A stretch of 40,316 bases of DNA from Gammaproteobacteria bacterium (lineage in GTDB: Bacteria; Pseudomonadota; Gammaproteobacteria; SZUA-140): contig WFNO01000085.1 in the NCBI GenBank assembly GCA_015488555.1, positions 1 through 40,316 on the forward strand. Reading direction: 5' to 3'. The notes under the pieces were generated by a model. It was not told the DNA's origin, ran no database searches, and saw only the letters and a program-made list of their open reading frames with translations. The first letter of the stretch is position 1, and each line of letters opens with the position of its first letter. Shown here in pieces: positions 1 through 40,316 of the stretch. The translations under genes were made by a program, and so were the position numbers.

Positions 1-1
1 C

Positions 2-145
2 GGCGTGGTAGAGGGTTTCAATACCAAGGCAAAACTGACGGTCAGAAAAGCCTTTGGTTTTCGAACCTATCACGCTATGGAAATCGCTTTGTATCATACA
101 CTTGGCGCCTTGCCTGAACCAGAATCTACCCATAGATTCTGCTGA
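2..145 (+). CDS. ISL3-family transposase, C-terminal end only
   Basis: The window opens inside an open frame of 47 codons ending in TGA. The readable residues include VVEGFNTKAKLTVRKAFGFR, then an ALYHTLG segment and a PEPESTHRFC end. This is the typical C-terminus of ISL3-family DDE transposases (VEG-N-KAK, R-K-GFR, LYH-LG). The catalytic core lies outside the window, so I cannot say whether the element is intact. No clear terminal inverted repeat or target duplication is visible between the stop and the next gene. It marks the left end as a mobile-element border. Confidence 0.8.
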   Translation, partial: GVVEGFNTKAKLTVRKAFGFRTYHAMEIALYHTLGALPEPESTHRFC

Positions 146-285
146 CGAGGCGAATCTTTCTTCGCCACACTAACTATGGTATTTTTCGGGAAACTCAACT
201 ATACTTTCGATCAACGCCTGAGGGTTTGATGTCGTATGGCAAACCCTGCGTTCGAGGAAGCAAGAACTCTAGAAAGGAGGCAGGC

Positions 286-309
286 GGAGAAGTGGGAGCG
301 CACTTCTCC
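286..309 (+). promoter_or_regulatory. Leader hairpin upstream of the first secreted-protein gene
   Basis: A perfect 9-bp stem, GGAGAAGTG pairing with CACTTCTCC around a 6-nt loop, ends 14 nt before the ATG at 324. A modest Shine-Dalgarno (GAAAGG) lies between hairpin and start. A much stronger AAAGGAGG lies upstream of the hairpin at 273-280, too far to serve this ATG directly. The paralogous gene at 3294 also has a start-proximal hairpin of different sequence, so the structure rather than the sequence is shared. Confidence 0.5.
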
Positions 310-323
310 GAAGAAAGGCGCAA

Positions 324-2390
324 ATGCCAGCAACCAAGAATACGAGACCAGGACTCCTTGCCTTGCTGTTGGTGACACTATCGGCGGCAACGGTGCAAGC
401 GGGTCCGCCTATTCCCTTTGATCAATTCACAGTTACCAGCGGCGAGATCACGGCTCTGCCCTGCCCCACCAGTGGCCTACCTCCAGGTGTCACCATAACC
501 TGTGGCGATCTCAACGACCCCACTACCGTGGTCAGCGACGGCATGCTGCAACGCCGGGTGGTGGTTTCCGGCCTGGCCGGCCCTGCTGCCGTGCAGAATG
601 GCACTTACATTCAATTTATTATTACAGAACCGGGTGTCACGGGAGATGCCACCGCTGACCCTTTCACGGCAGCCCGCGGCAATCTCTATTTCAGCAATGA
701 AGACTTCATCAAAATGAACAACCGGGATGCCGGGATCTCGGAAAAACAAGTAATCCTTGACCGCCAGATCAATAGCAGCAATCCCAACCTCGAAACCCGG
801 TTCGTCAACATCACCGAATATGAATTCGGAGACTGGGCCAACACCAATGGCAATACCTTTCCCTGGTTCAAGGTCTTCCAGCAGATCAGCGAGCTGGACT
901 ACACGGATTACAACGCCTCGCTGGCGCCCAACCCCACCCTGGTCTTTGACTCCACGGCGGACATCATCAGCAATGGCAATGGCTTCAGTGACAACATCAA
1001 GGTAACCTTGGAACAAGACGTGGACCTTACCGTGGATGGTAGTGGTGCGGGTGCTCAAGGATTCCGCTTCGTCAAGGCCGCGGGTCAATATCAGATCAGC
1101 TCCAATCCCACAGATCCCATGCTGCCGGACGGCTCCAACGGCGGCAGCGTAACTTGGTCCCCGGGTGATCCCGTAAAGGCCTTGTGGATCGGACAGACCC
1201 TGGAAGAGGGAGCATTCGGCACCAACACGCCTTTTGGATTCACACAATACAGGGGTGTCGATCCATTCTTTTTCACAGAGGTCACGAGTTCACTCACCAG
1301 TCTCACCGACACCACCGCGGTAAATTGGGATCTGCTAAATCCCAGCGTCTTCGGCCTGCTGCCCACGGTCCCTACAGTACCTGTGATGGTAGCGGCCTCC
1401 GCCACCGTGGCGCCGCCTGATCCTATCGACCCCATCGTACCGGCCGGTACTGCGCCGGGCGGTAGCACCACACCCGTGGCCCTACCTCTGAACTATTATG
1501 GCTGGACGATAAGCAATGGTGTCTTCGACGTGGATCCCTGTCCCCCGTCGGTGATCTGCGGCGATCCCGTGGTCAATGAGCGCGGAGTCTTCCAACGCGT
1601 GGTCGTGGTGAGCGGTGCAGAATACATACAGACCATCATCACGGACGAGAATGCCACTGGCGCCCCCAATGCCCCGGAATTCGATGCCAACAGCCTGGCC
1701 TTCAAGTCCGAGAACTTCGTCAAGCTTGGAGTCTCCGGCCCCAACCAGGGTATCACCTCCACGCTGCGTATTGCTCAGGAAGACCTCGGTTACACGAGCG
1801 CCACGCCGGGTGACCTGCCTTCCACCGGCGGCCAGTTCGTATACAACACCACCCTCAAGACCGGCTGGGCCAACGGCGGTCCGCTGGATCCTCGCATTAG
1901 CCTCGACCAGCGCCTGGTGGTACCCGACACCAGCTTCCAGCACGTTTCCTCTTTTGATTACAAATTCAAACTGGACCAGGGACAGACCGATCTCGACAAG
2001 CGAATGAGCATCCGCCATGTAGTCGGCACAGTGACTGGTGGCAATGGCTTCGACAATCCCGTTCGTTTCGATACCGAAGTAGTCCAGGGCGCATTTCAGA
2101 ACACCGCCCGCAGCGTATCCGAGCCGGCTCTTCTGCCCAGCACGGGCGAAACCATCACTTGGAATCCCTTCGACGCCATCCAAGTCACCTGGATCGCGGG
2201 CGAATATATCACTCCAGACCCCATGGGGCCGTCGCGTATCAACACCACATCCTACATCAATTTGAGCACTGGTGAGCGCGTAGCGGCTACGGACATCGTT
2301 GTCTCGCCCACTGCCCCGGAAAGCTGGGTTGATCCCTTTACGCAACCACCGCCCGGTTATTCCACCACCTACACTCCACCACCATTCTAA
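324..2390 (+). CDS. Secreted protein with two copies of an unrecognised ~300-residue domain
   Basis: 688 residues with a clear Sec signal peptide (residues 1-26, cleavage after VQA). I do not recognise the family. The mature part has two related halves, about residues 30-345 and 391-650, joined by a Pro/Thr/Val-rich linker (346-388). Shared landmarks are paired CP...CG cysteines (47/60 and 406/412), QR-VVVSG, YIQ-IIT, a LYFSNEDF or LAFKSENF segment, NGF, and a Trp motif, VTWSPGDPVKALWIG in half A and ITWNPFDAIQVTWIA in half B. The protein ends Pro-rich (YTPPPF). The gene at 3294 encodes a one-copy paralogue with the same Trp motif and a similar Pro-rich end in Phe. There is no membrane anchor, so it is likely periplasmic, surface-associated or secreted. 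The start at 324 matches the paralogue's N-terminus (MPA-TKNT). Function unknown. Confidence 0.85.
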   Translation: MPATKNTRPGLLALLLVTLSAATVQAGPPIPFDQFTVTSGEITALPCPTSGLPPGVTITCGDLNDPTTVVSDGMLQRRVVVSGLAGPAAVQNGTYIQFIITEPGVTGDATADPFTAARGNLYFSNEDFIKMNNRDAGISEKQVILDRQINSSNPNLETRFVNITEYEFGDWANTNGNTFPWFKVFQQISELDYTDYNASLAPNPTLVFDSTADIISNGNGFSDNIKVTLEQDVDLTVDGSGAGAQGFRFVKAAGQYQISSNPTDPMLPDGSNGGSVTWSPGDPVKALWIGQTLEEGAFGTNTPFGFTQYRGVDPFFFTEVTSSLTSLTDTTAVNWDLLNPSVFGLLPTVPTVPVMVAASATVAPPDPIDPIVPAGTAPGGSTTPVALPLNYYGWTISNGVFDVDPCPPSVICGDPVVNERGVFQRVVVVSGAEYIQTIITDENATGAPNAPEFDANSLAFKSENFVKLGVSGPNQGITSTLRIAQEDLGYTSATPGDLPSTGGQFVYNTTLKTGWANGGPLDPRISLDQRLVVPDTSFQHVSSFDYKFKLDQGQTDLDKRMSIRHVVGTVTGGNGFDNPVRFDTEVVQGAFQNTARSVSEPALLPSTGETITWNPFDAIQVTWIAGEYITPDPMGPSRINTTSYINLSTGERVAATDIVVSPTAPESWVDPFTQPPPGYSTTYTPPPF

Positions 2391-2551
2391 CGGCAAGGCT
2401 GGACGCTCCCATCTGCTTGGTGCAGGATGGTGGAATGACCACGGAATGGCGGTTTTCATGACTTCGCCCCCGAGTCTTCGAAAGCTGGTTCGCTACCTGG
2501 CTGCAACCATGGCTGGACTGATCGTCGTGCCTGCCCCATGGCGCAAGCCCT

Positions 2552-2950
2552 ATGGGCACGACGGAAAAAACGGCGAAAATTGCTAGACCTGCAAGCGATT
2601 CCAGAGCCGGCTACCGAATCGTCGACGGCGACATCGTCATCAAAGACGGCAGGCGTTACATCAACATCTATCTGTGCTACGATGATGGAAAAGAACACCC
2701 ACCTCGCCGAATCTCCAGGCCACAATCTCTCACTTTCGCCAAGCACGAATACAGCTGGGCCCTGGACTTGGTTTCACGAGGAAAGCGACAAGAGGCGGCT
2801 GCGCTCTTCGAACGTTGTGCTCAGGCCAATATTCACTGTGTCTACACCATCCGTGATGATCATGGAATCCTCAGCGGACCGGACGCCGCGGCCAGTGCCT
2901 ATCTATTTCAACACCATCGTCCTGAACGTGGTGGAAAGAAACCTCGATAA
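2552..2950 (+). CDS. Hypothetical protein, 132 residues, between the two secreted paralogues
   Basis: I do not recognise this protein. It contains YRIVDGDIVIKDGRRYINIY, a basic middle, and an Ala/Glu-rich helix (ALDLVSRGKRQEAAALFERC). It has no signal peptide or membrane segment and is probably cytoplasmic. The start is uncertain because no good Shine-Dalgarno precedes the ATG. An overlapping frame (2538-2981) gives a Ser/Thr-rich translation that looks like a shadow. The gene ends in tandem TAA TAA stops, and the same frame continues protein-like to 3100. A hairpin without a T-run follows the stop. Confidence 0.5.
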   Translation: MGTTEKTAKIARPASDSRAGYRIVDGDIVIKDGRRYINIYLCYDDGKEHPPRRISRPQSLTFAKHEYSWALDLVSRGKRQEAAALFERCAQANIHCVYTIRDDHGILSGPDAAASAYLFQHHRPERGGKKPR

Positions 2951-2953
2951 TAA

Positions 2954-3100
2954 ATTTATGCCCAGCTCCTGGGCATCTTGAATCCCCTACATTTGCCCGA
3001 CGTGCGCAAGACCCTGGCCCTCACCCACAAGGCACGAAACCTCCACGGGGATTTGGAAGAATTCAGATCCCTGGAAGAACAGATCTTCATCATGTTCTAA
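2954..3100 (+). pseudogene. In-frame protein-like remnant after the tandem stops
   Basis: After TAA TAA (2948-2953) the same frame stays open for 48 codons to a TAA at 3100. Its translation, including the run VRKTLALTHKARNLHGDLEE, looks protein-like in composition. There is no ATG with a ribosome binding site. It could be the decayed end of a longer version of the preceding gene or chance reading. I cannot assign a family. Confidence 0.25.
2958..2976 (+). terminator. Terminator-like hairpin without T-run
   Basis: A perfect 8-bp stem, ATGCCCAG / CTGGGCAT with a CTC loop, begins 7 nt after the stop of the small gene ending at 2950. It is followed by CTTGAATCC and lacks a T-tract, so intrinsic termination would be weak. 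It may instead stabilise the 3' end. Confidence 0.35.
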
Positions 3101-3267
3101 CCATTTCAATAGGTTATCGGATAGAGGACTAGAATATCAAAAACGACCTTCTGCTCCCTGGACAAGCAATTGACCAATATGTTATGCTTTTTCTAAAATT
3201 CCTGCGGCAGCGGTGGGAACCGTAAATAGTTAATAGTTCGGGGGCGACATCATGGGGAAAAGAGCAA

Positions 3268-3288
3268 CCTCCACCGTTGAGGTGGAGG
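3268..3288 (+). promoter_or_regulatory. Hairpin that sequesters the Shine-Dalgarno of the 3294 gene
   Basis: CCTCCACC (3268-3275) pairs perfectly with GGTGGAGG (3281-3288) around a 5-nt loop. The GGAGG inside the 3' arm is the only good ribosome binding site for the ATG at 3294, with 5 nt between stem and start. If the stem forms in the mRNA, translation would be blocked until it melts or is remodelled. This geometry is seen in RNA thermometers and other translational switches. Confidence 0.55.
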
Positions 3289-3293
3289 AACGA

Positions 3294-4583
3294 ATGCCGG
3301 CAGTGACGAAAAACACGAGCCGGAATCCGAAACCCATCATACAAATGGTCACATTGGCCTGCGGTTTATTCTTCGTCACTTCGGCACAGGCCACTCATCC
3401 GCTGACATCCACCGCTGGGCGCGTAGGTCCACCCGTAGATTATGGACTGTGGTCCATCACCAACACCTCGGGCGAGGCAGTAGTCAATGACTCCAGTCCT
3501 TGCGCGACCGACCCCAACTGGACCTGCCTCGACATCGCCAAAGAAGATGGTTTCCTCTATCAGCAGATCACCACGCCAGACAACGAAACCTACATGCGCA
3601 CCGTACTGGTGGATCCGGGTGTCGGCTCAGGCGATGCCACCACCTTGCCTTTCAGCAACGAGACTTACACACCGATGAAGACAAAAGGCGTGAACACGGC
3701 GGGCGACTGGATTTTGGGTACCAGCAATCCTTCTACCCTGGGACTGGCTGGGCAGGGCTTGGCTGCACGCCAGATCATGCGCGACAACGCTAACGGTTTT
3801 GAAACCACCGTGGAATTGCAGAACGGCTTCGCCAGGGCGGTGATGGGTACCAATGATGGATTTTCCTCTCCAGACGATCCGATCTACCATTGGTGTGAAA
3901 CGACCAATCCAGGAGATCCAGCGGCAGCGGCTACCTGCGCCCAGGACCTGGCAGAGAAAGCGTGGTCAGTGAAAATCGAGCAATTCGTCACCGACCGTAC
4001 CAATCCAGCGGAGAATCTCTTCGATTCTGAATTCAGCCTCATCAACTACAATGAGATCAACACCGCAGGTGCAGGGACGGGTGGTCTGCAAACTGCACAG
4101 CTTCGCGGCCAGTTAATCGACATCGCCCAAGGAGTCACGGATGTGCCCAGTGGCGAGAAACAAAAATTCGACCTACGTAACCGCTGGGGAAGGGTGGGCT
4201 ACGAGTGGTCCTGCGGAGGCTTTTTCGTCACCTGTGAGCCTTATAATTTGACGGATGGTGATGGCGGGAACCCATTGGTGCTGGATACCATGAACGTCAC
4301 CTGGAATGCAACAGATCGAATCAAGGCACTCTGGATGGGGTCTGATATGGGTGGCGGCCTAACCAATGGCGAGTTCGTTCTCACCTCGGCGAGTGTTAAC
4401 GACGGTGCACCGGTGCGCGAACTGTCGCTGGACACACCGCCTGTCGCCCCTCCCTCCAGTTGGCCCAGCAGTCCCTTCGCCGACCTAAACTGGGCCGTGG
4501 ACACCGCCAATGTGGATGATCCCTTTGCTGCACCACCCAATTCCATGGAGGCCATGCCAAGAACGGTTCCACCGACCTTCTAA
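3294..4583 (+). CDS. Secreted protein, one-copy paralogue of the 324-2390 product
   Basis: 429 residues from the ATG at 3294. An upstream ATG at 3252 is in frame but has a weak ribosome site and would add 14 residues before the MPA-TKNT start shared with the paralogue. A signal peptide ends at about residue 33 (SAQA). Shared features are GLWSITNTSG, a YQQITTPDNETYMRT segment, the PGV-GDAT-PF stretch, FSNETY and VTWNATDRIKALWMG (335-349). The tail VDDPFAAPPN...PRTVPPTF parallels VDPFTQPPP...TPPPF in the larger protein. Several cysteines (about residues 70, 78, 201, 215, 307, 314) suggest disulphides in an exported fold. A strong terminator follows. Function unknown. Confidence 0.85.
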   Translation: MPAVTKNTSRNPKPIIQMVTLACGLFFVTSAQATHPLTSTAGRVGPPVDYGLWSITNTSGEAVVNDSSPCATDPNWTCLDIAKEDGFLYQQITTPDNETYMRTVLVDPGVGSGDATTLPFSNETYTPMKTKGVNTAGDWILGTSNPSTLGLAGQGLAARQIMRDNANGFETTVELQNGFARAVMGTNDGFSSPDDPIYHWCETTNPGDPAAAATCAQDLAEKAWSVKIEQFVTDRTNPAENLFDSEFSLINYNEINTAGAGTGGLQTAQLRGQLIDIAQGVTDVPSGEKQKFDLRNRWGRVGYEWSCGGFFVTCEPYNLTDGDGGNPLVLDTMNVTWNATDRIKALWMGSDMGGGLTNGEFVLTSASVNDGAPVRELSLDTPPVAPPSSWPSSPFADLNWAVDTANVDDPFAAPPNSMEAMPRTVPPTF

Positions 4584-4609
4584 CTTAATCACCATTCTGC
4601 AGTTTCCAG

Positions 4610-4646
4610 CACGAAAAAACCCGCAGCTTGCGGGTTTTTTCGTGCC
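4610..4646 (+). terminator. Strong intrinsic terminator after the secreted-protein block
   Basis: A perfect 17-bp stem (4610-4626 with 4630-4646) with a GCT loop lies 27 nt after the stop at 4583. The arms carry A6 and T6 tracts beside a GC core (CCCGCA / TGCGGG), so it could act in both directions. It separates the accessory block from the cytochrome-porin gene. Confidence 0.9.
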
Positions 4647-4826
4647 TCTGACGTGTGGCCGGATTTTTCCTAATGTTTACGCCGCTCCTGCCGCCATAGC
4701 AAGTTGGCCAGAAGCTGCGAAGTTCTTTCGCCAAATGCCGACACAAAGCGAAATGTTGGCGCATTATCTGCATCTCCTGGCATGGGACATTACCTAGATT
4801 CCGACCCAGCATGAAGGAGCAATCCC

Positions 4827-6347
4827 ATGGCTGAAAAACAATGCAAACGCAAAACCACGCGTCAGATTTCCCTCGGGTTGTGGGCCACTGCCATCGCCCT
4901 GATTCTCGTGGCCGAGAATGCCAGCGCCATTCCGGCCTTCGCCCGCAAGTACCAGGCCAATTGCGCCCTCTGTCACACCAGCGAACCGCGGCTCACGGTG
5001 TTCGGGCAGCAGTTCAAGGAGAACGGCTACCAGATGCCGGGCTCCCAGGACGGCTCTGAGACCGCCAAACACGTCTTCGACGGCGCCCAGGGACCGGTCA
5101 CCCTGGATGACATCTCCAAGATCATGGCGGTGCGCATCCGGGCGGATCTGCAGAAGGCCTCCTTCAAGGAGGAGACCGACGAGATGAAAGCGGAGAACGT
5201 GCGCGATCAATGGGATCTGCAAATGCCCAAGATCGTCAATCTGTTCTTCGGCGGCACGGCGCGCAAGAATCTCAGTTTCTTCATGGAAACCGAATTCAAC
5301 GTCCAGGAAGGGGAAGAACCTGCCGTCCGTTTCGAACGTAGCTTCCTGGTCTTTTCCAACCTGGGCGGCAAACAGGGCGTGGCCAATCTTACAGTAGGCA
5401 AGTTCGACCCCTCCGGGCTCTATGCCTTTCCCACTCACCGCCAGCAGATCAATCCCATCGGTCCGGTAGCGGAGGCCAGTAGCTTTCCGCCCACTATCAA
5501 CCGCATTCCTTTGTTGCCCCTGGCCTTCGCCAGCAAGATGTTCGGCCTGACCAAGGGCTCGGCTTACGAAGGAGATGAAGGCTATGCCATTCTGCCGGTG
5601 CAACCTTTTCTCTACAACGCCCCGGTACAGAACAGCATCGCCATTCATGGCCGTCCATTGGGTTTCGGCAGCGGGTTCATGTACCAATTGGGCGTAGCCA
5701 TCAACGACAAGGCCAGCGCCAGCGGTACGGCCAAGGAGAACCGCTACGACACCTACGTGATGGGCCGCTACGACTGGATGTGGGGCAGCGCCGCCTGGCA
5801 GGCCTCGGCCTTCTATTACCAGGCGCCTGACGCCGCAATCGGTACCCTCCATATGGATGGTGCACATCCAGGAGATCACAATTATACGTATGCCTCCGAT
5901 ACAACAGACATCACCCGCTGGGGCATCGGCACCCGGGTGCAGTGGAACGACTGGGACATCTACGGCACCTACATCACGGACCAGATCGACAAACCCTCCT
6001 TCACCGGTATGGCAGCCAACGCCAAGTGGGAGGACACCGGACAGGGCCTGAGCCTGGAGGCGGACTGGCGCGTGAACGCCCACTGGATGCTGGGCCTGCG
6101 CTACGACTGGATGGCGCCCGGCGGGCTCAAACAACTGCCCATGGGGAGTACGGAGCCGCTCAACATCGACGCCTCCTTCCTCGCCCCCATCGTCAAGTTC
6201 TATCCCAGCCCCAATATCGGGCTCTACGCGCGCGCGCATTTCAATCTGGAAGACAGCGCCAAAAACCCCATCGGCGGGGGCAGCGAAGAACACCCCCTCA
6301 CCAACCTGGAAAACATGGTGAGCCTGGGAGTGGACATGGCCTTCTGA
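4827..6347 (+). CDS. Cyc2-like outer-membrane monohaem cytochrome-porin fusion
   Basis: 506 residues. A signal peptide (cleavage near ASA, residue 34) is followed by a short cytochrome segment: IPAFARKY, one haem site CALCH (46-50), then PRLTVFGQQFKENGY. This PAFAR...CxxCH...FG..FK..GY pattern is that of the Cyc2 family, in which a haem-bearing plug is fused to an outer-membrane beta-barrel. The remaining ~430 residues are rich in alternating aromatic/polar strands and end in Phe (VDMAF), typical of Omp85-assembled barrels. Cyc2 proteins accept electrons from extracellular Fe(II). Related fused porins of unproven function exist, so iron oxidation is inference. AAGGAG precedes the ATG. The gene appears monocistronic between two terminators, and no partner periplasmic cytochrome is adjacent. 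Confidence 0.7.
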   Translation: MAEKQCKRKTTRQISLGLWATAIALILVAENASAIPAFARKYQANCALCHTSEPRLTVFGQQFKENGYQMPGSQDGSETAKHVFDGAQGPVTLDDISKIMAVRIRADLQKASFKEETDEMKAENVRDQWDLQMPKIVNLFFGGTARKNLSFFMETEFNVQEGEEPAVRFERSFLVFSNLGGKQGVANLTVGKFDPSGLYAFPTHRQQINPIGPVAEASSFPPTINRIPLLPLAFASKMFGLTKGSAYEGDEGYAILPVQPFLYNAPVQNSIAIHGRPLGFGSGFMYQLGVAINDKASASGTAKENRYDTYVMGRYDWMWGSAAWQASAFYYQAPDAAIGTLHMDGAHPGDHNYTYASDTTDITRWGIGTRVQWNDWDIYGTYITDQIDKPSFTGMAANAKWEDTGQGLSLEADWRVNAHWMLGLRYDWMAPGGLKQLPMGSTEPLNIDASFLAPIVKFYPSPNIGLYARAHFNLEDSAKNPIGGGSEEHPLTNLENMVSLGVDMAF

Positions 6348-6372
6348 AGTACAGAGCACAGGCCCGATCACG

Positions 6373-6400
6373 AAGGCGGCTGCACCTGCAGCCGCCTTTT
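6373..6400 (+). terminator. Terminator between convergent genes
   Basis: AAGGCGGCTGCA pairs with TGCAGCCGCCTT around a 2-nt loop and runs into T5. It lies 25 nt after the cytochrome-porin stop and directly abuts the stop of the converging M48 protease gene at 6401. The A residues at its 5' foot could let it serve both strands. Confidence 0.85.
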
Positions 6401-7315
6401 TCATTTCTTTGGCTCGTGCGCGTCTCCTTCCCGATCGCTTTTCTGCGCCTTGCTCCGCTTCAGGCCCGGCAGGCGCTCGGCCTCGGGTTTGAAACGATAG
6501 ACGGGGCGTTCCCCCGGAGCTTCGTAATAGGGCAACATCTCCGGAATCAGCTTGCGTAGATTCTCGATGCGGGTCTCGGGCGCCGGGTGGGTGCTGAGAA
6601 ATTCCGGCATCTTGCCTCCGCCGGCCTTCTTCATTTTTTGCCACAGCGTCACCGCCGCGCGCGGGTCGTAGCCGGCCCGCGCCGCCAGCTCGATGCCGAT
6701 ACGGTCCGCCTCGCTTTCCGCCCGCCGGCTGTTGGGCAATTGGATGGCCAGGGCGGCCGCCAGCGAGGCGCCCGTGAGCGCCAGTTGCGAACGCCGCTCA
6801 GTGACGGCCCAGACGGTGAGGGCCAGATCGGTGGCCAGCGCCACCGACATCTTCTCGGCCGTATGTTTGGCCAAGGCGTGGGCGATCTCATGCCCCAGCA
6901 CCTGAGCCAGCTCGTCGTCACTGGGATGGATCTTCTGCACCAGGCCGCTGTAGAGGGCCATGCGCCCCCCAGCCATGGCCCAGGCATTGACGATCTCCGG
7001 ATCGTCGATGACGTGGATACTCCATTGCCAGTCCGTGGTCTCGGGGCGAATGCGGATGGCCTGCGCGATGATGCGCCCGGAGATGGCCTGTACGCGTGCC
7101 TTGAGGTCCGGATCGTTGTCGAGCTTGCCCTCCTGCGCGGGTTTCTTGAGCATCTCGAAATAGGCGGGCTCGGAGGCGGCGATGGCCTGGTCCTCCGAGA
7201 TCAGCAGCAATTGTTTGCGCCCCGTGACCGGCGCCGAGGCACAGGCACTCAACAACAAGAGCGGGATCAGGCCGTATGCGGCCCAGAGAAAATGCTTGGA
7301 AATAGTCTTGGGCAT
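6401..7315 (-). CDS. M48-family zinc metallopeptidase, lipoprotein
   Basis: 304 residues from the ATG at 7315, preceded by AGGAGG; an upstream in-frame ATG would add 15 poorly supported residues. The N-terminus is a lipoprotein signal with lipobox LLSAC (Cys25), so it should be anchored in the envelope. The zinc motif HEIAH is at 142-146 and the third ligand lies in the ESEADRIG motif downstream. This places it with LoiP/YggG-like M48B envelope proteases, which take part in quality control of outer-membrane proteins. The C-terminal tail is Lys/Arg-rich. It converges on the Cyc2-like gene with a shared terminator. A role in maturing that porin is only a guess. Confidence 0.88.
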   Translation of the reverse strand: MPKTISKHFLWAAYGLIPLLLLSACASAPVTGRKQLLLISEDQAIAASEPAYFEMLKKPAQEGKLDNDPDLKARVQAISGRIIAQAIRIRPETTDWQWSIHVIDDPEIVNAWAMAGGRMALYSGLVQKIHPSDDELAQVLGHEIAHALAKHTAEKMSVALATDLALTVWAVTERRSQLALTGASLAAALAIQLPNSRRAESEADRIGIELAARAGYDPRAAVTLWQKMKKAGGGKMPEFLSTHPAPETRIENLRKLIPEMLPYYEAPGERPVYRFKPEAERLPGLKRSKAQKSDREGDAHEPKK

Positions 7316-7468
7316 GATCGACCTCCTCTTCACCCCGTTTCCATTGCCGTGACGGGGCACTCAACGATGGCTATTTTTGTGAAACCGTTCATAGAACCGG
7401 AGCGCGGCACTCCCTACCATCGAACCTGTGCAAAACGTGACGCCGTTCTAAACGTGGAGGACAGGATC

Positions 7469-7699
7469 ATGGCCAATCAGCACAAGTCATCGCACGAGTA
7501 CATCTGCTTGAACAAGAAAGACCGCGAATTCCTCGAAAAAACCTATCTTGAAGACCTGCTCGACGTCGAAGGCCGCAAGAACGTCCCCATTCGAAAGGAC
7601 AACGTGCGCAAGGCCATCGAACACCACCTGGAACGACAACAACTCAAACGCCAGATCATGGACTTTGACCTGCGCGACCTCTACGAGGACGAGCACTGA
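7469..7699 (+). CDS. Small hypothetical protein, 76 residues
   Basis: It starts at an ATG with a good ribosome site (GGAGG, 8 nt spacing). The product is highly charged, contains LEKTYLEDLLDVEGRKNVPI and ERQQLKRQIMDFDL, and has no signal peptide or membrane segment, so it is probably a small helical cytoplasmic protein. I do not recognise the family. It is divergent from the M48 protease (154 nt apart). A longer open frame running through from 6587 overlaps the protease gene antisense and is not credible. Confidence 0.65.
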   Translation: MANQHKSSHEYICLNKKDREFLEKTYLEDLLDVEGRKNVPIRKDNVRKAIEHHLERQQLKRQIMDFDLRDLYEDEH

Positions 7700-7742
7700 A
7701 ATTGTACCCGACCCCCGTTAAGCAGGGGGGGCGGCGACAAAC

Positions 7743-7761
7743 GATAATAATTCTCATTCAA
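7743..7761. promoter_or_regulatory. Fur-box-like site
   Basis: The 19 bp starting GATAATAATTCTCATT match the consensus Fur box (GATAATGATAATCATTATC) at 13 of 19 positions; another ATGATAAC follows directly. It lies 43 nt after the small gene's stop and about 140 nt before tRNA-Arg, with no credible gene directly downstream. It may act on a small RNA, be a leftover, or be chance in a locally AT-rich stretch. Confidence 0.4.
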
Positions 7762-7882
7762 TGATAACTTCAAACGTCTTCCTCCGTCATATCCCAACTC
7801 CGCTCCAACCGCCCCCGGTCTCTCAAAAACCAGCTCATAAAACCAACCATATAAAACATCGCCAGGCCGATCGCCCAGTGTT

Positions 7883-7888
7883 TATAAT
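7883..7888 (+). promoter_or_regulatory. -10 element for tRNA-Arg
   Basis: A perfect TATAAT sits 16 nt before the first base of the mature tRNA. I see no good -35 hexamer at the usual spacing. Confidence 0.5.
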
Positions 7889-7904
7889 CTCAATTTTGTA
7901 CCAT

Positions 7905-7981
7905 GCCCCGATAGCTCAGCTGGATAGAGCGTCCCCCTCCTAAGGGGAAGGTCGCACGTTCGAATCGTGCTCGGGGCGCCA
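7905..7981 (+). tRNA. tRNA-Arg (anticodon CCU)
   Basis: The acceptor stem is GCCCCGA / TCGGGGC with discriminator G and a genomically encoded CCA (7979-7981). The D-arm is AGCTCAGCTGGATAGAGC, the anticodon stem TCCCC/GGGGA with 7-nt loop CTCCTAA (anticodon CCT), and the T-arm contains GTTCGAATC. It decodes AGG. It is monocistronic. Confidence 0.96.
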
Positions 7982-8120
7982 ACCTCGCCTGCAGCCGGAC
8001 TCCTGCAGTCGATAACGTTGAAGATCCCCGTGCCTGGACAGGGCGTGGGTGAGGTCGATGTGGCCAAAAACACACTGGATAGGGCTTTAACTCGGTAACA
8101 AACCCACAAAAAAGCGCAAA

Positions 8121-10097
8121 ATGAAGAGCAGATGGAACGATGAAGAAGCCGCCCGCTATGAGGGAGATCTGGGATTGCGCGTCTACACCTCCCGTCTGCT
8201 GGGACAGGAAAAGAGCCTGGTCCTGCACGGTGGGGGCAACACCTCCGTGAAGATCCGTGAGCGCAATCTCCTGGGAGAAGAGGAAGACATCCTCTACGTC
8301 AAGGGTAGTGGTTGGGATCTGGAAACTATCGCCGAGGCAGGCTTTTCGCCGGTGCGTATGCAGCACCTCATCGACTTGTCGCGCTTACCCACTCTGAGTG
8401 ATCCACAGATGGTCAACGAGCTGCGCACCCACATGACGAACGCCGCCGCTCCCACTCCTTCCGTAGAGGCCATTCTACATGCCATCATTCCCCACAAGTA
8501 CGTGGATCACACCCATGCCGATGCCGTGGTATCGGTCACCAACACCCGCGATGGAGAACAGCGCGTGCGGGAGATCTATGGTGACGACGTGGTGATCATC
8601 CCCTATATCATGCCGGGTTTCGACCTCGCCCGGCTGTGCGCCGAACGCTTCGCCGCCGAGGCCCACGAAGGCACCATCGGCATGGTGCTCATGAATCACG
8701 GCATCTTTTCCTTCGGTCCCGATGCGCGGACTTCCTACGAGCGTATGATTGAACTGGTCTCCCGGGCGGAAGAGTATCTCGCGGCGCGTGATGCCTGGCA
8801 GGTACCTCAACCTGCTCCCCAGTCATACGGAGAGAAGGCCCTGCGTGAAGAAATTGCCCGGTTGCGGCGGGAGATCTCGGAGGCGGCCGGCTTTCCCCTG
8901 CTGCTAGTTTCGCACCGCGACTCCCATTGCCTCGCCTTCGCCCAGCGGGACGATCTGGAACGCATCACGCAACAGGGACCGGCCACCCCGGATCACGTGA
9001 TCCGTACCAAACGCCTGCCGCTGCTGGGCCGTGACGTGGCGGCCTATACCCGGACCTATCGGGTCTATTTCGAGGAATACGCGCCCCAAGCCCGGGAACC
9101 CAAGACCATGCTGGACCCGGCACCCCGGGTCATCCTCGATCCGGAACTGGGTATGGTGACCGCGGGACGCAGCGCCAAAGAAGCCGCCATCGTCGCCGAC
9201 ATCTACCGCCACACCATGGACATCATTCTGAGAGCCGAGGCACTGGGAGGCTATCAAGCCTTGCCCGCCAAGGACATCTTCGACGTGGAATACTGGGATC
9301 TAGAACAAGCCAAGCTGCGAAAGGCCGGCTCCCCTCCCCCCTTCGCCGGCGAGATAGCCCTGGTCACGGGTGCTGCCTCCGGTATCGGCAAAGCCTGCGT
9401 GGAAGCCCTGCTGGAACAGGGTGCCGCGGTGGTGGGTCTCGACATTCGCGCGGACATTCAAGACTTGCATGAGAAACCCGGTTACTTGGGACTGGTCTGT
9501 GACGTTACCGACGAACAACAAGTGCGCGAGGCACTGGAAAGCGCTGTGCGCCGTTTCGGCGGCCTAGACATGCTGGTACTCAATGCCGGCGCCTTCCCCG
9601 ATAGCCGTCCCATCGTCGAGCTGGATACGACCCATTGGCACAAGGTGTTCCGCCTCAATCTCGACGCCAATCTGGCCCTGCTGCGGGAGAGCCATGTCTT
9701 GTTGAAACAGGCTCCCCGCAAGGGGCGCGTGGTGGTGGTGGGCTCGAAGAACGTGGTAGCGCCCGGACCCGGTGCCGCTGCCTACTCGGCTTCCAAGGCC
9801 GCCCTCAATCAACTGGCGCGCGTGGCCGCCCTGGAGTGGGCCGGCGATGGTATCCGTATCAACACCGTACATCCCGACGCCGTCTTCGACACCGGCATCT
9901 GGACCGAGGAGATCCTCGCTTCCCGAGCCCATCACTACGGCATGACCGTCGAACAATACAAGACCAAGAATCTGCTCAAAACCGAGATCACGTCTCAGGA
10001 CGTAGCGGTATTGATCACAGCCCTGCTCGGACCGATCTTCAGCAAGACCACCGGCGCGCAGATTCCCATCGACGGCGGTCACGAACGCGTCGTTTGA
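8121..10097 (+). CDS. Bifunctional class II aldolase / short-chain dehydrogenase
   Basis: 658 residues, two fused enzymes. Residues 1 to about 400 are a class II aldolase/adducin domain with zinc-ligand motif HTHAD and a later NHG histidine. About 408-658 is a short-chain dehydrogenase with TGAASGIG (nucleotide loop), NAGAF and catalytic YSASK. The architecture matches RhaD-type fusions (rhamnulose-1-phosphate aldolase/lactaldehyde dehydrogenase), used to cleave deoxy-sugar phosphates to dihydroxyacetone phosphate and lactaldehyde and to oxidise the latter. No rhamnose or fucose isomerase, kinase or transporter gene is adjacent, so the substrate is unknown. The ATG lacks a convincing Shine-Dalgarno. 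It stands alone between tRNA-Arg and the ATPase gene. Confidence 0.88.
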   Translation: MKSRWNDEEAARYEGDLGLRVYTSRLLGQEKSLVLHGGGNTSVKIRERNLLGEEEDILYVKGSGWDLETIAEAGFSPVRMQHLIDLSRLPTLSDPQMVNELRTHMTNAAAPTPSVEAILHAIIPHKYVDHTHADAVVSVTNTRDGEQRVREIYGDDVVIIPYIMPGFDLARLCAERFAAEAHEGTIGMVLMNHGIFSFGPDARTSYERMIELVSRAEEYLAARDAWQVPQPAPQSYGEKALREEIARLRREISEAAGFPLLLVSHRDSHCLAFAQRDDLERITQQGPATPDHVIRTKRLPLLGRDVAAYTRTYRVYFEEYAPQAREPKTMLDPAPRVILDPELGMVTAGRSAKEAAIVADIYRHTMDIILRAEALGGYQALPAKDIFDVEYWDLEQAKLRKAGSPPPFAGEIALVTGAASGIGKACVEALLEQGAAVVGLDIRADIQDLHEKPGYLGLVCDVTDEQQVREALESAVRRFGGLDMLVLNAGAFPDSRPIVELDTTHWHKVFRLNLDANLALLRESHVLLKQAPRKGRVVVVGSKNVVAPGPGAAAYSASKAALNQLARVAALEWAGDGIRINTVHPDAVFDTGIWTEEILASRAHHYGMTVEQYKTKNLLKTEITSQDVAVLITALLGPIFSKTTGAQIPIDGGHERVV

Positions 10098-10196
10098 GTC
10101 GGCCGTCGATCCCAACAATACTGATTTAGATGAAGAGAATTCAGGAGCTTATGCAGGAACATGGTACAATGAGCCATTGACCGCGAGGACAGCGCG

Positions 10197-11909
10197 GTGA
10201 ATCGCTACCGCGCACTTCCAGCCATGAACAAGATCCTCGAAATCCATCCCGCCGGCGGCGAAGGCACCCGCCGCGACGAGGTCGATCCTCTGACTCAGTC
10301 CACCCGGGTCATCGCCATCACCAGCGGCAAGGGTGGTGTAGGGAAGACCAACATCACTACCAACCTGGGTATCGCCCTGGCCAGCCGCGGTGCCCGAGTC
10401 TGCATCTTCGACGCCGACACCTCCCTGGCCAATATCAACATCCTCATGGGGCTCACTCCCCGCCATACCCTGGAACACTTGCTCGAAGGCGAAAAAACCT
10501 TGGACGACATCATTCTCGATGGCCCTAAAGGAGTGAAGATCGTGCCTGCAGCCTCCGGTATCGCAGAATATGCCCAACTCGATGAGACCCGGCATTGGCG
10601 CCTGGTGGAAGCGCTGCGCAGCCTCGAAGAGCGATTCGACTATCTACTCATCGACACCGCCGCCGGCGTGGGGGAGACCGTACTACGCTTCGTGCAATCC
10701 GCCCAGCGCGTGGTCGTGGTCATCTCTCCGGAACCCACTTCGCTCACCGATGCCTTCGCCCTCATCCGGGTATTGAAACGGCGCGGCTTCGACCGCCCCA
10801 TTCACGTCCTGGTCAACATGGTGCTGAACTACACCAACAGCATGGAGGTTTTCAAGCGCTTCGAGGCCGCTGCCAAGAAATACCTGCATGTCCAGGTCCA
10901 TTACCTGGGCTACATTCCCCGCGACGAAGCCGTAGGCAAAGCCGTGGCGCAGCAAAGACCCGTGCTCCTGGAAACCCCAGACAGCGTGGCCAGTCGCTGT
11001 TTCGTGACCCTTGCCGACGTCTTGAGCAAGCAACCCAAAGAAGGGGTCGGTGGTCCCGTATTCAGCGAATACTGGCATAAACGTTGGCAAGAAGATCGCC
11101 TCAGAGCGGAAAGCGCGGGAAAAGAACCGCCTCCCGCCGAACCATCCCCCCCAGGATACACATCAGGACACACACCCAAACACATACTGGGTCCATCACC
11201 AGAATTTTTCTCGGGCAAGCCCACTGCTCCTCCTGCTACCGAGTATACTCCCAAAGAGGCCCAAAGGATCCTGCTGAACTGGATCGCCGAAGAATCTACC
11301 ACCGGCCAGGAAGCCGCAGCCTTCTTGCATCCCCTGATCGAGGCCTTCGAACAGCGTTTCCACGACCTGCCATGTGACCTCCGGCAAATCGTGGTCTTGC
11401 TGTCCAGATCTCCCCGACTCAATGAAACTGAGTTCCGCGATCTCATCTTCACCCTCGAAAGCCACTACGAGAAACGCTTCCGGCATCCCTTGCGCAGCCT
11501 CGAGAGCCGTATGGTCAAACTGCTGGCGGACATCCGGAACTCCGAAGAACTAGGCCGGCAACTCATCCTGCAGCTGAAAGAACAGCACGGTCCCTCCCTG
11601 TGCCGTGCCATCTTCTCTCTCCCCGCCGAGATCGTGAGCATGATCCGGGACGAAGAACTCGACAAAGAGACCCTGGCCTTTCTCATCGAAGGCCTCAGTG
11701 CCATCTATCAGGAACGCTACGGCGCCCTACCCTGCAGCCACGAGGCACGCGCCATGCTCGAAAACCTGCAGAGCCTTGTGCAACGCCTAGACCGACAGGA
11801 GCATGCCCTGGAAGATAGCCTGTTGCGCCTGGGACGCTTCATCGAAGAAAGCCTAGCGGGAAAGTCCGATCCGGAGCCACCATCTGAACTGCCTGAATCT
11901 CCTTCCTGA
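10197..11909 (+). CDS. FlhG/MinD-like ParA-family ATPase with C-terminal helical extension
   Basis: 570 residues from a GTG preceded by GAGGA; an ATG nine codons later is an alternative. Residues 37 to about 275 are a MinD/FlhG-type ATPase: deviant Walker A GKGGVGKT (44-51), IFDADTSLANINILMGL, IDTAAGVGETV and SPEPTSLTDAFALI. The last two resemble FleN/FlhG, regulators of flagellar number, more than MinD. A Pro/His-rich linker (about 310-350) leads to about 220 extra residues, mostly charged helix, which ordinary FlhG (~270-300 residues) lacks. No flagellar genes are near. The extension has no domain I can name. Likely role: spatial positioning of a cell-envelope or motility structure. Confidence 0.8.
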   Translation: MNRYRALPAMNKILEIHPAGGEGTRRDEVDPLTQSTRVIAITSGKGGVGKTNITTNLGIALASRGARVCIFDADTSLANINILMGLTPRHTLEHLLEGEKTLDDIILDGPKGVKIVPAASGIAEYAQLDETRHWRLVEALRSLEERFDYLLIDTAAGVGETVLRFVQSAQRVVVVISPEPTSLTDAFALIRVLKRRGFDRPIHVLVNMVLNYTNSMEVFKRFEAAAKKYLHVQVHYLGYIPRDEAVGKAVAQQRPVLLETPDSVASRCFVTLADVLSKQPKEGVGGPVFSEYWHKRWQEDRLRAESAGKEPPPAEPSPPGYTSGHTPKHILGPSPEFFSGKPTAPPATEYTPKEAQRILLNWIAEESTTGQEAAAFLHPLIEAFEQRFHDLPCDLRQIVVLLSRSPRLNETEFRDLIFTLESHYEKRFRHPLRSLESRMVKLLADIRNSEELGRQLILQLKEQHGPSLCRAIFSLPAEIVSMIRDEELDKETLAFLIEGLSAIYQERYGALPCSHEARAMLENLQSLVQRLDRQEHALEDSLLRLGRFIEESLAGKSDPEPPSELPESPS

Positions 11910-11984
11910 TGCCTGCGCATCGATCTTTTCACGGTCCTGCCATGCTGCCCTCTGTGACATCCTTGCTGCTGAAGCGTCCCCCCT

Positions 11985-12002
11985 CAGAAGACAGAGGACA
12001 GA
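11985..12002 (+). repeat. Dispersed 18-nt repeat, copy 1
   Basis: CAGAAGACAGAGGACAGA lies in the short space between the convergent ATPase and histidine kinase genes. An identical 18-mer occurs in inverse orientation at 23719-23736, at the end of tsaB. Confidence 0.6.
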
Positions 12003-12038
12003 AAAACATCTTTACCCGGAGCCTGTATCTCCAACCCC

Positions 12039-13379
12039 CTATCCTTCCGGCAGCGCTACAGTCATGCTTGCTCCGCCGTCCTCGCTTCTGTCGATGCGGC
12101 AGCGCCCGCCATAGGCTGCCGCGATGTCCTGGACCATGGCCAGGCCGATGCCATGGCCTGGCACGCTCTCGTCGCCTCGCGCGCCTCGTTCCAGCAGCGC
12201 CTGGGCCTGCGCCGGATCCATTCCCGGGCCGTCATCGATCACCTCGATCTCCATGCCCTGCTCCGTACGACGGGCGGTGACGGTGACCCGGCTGCGGCAC
12301 CACTTAGCGGCGTTGTCCATGAGATTGCCCAGGATCTCCATGAGATCGCTCTCGTCGCCCACGAATCCCAGGGCTTCCGGTACCTGCACCCTCCAATGGA
12401 TGGCCTTGTCGGCATAGACCTTGTCCAGGGCCTGGACGACCTTTTCCACTAGCGGCCGCACCGCCACGGGGGCGGTCATGGCCGAGGGACCCGACGTGGC
12501 CCCCCGTTGCAATTGATATTCGATGATGCGGGACATGCGCGCCACCTGTTCCTCCACCACCCGGCGCAGGGTCTCGGCGGAGGCCTCGCTCTCCACCGTG
12601 CTGCGCAACAGGGCCAGGGGCGTCTTCAGGCTGTGGGCGAGGTCGTCCAAGGCGTTGCGGAAACGGCGCAGGTGTTCGCGCTCACTGCGTACCAGGGTGT
12701 TGAGATTGTCCGTGAGGGCCTGCAACTCCCGGGGATAGCGCCCTTCCAGGCGGGTCTTGACCCCGGCTTCGATGTCCCGCAATTCGGCGGCCACCTGGCG
12801 CAGTGGCCGCAAGCCCCAGCGCAGGATGAGCCCTTGCACCGCCAGCAACACCGCCGCCACCATGCCCAGCGCGCCCCACAGGGTGCGGCGGAAACCGCGG
12901 ATATCCGCCTCCAGTGCGTCCAGCACCTCGGCCACGCTGAAGGTGTAGCTGCGCGCCGGTCCCGCGTCCTCCTGCCAGCTCACGCCGATATTGAAGCTGT
13001 AGAGCCGCACGCCGTTCACTTCCAGGGCCTGGAAACGGCGCTCGCCGCGGCGCAGATTGTGAGGAAAGGGAATATCCAGCTCCGCCGCCGAAGGCGACAC
13101 CCATGCATAACGCCCGTCGTTGCGCGACACACGGCCATAGAGGCCGGAACCCGGCGTGAACAGGCGTGGAATGGGCAGGGCGTTGGTGATGTGCACCCGT
13201 CCCTCGGCATCGGGCTCCATCACCGCCACCAGGGCATAGGCATAACCCTGCAGGCGTTCCTGCAAGGCCGACCAGGCGCTGTGGCGATAGGCGCCGTCCA
13301 ACACCAGGCCGGTGACACCGAAGAAGGCCACCAGGACCAGCGTGGCCGCCAGCAGGATACGGGCGTGCAGGGAGAGCAT
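12039..13379 (-). CDS. PhoQ-like sensor histidine kinase
   Basis: 446 residues. An N-terminal membrane helix (about 8-30), a periplasmic sensor of about 130 residues and a second helix (about 165-187) are followed by a HAMP-like linker. The kinase core shows the H-box HSLKTPLALL, N-box NLMDNAAKW, DDGPGMD and GIGLAMVQDIAAAYGG. It should autophosphorylate on the H-box histidine and pass phosphate to the regulator encoded just upstream, whose stop overlaps this ATG by one base (TGATG). The order of features matches PhoQ/QseC-like class I kinases. The signal is unknown: I do not see the acidic Mg-binding cluster typical of enterobacterial PhoQ. Confidence 0.9.
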   Translation of the reverse strand: MLSLHARILLAATLVLVAFFGVTGLVLDGAYRHSAWSALQERLQGYAYALVAVMEPDAEGRVHITNALPIPRLFTPGSGLYGRVSRNDGRYAWVSPSAAELDIPFPHNLRRGERRFQALEVNGVRLYSFNIGVSWQEDAGPARSYTFSVAEVLDALEADIRGFRRTLWGALGMVAAVLLAVQGLILRWGLRPLRQVAAELRDIEAGVKTRLEGRYPRELQALTDNLNTLVRSEREHLRRFRNALDDLAHSLKTPLALLRSTVESEASAETLRRVVEEQVARMSRIIEYQLQRGATSGPSAMTAPVAVRPLVEKVVQALDKVYADKAIHWRVQVPEALGFVGDESDLMEILGNLMDNAAKWCRSRVTVTARRTEQGMEIEVIDDGPGMDPAQAQALLERGARGDESVPGHGIGLAMVQDIAAAYGGRCRIDRSEDGGASMTVALPEG

Positions 13380-14086
13380 CAGGCCCCGGCTCCTGCCTCC
13401 TCCTCCCCTTCCTCCCGGGGCAGGGTGAAACGGTAGCCCCGGCCGCGCAGGGTCTCGATGGGCCGCAGGCGCCCCTCGGGATCCAGTTTGCGGCGCAGGC
13501 GGGCGATGAAGACCTCGATCACGTTACTGTCGCGATCGTAGTCTTGATCGTAGAGATGCTCGGTGAGTGCGGTCTTGGACACCACTTCGCCGGCGTGGAG
13601 CATGAGATATTCCAGGGCCTTGTACTCATAGGCGGTGAGTTCCACCGGCCGGTCCGCCACCCGCACTTCCTGGCGGTTCATGTCCAGGGTCACCGGCCCG
13701 CAACGTACCCAGGAGCGGCTCCATCCTGCGGCGCGTCGCAACAGGGCCTTGAGCCGCGCCAGCAACTCTTCCATGTGAAAGGGCTTCACCAGATAGTCGT
13801 CGGCGCCCGCCTCCAGGCCTTCCACCTTCTCCTGCCAGCGCCCGCGGGCGGTGAGGATGAGAATGGGGAAGCGCCGCTGCTCCGCCCGCAGGCGCCGGAT
13901 CACCTCCAGGCCCGACAGGCGCGGCAATCCCAGATCCACCACCGCCACGTCGAAGGGATATTCACGCCCCAGATACAGGCCCTCCTCGCCGTCGCCAGCG
14001 GCGTCCACGGCATAGCCCGCGGCTTCGAGGTGTGCCACGAGCTGCGCCCGCAAGGGGGCCTCGTCTTCGATCACCAGCACGCGCAT
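13379..14086 (-). CDS. OmpR/PhoP-family response regulator
   Basis: 235 residues from the ATG at 14086 (MRVLVIEDEAPLR); an in-frame extension to 14149 would add 21 residues lacking similarity to the family. The receiver has the acidic pair ED, the phosphoacceptor in VVDLGLPRLSG, a Thr in LILTARG and Lys in LVKPF. The C-terminal winged helix includes ELTAYEYKALEYLM and the RDSNVIEVFIARLRRKLD recognition region. It forms a cotranscribed pair with the kinase at 12039 and should bind direct-repeat operators when phosphorylated. Confidence 0.93.
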   Translation of the reverse strand: MRVLVIEDEAPLRAQLVAHLEAAGYAVDAAGDGEEGLYLGREYPFDVAVVDLGLPRLSGLEVIRRLRAEQRRFPILILTARGRWQEKVEGLEAGADDYLVKPFHMEELLARLKALLRRAAGWSRSWVRCGPVTLDMNRQEVRVADRPVELTAYEYKALEYLMLHAGEVVSKTALTEHLYDQDYDRDSNVIEVFIARLRRKLDPEGRLRPIETLRGRGYRFTLPREEGEEEAGAGA

Positions 14087-14292
14087 CGCCGGAAATGCAA
14101 CCCCAATGCAAACCCCAGTGCATGGAAAGGAAGGCGGGCGCTCGGGCATGCCTGCTGCGGCCCGAGGGAAATGAACGAAGGGCGCCTGATGCGGGACATC
14201 CTGATTAGGGACATACGGCCTTCATTACAGCGATTCAGCCGTCAAGTCAAAAACGAGCGGGGCAAGGCGTGCCCCTGCCCCGCATGCCTCGC

Positions 14293-14664
14293 TCACTTTG
14301 CCAGTGACAGCACGAAATCTACCAGCTTCTCGATATCGGCATCCGTCACCCGAGGCGAATAGGGAGGCATGGGCACACCACCGGTCACCTCGGTCCAATT
14401 ACCCTTGCCGCCGTTCTTGACCTTGTCAAGCAGCTGATCGCGGGCACCTTCCTGCCCCCGATAACGGGCCGCGACATCCTTCCAGGCCGGTCCCACCACT
14501 TTTTTCTCCACACCATGACAGGCCAGGCAACCGCTCTTCTTTGCCAGGGCAAGAATATCCTCATCCGCCCGTGCAGTGCCAGGCGCGGCCAGGGCGCTCA
14601 GCAAGGCAAACCCGAATAAGACGCCCAGGAAGGTGAGGCCGAATTTCAGGTGATAGGCATTCAT
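14293..14664 (-). CDS. Class I c-type cytochrome (c-551/c-552 type)
   Basis: 123 residues with a signal peptide (cleavage near ARA, residue 33). There is one haem site, CLACH, near residue 46, followed by VVGPAWKDVAARYRG. The sixth-ligand Met lies in GGVPMPPYSP, and the last helix is DIEKLVDFVLSL. These are hallmarks of small soluble periplasmic cytochromes c-551/552 that shuttle electrons to terminal oxidases or reductases. The ribosome site GAGGAG precedes the ATG. It could take electrons originating from the Cyc2-like protein at 4827, but the genes are 8 kb apart and no direct link is visible. Confidence 0.92.
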   Translation of the reverse strand: MNAYHLKFGLTFLGVLFGFALLSALAAPGTARADEDILALAKKSGCLACHGVEKKVVGPAWKDVAARYRGQEGARDQLLDKVKNGGKGNWTEVTGGVPMPPYSPRVTDADIEKLVDFVLSLAK

Positions 14665-14764
14665 GATCGCTCTCCTCTGTTGGTTCTTTCAAATGAACAT
14701 CCTGGATGGCATCCAGGAACGCCTCCCAATCTACGCCCCCCTACCTGAATCCAACCTGAATCGC

Positions 14765-14806
14765 AAAATCAAAGGGGTCAGACCCCAAATCAAAGGGGTC
14801 AGACCC
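14765..14806 (+). repeat. Two tandem 21-bp units with palindrome GGGGTCAGACCCC
   Basis: Two identical adjacent 21-bp units each contain CAAAGGGGTCAGACCCC, whose core GGGGTC-A-GACCCC is a perfect inverted repeat. From general knowledge, this motif recurs in many proteobacterial genomes, often near IS200-like/REP-associated transposase genes. No such transposase is in the window. The pair sits just upstream of the lexA promoter. Confidence 0.8.
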
Positions 14807-14839
14807 CATGAAACCCCGTGAAACCAAAGGTGCAGGCCT

Positions 14840-14867
14840 TTGAAGTTCTCCAAAAGTTCTCTATACT
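14840..14867 (+). promoter_or_regulatory. lexA-dinB promoter
   Basis: TTGAAG (14840-14845), a 16-bp spacer and TATACT (14862-14867) form a plausible sigma-70 promoter. The expected start point is within a base or two of the lexA ATG at 14875, and no Shine-Dalgarno precedes that ATG, so the transcript may be leaderless. Confidence 0.55.
14845..14859 (+). promoter_or_regulatory. Putative LexA operator, GTTC-N7-GTTC direct repeat
   Basis: GTTC (14845-14848) and GTTC (14856-14859) are separated by exactly 7 nt, within a larger direct repeat AAGTTCTC spaced 11 bp, one helical turn. It lies between the -35 and -10 hexamers. GTTC-N7-GTTC is the established alphaproteobacterial LexA box, unlike the CTGT-N8-ACAG palindrome of most Gammaproteobacteria. 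Position and spacing suggest autorepression of lexA-dinB. Confidence 0.65.
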
Positions 14868-14874
14868 CGCCTTC

Positions 14875-15492
14875 ATGGACCTCGATGATGCACTCGATGC
14901 GCTCTCACCCCGGGAGCGCGATACCTATGTATTCATCCGTCGCTTCCTGGCACGCCACGGCCGGGCCCCGCTGCTGACGGAGATCGCCGCGGGACTGGGC
15001 ATCCGTTCCAAGGGCACGGCACATCGTTACGTGCAGGCCGTGGCCCGGGCCGGCCTCATCGAGCTGCGCCCGGGCCGCCATCGCGGTATCCGCCTGCGGC
15101 CCGGTACGGCCGCCACCACCCTGCCCCTGCTGGGCCGCATCGCCGCCGGCCGCCCCATCGAGGCCATCCCCGACCAGGATCACATCGATCTGAGCCAGTT
15201 CTTCATGGGACCCGACCGCTTCGTGCTGCGGGTACAAGGAGACTCCATGGTGGAAGCCGGCATCCTCGACGGCGACATGGTGATCGTGGAATGCAGCGAG
15301 CATGCCGATGACGGTGACATCGTGGTGGCCCTCATCGACGGTGAGGAGGCCACACTGAAATATCTGCGCCGCAACCACGACGGCAGTGTCACCCTCGTCC
15401 CGGCCAACGCCGCCCTGTCCCCCATCACGTACAGCGCGGAGCGGGTGCACATCCAGGGCGTGGTGGTGGGCCAATTGCGCCGTTACCGGTGA
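14875..15492 (+). CDS. lexA: LexA repressor
   Basis: 205 residues from the ATG at 14875; this start aligns with the LexA N-terminus, whereas the longer frame from 14818 would begin inside the repeats. The N-terminal winged helix contains LSPRERDTYVFIRRFL, and its recognition region reads RSKGTAHRYVQAV, closer to the alphaproteobacterial RSKSGIHR pattern than to E. coli RSPNAAEEH. The cleavage site Ala-Gly is in LLGRIAAG, the catalytic Ser in GDSM and the Lys in EATLKYL, so RecA-stimulated self-cleavage should work. It overlaps dinB by 4 nt (GTGA). The pair looks like an SOS-controlled mutagenesis cassette, perhaps a second LexA system in this genome. Confidence 0.9.
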   Translation: MDLDDALDALSPRERDTYVFIRRFLARHGRAPLLTEIAAGLGIRSKGTAHRYVQAVARAGLIELRPGRHRGIRLRPGTAATTLPLLGRIAAGRPIEAIPDQDHIDLSQFFMGPDRFVLRVQGDSMVEAGILDGDMVIVECSEHADDGDIVVALIDGEEATLKYLRRNHDGSVTLVPANAALSPITYSAERVHIQGVVVGQLRRYR

Positions 15493-16742
15493 GCGCCGTG
15501 GACCGCTGCCCCCGCATCTGGCCCCGCGCCATCATCCACGTGGACATGAACGCCTTCTTCGCCGCCGTGGAACAGCGCGATTTCCCCGAATTGCGCCGCC
15601 GCCCCCTGGCCATCACCAACGGCCTGCAGGGTACCTGCATCATCACCTGTTCCTACGAGGCGCGGGCCTTCGGCATCCACACCGGCATGCGCCTGCAGGC
15701 GGCGCGGCGCCTGTGCCCGCAGCTCGTCCAGCGCCCCGCCCGCCCCCGTGTCTACGCGCAGGTCTCCGCCGCCATCATGGCGGCCCTGCGGGATCACATC
15801 AGTCCGGACATGGAAGTGTTTTCGGTGGACGAGGCCTTCCTCGACGTGACCCACTGCCAGCGCCTGCACGGTACGCCCCTGCGCATGGCACGCATGGTGA
15901 AGGCCCTGGTCGCCGAGGTGAGCGGCGGCCTGCGCTGTTCGGTGGGCGTGAGCGGTGACAAGACCACCGCCAAGTTCGCCGCCAAGCTGGAGAAACCCGA
16001 CGGCCTCACCGTGATTCCACCCTGGGAGGCCCGCGAACGCCTGCGCGACATCCCGGTCACCACCCTGTGCGGCGTGGCCGAGGGCATCGGCCGCTTCCTC
16101 GCCCGTCACGGCGCCCGCACCTGCGGCGACGTGGCGCGACTGCCCGTGAGCGTGCTGGCGCGGCGTTTCGGCAACCTGGGGCGACGCATCTGGCTCATGT
16201 GCCAGGGGCGGGACCCGGACCGCATTCACCTGGAAGCCCCGCCACCCCGTACCCTGGGACACGGCAAGGTGGTACCACCGGGCACCCGCGACCGGACCCT
16301 GCTGCTCACTTACCTGCAGCACATGAGCGAGAAGGTGGCGGCGCGCCTGCGGCGCCATGCACTGGAGGCCCAGGTCTTCTTCGTCGGCATCAAAGGAAGG
16401 AACGAATGGCTGGGACAACGCCTGCGCACGGCCGTGCCCGTCTGCAACGGCGGGGCCATCTTCGAATTGTGCCGGCGCTTCATGGCGGAGACCTGGCAAG
16501 GGGAGCCGGCCTTCCAGGTCCAGGTGACGGCGCTCGCACCACAGCCACGCCACCTGCAGTTGTCCCTGTTCGCAGAAGCGGCACCGGGCGTACCGGCAGG
16601 AAACGACAGCGCCCTGCACGCCGTGATGGACGAGATCAACCGCTGTTACGGTGAATTCACCATCGCCCCCGCCCGCCTGTTGCAGCGCTCCACTATGCCC
16701 GACGTGATCGCCCCTGCCTGGAAGCCGTCAGGACACCGGTAA
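15489..16742 (+). CDS. Y-family translesion DNA polymerase (DinB/Pol IV-like)
   Basis: 417 residues from a GTG overlapping the lexA stop. Catalytic palm motifs are HVDMNAFFAAVEQRDF and SVDEAFLDV, with SVGVSGDKTTAKFAAKL in the fingers/palm region and a little-finger domain after about residue 240. The length is near Pol IV (~350) or UmuC (~420). The C-terminal motif QLSLF (near residue 360) resembles a beta-clamp-binding peptide, as expected for a polymerase recruited to stalled forks. No imuA, dnaE2 or umuD is adjacent. Cotranscription with lexA implies induction by DNA damage. Confidence 0.88.
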   Translation: MSAVDRCPRIWPRAIIHVDMNAFFAAVEQRDFPELRRRPLAITNGLQGTCIITCSYEARAFGIHTGMRLQAARRLCPQLVQRPARPRVYAQVSAAIMAALRDHISPDMEVFSVDEAFLDVTHCQRLHGTPLRMARMVKALVAEVSGGLRCSVGVSGDKTTAKFAAKLEKPDGLTVIPPWEARERLRDIPVTTLCGVAEGIGRFLARHGARTCGDVARLPVSVLARRFGNLGRRIWLMCQGRDPDRIHLEAPPPRTLGHGKVVPPGTRDRTLLLTYLQHMSEKVAARLRRHALEAQVFFVGIKGRNEWLGQRLRTAVPVCNGGAIFELCRRFMAETWQGEPAFQVQVTALAPQPRHLQLSLFAEAAPGVPAGNDSALHAVMDEINRCYGEFTIAPARLLQRSTMPDVIAPAWKPSGHR

Positions 16743-16960
16743 AGCCTTTGACAGGCTGTTGAGACCGCGACCACATGCGGCCACAAAACACGGGGGCCAT
16801 TCGAGCGGAAGCAATGAAACCGGGAAAGATCTGCCCATACCTGCACTTGCCGCCAGGGCGATTGCGACGTGTGGATTTGGAATGGTCCTGGCACGTTCCC
16901 GGGACCCTTTCGAAGAGGGACCGGAAGAAACCGGAACAATCTTGGAGAGTGGTCAGGGAT

Positions 16961-17110
16961 TCAGTCCGGCTTCGCTTTCAGAGCCGCGGCGCGGCGGGCC
17001 GCTTCCTCCGCCTCGCGCCGTTTCACGTTGCGCCAGTCGGCATAACCGATCAGACCCAGGAGCAACGCCAACAGTGAAATGACCACGATTTGCACGATGA
17101 TGATGCCCAT
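16961..17110 (-). CDS. Small single-pass membrane protein, 49 residues
   Basis: From the ATG at 17110 the product is one hydrophobic helix (IIIVQIVVISLLALLLGLIG) followed by a basic, Ala/Glu-rich cytoplasmic tail ending in KAKPD. Longer in-frame starts add an implausible N-terminus. The ribosome site is weak. I do not recognise a family; it resembles small inner-membrane accessory proteins in layout only. Confidence 0.5.
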   Translation of the reverse strand: MGIIIVQIVVISLLALLLGLIGYADWRNVKRREAEEAARRAAALKAKPD

Positions 17111-17386
17111 GGAGCGAGCATAACACATCGGCGGAAAAACGCCAAAACTCGAACCATTCATTCGAGCTTCACAAAGTCCACTCGCCGCATGGCACTTGGC
17201 ATACCCAGCGCCCCGCGCATTGCTCCAACACCTCCCCGTTCCAGACCTCACTTCATGCCACGTCGCGGCCCAATGGCAGGCGGTTTCATGAATGATCCCC
17301 GCGCGGATTTCTTTGAGAAATACAGAAAAGTCGTTTCATTATGACCGATACTTCAAGCCTCCATCGAGAAACGTATTCTTGCTTGT

Positions 17387-17758
17387 TCAGCGCTGTACGT
17401 CCCGCCAAAGCGGCAGGCTCCTCAACCATGGGGCCGTGAAACCATAGACCAGAAGCGCTGCCACGTCTGCGATCCAATCGCCCAGAGAGGCATCCCGGTA
17501 CGGCAGGAAATACTGCACGCATTCGATGGCCAGTCCATAAGCTGCCAGATACAAGACCTGATACCAGTGGTACAACCGAGGATGCATAAGATCCAGCAGC
17601 ATGGCCAGCACCAAGAAAGCTGCGAAATGCTGGAGCTTGTCGCTGATATCGTTGACGATCGAGTCCTCCGGTACGGGCAGGAAGGACAAGGTGCTGACCA
17701 TGAGCAGCACAGGATAGAACGACCAGCGGATCAACAGCAGGAAAGGGGATGCAGTCAT
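17387..17758 (-). CDS. VanZ-family membrane protein
   Basis: 123 residues from the ATG at 17758; the frame extends upstream but would read through a terminator hairpin and lacks membrane-protein character there. Three to four membrane helices are visible (about 5-22, 42-60, 66-82, 96-112). The VanZ-family signature is DKLQHFAAFLVLA followed by YGLAIECVQYFLPYRDASLGDWIAD, with conserved Asp/His/Glu/Asp at membrane borders. Members occur in envelope-polysaccharide and exosortase loci, but the biochemical role is unknown. A candidate structured RNA and terminator lie about 100 nt upstream. Confidence 0.8.
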   Translation of the reverse strand: MTASPFLLLIRWSFYPVLLMVSTLSFLPVPEDSIVNDISDKLQHFAAFLVLAMLLDLMHPRLYHWYQVLYLAAYGLAIECVQYFLPYRDASLGDWIADVAALLVYGFTAPWLRSLPLWRDVQR

Positions 17759-17861
17759 GGTCCGGAAACGAAAAACCGCAGTGTACGGATTTGCCGGCGT
17801 CCTGGCAAAGGCATACACCCAGCGGGACCGATGAGAATGATTCGTATTTGTCGCTGCCCCA

Positions 17862-17891
17862 ATAAAAAAAGGGGTGCACGCGGTGCACCCC
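17862..17891 (-). terminator. Minus-strand intrinsic terminator upstream of the VanZ gene
   Basis: Read on the minus strand, a perfect 9-bp GC-rich stem (GGGGTGCAC / GTGCACCCC, 3-nt loop) runs into T7ATT. It lies just over 100 nt before the VanZ ATG, and no minus-strand coding region ends nearby. It would therefore terminate a short non-coding transcript or act as an attenuator. Confidence 0.75.
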
Positions 17892-17949
17892 AAAGGCTTG
17901 AGGGAGGTGAAAGATGAAAAGGGCACTGATCGGGCCCCAATCTTTCACC
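17862..17949 (-). ncRNA. Candidate small structured RNA or attenuator leader
   Basis: On the minus strand a perfect 10-bp stem, GGTGAAAGAT with ATCTTTCACC (17940-17949 and 17906-17915) enclosing 24 nt, is followed 14 nt later by the strong terminator at 17862-17891. A hairpin then a terminator with no open frame is the layout of a small RNA 3' half or a transcription attenuator. The 5' end and promoter are not clear; a weak AGTATG -10 lies farther upstream. I do not recognise a known riboswitch. Confidence 0.4.
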
Positions 17950-18107
17950 CAGTGTGGTTTGCATACTCCATGCCAGGCACTGGTCCGTCTGAGAAACAAT
18001 GATTTGGGGCATGAACACCGGCCTGCGCGGCGCAGACCGCCGGTATTTCGTCCCCGCTGCGTCAAGGCATGGACTGGACGCGGATGGGATGTAGACTTGA
18101 AGGAGAC

Positions 18108-19628
18108 ATGACCGCCGGAACACCGCTTTATCTGCTCCTCGACCAGGGCGGTCATGCCAGCCGCGCCCTGATCTGCGACCTGCGCGGTCGCGTATTGAGC
18201 CAGGCGCATTGCCCGCTGGTCCCAGCCGTCTCAGGCGAGCACTGGGAATACGATGCCCGCCGCCTGCTGGAGAGCGTGCAGCGGGCCGCCCACGAGGCTG
18301 TGGCGTCACTGGGACCCGCCCATCGCCGCAGGCTGCGCGCTGCCGCCCTGGCCACCCAGCGTTCCAACGTGGCCTGCTGGGACCGCCGCCGCGGCCGGCC
18401 CCTGGCGCCGGTCATCGCCTGGCAGGATCGCCGGGCCCAGGCGCTGCTGGACGCGCTGCCCGCTGGAGCCCGCCGGCGTATCCGCCGGCTCACCGGCCTC
18501 TTTCCCTCCCCCCACTACGGCGCCGGCAAACTGCGCTGGTGCCTGGACCACCTGTCCGCCGTACGGAAGGCCCATGCGGACGGCACCCTGGCCCTCGGGC
18601 CCATGGCCGCCTTCCTGGCCCAGGCCCTCACCGGCAGCGCGCAACCGCTCGCCGACCCCGTCAATGCTTCGCGCACCCTGCTGTGGGACCTGCGCCGGCG
18701 CCGGTGGTCACCCGCCTTGCTGCGGCTCTTCGACCTCCCGCAGGCGGACTTGCCGGCCTGCGTGCCGTCCTGTCACGATTTCGGCTCCCTGCCTGTCGCC
18801 GGCCTGACCCTGCCCCTGCGCTTGGTGACGGGCGACCAGGCCGCGGCGCCCTTCGCCTGGGGAAAGCCGGACCCGCAAGTGGTGCACATCACCCTGGGTA
18901 CCGGCGCCTTCCTCCTGCGGCCCACCGGCAATGCCCTTAGGCTGCGTCCCGGCCTGCTGGGCGGCATCCTCCACGACGACGGGAACAAGGCGCACTATGC
19001 CCTGGAAGGCACGGTCAACGGCGCCGGAAACGCCCTGCGCGGATACCAGGCGGCCACGGGTAGAGCGGTGAACTTCGCGCGCCTGGACCGCCTGCCGCCC
19101 CCGGCCGAGCACGCGCCCCTCTTCCTCAACGGCGTGGGCGGTCTGGGCACGCCTTTCATGCAGGCCCGCTTCCCTTCCCGCTTCATCGGTGACGGGCGGG
19201 AAAGTTGGGAAGAACGCCTGGCGGCGGTGCTGGAGAGCATCCTGTTCCTGCTCCAGCTCAACCTGGAGCGCCTGATCCGCGCAGGCCCGACCCCAGAAAG
19301 GATCCCGGCGCGGATCGAACTGGGCGGCGGACTTTCACGCCTGGACAGCTTCAGCCAGCGTCTTGCCGATCTCAGCGGCCTGCCGGTGCGGCGCTGCCGC
19401 CATCACGAGACCACCGCCCTGGGCTTGTTGGGACTCCTCGCCGCCGCCGATGGCCTTGCCCTGGCGCTGCCGGCCGCCGAGGTCTTTCAGCCCCGCGAAA
19501 ACGCCGTGACCCGGCGGCGCTACCGGCGCTGGAAGCACCTGCTGTATGATGCACTGAATAATGATGCACTGAATAATAATGATCTGGAATCGGATCGAAC
19601 GGCAGATCCTATTTGGGAGGCGCAATGA
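18108..19628 (+). CDS. FGGY-family carbohydrate kinase, glycerol kinase-like
   Basis: 506 residues from the ATG at 18108, preceded by GAAGGAG at rather short spacing; an ATG at 18069 would add 13 residues. The ATPase-fold FGGY kinase is recognised by LLLDQGGHASRA (phosphate 1 loop, with DQGG in place of the usual DQGT), IAWQDRR as in GlpK, TGDQAAAPF with the catalytic-base Asp, and ITLGTGAFLL. The genes after it, a glycerophosphodiesterase and GlpD, point to glycerol as substrate, yielding glycerol-3-phosphate. The sequence is divergent from typical GlpK, so another polyol remains possible. The 3' end carries a 15-bp tandem repeat coding DALNN twice. The stop overlaps the next ATG (ATGA). Confidence 0.8.
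   Translation: MTAGTPLYLLLDQGGHASRALICDLRGRVLSQAHCPLVPAVSGEHWEYDARRLLESVQRAAHEAVASLGPAHRRRLRAAALATQRSNVACWDRRRGRPLAPVIAWQDRRAQALLDALPAGARRRIRRLTGLFPSPHYGAGKLRWCLDHLSAVRKAHADGTLALGPMAAFLAQALTGSAQPLADPVNASRTLLWDLRRRRWSPALLRLFDLPQADLPACVPSCHDFGSLPVAGLTLPLRLVTGDQAAAPFAWGKPDPQVVHITLGTGAFLLRPTGNALRLRPGLLGGILHDDGNKAHYALEGTVNGAGNALRGYQAATGRAVNFARLDRLPPPAEHAPLFLNGVGGLGTPFMQARFPSRFIGDGRESWEERLAAVLESILFLLQLNLERLIRAGPTPERIPARIELGGGLSRLDSFSQRLADLSGLPVRRCRHHETTALGLLGLLAAADGLALALPAAEVFQPRENAVTRRRYRRWKHLLYDALNNDALNNNDLESDRTADPIWEAQ
19548..19577 (+). repeat. 15-bp tandem repeat, two units, in the kinase 3' end
   Basis: GATGCACTGAATAAT occurs twice in tandem, with a degenerate third start. It is in frame and adds Asp-Ala-Leu-Asn-Asn repeats to the kinase C-terminus. 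Confidence 0.85.
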
Positions 19629-20422
19629 AGGCGGCGGACGCATTGCGATTGGTGGCCCACCGCGGCTACCCGCGGCATTATCCTGAAAACACCCTGGCCG
19701 GGATCACGGCGGCGCTGCAGGCGGGAGCCCGCCATCTGGAAGTGGACGTCCAGCTCAGCCGTGACGGCGTCCCCGTGCTGTTCCACGACGCCACCCTGGA
19801 GCGCACCACCGGCCGGCCGGGCATGGTGATGGACCTGGACTTCGCCACCCTGGCACGCATCTGCGCCGGCGAACCCCGGCGCTTCGGCCAGCGCTTCCGG
19901 GACCAGACCATCCCGCCCTTGCAGGCATTGACCGATCTGCTCGGGGACTGGCCCGCCGCCACGGTCTTCGTGGAGATCAAGACCGAAAGCCTGGTCCGTT
20001 TCGGCACGGCCCGCATGGTGGCGGCCGTGCTGGAAGCCGTGCAAGGACTCGGCACCCGGGCCATCCCCATCTCCTACGATCTGCCAGCCGTGGAACGCGC
20101 CCGCCACTCGGGCGCGGCCCGCATCGGCTGGGTCCTGACCCGGCCCGACGCCGCGGCCCGGCGGGCGGCCGCGGCCCGGCGGCCGGACTTCCTGTTCTGC
20201 AATCATCGCAAGCTGGAGGCGGAGGACGCGGAACCGTGGCCAGGCCCCTGGCACTGGGTACTGTACGAGATCACCGATCCCGAGCTGGCCCTGATCTGGC
20301 ACGATCGCGGGGCCGAATACATCGAAACCATGGCCATCGGTGAGATGCTGCGCCATCCCCGACTTCAGGATCACCTTCAGGATCACCTTCACGATCACTT
20401 TCAGGATCCGGGATATCCCTGA
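19625..20422 (+). CDS. Cytoplasmic glycerophosphodiester phosphodiesterase (UgpQ-like)
   Basis: 265 residues from the ATG at 19625 with GGGAGG ahead; the start overlaps the kinase stop. Catalytic motifs of the GDPD TIM barrel are present: VAHRGYPRHYPENT (His/Arg), HLEVDVQLSRDG (Glu/Asp), LFHDATLERTTG (second His) and VFVEIKTE. No signal peptide is present, so it acts in the cytoplasm like UgpQ, hydrolysing glycerophosphodiesters such as glycerophosphoethanolamine to glycerol-3-phosphate and an alcohol. The C-terminus is extended by 12-bp tandem repeats encoding QDHL-type units. It is the middle gene of the glycerol operon. Confidence 0.92.
   Translation: MKAADALRLVAHRGYPRHYPENTLAGITAALQAGARHLEVDVQLSRDGVPVLFHDATLERTTGRPGMVMDLDFATLARICAGEPRRFGQRFRDQTIPPLQALTDLLGDWPAATVFVEIKTESLVRFGTARMVAAVLEAVQGLGTRAIPISYDLPAVERARHSGAARIGWVLTRPDAAARRAAAARRPDFLFCNHRKLEAEDAEPWPGPWHWVLYEITDPELALIWHDRGAEYIETMAIGEMLRHPRLQDHLQDHLHDHFQDPGYP
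20363..20410 (+). repeat. 12-bp tandem repeat, four units, in the phosphodiesterase 3' end
   Basis: Four units of CTTCAGGATCAC (third and fourth degenerate) encode repeated Leu-Gln-Asp-His at the extreme C-terminus, just before the overlapping glpD start. Confidence 0.88.
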
Positions 20423-21627
20423 TGGAGCACACCGACATCCTCGTCATCGGCGGCGGCATCCACGGTGCGGGCATGGCCCAGGCAGCGGCGGCGGCCGGTC
20501 ATGGCGTGCGGGTACTGGAACAGCGCGCCCTGGCCTTCGGCACCTCCAGCCGTTCCAGCAAACTTATCCACGGCGGCCTGCGTTATCTGGAATCGGCCCA
20601 GTTCGCGCTGGTACGGGAATGCCTGCGTGAACGCGCCCTGCTCCTGCGCCTGGCGCCGGACCTGGTCCACCTGCGTGCCTTCCACATCCCCGTCTATGGC
20701 GACACCACGCGCCGGCCCTGGCAACTGCGCCTGGGACTGACCCTCTATGGCCTCCTGGGCGGCCTGCGCCAGGAAACCCGCTTCCGCACCCTGCCGCGCA
20801 GCCACTGGGACGCACTGGATGGCCTGGACACCCGGGGACTGCAGCAGGTGTTTCAGTACCACGACGCCCAGACCGACGACGCCGCCCTCACCCGGGCGGT
20901 GATGCACTCGGCCCAGGAACTGGGTGCCCGCCTGGAGATGCCCGCGACCTTCTGCGGCGCCGAACTGGACGAGCACGGCGTGACCGTGCACTACCGCCGT
21001 GGCGACCGGGAATACAGCTGCCGGGCGCGCGTGCTGGTAAACGCCGCCGGCCCCTGGGCCCACCAGGTCCTGGCCCGGGTCGTGCCGCAGGTCCGGCCCC
21101 CGGCGGTGGAACTGGTGCAGGGCAGCCACATCGTCCTCGACGGGCGGCTGCAACGGGGCTGCTACTACCTGGAGGCACCGCGCGACCGGCGCGCGGTGTT
21201 CGCCATGCCCTGGCAGGGGCGCATCCTGGTGGGGACCACCGAACTGCCCTACCGCGGGGATCCGGCGCAGGTCAGCCCCACGGCAGGCGAGTTGGATTAT
21301 CTGCTGGAGACCTTCGGCCATTATTTTCCGGCCTGGCGCGGCGCGGGCCGCGGGCAGATCCGCGAGGCCTTCGCCGGCTTGCGGGTGCTGCCCGCCGCCC
21401 CCGGCAGCGCCTTCGACCGGCCGCGCGAGACCCTCTTTCACGTGGATCGCGCGCAGCGCCCGCGCCTGCTCAGTGTCTTCGGCGGCAAACTCACCGCCTA
21501 CCGGGCCACTGCGGAAAAGGTCATGGCACGACTCGCCGCCAGCCTGCCGGTGCGCCGCCCTCGGGCCGATACGCGCCGCCTGCGGCTCGTGCCCGTGGAC
21601 CCGCCCGGAAATCAACCCGGGGACTGA
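20422..21627 (+). CDS. glpD: FAD-dependent glycerol-3-phosphate dehydrogenase, short form
   Basis: 401 residues. It starts with the FAD-binding ILVIGGGIHGAGMAQAAAAAG, then the GlpD signature SSRSSKLIHGGLRYLE, and later VNAAGPWAH, GSHIVL, MPWQGRILVGTTE and FGGKLTAYRATAEKV. The enzyme oxidises glycerol-3-phosphate to dihydroxyacetone phosphate and feeds electrons to quinone at the inner membrane. It is about 100 residues shorter than E. coli GlpD because the C-terminal helical domain is mostly missing. The ATG overlaps the preceding stop by one base. An 11-bp tandem repeat follows the stop. Confidence 0.92.
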   Translation: MEHTDILVIGGGIHGAGMAQAAAAAGHGVRVLEQRALAFGTSSRSSKLIHGGLRYLESAQFALVRECLRERALLLRLAPDLVHLRAFHIPVYGDTTRRPWQLRLGLTLYGLLGGLRQETRFRTLPRSHWDALDGLDTRGLQQVFQYHDAQTDDAALTRAVMHSAQELGARLEMPATFCGAELDEHGVTVHYRRGDREYSCRARVLVNAAGPWAHQVLARVVPQVRPPAVELVQGSHIVLDGRLQRGCYYLEAPRDRRAVFAMPWQGRILVGTTELPYRGDPAQVSPTAGELDYLLETFGHYFPAWRGAGRGQIREAFAGLRVLPAAPGSAFDRPRETLFHVDRAQRPRLLSVFGGKLTAYRATAEKVMARLAASLPVRRPRADTRRLRLVPVDPPGNQPGD

Positions 21628-21634
21628 CCGGAAC

Positions 21635-21678
21635 CTATCCGGAAACTATTCGGGCACTATCCGGATACTATCCGGGCG
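21635..21678. repeat. 11-bp tandem repeat, four units, between glpD and the HIT gene
   Basis: Four units of the type CTATCCGGATA fill the junction of two convergent genes and supply the stop codon of the HIT gene. CCGGATA-C-TATCCGG (21661-21675) is also a near-perfect palindrome. Confidence 0.85.
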
Positions 21679-22012
21679 GCCAGCCCATGGGGCGGCCGCC
21701 CAGCACGTGCAGATGGAGGTGGAACACCGTCTGCCCGGCATCGGCGTTGCAATTCATGAGCGTGCGATAACCGCGCTCGGCGATGCCCTCCCGCCGCGCC
21801 ACTTCCCGGGCGGCCAGATACAGGCGGCCCACCAGCTCGGCATGCCGTTCCTCGAGATCGTTGAGGGTGGCGATGTGCTCGCGTGGGATGACCAGCACGT
21901 GCACGGGGGCCTGGGGATTGATGTCCCGGAAGGCCAGCACCTGCTCGTCCTCGTACACCACGTCGGGCTGGATCTCCCCCGCCGCCATCTTGCAAAACAG
22001 ACAATCCGTCAT
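21668..22012 (-). CDS. HIT-family nucleotide hydrolase (HinT-like)
   Basis: 114 residues from the ATG at 22012 with GGGGGAGG ahead. DCLFCKMAAGEI at the N-terminus and the histidine triad FHLHLHVLGGRPMGWPPG at the C-terminus identify the HinT branch, which hydrolyses purine nucleoside phosphoramidates such as adenylated Lys-tRNA synthetase intermediates. The longer open frame to 22279 overlaps the YjbQ gene and is not used. It is the last gene of the minus-strand run and its stop lies in the 11-bp repeat. Confidence 0.93.
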   Translation of the reverse strand: MTDCLFCKMAAGEIQPDVVYEDEQVLAFRDINPQAPVHVLVIPREHIATLNDLEERHAELVGRLYLAAREVARREGIAERGYRTLMNCNADAGQTVFHLHLHVLGGRPMGWPPG

Positions 22013-22041
22013 TCCTGCCTCCCCCGATGTTTCCCGCATCG

Positions 22042-22485
22042 TCACGACCCGCCCAGCACCTGCACGGCCACCTGCCGGCGGCGCGGGCCGTCCATTTCCA
22101 GGAACAGAATGGCCTGATAGCGCCCCAACTGCAACTCTCCCCCATGCAGGCAGAGAGTCTCGCCATTGCCGAACACCATGGCGAGGAGATGGGCGTGGGC
22201 GTTCTTGGGTTCGTCCGGCGGGACGTTCTCGCGCAGGTGCAGATCGTTGTGCAGATAAGGCGCATCCGGAGGCATCCACTCCAGAAAACGGTTGCGGATA
22301 TCCTCGAGCAAGCGCGCCTCGTTCTCGTTGATGGTGACAGCACAGGTGGTGTGCAAGGAAGACAGCGCGACCACGCCGTCACGCACCCCGGACTCCCGCA
22401 CCACGGCGGTCACCTCCTCCGTGATATCCCGCACGCAGAAATTCGCCTCGGTTTCGATTTCGATCCTGCGGTAATACGCTTTCAT
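22042..22485 (-). CDS. YjbQ-family protein (secondary thiamine-phosphate synthase type)
   Basis: 147 residues. YjbQ/UPF0047 signatures are present: SSLHTTCAVTINENE, the metal-site YLHNDLHLREN, NAHAHLLAMVFG and LGRYQAILFLEMDGPR. Family members have weak thiamine-phosphate synthase activity in vitro, but the physiological role is unsettled. It lies 29 nt upstream of the HIT gene and 27 nt downstream of cpdA. Confidence 0.92.
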   Translation of the reverse strand: MKAYYRRIEIETEANFCVRDITEEVTAVVRESGVRDGVVALSSLHTTCAVTINENEARLLEDIRNRFLEWMPPDAPYLHNDLHLRENVPPDEPKNAHAHLLAMVFGNGETLCLHGGELQLGRYQAILFLEMDGPRRRQVAVQVLGGS

Positions 22486-22512
22486 GACTGAGATCCCCTG
22501 CTCGGAATGAAA

Positions 22513-23337
22513 TCACTCGTGAGCCGTCCCCGAGCCGCCGCGCCCGCTATCTGCGAGGGCCACGCGCACGACGCCGGTCTCCAGGGTACCGTCGTCCGCC
22601 AGCGCCAGCCAGCGATAACCGGGATCGGCATCGTCGAGGGCGAATTCCTGCGCCTCGGGCAGGAACTGGACCATGGTGGACGGCGTACCCAGCAGGCGCA
22701 CGCCATTGCGTACTTCCTCGTATTCCTGGTGGACGTGTCCCCAGAGTACGGCGCGCACGTTGGCATGGGCGTCGAGAACCGCGAAGAACGCCTCCGCATC
22801 GTCCAGGACCTGTCCCCGATCCAACCAGGCCATCCCGCAGGGCTGGGCCGGATGATGCAGGAAAACCACGGCGGGGTCCCGGGGATGGCGCCCCAGCGCC
22901 TCGTCCAGGGCCTGCAGCTCCTGCGCGCCCAAGTGGCCCCCCACCTCGCCCGGAACACTGCTGTCGAGAAAGACGAGATGCCAGCGGCCATGACGCGCAC
23001 TGCGCTGCCAGGTGACCGGCGGCCGGGAAAAGACCTCGCGCATGGCCCGCGGATCGTCGTGATTGCCGGGCAGGCAATACACGGGGCAGCCCAAGGCAGT
23101 GAAATGGCGGCGCAGGCGGGGATAGGCCTCGGGTTCGTCGTGCACCAGATCGCCGGTCACCACCGCGGCATCCCAATGTGATTCCTGCAGTGATTCCTGC
23201 AGCGATTCCTGCAATGATTCCTGCCGGCGGGCCGCGGCGAGCACCGCCTGCAGGGTGCGCTCGGGCTCGACGCCGTAACTGACGTGCCGTGGATCGGCGA
23301 AGAGATGGGTGTCCGTGCAATGCAGGATACGAATCAT
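22513..23337 (-). CDS. cpdA: CpdA-like cyclic-AMP phosphodiesterase (calcineurin fold)
   Basis: 274 residues. All metallophosphoesterase motifs are present: CTDTHLF, VVTGDLVHDE, LPGNHDD, FLHHPAQP and LWGHVHQEY, in the order and length of CpdA/Icc, which hydrolyses 3',5'-cAMP. An insertion between the first and second motifs encodes four near-identical QESL/QESH units from a 12-bp tandem repeat; it lies in a helix-loop region and probably does not disturb the metal site. The start overlaps the stop of the preceding gene (ATGA). Confidence 0.9.
   Translation of the reverse strand: MIRILHCTDTHLFADPRHVSYGVEPERTLQAVLAAARRQESLQESLQESLQESHWDAAVVTGDLVHDEPEAYPRLRRHFTALGCPVYCLPGNHDDPRAMREVFSRPPVTWQRSARHGRWHLVFLDSSVPGEVGGHLGAQELQALDEALGRHPRDPAVVFLHHPAQPCGMAWLDRGQVLDDAEAFFAVLDAHANVRAVLWGHVHQEYEEVRNGVRLLGTPSTMVQFLPEAQEFALDDADPGYRWLALADDGTLETGVVRVALADSGRGGSGTAHE
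23180..23227 (-). repeat. 12-bp tandem repeat, four units, inside cpdA
   Basis: Four units related to GATTCCTGCAGT (plus-strand view) encode the QES-L/H repeat between metal motifs 1 and 2. Unit number could change without shifting the frame. Confidence 0.88.
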
Positions 23338-23660
23338 GCCGGATCGTCTTTTCGGCTGTCGCTCACCACCTCGAACATCTCCAGCACGTTACGCCCCGCA
23401 TACATCTCCGCCGGGGTCTGGCGCGCCCGCTCGTGTGCACGGGCGAAGGATTCGCTCTGCGTCCAGGCCTCGAAGGCCTCCCTGCTCTCCCACAGCGTCA
23501 TCACCACGTGACAATCGCTGCTGTCCTGCGCCGGGCGCAGGATCAGGTTGCGGATGAAGCCCGGGGACTGTTCCACCAGCCCGGCACGATTGCGGAAACG
23601 CGCCTCGAAATCCTGCCAGTATTCTTTCTTCACGGGTATACGATTCATGACCACGAACAT
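23334..23660 (-). CDS. Antibiotic-biosynthesis-monooxygenase-fold protein (HmoA-like)
   Basis: 108 residues. The ABM ferredoxin-like fold is indicated by MFVVMNRIPVKKEYWQDFE, a middle FRNR...SPGFIRNLIL strand-helix, HVVMTLWESREAFEAW and a C-terminal FEVV strand. Relatives include haem-degrading HmoA/HmoB and many of unknown substrate; the haem-binding residues cannot be verified here. AAAGGAG precedes the ATG. It is translationally coupled to cpdA. Confidence 0.85.
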   Translation of the reverse strand: MFVVMNRIPVKKEYWQDFEARFRNRAGLVEQSPGFIRNLILRPAQDSSDCHVVMTLWESREAFEAWTQSESFARAHERARQTPAEMYAGRNVLEMFEVVSDSRKDDPA

Positions 23661-23705
23661 GTTTCGGCTCCTTTCAGAGGACGGAGGATGGCAGAGGAGA
23701 ACAGA

Positions 23706-23736
23706 CTGTCATCTGTCATCTGTCCTCTGTCTTCTG
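23706..23736 (-). repeat. 7-bp tandem repeat and dispersed 18-nt repeat, copy 2
   Basis: Four 7-bp units (CTGTCAT, CTGTCAT, CTGTCCT, CTGTCTT) are followed by CTG. The stretch 23719-23736 is the exact reverse complement of the 18-mer at 11985-12002. On the minus strand it provides the last codons and stop of tsaB (GQKTEDR). Confidence 0.75.
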
Positions 23737-24401
23737 GCCAACCACCTTGTCGCGCAAATACACCGGCAGGGCGCGGGCGGCGTCCACGGCCCTGCCACTG
23801 CGATAGTACCGTACGCCCAGTTCGGCGATGTCCCGGGCGCGGGGGAAACGCTCGCCCTCGCAGCCCGCGAGGCGCTCGCCCAGGCGCTGGCTCAATTGCG
23901 CGCCGTAACGCACCCAGGCCGTGCCGGCCCCGGTCCATCGCCCGTCCGGCGGCAGGGGTACGGCCTCGGGCGGGCAGACGCACTCCCGGCCCGCGGCTTC
24001 CACGAAACCGTCCCCGCCGGCGCGGTACATCCCCCAATAGACCTCTCCCATGCGGGCATCGAAACCCGCTAGCACCTGTGTCACGCCGCGCTCACGATAC
24101 ATCCCCTGGGCCAGCGCGGCCAGGGAGGAGACGGGCACCACCGGCAGATCGGCACCCAGGGCGATGCCCTGGGCCACGCCGGCGGCGATGCGCAGGCCGG
24201 TGAAGGCGCCGGGGCCGCGCCCGAAGGCCAGGGCGTCCATCTGCGCCAGCTCCAGCGAGGCCTCGGCGAGCAAGGCGTCCAGCATGGGCAGCAAGTGTTC
24301 GGCATGGCGCTGCGGGGCGAGTTCGTAGCGTTCGTACACCTCGCCATCCACCCACAGGGCGGCGGAACAGGCCTCGGTGGCGGTCTCCAGCGCCAGCAGT
24401 C

Positions 24402-24405
<4 letters not shown>
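23716..24405 (-). CDS. tsaB: tRNA threonylcarbamoyladenosine biosynthesis protein TsaB
   Basis: 229 residues from a GTG at 24405 (VRLLALETATEACSAAL), whose GTGA overlaps the dinG stop. The ASKHA-fold signature includes FGRGPGAFTGLRIAAGVAQG and VVPVSSLAALAQ. TsaB scaffolds TsaD and TsaE for the t6A37 modification of ANN-decoding tRNAs. The longer ATG-initiated frame to 24546 overlaps dinG and is unlikely. The C-terminus runs into the repeat element. Confidence 0.94.
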
Positions 24406-26351
<1,946 letters not shown>

Positions 26352-26400
26352 GGGATGGGGAAGCGGAAGGCCAGGGCGGGAGACACGGGGCGCGAGGGCC

Positions 26401-26907
26401 TCAACTGCCGGAGCGGTTGTCCCAGATCTCATCGGTCTCGACGCCGTTCTCCCGGGTCCAGACCAGACGGGCGAGATTCTTGAAGCGGGCCACCGACATG
26501 GCGCCGCGGGAAGCGCGCCGGCTGCGGGAACGGGCCAGGTCGGCCTCGATGTCGGCCCGTTCGGCCTCGTAGATCTCGAAGGGCTCCAGATTCTCGTCCA
26601 TGAGCACCAGCATCACACTGTCCCATTCCTGGTCCAGCTTGAGCTGGCCGATGCGATGGCCCGACTTGCGTTCGTCGAAGATGGCGCGGCCCTTGATCTG
26701 GATGCGCTTGCCCTCGCGCTCGCCCCGGCCGATGGCGTCGTAACCGCCCACCGGCGGATTGCAGATCTCCAGGTCCAGGAGGCGGGCGGCGTCGTACTGG
26801 CAGATCTCGCTGCTCACGCCGGCCAGCGGCTTGCCCGTGGCACGGCGGTAATCCGCCGCCAGGCGCCGCGCCTCGGCGATGAGCTTGTCCACGGAATACA
26901 CGCTCAC
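26401..26907 (-). CDS. Unknown protein with possible PD-(D/E)xK nuclease-like core
   Basis: 168 residues. I do not recognise a named family with certainty. The middle reads GYDAIGRGEREGKRIQIKGR, then GQLKLDQEWDSVMLVLMD and FEIYEA. A conserved-looking Asp, then Q-x-K on a strand, then further strands resemble a restriction-endonuclease-like core (D...QxK). The C-terminus is basic (SRSRRASRG) and could bind DNA. It lies 49 nt upstream of the helicase start and 37 nt downstream of the HD gene, in the same run. The nuclease idea is inference from motif spacing only. Confidence 0.65.
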   Translation of the reverse strand: MSVYSVDKLIAEARRLAADYRRATGKPLAGVSSEICQYDAARLLDLEICNPPVGGYDAIGRGEREGKRIQIKGRAIFDERKSGHRIGQLKLDQEWDSVMLVLMDENLEPFEIYEAERADIEADLARSRSRRASRGAMSVARFKNLARLVWTRENGVETDEIWDNRSGS

Positions 26908-26944
26908 CGCAACACCGCCTCTGGGACCGTGAGGTTCATGGCGG

Positions 26945-27523
26945 CTATTCTAGCAGAACTCCGTTTTCGGAGAGCAGCTTGCGCAGCAGGCGCCGCAGCA
27001 CCGGTTCGCCGGGATGCAAGGTGGCGAGCCAGGAACGGGCCCGGGGAGACAGGCGCTTCAGCCCCCAGCGACAGCGGCGCAGGGTCTCGGCCTCGCCCTC
27101 GCGGGCATAATAGTGGGGCAGGTTGACGTCGAAATAGGAAAGACTGTCGGCGTCCTTCAAGAGATCGGCGCGGGGGTCGCCGCCCACCTCGTGGCGCTCC
27201 ACCAGCCGGCAGGCTTCCTCGACCGCCGCCGCGTCCACACCACAGTCTTCCAGGATCTCCCGCAACAGCCGCGCGCCGCGCCGGGCATGGGCGGCCTTGA
27301 AGCTGTCGTAGTCGTCGAAGTCCTCGCGCCGGTAGCGGTCCGGCGTGGCCCGTTCGATGTCGTGGGCGAGGGCCGCCAGCCGCAGGGCACTGTCGGCCCC
27401 GGGTTCCAGGCGCAACAGCCAGGCCAGGGTGTTGTCGGCATGCACCGGATCCTCGGGCACCTGGGAGCGGGCGATGAAGGCCCGGATCCTGGCCTCGGCA
27501 CAGTGGTAGGCGCTGTCAGCCAT
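26945..27523 (-). CDS. HD-domain phosphohydrolase (DUF4202-like), candidate solute-pathway phosphatase
   Basis: 192 residues. The metal-binding HD pattern is complete: H28 (DPVHAD), H54-D55 (LAHDIER), H111 (ERHEVGG) and D124/D126 (LLKDADSLSYFD). Length and the EDP...H...L.RL.P..S..L.LAA.AH layout recall DUF4202, which I associate with HD folds; the family name is less sure than the motif. The start overlaps the end of the IPCT/DIPPS gene by 8 nt, so the two are translated together. From that context I infer a phosphatase acting on an inositol-phosphate intermediate, but a nucleotide substrate is equally typical of HD enzymes. Confidence 0.8.
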   Translation of the reverse strand: MADSAYHCAEARIRAFIARSQVPEDPVHADNTLAWLLRLEPGADSALRLAALAHDIERATPDRYRREDFDDYDSFKAAHARRGARLLREILEDCGVDAAAVEEACRLVERHEVGGDPRADLLKDADSLSYFDVNLPHYYAREGEAETLRRCRWGLKRLSPRARSWLATLHPGEPVLRRLLRKLLSENGVLLE

Positions 27524-28868
27524 GGCGCAGGAGCAGGATGCGGCGCAACACCTCGGCGTTCATGACCGCGGCGATGAGCACCAGGGCCGGCCACACGAGG
27601 TGGGTGAGCGCGGCGAGGAAGACCACGAACACGCGCACGTCACGCCCCAGGCGCAGGCCGGCCTTGCCCCCGGCCTCGATGCGCCGCTGCATGAGGCGGT
27701 CGTACTTGTCCGCGGTGTAACTCAACATGAAGGATCCGATGATGGCCATGAAACCGATGAACAACACCCAACCCGCATCGCCCTCTCCCGCCAGTCCTGC
27801 CCCTCGATGTTCCCACTCGTGCCCCAACTCGTGCCACAGGAGCCCGAACAGCAACAAGGCATCGGCATAGCGGTCCAGCACCGCGTCGAACCAGCCGCCG
27901 TAGTCGGAACCCTGATACTTGAGCCGGGCCACTTCGCCGTCGCAGCCGTCGATCACCGAGGCCGCCTGGGCCAGGATCCCGCCCAGCAGCAGGGCCCAAT
28001 AGCCGCCGGCCATGAACAGCCCCGCGGCCAGCACGGACAGGAAAAAGGAGAACAGGGAAATCTGGTTGGGCGTCACCGGCCACGCCACCAGGTGCCGGGT
28101 GATGCGGATGGACAGGGGGCGGTTGAGGTGGCGCGATACCGGACCGTCGTTGACCTTGTCCCGCAGGCGCGCCAGCAAGGCGGCCTCGGCACGGGCCAGT
28201 GCAGCCTCGTCGTCCACGTCGCACCAGAAAAGCCCGCCCACGTCCACCGCCAGGGCGCGCCCGGCGGCGGCCATGTGCCGCACGGCGGCGGACAGGGTGG
28301 TGTCCTCGGCCGCGCGCACCGCAGCGAACAGGGCCGGACTGCAGAGAAAGACGCCGGTGTCGTATCCGTCGTATTCGGCCAGCCCCTTGCCGATGGCGGC
28401 GATGTGCCCGTCCGCGCGGCGCACCCGGGTGACGTCCTCCAGATCCACCAGTGGATTGTCCAGGTAGCCGTCCACGGCCAGCAACAGGCCGTCCTCGGGC
28501 AGTTCCGCCTCCAACAGGCGCCGGGCCAGGGCCGGCTCGAACAGGTGGTCGGCCATCAACAGCAGAAAGGGCTCGTCGATGAGCCCTTCTGCCGCCAGGA
28601 TGGAATGGCCGTTCTCCGTACTGTCCCAGTGGGGGTTGACCGCGGTGGTGATGGACACCCGCAACCGGCGCGCCAGATCGTGCAGGAACTCGCTGACGGC
28701 CTCGCCGGCATGCCCCGTCACCACCACGAACTCGCGAGCACCGGCTTCCCGTGCAGAACGGATACACCGCTCGATGAGCGGCACCCCCAAGAGGGGCAGC
28801 AGGGGCTTGCTCTCAGCCCGTGGCCGCAGCCGTGTGCCGCCGCCCGCGGCCAGTACCAGGCACTTCAT
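27516..28868 (-). CDS. Bifunctional CTP:inositol-1-phosphate cytidylyltransferase / CDP-inositol:inositol-1-phosphate transferase (IPCT/DIPPS-type)
   Basis: 450 residues. Residues 1 to about 235 are a sugar-phosphate nucleotidyltransferase: [11 protein letters not shown] (6-16), K21, [12 protein letters not shown] and LMADHLFEP with metal-binding D107. Residues about 255-450 are a multi-pass CDP-alcohol phosphotransferase with the full motif DGx2ARx8Gx3Dx3D (D310, G311, A314, R315, G324, D328, D332). This fusion, next to inositol-phosphate synthase, matches the enzyme that activates inositol-1-phosphate with CTP and condenses CDP-inositol with a second inositol-1-phosphate. The product would be phosphorylated di-myo-inositol-phosphate, a thermo/osmoprotectant precursor. 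An inositol-lipid or other phosphoalcohol product is the main alternative. It overlaps ino1 by 56 nt and the HD gene by 8 nt. Confidence 0.82.
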
Positions 28869-29979
28869 GCATCTCTCCCAGCTTGCCCTCGATGAAGGCC
28901 TCGGTCATGCGATAGGCCTCGTCGTCCGTGTACTGGCGGGGCGGATGCTTGCACAGATAGGCCGAAGGGGCATAGAGCACGCCGCCGATGCCGCGATCCA
29001 GAGCGAGACGCGCCAGGCGGATGGAGTCGATGGCCACACCGGCGGAATTGGGAGAGTCCTCCACCGACAGGCGCAGCTCCAGGTTCATGGGGACGTCGCC
29101 GAACAGCTTGCCCTCCATGCGGATGAAACACAGCTTGTTGTCGTTCTGCCAGGGCACGTAGTCGCTGGGCCCCACATGGATGTTTTCATCGTCCAACCGT
29201 TCGGCGGCCACCGCCTGCACGGCCTCGGTCTTGGACTCTTTCTTGGAAGCCAAGCGGGCCCGGTTGAGCATGTTGAGGAAATCGGTGTTGCCGCCGGTGT
29301 TGAGCTGGTAGGTGCGTTCCAGCTTGACCCCGCGCTTGGCGAACAGGTCGGTGAGCGTGCGGTGGGTGATGGTGGCCCCCACCTGCGCCTTGATGTCGTC
29401 ACCGATGATGGGAATGTTCTTCTCTTCGAAACGCCGCGCCCAGGCGGGATCGGAGGCGATGAACACCGGAATGTTGTTGACGAAGGCCACGCCCGCCTCC
29501 AGGGCGCACTCGGCGTAGAAACGGGTGGCTTCCTCGGACCCCACGGGGAGATAGTTCATGAGCACTTCGGTGCGGGTCTCCTTGAGCACGCGCACGATGT
29601 CCTCCCTGCTGGGCTCGGGCTCGTCGGCCAGGACGAAGGTGCGATCCTCCGGATAGTCCTTCATGTGCTCGGAGAAGCCGTCCAGGATGCGCCCCATGCG
29701 CACCTTCACCCCCGTCTCCGGGATGTCGGGGCAGAACACCGTGGTGCAGTTGGGCTTGGCGAAGATGGCGCGGGCCACGTCCTGCCCCACCTTGCGCTTG
29801 TCGATGTCCCAGGCGGCCACCACCTCGATGTCGGAGGGTTTGTAACCACCGATGACACCGTGCATGAGGCCGATGGCCTCGGATGGATCCTTGTCTTTGT
29901 AGTAGTGGATTCCCTGGATGAGGGAGCTGGCACAGTTGCCCATGCCGACGATGGCAATCCTGATATTGCTCATATCCAT
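28813..29979 (-). CDS. ino1: myo-inositol-1-phosphate synthase
   Basis: 388 residues, the size of archaeal and bacterial MIPS. The N-terminal NAD-binding fold is [18 protein letters not shown]. Later family blocks are [42 protein letters not shown] and [25 protein letters not shown], the last carrying active-site residues. It converts glucose-6-phosphate to L-myo-inositol-1-phosphate, the substrate of the next enzyme. GCGAGG precedes the ATG. The last ~18 codons, rich in Arg/Gly/Ala, lie in the 56-nt overlap with the IPCT/DIPPS gene. It is the first gene of the ten-gene minus-strand run. Confidence 0.93.
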
Positions 29980-30283
29980 TTATACCTCGCTTGGTTGCAG
30001 GGGGACATTCCCCGTGAATGGAAACAAACAAATATCAAAGATAGCTCTTTGTTTTGTTTTGATTTTTCCCAGAAAATGGGCGGGCACATTGTAGCCGAAC
30101 ATCTATAATTTAGGAATCCCCCCCGATGCTTTCAAGGGGCTTTGCGGAATTCAAAAAAACCGCACTGTCTTGCACGTGAAAATTGAGTTTTCCACGCTTA
30201 AGTGTTAAAATTTTGACGCATGGACGGCCTCGCAAAGCAAGGATGAATTTTCCCTCTATTCAAATAGATAAAGCAGGATTCAA
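29980..30283. other. Divergent intergenic region between ino1 and the PEP-CTERM gene
   Basis: 304 nt, AT-richer than its surroundings, with no credible gene. It must hold the promoter of the minus-strand ino1 run; a weak TACAAT-like -10 on the minus strand lies near 30090. The plus-strand promoter at 30183-30211 is clearer. An 8-bp inverted repeat, GCTTTGCG (30139-30146) and CGCAAAGC (30231-30238), brackets that promoter. An A/T-rich tract with CAAAG / CTTTG pairing lies near 30034-30052 in the ino1 leader. Confidence 0.6.
30183..30211 (+). promoter_or_regulatory. Sigma-70-type promoter for the PEP-CTERM gene
   Basis: TTGAGT (30183-30188), a 17-bp spacer and TAAAAT (30206-30211) predict a start near 30218 and a leader of about 66 nt before the ATG at 30284. 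No GG-N10-GC sigma-54 site was found here. Confidence 0.55.
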
Positions 30284-31144
30284 ATGAACGGCCCGAAATT
30301 CCACATCGCGTTTTGCGGACTTCTCCTCATGATGCCTGCCCTGGCATCCGCCGGACCCATCGCCACCTATCTGGATGGGATCGGCGTCACGGCCCCACCC
30401 ACCGCCAACGACCCGGCGTCCTGGGTACCCGATCCGGGTTATGGAGGGGCCTATCTGATCGAGGACGCCGTAGGCAGCGGCGGATACCTGGGCCCTGGCT
30501 ACGGCGGCCAGCCCTATGATCTCGAGGCGCTCTACGTGGAGCGTGTGGGCGATCGCTATCTCATCACCGGTATCTCCGGTGCTCCTCAGGTAGGGGCCCC
30601 CGGAGATCCGCCGCCGCTCAGTGATCCCTCGGCCAGGGAATACGGGATCGGCGATTTCTTCGTCGGCGTCATGAACGGTTCCAGCCTGGATCCCCTGTTC
30701 GCCATCGAAATGGACGGCTACACCTATGGCATCGATGGCAACGGCTATACCGTCTCCCAGGACCCCGCCAATCCGCGCGGCGCCATCGTCACGGACATGG
30801 GCACCCGCAACGGTTTGCCTGACTGGGGTGGCGTCTCCGACCCCGTACAGATCGATGGCGCTTCGGGCACGGTGGTGGGCTACGCCACCATGAACTACGA
30901 ATACCTCAATCCCTTGCACACCGGTTTCCAGGCCAGCATCGACGCCGTCTTGTTCGAAACGCTCTTGGGCGGCGCCGATACCTTCATCGTCCATTGGAGC
31001 GAAGCCTGCGGCAACGACTTCCTCCGCCTGGAGGCCACCCTCACCCGGGTACCCGAACCCGGCGCACTCGTCCTGTGGGCCGGCGGCCTGGGGTTGCTGC
31101 TCCTGCAACAGGCTGCAATGCGCCGGCGCCGCTCGGCCATCTGA
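30284..31144 (+). CDS. PEP-CTERM sorting-signal protein
   Basis: 286 residues. A signal peptide (about 1-24, ending ALASAG) and a C-terminal PEP-CTERM tripartite signal are visible: VPEPGALVLWAGG, a hydrophobic helix GLGLLLL, then the basic RRRRSAI. Such proteins are exported and processed by exosortase, usually in extracellular-polysaccharide-producing bacteria. No exosortase gene is in the window. The mature part is Gly/Pro/Asp/Tyr-rich with no named domain; it contains DLEALYVERVGDRYLITGIS and a Cys near the end. A clear terminator follows. Confidence 0.9.
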   Translation: MNGPKFHIAFCGLLLMMPALASAGPIATYLDGIGVTAPPTANDPASWVPDPGYGGAYLIEDAVGSGGYLGPGYGGQPYDLEALYVERVGDRYLITGISGAPQVGAPGDPPPLSDPSAREYGIGDFFVGVMNGSSLDPLFAIEMDGYTYGIDGNGYTVSQDPANPRGAIVTDMGTRNGLPDWGGVSDPVQIDGASGTVVGYATMNYEYLNPLHTGFQASIDAVLFETLLGGADTFIVHWSEACGNDFLRLEATLTRVPEPGALVLWAGGLGLLLLQQAAMRRRRSAI

Positions 31145-31172
31145 AACAACGGCAGCGGCATAATCCCTCCAT

Positions 31173-31198
31173 GCGGGTCCCCTGGACCCGCTTTTTTT
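31173..31198 (+). terminator. Intrinsic terminator after the PEP-CTERM gene
   Basis: GCGGGTCC (31173-31180) pairs with GGACCCGC (31184-31191) around a 3-nt loop and is followed by T7. The next gene starts within 30 nt, so that gene needs its own promoter or tolerates readthrough. Confidence 0.92.
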
Positions 31199-31225
31199 GC
31201 CTGCCCGATGCGCTATGCTGAAGGC

Positions 31226-32806
31226 ATGGGCAGCGGCGAGACATTCTCCATCCAGGCCTTGTTGCGCCCGGAGGTCTACGACCATCCGGTGTCACGTCTC
31301 ACCGTGGTGGAGACCCACGTCTCCTGGGTGATCCTCACCGGTGACTACGCCTACAAGATCAAGAAACCCGTCGATCTGGGTTTCCTGAACTTCTCCACCC
31401 TGGAGAAGCGGCGCTTCTACTGCGAAGAGGAATTGCGTCTCAACCGGCGGCTGGCACCACAGCTCTATCTGACCGTGATCGCCGTCACCGGAGACCCCCG
31501 TCACCCGTGCCTGGGCGGCCGGGGGCCGGCCCTCGAATACGCCGTCAAGATGCGCCAGTTCGACCCCGCCCAACAATTCGACCACTTGCTGGAAAACGGC
31601 CGGTTGCCGGTAGAGGACATCGATCGCGTGGCGCGCCGGGTATCCGTGTTCCACGATCAGGCCGCCGTGGCTACCGCGGACACCCCTTTCGGCAGTCCCA
31701 CGGCGGTGTGGCGGCCGGTGGCGGAGAACCACGAACAGATCCGGCCGTTACTGGAAGATGCGGCCGTGGTCACCCGTCTCGACGCCCTGCAGGACTGGTT
31801 CGAGAACCAGCGCCGCAGACTTGCGGAATCCTTCCAGCGGCGCAAGGAGCAGGGATTCGTCCGGGAATGCCACGGCGATCTGCACCTGGCCAACATCGCC
31901 CGATTCGAAGGCGAGGTCGTGATCTTCGATTGCCTGGAATTCAACGAAGATCTGCGCTGGATCGATGTCATCAGCGACGTGGCATTCCTGGTGATGGATC
32001 TGGAGAGCCGCGACCAGCGTTCCCTGGCCTTTCGTTTCCTCGACGATTACCTCCGGCACCGCAGTGACTACGAAGGCCTGAGCCTGCTGCCATATTATCT
32101 GGCCTACCGGGCCATGGTACGCGCCAAGGTGGCGCTCATCCGCAGCCATCAGCACGGCGCGGGGGCTGCGGTGCGGACAGCCGCGCAGGCGGAATTCCGC
32201 CGCTATCTGGAGCTGGCCGAGAGCTATACCCGCCCCCGGCAGGCGGCGCTGATCATCACCCACGGCCTGTCCGGATCGGGCAAGACCACCCTCACCCAGC
32301 TCCTGCTGGAAGGCCTGGGCGCCATCCGCGTCCGTTCCGACGTGGAACGCAAGCGTCTCTTCGGCCTGGACGAGACGGCCCGCGCAGCGGCGGCACCCGG
32401 CGAGGCACTCTATCACCCCGCGGCCAGCGAGCGCACCTACCGGCGCCTGGCCGAACTCGCCGCGCTCATCGTCGAGGCGGGATTCCCGGTGATCGTGGAC
32501 GCCACCTTCCTGAAGCGGGACCAGCGCGAGGCTTTTCAGGCGCTGGCGAAGCGGCTCGGCGTGCCCTTCTTGATCCTGCACTGCCATGCCCCCCTCCCGC
32601 TGCTGTGCCGCTGGATCAGCGAGCGCCAGGCCGCCGGCACGGACGCCTCGGACGCCGATCTGGCGGTGCTGGAGCACCAGATCGCCACTCAGGAACCCCT
32701 GCTACCCGCCGAGCGCGCCTGCACCCTGGACCTCGACACCGCACGCAGCGTCACTGCCGCGGACCTGTGCCGGCGGGTCCGGGACGCCCTGGCCGGCGGC
32801 CCCTGA
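31226..32806 (+). CDS. Fusion of APH-like kinase and P-loop ATP-binding (AAA_33) domain
   Basis: 526 residues from the ATG at 31226; an ATG at 31208 is possible. The N-terminal part (to about 340) is a protein-kinase-like phosphotransferase: DYAYKIKKPVDLGFLNFS (ATP-binding Lys), then the catalytic loop ECHGDLHLANIARF and FDCLEFNEDLRWIDV. The C-terminal part has Walker A HGLSGSGKTTLTQ and resembles gluconate/adenylylsulfate-type kinases. This two-domain family is widespread but uncharacterised; it is often annotated as aminoglycoside phosphotransferase, though resistance is unproven. It converges on the DUF4105 gene with a 3-nt gap. Confidence 0.88.
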   Translation: MGSGETFSIQALLRPEVYDHPVSRLTVVETHVSWVILTGDYAYKIKKPVDLGFLNFSTLEKRRFYCEEELRLNRRLAPQLYLTVIAVTGDPRHPCLGGRGPALEYAVKMRQFDPAQQFDHLLENGRLPVEDIDRVARRVSVFHDQAAVATADTPFGSPTAVWRPVAENHEQIRPLLEDAAVVTRLDALQDWFENQRRRLAESFQRRKEQGFVRECHGDLHLANIARFEGEVVIFDCLEFNEDLRWIDVISDVAFLVMDLESRDQRSLAFRFLDDYLRHRSDYEGLSLLPYYLAYRAMVRAKVALIRSHQHGAGAAVRTAAQAEFRRYLELAESYTRPRQAALIITHGLSGSGKTTLTQLLLEGLGAIRVRSDVERKRLFGLDETARAAAAPGEALYHPAASERTYRRLAELAALIVEAGFPVIVDATFLKRDQREAFQALAKRLGVPFLILHCHAPLPLLCRWISERQAAGTDASDADLAVLEHQIATQEPLLPAERACTLDLDTARSVTAADLCRRVRDALAGGP

Positions 32807-32809
32807 TCC

Positions 32810-34774
32810 TCACCAGTGGCGTCTCAGCGCCACGCGCCACAAGGCCTCGGGCTCGCGTTGAAAATCCATCTTCAGCGACCAGGAACGGGAGAGCACGTAT
32901 TGCAGCACCGCACTGCCCACCCAGTCCACATCCCGGCGGCCGTTTTCCAATCCCAGGCGCACATGGCTCCTCAACGCCTCCGTCCAGCGGTACAACATTC
33001 CGACTTCCGGCCGCAACCTGAGGTACGGGGCAGTGCTGTGCAAGGAAGGCGTCAAAAAGGTATAGAGCATGGCTCGCCCCGCCTGCTTCGACTTGCCGAT
33101 GGAAAAATAGAACTGATGATCATACCCCCCGTCCTGCTCCATGAGACTGCGCAACTGAATGCGCCAGGACCACTCGGAACTACCCGGCAAGGGAGACAGC
33201 GCGTGATGCAAGATGCGCAAATAATCCAATTGCTGGACGACCGGTCGTTCCGAACGCAGAGACAGGCGAAGATCGAACACGGTCAATTCACCGCCTTCCA
33301 GGGCATTGCGGCCGGACGGCTCGCGGGAGAACGCGGTCAGGTTCCACAGCGGGCGCTGGTCGTCACCCGGGTATTGCACGATACCGGCCCCCAGCACCAG
33401 AGGCTTGGTCCCGGCGGTGGGCGACGGCCGCGGCGCAGGGGCCTGCTCCTGCGCCGAGGGCGGCAACTGCAGCCGCTCCACCAGCAGCGCGTGTTTGAGT
33501 TCCCGGGTCGTGGCGGACACCTCGGGTAATTCCCCGAGATAACGAAAGTAATGATAGGACAAGAGGAAATCCAGCAACCGCCGGCGTTCGCCCGCATCCA
33601 GCCCCGCCAGACCTGCTCTGGCCTGCGCCACCGAGGGATGCGCCAGAAAGTCACGGGCGCGCTGCCGCAAGGGCGCCTCCAACCTGCGGTAATGGTGAAT
33701 CAGGCGGCGCTCGGCAGAAGGGTGATAGCGAACCGCGGCGATCAACCCGCTTTCCCCGCGGCGCTTTCTCCGCTCGTCCAGATCGAGCAGGTCGTTGAAC
33801 AACTCCACCGGTGTGTACCACAGGCGGGCGGAACCCATCAGCGGCTCGTCCAGGACCACTTCCAGGCTCCTGCCCAATTCGTAGGCACAGTTCCGGCTCA
33901 AGAAGAAATAGCGCTTCTTCTTGCCCATGATCTCCCAGAGGTGCCGCTGCAGGAGTTCCAATTGCGCCGGATTCAGACGCAATTCGTACTCCCATATATC
34001 GCGGGCCTCGGTATGGGTGTACACCATGTCCTGGGTATAAAAGAATTGATCGGAATAGCCGGCCTGATAACCACCAAAGATGCCCTTGACGACGTAGGCG
34101 ACGACATGCTCCCGTGGCGGCACCAGCGCGCCATAGTTGATCGTGGTATCGAAGAGTCCGTTCCGCTCGCCTGCGGTATCGAGCCGGATGACCGAATGGC
34201 CGAACAGAGAAGCCGGATTGCCCATATAGCCGCTCACCAGCAGGAGACCGACTGAACGAATCCGGTCGCGCCGCAACCAGCGCCTCAAGCGCTGGCAGGC
34301 CGGCGGAATCTCTCGTAGCTCGGGACGGCCGAGCACCCGGGCGAGGAAATAATAACGGGCGGGAAAGCGACAGCGCGGATGCCGTGCATCGCGCACCGGC
34401 CGCTGCAACGCTTGGAGGGTGGCCATGAGTTCGGCACGCGCATCTTTACGCCCCCGCGGACTCAGATAGAAGTCACGGCCGGCGAACGTACCCCTTCCGC
34501 CGCCTCTTTCATAATGCAACAGGCGCAACCACTGGGACTGCGCGGCGATGGACTCGATGCGGGATGTCGAGAGCTGGAATTGCGAGTACTGGGATTGCGA
34601 GAACTGGGATTGCGCGGCCAGCTGCGCGCAATGGCAAAGCAGGAGCAGCAGGACGATGGCCGCAGGGCCGCCGCCTTTGCCCCGCCGGAGAGAGGCCTTC
34701 TCCCCGCAGGGGAATACCCGAACGAAAAGAGCCCCCGGAACGGGGGCTCTGTACCCGGAAAGGGATCGCTTCAA
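32810..34774 (-). CDS. DUF4105-family envelope protein with C-terminal beta-barrel-like domain
   Basis: 654 residues if begun at the TTG at 34774, which overlaps the DUF3015 stop (TTGA). No ATG or GTG allows a later start that keeps the hydrophobic export segment (about 37-54, AAIVLLLLLCHCAQLAAQ). A 15-bp repeat codes Ser/Gln-rich SQY/SQF units just after it. The central part carries the Lnb N-terminal/DUF4105 signature: SVGLLLVSGYMGNPASLFGHS, DTTINYGA, GIFGGYQAGYS, and FFLSRNCAYELG with the Cys typical of NlpC/P60-like papain folds. The last ~200 residues look like outer-membrane strands and end in Trp. A role as an envelope hydrolase is likely; the substrate is unknown. Confidence 0.82.
   Translation of the reverse strand: MKRSLSGYRAPVPGALFVRVFPCGEKASLRRGKGGGPAAIVLLLLLCHCAQLAAQSQFSQSQYSQFQLSTSRIESIAAQSQWLRLLHYERGGGRGTFAGRDFYLSPRGRKDARAELMATLQALQRPVRDARHPRCRFPARYYFLARVLGRPELREIPPACQRLRRWLRRDRIRSVGLLLVSGYMGNPASLFGHSVIRLDTAGERNGLFDTTINYGALVPPREHVVAYVVKGIFGGYQAGYSDQFFYTQDMVYTHTEARDIWEYELRLNPAQLELLQRHLWEIMGKKKRYFFLSRNCAYELGRSLEVVLDEPLMGSARLWYTPVELFNDLLDLDERRKRRGESGLIAAVRYHPSAERRLIHHYRRLEAPLRQRARDFLAHPSVAQARAGLAGLDAGERRRLLDFLLSYHYFRYLGELPEVSATTRELKHALLVERLQLPPSAQEQAPAPRPSPTAGTKPLVLGAGIVQYPGDDQRPLWNLTAFSREPSGRNALEGGELTVFDLRLSLRSERPVVQQLDYLRILHHALSPLPGSSEWSWRIQLRSLMEQDGGYDHQFYFSIGKSKQAGRAMLYTFLTPSLHSTAPYLRLRPEVGMLYRWTEALRSHVRLGLENGRRDVDWVGSAVLQYVLSRSWSLKMDFQREPEALWRVALRRHW
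34574..34618 (-). repeat. 15-bp tandem repeat, three units, in the DUF4105 gene
   Basis: Three units related to CTGGGATTGCGAGAA (plus-strand view) encode Ser-Gln-Phe/Tyr repeats directly after the export signal. Confidence 0.85.
34724..34750 (-). terminator. Terminator after the DUF3015 gene, inside the DUF4105 5' region
   Basis: On the minus strand a 9-bp stem AGAGCCCCC / GGGGGCTCT with a 5-nt loop runs into TTTT. It lies 21 nt after the DUF3015 stop but within the open frame of DUF4105, so it could attenuate expression of the downstream gene. Confidence 0.75.
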
Positions 34775-35259
34775 CTATGCGACATCACGATCTGATAGAG
34801 CAGGCGTGCCTTGTCGACCCGAGCGCTCTCCAGGAATCCCGCCTCGGATACCTTGGCCGCGAAATCACCGCGCACGCGGCTCACGAAGGCCTGCTGCTCT
34901 TCCACGCCGGTCAGGGTGATCAAGGCATCGAGATATTTTCCATGGCCCAATGCCAGTTCCTTCTCCAACTGCGGATAGGTCTGCAGGATGAAGGCCGCGG
35001 TCTTGGCGTCACCTCTGGCGCAAGATTCCGGAGAGGTCAGATTGGAAGAGATCGCCGTGGTACCCAGATCCCAGGTCACGTTCGATACGATAGCGATCAC
35101 GTCAGCAGTGCCTTTATCTTCTACACCCTGAGCGATCAATGCACCCAGCCCGCAATCGGTATAGATTTCTCCGAAAGAACGCTGTTCTTGTGCTGCAACC
35201 GTCCCTGACGAAACCGCAAACAGCAGGACCGAAGCGACCACCAAGGCTGTGTTTCTCAT
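34771..35259 (-). CDS. DUF3015-family periplasmic protein
   Basis: 162 residues. A signal peptide (1-23, ending VAAQ) is followed by DUF3015 signatures: DCGLGALI, SNVTWDLGTTAISSNLTSPESC with paired cysteines, and FLESARVDKARLLYQI. AAAAGGAG precedes the ATG. It is followed by the DUF4105 gene, a pairing I believe recurs in other Gammaproteobacteria. The molecular function is unknown. Confidence 0.9.
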   Translation of the reverse strand: MRNTALVVASVLLFAVSSGTVAAQEQRSFGEIYTDCGLGALIAQGVEDKGTADVIAIVSNVTWDLGTTAISSNLTSPESCARGDAKTAAFILQTYPQLEKELALGHGKYLDALITLTGVEEQQAFVSRVRGDFAAKVSEAGFLESARVDKARLLYQIVMSHS

Positions 35260-35462
35260 TCGTGTTCTCCTTTTGTTCTAAATTTGGTCTGAATCAACAG
35301 TGGTGTGTCCGAAAGACAAGCCCATTCTAAAGGAGATTGCGCTGAATTCAACCGCTAAATCGCCGGTCAGTCAAGCGTGTCATGATCTTCGGCGGAATAC
35401 GCTTGTATACTTGCATCCCCGAGCAGACTCACTCCAGCGTCAGCGATGGCATCACGAAAACC

Positions 35463-35858
35463 TCATCCGCGCATGATAGGCCTTCTCAAAGAGCGGCGCA
35501 CCACGGCAATGTAGACCGCAGCATTGACAGCCAGCAACACAACCAGCGAGATCCAGCGCAACTCGTCGCTGGAATTTCCGAGGGTAAGATTCTCCGGATA
35601 TATCAATGGAATAAGATAATGCGCCAAGAAACCGCCCTCGTAGCCAGCCTCCCCTGCCGCGCGCAACAAGCGATTCTCGAGCCATGTCAGTGGACAGACC
35701 AAGCCGAAGGCCTGGACGGCACCGGCCCACAGCAAGGCCGGCACATGCAGCCACCAACAGTACCGGCGCCACAACACCAGCAATCCTCCCAGCAAGGCGA
35801 AGACGATGAACAACCCATGCAGGGCCACCACCAGGTCCGCGAGCAAAGCGTGGAACAT
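35463..35858 (-). CDS. DUF2784-family membrane protein
   Basis: 131 residues from the ATG at 35858 (MFHALLADLVVALHG); the longer frame overlaps the upstream gene in another reading frame. Three or more membrane helices, CWWLHVPALLWAGAV and PLTWLENRLLRAAGE are typical of DUF2784, a small bacterial membrane family of unknown role. The C-terminus is basic. It lies 4 nt after the stop of the 90-residue gene upstream. Confidence 0.85.
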   Translation of the reverse strand: MFHALLADLVVALHGLFIVFALLGGLLVLWRRYCWWLHVPALLWAGAVQAFGLVCPLTWLENRLLRAAGEAGYEGGFLAHYLIPLIYPENLTLGNSSDELRWISLVVLLAVNAAVYIAVVRRSLRRPIMRG

Positions 35859-35862
35859 GGCT

Positions 35863-36135
35863 CTACGAATCGCGCTGGCAGCGTTCCAGGCAACGCCGCC
35901 ACTGGGAAAGCAAAGCACGCCGGGCGTTGTGATCCCGGCGGCAGTCGGCCAGTTGCCGATGGGGGATCTCCAGGCGGGTGGACTGCCAGCCGCCGTTGAG
36001 GGCACAGTCGATGCGCAGGGACCACCCCCCCTCGGTGGGTTCGATCTCGAAGATGTAGGCCTTCAGGCCCAATTCTTCCAGCAGGGACTGGATCATGTCC
36101 CGGGCCTCGGCCAGCTCCATGGTAGACACGGACAT
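35863..36135 (-). CDS. Small hypothetical protein, 90 residues
   Basis: A soluble, charged protein without a signal peptide, containing ELAEARDMIQSLLEELGL, an Ile/Trp-rich strand region GGWSLRIDCAL and an Arg/Cys-rich tail (RRCLERCQRDS). I do not recognise the family. Its spacing of 4 nt to the DUF2784 gene suggests a two-gene operon. The ATG codes MSVSTMEL; an internal ATG six residues later is possible. Confidence 0.65.
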   Translation of the reverse strand: MSVSTMELAEARDMIQSLLEELGLKAYIFEIEPTEGGWSLRIDCALNGGWQSTRLEIPHRQLADCRRDHNARRALLSQWRRCLERCQRDS

Positions 36136-36262
36136 CGGTCGATCTCCAACAACCGGTAGCGACGCAAGTCCTCGTGTTTGAACAATCAGATCCTAATACC
36201 GATGGCTACTACCTTTTCTTCCATGAATCATGATTAGGAAGTCTGTTCGACTGTGCCTCTAA

Positions 36263-37366
36263 TCAAGCCACGGCGTAATCCTTGAGGCGCACCGGCAGGC
36301 GCCGCGAACCCCAGATACCCGGCTGGGTCTCGAAGACGCCGGCACAGGGCGTATCGCAAAAGCGGCAGTGTCCTTCCGGGGTGAGATTCCAGTCACCGAG
36401 TTCATACCAGTCCCTGCCGATGAGCACTTTGCCGCAATGATGGCAATAGGTGCTGTTGCCTTCCGGGTCGTGCACGTTACCGGTATAAGCATAGCGCACC
36501 CCGTTCTTCAAGGCGATAGAGCGGGCGCGACTCAGCGTCTGGGGAGGGGTGGGCGTTCTGTCCATCATCTTCCAGTCGGGATGAAAGGCGGTAAAATGCA
36601 TAGGTACATCTGGCCCCAGCTCCTCCACCACCCAGCGGGTCATCTGGTCGATCTCCTCGTCGGAGTCGTTCTCCCCCGGAATCAACAGCGTGGTGATCTC
36701 CAGCCAGACGGCCGTTTCGTGTTTGATATAACGCAGGGTGTCCAACACCGGCTGTAAGCGACTGCCGGTGATGTATTTATAGAAGCGCTCCGTGAAGGCC
36801 TTCAGGTCCACGTTGGCGGCATCCATGTGGGCGTAGAATTCCGCGCGCGGCTCGGGGCAGACGTAGCCGGCCGTGACCGCCACCGCCTTGATGTCGCGCT
36901 CGTGACAGGCCTTGGCCACGTCGATAGCGTATTCGTGGAAGATCACCGGGTCGTTGTACGTGAAGGCCACGCTGCGGCAGTGCAGGTCGGCGGCGGCCTT
37001 GGCGATGACCTCCGGCAGGGCGGCATCGGCCAGCGTGTCGATCTCCCGGGACTTGCTGATGTCCCAGTTCTGGCAGAATTTGCAGGCCAGGTTGCAACCC
37101 GCCGTTCCGAAGGACAATACCGGCGTACCCGGCAAAAAATGATTGAGCGGTTTCTTTTCGATGGGATCCACACAGAAACCACTGGAACGGCCATAGGTGG
37201 TGAGCACGATCTGCCCGTTCCGGCACGCTCGCACGAAACACAGGCCGCGCTGTCCCTCGTGCAGCTTGCAGAAACGCGGGCACAAGTCACACTGAATGCG
37301 ACCGTCTTTCAAGTGGTGCCAGTATTTGGTAGGAACTTCCTCCGGAATGATCAGCGCTATGGTCAC
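36263..37366 (-). CDS. amrS: AmmeMemoRadiSam system radical SAM enzyme
   Basis: 367 residues from a GTG preceded by AGGAGGGG at good spacing. The radical SAM cluster motif is CNLACKFC, and an N-terminal CDLCPRFCKLHEGQRGLC cysteine block is typical of this family. The C-terminus adds a CHHCG...CRFCDTPC cysteine-rich segment likely to bind metal. It forms a conserved trio with Memo-like and AMMECR1-like proteins, here divergently placed 240 nt away. The trio's reaction is unestablished; RNA or protein modification has been suggested from human homologues. Confidence 0.94.
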   Translation of the reverse strand: MTIALIIPEEVPTKYWHHLKDGRIQCDLCPRFCKLHEGQRGLCFVRACRNGQIVLTTYGRSSGFCVDPIEKKPLNHFLPGTPVLSFGTAGCNLACKFCQNWDISKSREIDTLADAALPEVIAKAAADLHCRSVAFTYNDPVIFHEYAIDVAKACHERDIKAVAVTAGYVCPEPRAEFYAHMDAANVDLKAFTERFYKYITGSRLQPVLDTLRYIKHETAVWLEITTLLIPGENDSDEEIDQMTRWVVEELGPDVPMHFTAFHPDWKMMDRTPTPPQTLSRARSIALKNGVRYAYTGNVHDPEGNSTYCHHCGKVLIGRDWYELGDWNLTPEGHCRFCDTPCAGVFETQPGIWGSRRLPVRLKDYAVA

Positions 37367-37606
37367 GGTATCCCCTCCTCAGTGATCCGCACGGGATCAG
37401 AAAAACCCGAGAGTGCGGGCGTTGCTGTCGCATTTTCGCAGACACCGGTCTCATCGGAGGCCTAGTCTCTATATTATCAGAATGTGTGTTATAGTTTCAC
37501 AAAAGGTGCAAGAATAGATTTGCTTGCCGAACGCTCGAACAGGCGCGCAGGATTAAGGACGATCGCGAGTACGTTACTTTATGAGATTCGTTGAGGGAGT
37601 GAAACG

Positions 37607-38413
37607 ATGACCGCCATCCGGCCGCCCGCAGTCGCCGGTATGTTCTACCCCGCCGATCCGGACGAACTCCGCCAGACCGTGCGCCACTATCTGCGGGAAG
37701 TCACAGCCGAAGGCCCACCTCCCAAGGCCATCGTCGTTCCTCATGCCGGCTATGTCTATTCCGGTCCCGTGGCCGCCTCGGCCTACGCCCGCGTGGCAAG
37801 CGGCCGGAATCGCTTCCGGCGCGTGGTCCTGTTGGGTCCCGCCCATCGGGTACCCCTGCGGGGTCTGGCCGCGCCGCAGTCCGATGCCTTCGCCACTCCG
37901 CTGGGCCTGGTCCCGGTGGAGCGCGCCACCCTCGCCCATCTGGTGGAGCGCTTTCCCCAGGTGCGTTACCTGGACGAAGCCCACGCCCTGGAACACAGCC
38001 TGGAAGTGCAGCTCCCTTTTCTGCAAGAAGTGCTGGACGAATTCACTCTCGTTCCCCTGGTAGTGGGAGAGGCCAGCGCCGAAGAGGTGGACGAGGTGCT
38101 GGAGGCCCTGTGGGACGGGCCGGAAACCCTCATCGTCATCAGCACGGATCTCAGTCACTATTACGACTACGAGACGGCGCGGCGCCTGGACGCGGCCACC
38201 ACGCGTGCCATCGAGTCCCTTGCTCCCCAGGACATCGGCGAAGAAGACGCCTGCGGGCGCTACCCGTTGCGAGGGTTATTGCTGGCCGCATGCCATCATC
38301 ACCTGCACGTACAGACGGTGGATCTGCGCAATTCCGGTGATACTGCCGGGCCGCGTGACCAAGTGGTAGGCTATGGCGCCTATGTCTTCCAGGAAAGCGG
38401 ACGAGCCGCCTGA
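37607..38413 (+). CDS. amrB: AmmeMemoRadiSam system protein B (Memo family)
   Basis: 268 residues with GAGGGAG before the ATG. The Memo fold is seen in RPPAVAGMFYPADPDEL, VVPHAGYVYSGPVAASAYA, LLGPAHRVPL, EHSLEVQLPFLQ and STDLSHYYDYETA, whose His residues form a dioxygenase-like metal site. Human MEMO1 is a homologue that binds metal; the bacterial role is unknown. It overlaps the AMMECR1 gene by about 40 nt. Confidence 0.95.
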   Translation: MTAIRPPAVAGMFYPADPDELRQTVRHYLREVTAEGPPPKAIVVPHAGYVYSGPVAASAYARVASGRNRFRRVVLLGPAHRVPLRGLAAPQSDAFATPLGLVPVERATLAHLVERFPQVRYLDEAHALEHSLEVQLPFLQEVLDEFTLVPLVVGEASAEEVDEVLEALWDGPETLIVISTDLSHYYDYETARRLDAATTRAIESLAPQDIGEEDACGRYPLRGLLLAACHHHLHVQTVDLRNSGDTAGPRDQVVGYGAYVFQESGRAA

Positions 38414-39005
38414 AGCGGCGCAGACGCCGCTGTCCGCGGCACAGCGGCGTGTTCTACTCGACGTGGCCCGCCGCTCCATCGTCCATGGACTGCAACACCA
38501 GCGCCCACTGCCCGTGAACGCAGGCGATCACGAACCGCGCTTGCGCGAACCCGGCGCCAGTTTCGTCACCCTCCAGATGGACCACACCCTGCGCGGCTGC
38601 ATCGGCAGCCTGGAAGCCCGCCGCCCCCTGGTCTGTGACGTGGCCTACAATGCTTTCGCCGCCGCCTTCCAGGATCCGCGCTTCCCGCCCCTGAGTGCCG
38701 GGGAGTTGCCTCAACTGCACATCCAGATCTCCGTGCTGGGCCGTCCTGAACCGCTGGTCTTCTCATCCGAGGCGGAACTGGTGCAACAACTGCGACCTGG
38801 GGTGGATGGGCTGATCCTGGAAGAGGGTGAACGATATCGCGGTACCTTCCTGCCGTCGGTGTGGTCCTCCCTGCCCGATCCTCGCCGGTTCCTGGCGCAA
38901 CTCAAACTCAAGGCCGGTCTGCCCCCGGATTACTGGTCCGACACCGTGCGCGTCTGGCGCTATACGACGGAGAGCTTCGGGCAGCCGTGGCAGGAAGATC
39001 GTTGA
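38373..39005 (+). CDS. amrA: AmmeMemoRadiSam system protein A (AMMECR1 family)
   Basis: 210 residues from the ATG at 38373; an ATG three codons later is equally possible. Family blocks are FVTLQMDHTLRGCIGSLEARRPL with the LRGCIG hallmark, NAFAAAFQDPRFPPLS, LHIQISVLG and GTFLPSVWSSLPDPRRFLAQLK. It is translated with the Memo gene and presumably works with the radical SAM partner. Human AMMECR1 is a homologue; no reaction is assigned. Confidence 0.95.
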   Translation: MAPMSSRKADEPPEAAQTPLSAAQRRVLLDVARRSIVHGLQHQRPLPVNAGDHEPRLREPGASFVTLQMDHTLRGCIGSLEARRPLVCDVAYNAFAAAFQDPRFPPLSAGELPQLHIQISVLGRPEPLVFSSEAELVQQLRPGVDGLILEEGERYRGTFLPSVWSSLPDPRRFLAQLKLKAGLPPDYWSDTVRVWRYTTESFGQPWQEDR

Positions 39006-39012
39006 GGCGTGC

Positions 39013-40029
39013 CTACTCGCCGGCCCGGACATCGGGTTGCCGGGCGCTGCGTACGGCAGCAGGGGGCTGTTGCAGGATACATTGCCCGATGGAAGCCGGG
39101 GCGCAGGTACGGCCGTTCACCCAGATGGCCCGGTCCAACAGGGCCCCTTCGAGCACGGCACCTTCCAGGCGTGCCCCTCTGAGATCGGCATAGGCGAGAT
39201 TCGCGCGCCGCAGGTCCGCTTGGCGCAGGTCGCTGCCCCGCAGGCTGGCCCCCACCAGGGTGGCCTCGTGCAGATCGGCGCCCTGCAGGCGGGCCACACT
39301 CAATTCGGCATAGGACATTTCGGCACCCGCCAGCAGCACCCCGCGCAGATCGGAACCGCTCAAGCGGGTATTGTAGAAACGCGCCCCCGTAAGATCGGCA
39401 TTTCGGTAGATGGCCCCCTCCAGGAAACAGTTGCTGAGATCGACCCCGGGACGGGGTGGCGCCTCGCAATCCACGGCCTGTGCGGGCGGTCTGCCCGGCT
39501 CCACCAGCACCCACATCACCAGCGCCGCCAGCATCACCATCATGCTGAGCAGCAGGCGGGAACGGCCGGGGCCGCCCACCACCACACCGCCGAATGGGGA
39601 GGGCTTACGGGATGACAGCACCCCGGCAGCCCGATGCGGCTCATGCCTGGGGCGGGGATTCACCGTGCTGCGCTGGCGCCGCTCCGGCAGCGAGCGCCGA
39701 TCCCTCACCACCGCGCTCTGGTACCGGCGCCGATCCTCCCCGCGCCGCTCATCCGCCCAGCGCTGCGCCGCCGCCAGCCGTTGCCGGGCCTGAGGATCGT
39801 GCTTCGCCGCCTCGATGACTGCGGGATACAGTTCCGGAATCGTATCCGCCCGGTACCAGTGAACGAGATCCGAACTCAGTTCGTCCTCGGCAAGGATACG
39901 CCCCAACAAGAGACCGTCGGTGATCTGCGCGGCGGGGAAAGGACCTTCGATCTGGCCGCGGCGGCGCAGATACCACCAGTGGGCCGTGTCATGCTTCGCC
40001 TCGGTCATACCCATGTACCCGTCATACAC
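39013..40029 (-). CDS. Membrane-anchored GYF-like / pentapeptide-repeat protein
   Basis: 338 residues from a GTG at 40029; ATGs at codons 6 and 8 are possible and none has a good ribosome site. Residues about 15-60 resemble a GYF_2 domain (WWYLRRRGQIEGPFPAAQI), followed by a basic, Arg-rich linker. One membrane helix follows (about 158-177, LLLSMMVMLAALVMWVLV), then a pentapeptide-repeat quadrilateral helix (A/S-D/N-L-x-x, for example ADLHEATLVGASLRGSDLRQ). The topology places the repeats outside the cytoplasm and the GYF-like part inside, if oriented by the positive linker. Probably a protein-protein interaction scaffold. It converges on amrA with a 7-nt gap. Confidence 0.82.
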   Translation of the reverse strand: MYDGYMGMTEAKHDTAHWWYLRRRGQIEGPFPAAQITDGLLLGRILAEDELSSDLVHWYRADTIPELYPAVIEAAKHDPQARQRLAAAQRWADERRGEDRRRYQSAVVRDRRSLPERRQRSTVNPRPRHEPHRAAGVLSSRKPSPFGGVVVGGPGRSRLLLSMMVMLAALVMWVLVEPGRPPAQAVDCEAPPRPGVDLSNCFLEGAIYRNADLTGARFYNTRLSGSDLRGVLLAGAEMSYAELSVARLQGADLHEATLVGASLRGSDLRQADLRRANLAYADLRGARLEGAVLEGALLDRAIWVNGRTCAPASIGQCILQQPPAAVRSARQPDVRAGE

Positions 40030-40316
40030 AGGCCCTGAAGCAAAAGGCCTGCCATGTCATGCCCTGCCGGCTGGAAAAAAGCGGATGGTGTCGAGTTTTT
40101 GCTAAACATCCCAGACCTGCCGCCGATAGCTAATACGTTGCGCAACCCCACCGGCTGCAGCCGCACCGTCTCAGACTTGAAACCATACGTCCCAAGGAAG
40201 TCCTGGCGCGAAGGCATCGTGCCGGGACAGCGGGATTCGGGGTGGCGGGGTTTTCCACGGCACTGAAAAAGGGATAGAATCAATACACAGAATCCGCGCA
40301 TGGTCGATCATACGCA

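Follow-up and report, generated by a model that had tools for sequence, protein, structure and literature searches.

Introduction

Among regulators that have repeatedly switched to a new binding word, LexA is a standard example. In characterised LexA proteins, a dimer on both half-sites blocks the promoter, and damage-activated RecA triggers self-cleavage of the repressor and thereby induction. The site of the P. putida LexA2 protein is GTAC-N4-GTGC. GTTC-N7-GTTC is the motif of Alphaproteobacteria and CTGT-N8-ACAG that of Betaproteobacteria and Gammaproteobacteria, and LexA proteins that read direct repeats have originated repeatedly (PMC3323433, PMC8565304, PMC7739468). The conserved alphaproteobacterial SOS core includes recA (PMC3323433), and two LexA regulons have been described in P. 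putida (PMC3901139). So far, the joint movement of repressor and sites has mostly been inferred from distant groups.

The locus analysed here is a gammaproteobacterial lexA-dinB cassette in a stretch of 40,316 nucleotides, referred to as a whole as the window. Like the lexA2-imuA-imuB-imuC cassette of P. putida (PMC3901139), it is a gammaproteobacterial operon for translesion synthesis that begins with the gene for a LexA of a second type, but, compared by gene layout, it has no adjacent imuA or dnaE2 and carries one polymerase with catalytic motifs. In Geobacter sulfurreducens, lexA likewise shares its operon with the gene for an active Y-family polymerase (lexA-imuB-C-polY, PMC6511836, citing Jara 2003), whereas the operator there is GGTT-N10-AACC (PMC8565304) and imuB-C is present as an additional gene. 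The lexA gene of Acidobacterium capsulatum (Mazon 2006, cited in PMC3323433) also encodes a LexA tied to alphaproteobacterial LexA outside Alphaproteobacteria; lateral acquisition of an alphaproteobacterial lexA is reported in that case, whereas the LexA described here falls outside the alphaproteobacterial clade.

The alphaproteobacterial LexA proteins themselves resemble this one in the half-site core, the 11-bp direct-repeat period, and the S-K-x-x-x-H-R helix pattern. However, the present LexA belongs to a separate protein group, has GTTCTC on both sides of a box that is often forward, and is apparently coupled to dinB in a tiny predicted regulon without recA. The canonical gammaproteobacterial LexA (CTGT-N8-ACAG) is similar in protein architecture, cleavage residues, and predicted autoregulation, but differs in its helix (NAAEEHL versus KGTxHRY here) and in its operator; the present LexA has neither a CTGT-N8-ACAG operator nor an NAAEEHL-type helix. 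We found no description of this gammaproteobacterial class in a search that covered open-access papers, and this absence is weak evidence. The class suggests a testable specificity rule, while the alphaproteobacterial word itself was already known.

The lexA-dinB locus and its predicted operator

The lexA gene (14875-15492, plus strand, ATG start at 14875) encodes 205 aa and is followed on the same strand by dinB (15489-16742, GTG start), which was recognised in the ORF list and by a Pfam IMS match as the gene for a Y-family DNA polymerase of 417 aa. The LexA protein scores 157.7 bits against NCBIfam TIGR00498 (cut-off 110.95) and matches PF01726 (DNA-binding) and PF00717 (S24 peptidase), both above cut-off, and its cleavage site A91-G92, Ser124 (GDSM), and Lys162 (EATLK) are all intact. 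Its recognition region, IRSKGTAHRYV, is as unusual as the initial annotation had described and is tied to the operator; the codons of the recognition helix SKGTAHRYV lie at 15007-15033 on the plus strand, and K46 corresponds to position 40 of E. coli LexA. DinB carries the motifs HVDMNAFF and SVDEAF, plus a clamp-binding-like motif, QLSLF. Because the lexA stop overlaps the dinB GTG (15489) by 4 nt, we infer one lexA-dinB operon in which dinB is probably translationally coupled to lexA. Between 16742 and 18069, no plus-strand ORF longer than 120 aa was found after dinB.

The repeat GTTCTCCAAAAGTTC (GTTC-N7-GTTC) was found on the plus strand at 14845-14859, which confirmed its previously noted alphaproteobacterial spacing. 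The full operator unit, GTTCTC-N5-GTTCTC, is longer and corresponds to GTTCTCCAAAAGTTCTC at 14845-14861. Its two GTTCTC half-sites, recognised by sequence repetition and conservation, lie on the plus strand at 14845-14850 and, 11 bp later, at 14856-14861, and are contained in two copies of AAGTTCTC with an 11-bp period (14843-14850 and 14854-14861). A promoter scan identified a -35-like hexamer, TTGAAG (14840-14845, plus strand), whose final G already belongs to the operator as its first base, and a -10-like hexamer, TATACT (14862-14867, plus strand). The operator fills the 16-bp spacer between them, and the earlier placement of the repeat between -35 and -10 is thereby borne out. This pair is the only promoter-like site of the region in the scan (0.2 in shuffles), and TTGAAA or TTGAAT is kept in relatives at the position of the -35-like hexamer.

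The -10 hexamer ends 7 bp ahead of the lexA ATG (window 14862-14875), and the lexA mRNA may be leaderless because there is no room for a ribosome-binding site between the two. The distance from box to ATG is about as short in genomes G001 and G010 and at loci L229 and L235. The stretch immediately ahead of the lexA promoter (14766-14807) holds two 21-nt copies of AAATCAAAGGGGTCAGACCCC in tandem, and GGGGTCAGACCCC has no further occurrence in the assembly.

We regard the repeat as very probably a genuine SOS switch site, through which LexA would control its own gene and that of an error-prone polymerase. More specifically, the LexA made from the operon would bind the two GTTCTC half-sites, which point the same way and are separated by about one turn of the helix, and LexA bound between -35 and -10 would obstruct RNA polymerase and so shut off both lexA and dinB, the latter probably through translational coupling. 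Once RecA is activated by damage to the DNA, LexA would cut itself at A91-G92, and this cleavage would turn the operon on, allowing for the production of the error-prone polymerase and of new LexA. We infer binding, repression, RecA-driven cleavage, and induction by analogy with characterised LexA proteins, while the sequences themselves show the site, its promoter position, the gene overlap, the intact LexA catalytic residues, conservation of the site with this LexA class, and its recurrence at dinB genes that are not linked to lexA. We are highly confident in reading 14845-14861 as the operator of an autoregulated SOS switch on lexA-dinB.

Conservation of the predicted operator and a possible role of residue 40

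LexA loci were collected from 94 relatives, named public genomes, alphaproteobacteria, plasmids, and two wider draws of Gammaproteobacteria, and were scored for an NTTCTC-N5-NTTCTC pair within 150 nt upstream, a score that ignores the first base of each half-site. Such a pair precedes 110 of the 130 LexAs of this class, but 0 of 33 canonical or other LexAs and 1 of 30 alphaproteobacterial LexAs; by this score, no recognisable pair was found upstream of 20 of the 130 class members. In close relatives the box occupies the same promoter position, typically as cTTGAAaGTTCTCtaaaaGTTCTCTATgct, and almost all related LexAs of the family have this box upstream. The initial annotation had named absence of the repeat from relatives with the same LexA as the finding that would speak against it; the repeat was present there, and the operator call passed. 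The site is a conserved, predicted LexA operator, and the repeat is the mark of a widespread gammaproteobacterial LexA class whose predicted DNA word differs from that of E. coli LexA.

Three sets of LexA can be distinguished by helix and operator. Gammaproteobacterial proteins of the SKGTxHRY type have the operator GTTCTC-N5-GTTCTC, often reading toward lexA, canonical proteins of the NAAEEHL type have CTGT-N8-ACAG, and alphaproteobacterial proteins of the SKSGIHRLI type have GTTC-N7-GTTC mostly on the opposite strand, with half-sites that are mostly GTTCTA- or GTTCC-like. Two helix variants of the class show other period-11 repeats (GATCTC at L025 and ATGTTGC at L270), and no repeat is visible at L127 and L132, where Tyr replaces His in the helix.

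A LexA matching this one at E<=1e-38 was found in 87 of 274 sampled Gammaproteobacteria (about 30%), a set that takes in a few members with other helices. Among the 115 class loci with enough sequence, 55 have a Y-family polymerase gene after lexA; such a gene comes next in 0 of 30 sampled alphaproteobacterial cases. The 320-kb plasmid of Methylophaga thalassica (L191) carries a lexA-DNA polymerase IV cassette at 2998-4837, near arsenic resistance genes and with the site ATTCTC-N5-ATTCTC, and because of this plasmid copy the lexA-polymerase cassette can be considered potentially mobile. On a plasmid of Methylobacter sp. YRD-M1 (L192), a LexA of the SRGSLHKHI subgroup, with GTTCTCTTTTTGTTCTA upstream, is divergent from umuDC; members of this subgroup mostly have no linked dinB and may control other polymerases. 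No close relative was found in the phages searched.

The first base of the half-site varies with residue 40 of the protein (E. coli LexA numbering). Lys or Arg is present at this position in 97 LexAs with a site, which comprise 81 with all-G half-sites, 16 mixed, and none without G, whereas the 13 LexAs with Gln, His, Thr, or Val comprise none with all-G half-sites, 5 mixed, and 8 without G (Fisher p=2.6e-9, a value that ignores kinship and concerns a residue picked after the data had been seen). The best tree contains 6 changes at residue 40, 3 of them on supported branches, and the operator shifts in the same way in nearly all pairings (sign test, supported pairs, p 0.25). Genome G048 (G048:C42) harbors two class LexAs 3 kb apart with different helices and half-sites: L016 combines R40 and the helix SRGVVHRYL with GTTCTC sites, and L125 combines T40 and the helix STGVIHRYV with ACTCTC/ATTCTC sites. 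These patterns are suggestive of a rule in which Lys or Arg at position 40 goes with half-sites starting with G, and Gln, His, Thr, or Val with a shift to A or T.

These LexAs provide a finely graded natural series of helix and operator variants, all from a single bacterial class. Useful cases include G048, with its two such LexAs, and genomes in which canonical and direct-repeat LexAs occur together, since a canonical-type LexA is also present in six of the 94 relatives (G047, G052, G071, G074, G080, and G083). We would put slightly below an even chance the full proposal that this is an old, widespread second LexA class of Gammaproteobacteria, present in about 30% of the genomes sampled, that its operator is NTTCTC-N5-NTTCTC, that its regulon in this family amounts to almost one operon, and that residue 40 in the recognition helix sets the first base of each half-site (G for Lys/Arg, A/T for Gln/His/Thr/Val).

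Origin of the LexA class

On the best tree, the gammaproteobacterial class forms one group on one side of a branch (support 92/77) and stands beside the alphaproteobacterial LexA (93/83), with the canonical LexAs apart (98/99). The alphaproteobacterial LexAs form a tight clade (100/98) from which the present LexA is excluded. The gammaproteobacterial repressors form a group of their own that is probably sister to the alphaproteobacterial LexA, although a tree forcing the class together with the canonical gammaproteobacterial LexA withstood the AU test (p-AU 0.37; masking the helix gave 0.34).

It is possible, if rather doubtful, that a duplicated canonical gammaproteobacterial LexA evolved the GTTC repeat independently of Alphaproteobacteria, a convergence that would change the origin of the class and leave the same switch in place. 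The forced grouping just described is compatible with such an event, and direct-repeat recognition has apparently been gained several times by LexA (PMC7739468), while lexA duplication is often accompanied by a change of motif (PMC8565304). However, the best tree unites the class with the alphaproteobacterial LexA and keeps the canonical LexAs separate, and the identical word, the 11-bp period, and the common helix pattern fit common descent more simply.

Recent transfer of the lexA-dinB cassette and its operator from an alphaproteobacterium appears very unlikely, even though the GTTC-N7-GTTC word, its spacing, and the S-K-x-x-x-H-R pattern are held in common, the best tree sets the alphaproteobacterial LexAs adjacent to the class, and the Methylophaga plasmid carries a related and hence movable cassette. 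The alphaproteobacterial clade lies outside the gammaproteobacterial group, box orientation and half-site flanks differ between the two, the 30 sampled alphaproteobacterial LexAs all lack a Y-family polymerase gene directly after them, and the class is widespread in the sampled Gammaproteobacteria. The label "alphaproteobacterial" given to the box in the initial annotation thus holds for word and spacing, but not, as far as the present evidence goes, for origin. Likewise, its suggestion that operator and repressor had co-diverged or been transferred together stands as co-divergence across Gammaproteobacteria, whereas its second half, read as a recent alphaproteobacterial transfer, is not supported, given the separate protein group and the differing half-sites and orientation.

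Regulon size

Genome-wide site searches were conducted by pattern matching (exact 5+5, one-mismatch 6+6, and exact GTTCTC-N5-GTTCTC). The 94 genomes contain 49 exact GTTCTC-N5-GTTCTC sites, of which 34 are at lexA, 1 is at an unlinked dinB (G006), and 14 are elsewhere. The reversed pattern, used as a control in the same genomes, gave 18 matches against these 14; therefore, sites away from lexA and dinB are not in excess at exact stringency, a setting at which weaker regulon sites could escape detection. In two genomes of the same family, G006 and G007, dinB lies away from this lexA and has its own site, which is exact in G006 (GTTCTCTTTTTGTTCTC) and has one mismatch in G007 (GATCTCTATTTGTTCTC, close to the G007 lexA site TTTCTCTATTTGTTCTC); no site was found at the unlinked dinB relative of the more distant G052. 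At linked lexA-dinB loci, no second exact or one-mismatch site was found before dinB. A box of either type was likewise absent from recA in the source genome and in 29 relatives, scattered one-mismatch matches excepted, and induction would therefore need RecA made independently of this LexA. The lexA-dinB operon is a predicted autoregulated SOS switch with a very small regulon, which suggests that SOS control has shrunk to LexA itself and a single mutagenic polymerase and no longer takes in recA.

The proposal that the locus marks a second SOS regulon, through which numerous repair genes of the source organism would be controlled, is highly improbable. Both LexA types do occur together in other Gammaproteobacteria, such as G083, G047, and G071, but the search for a second lexA in the 95%-complete assembly of the source genome returned none. 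The scan for boxes at recA and other SOS genes, also suggested at the outset, found none at recA; the only exact extended site of this genome is the one at lexA, and its one-mismatch sites are mostly within coding frames, with none before a recognisable SOS gene. Because a single LexA was found, recA has no box, and no other site is convincing, the autoregulated lexA-dinB switch is not a second regulon here.

The bare GTTC-N7-GTTC pattern has 4 matches in the window against 1.0 expected, and 4 were reached in 3 of 100 shuffles. Because one chance match is expected per window, the bare pattern is weak as proof, and the significance of the operator comes from conservation and not from the 4+4 pattern. 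Despite these four occurrences, there is a negligible likelihood that the repeat arose by chance in an AT-rich promoter spacer, as many families share the box, canonical lexA promoters lack it, and it is found again at unlinked dinB genes. None of the other three matches looks like a promoter. Those at 13147 and 39861 lie within long ORFs. The third, GTTCTCCTTTTGTTCTA (35264-35280), was rejected as a LexA box because it overlaps the Shine-Dalgarno sequence of the minus-strand ORF 34771-35259; on that strand it supplies the AAAGGAG ribosome-binding site of this ORF, and its match to the box is probably a coincidence.
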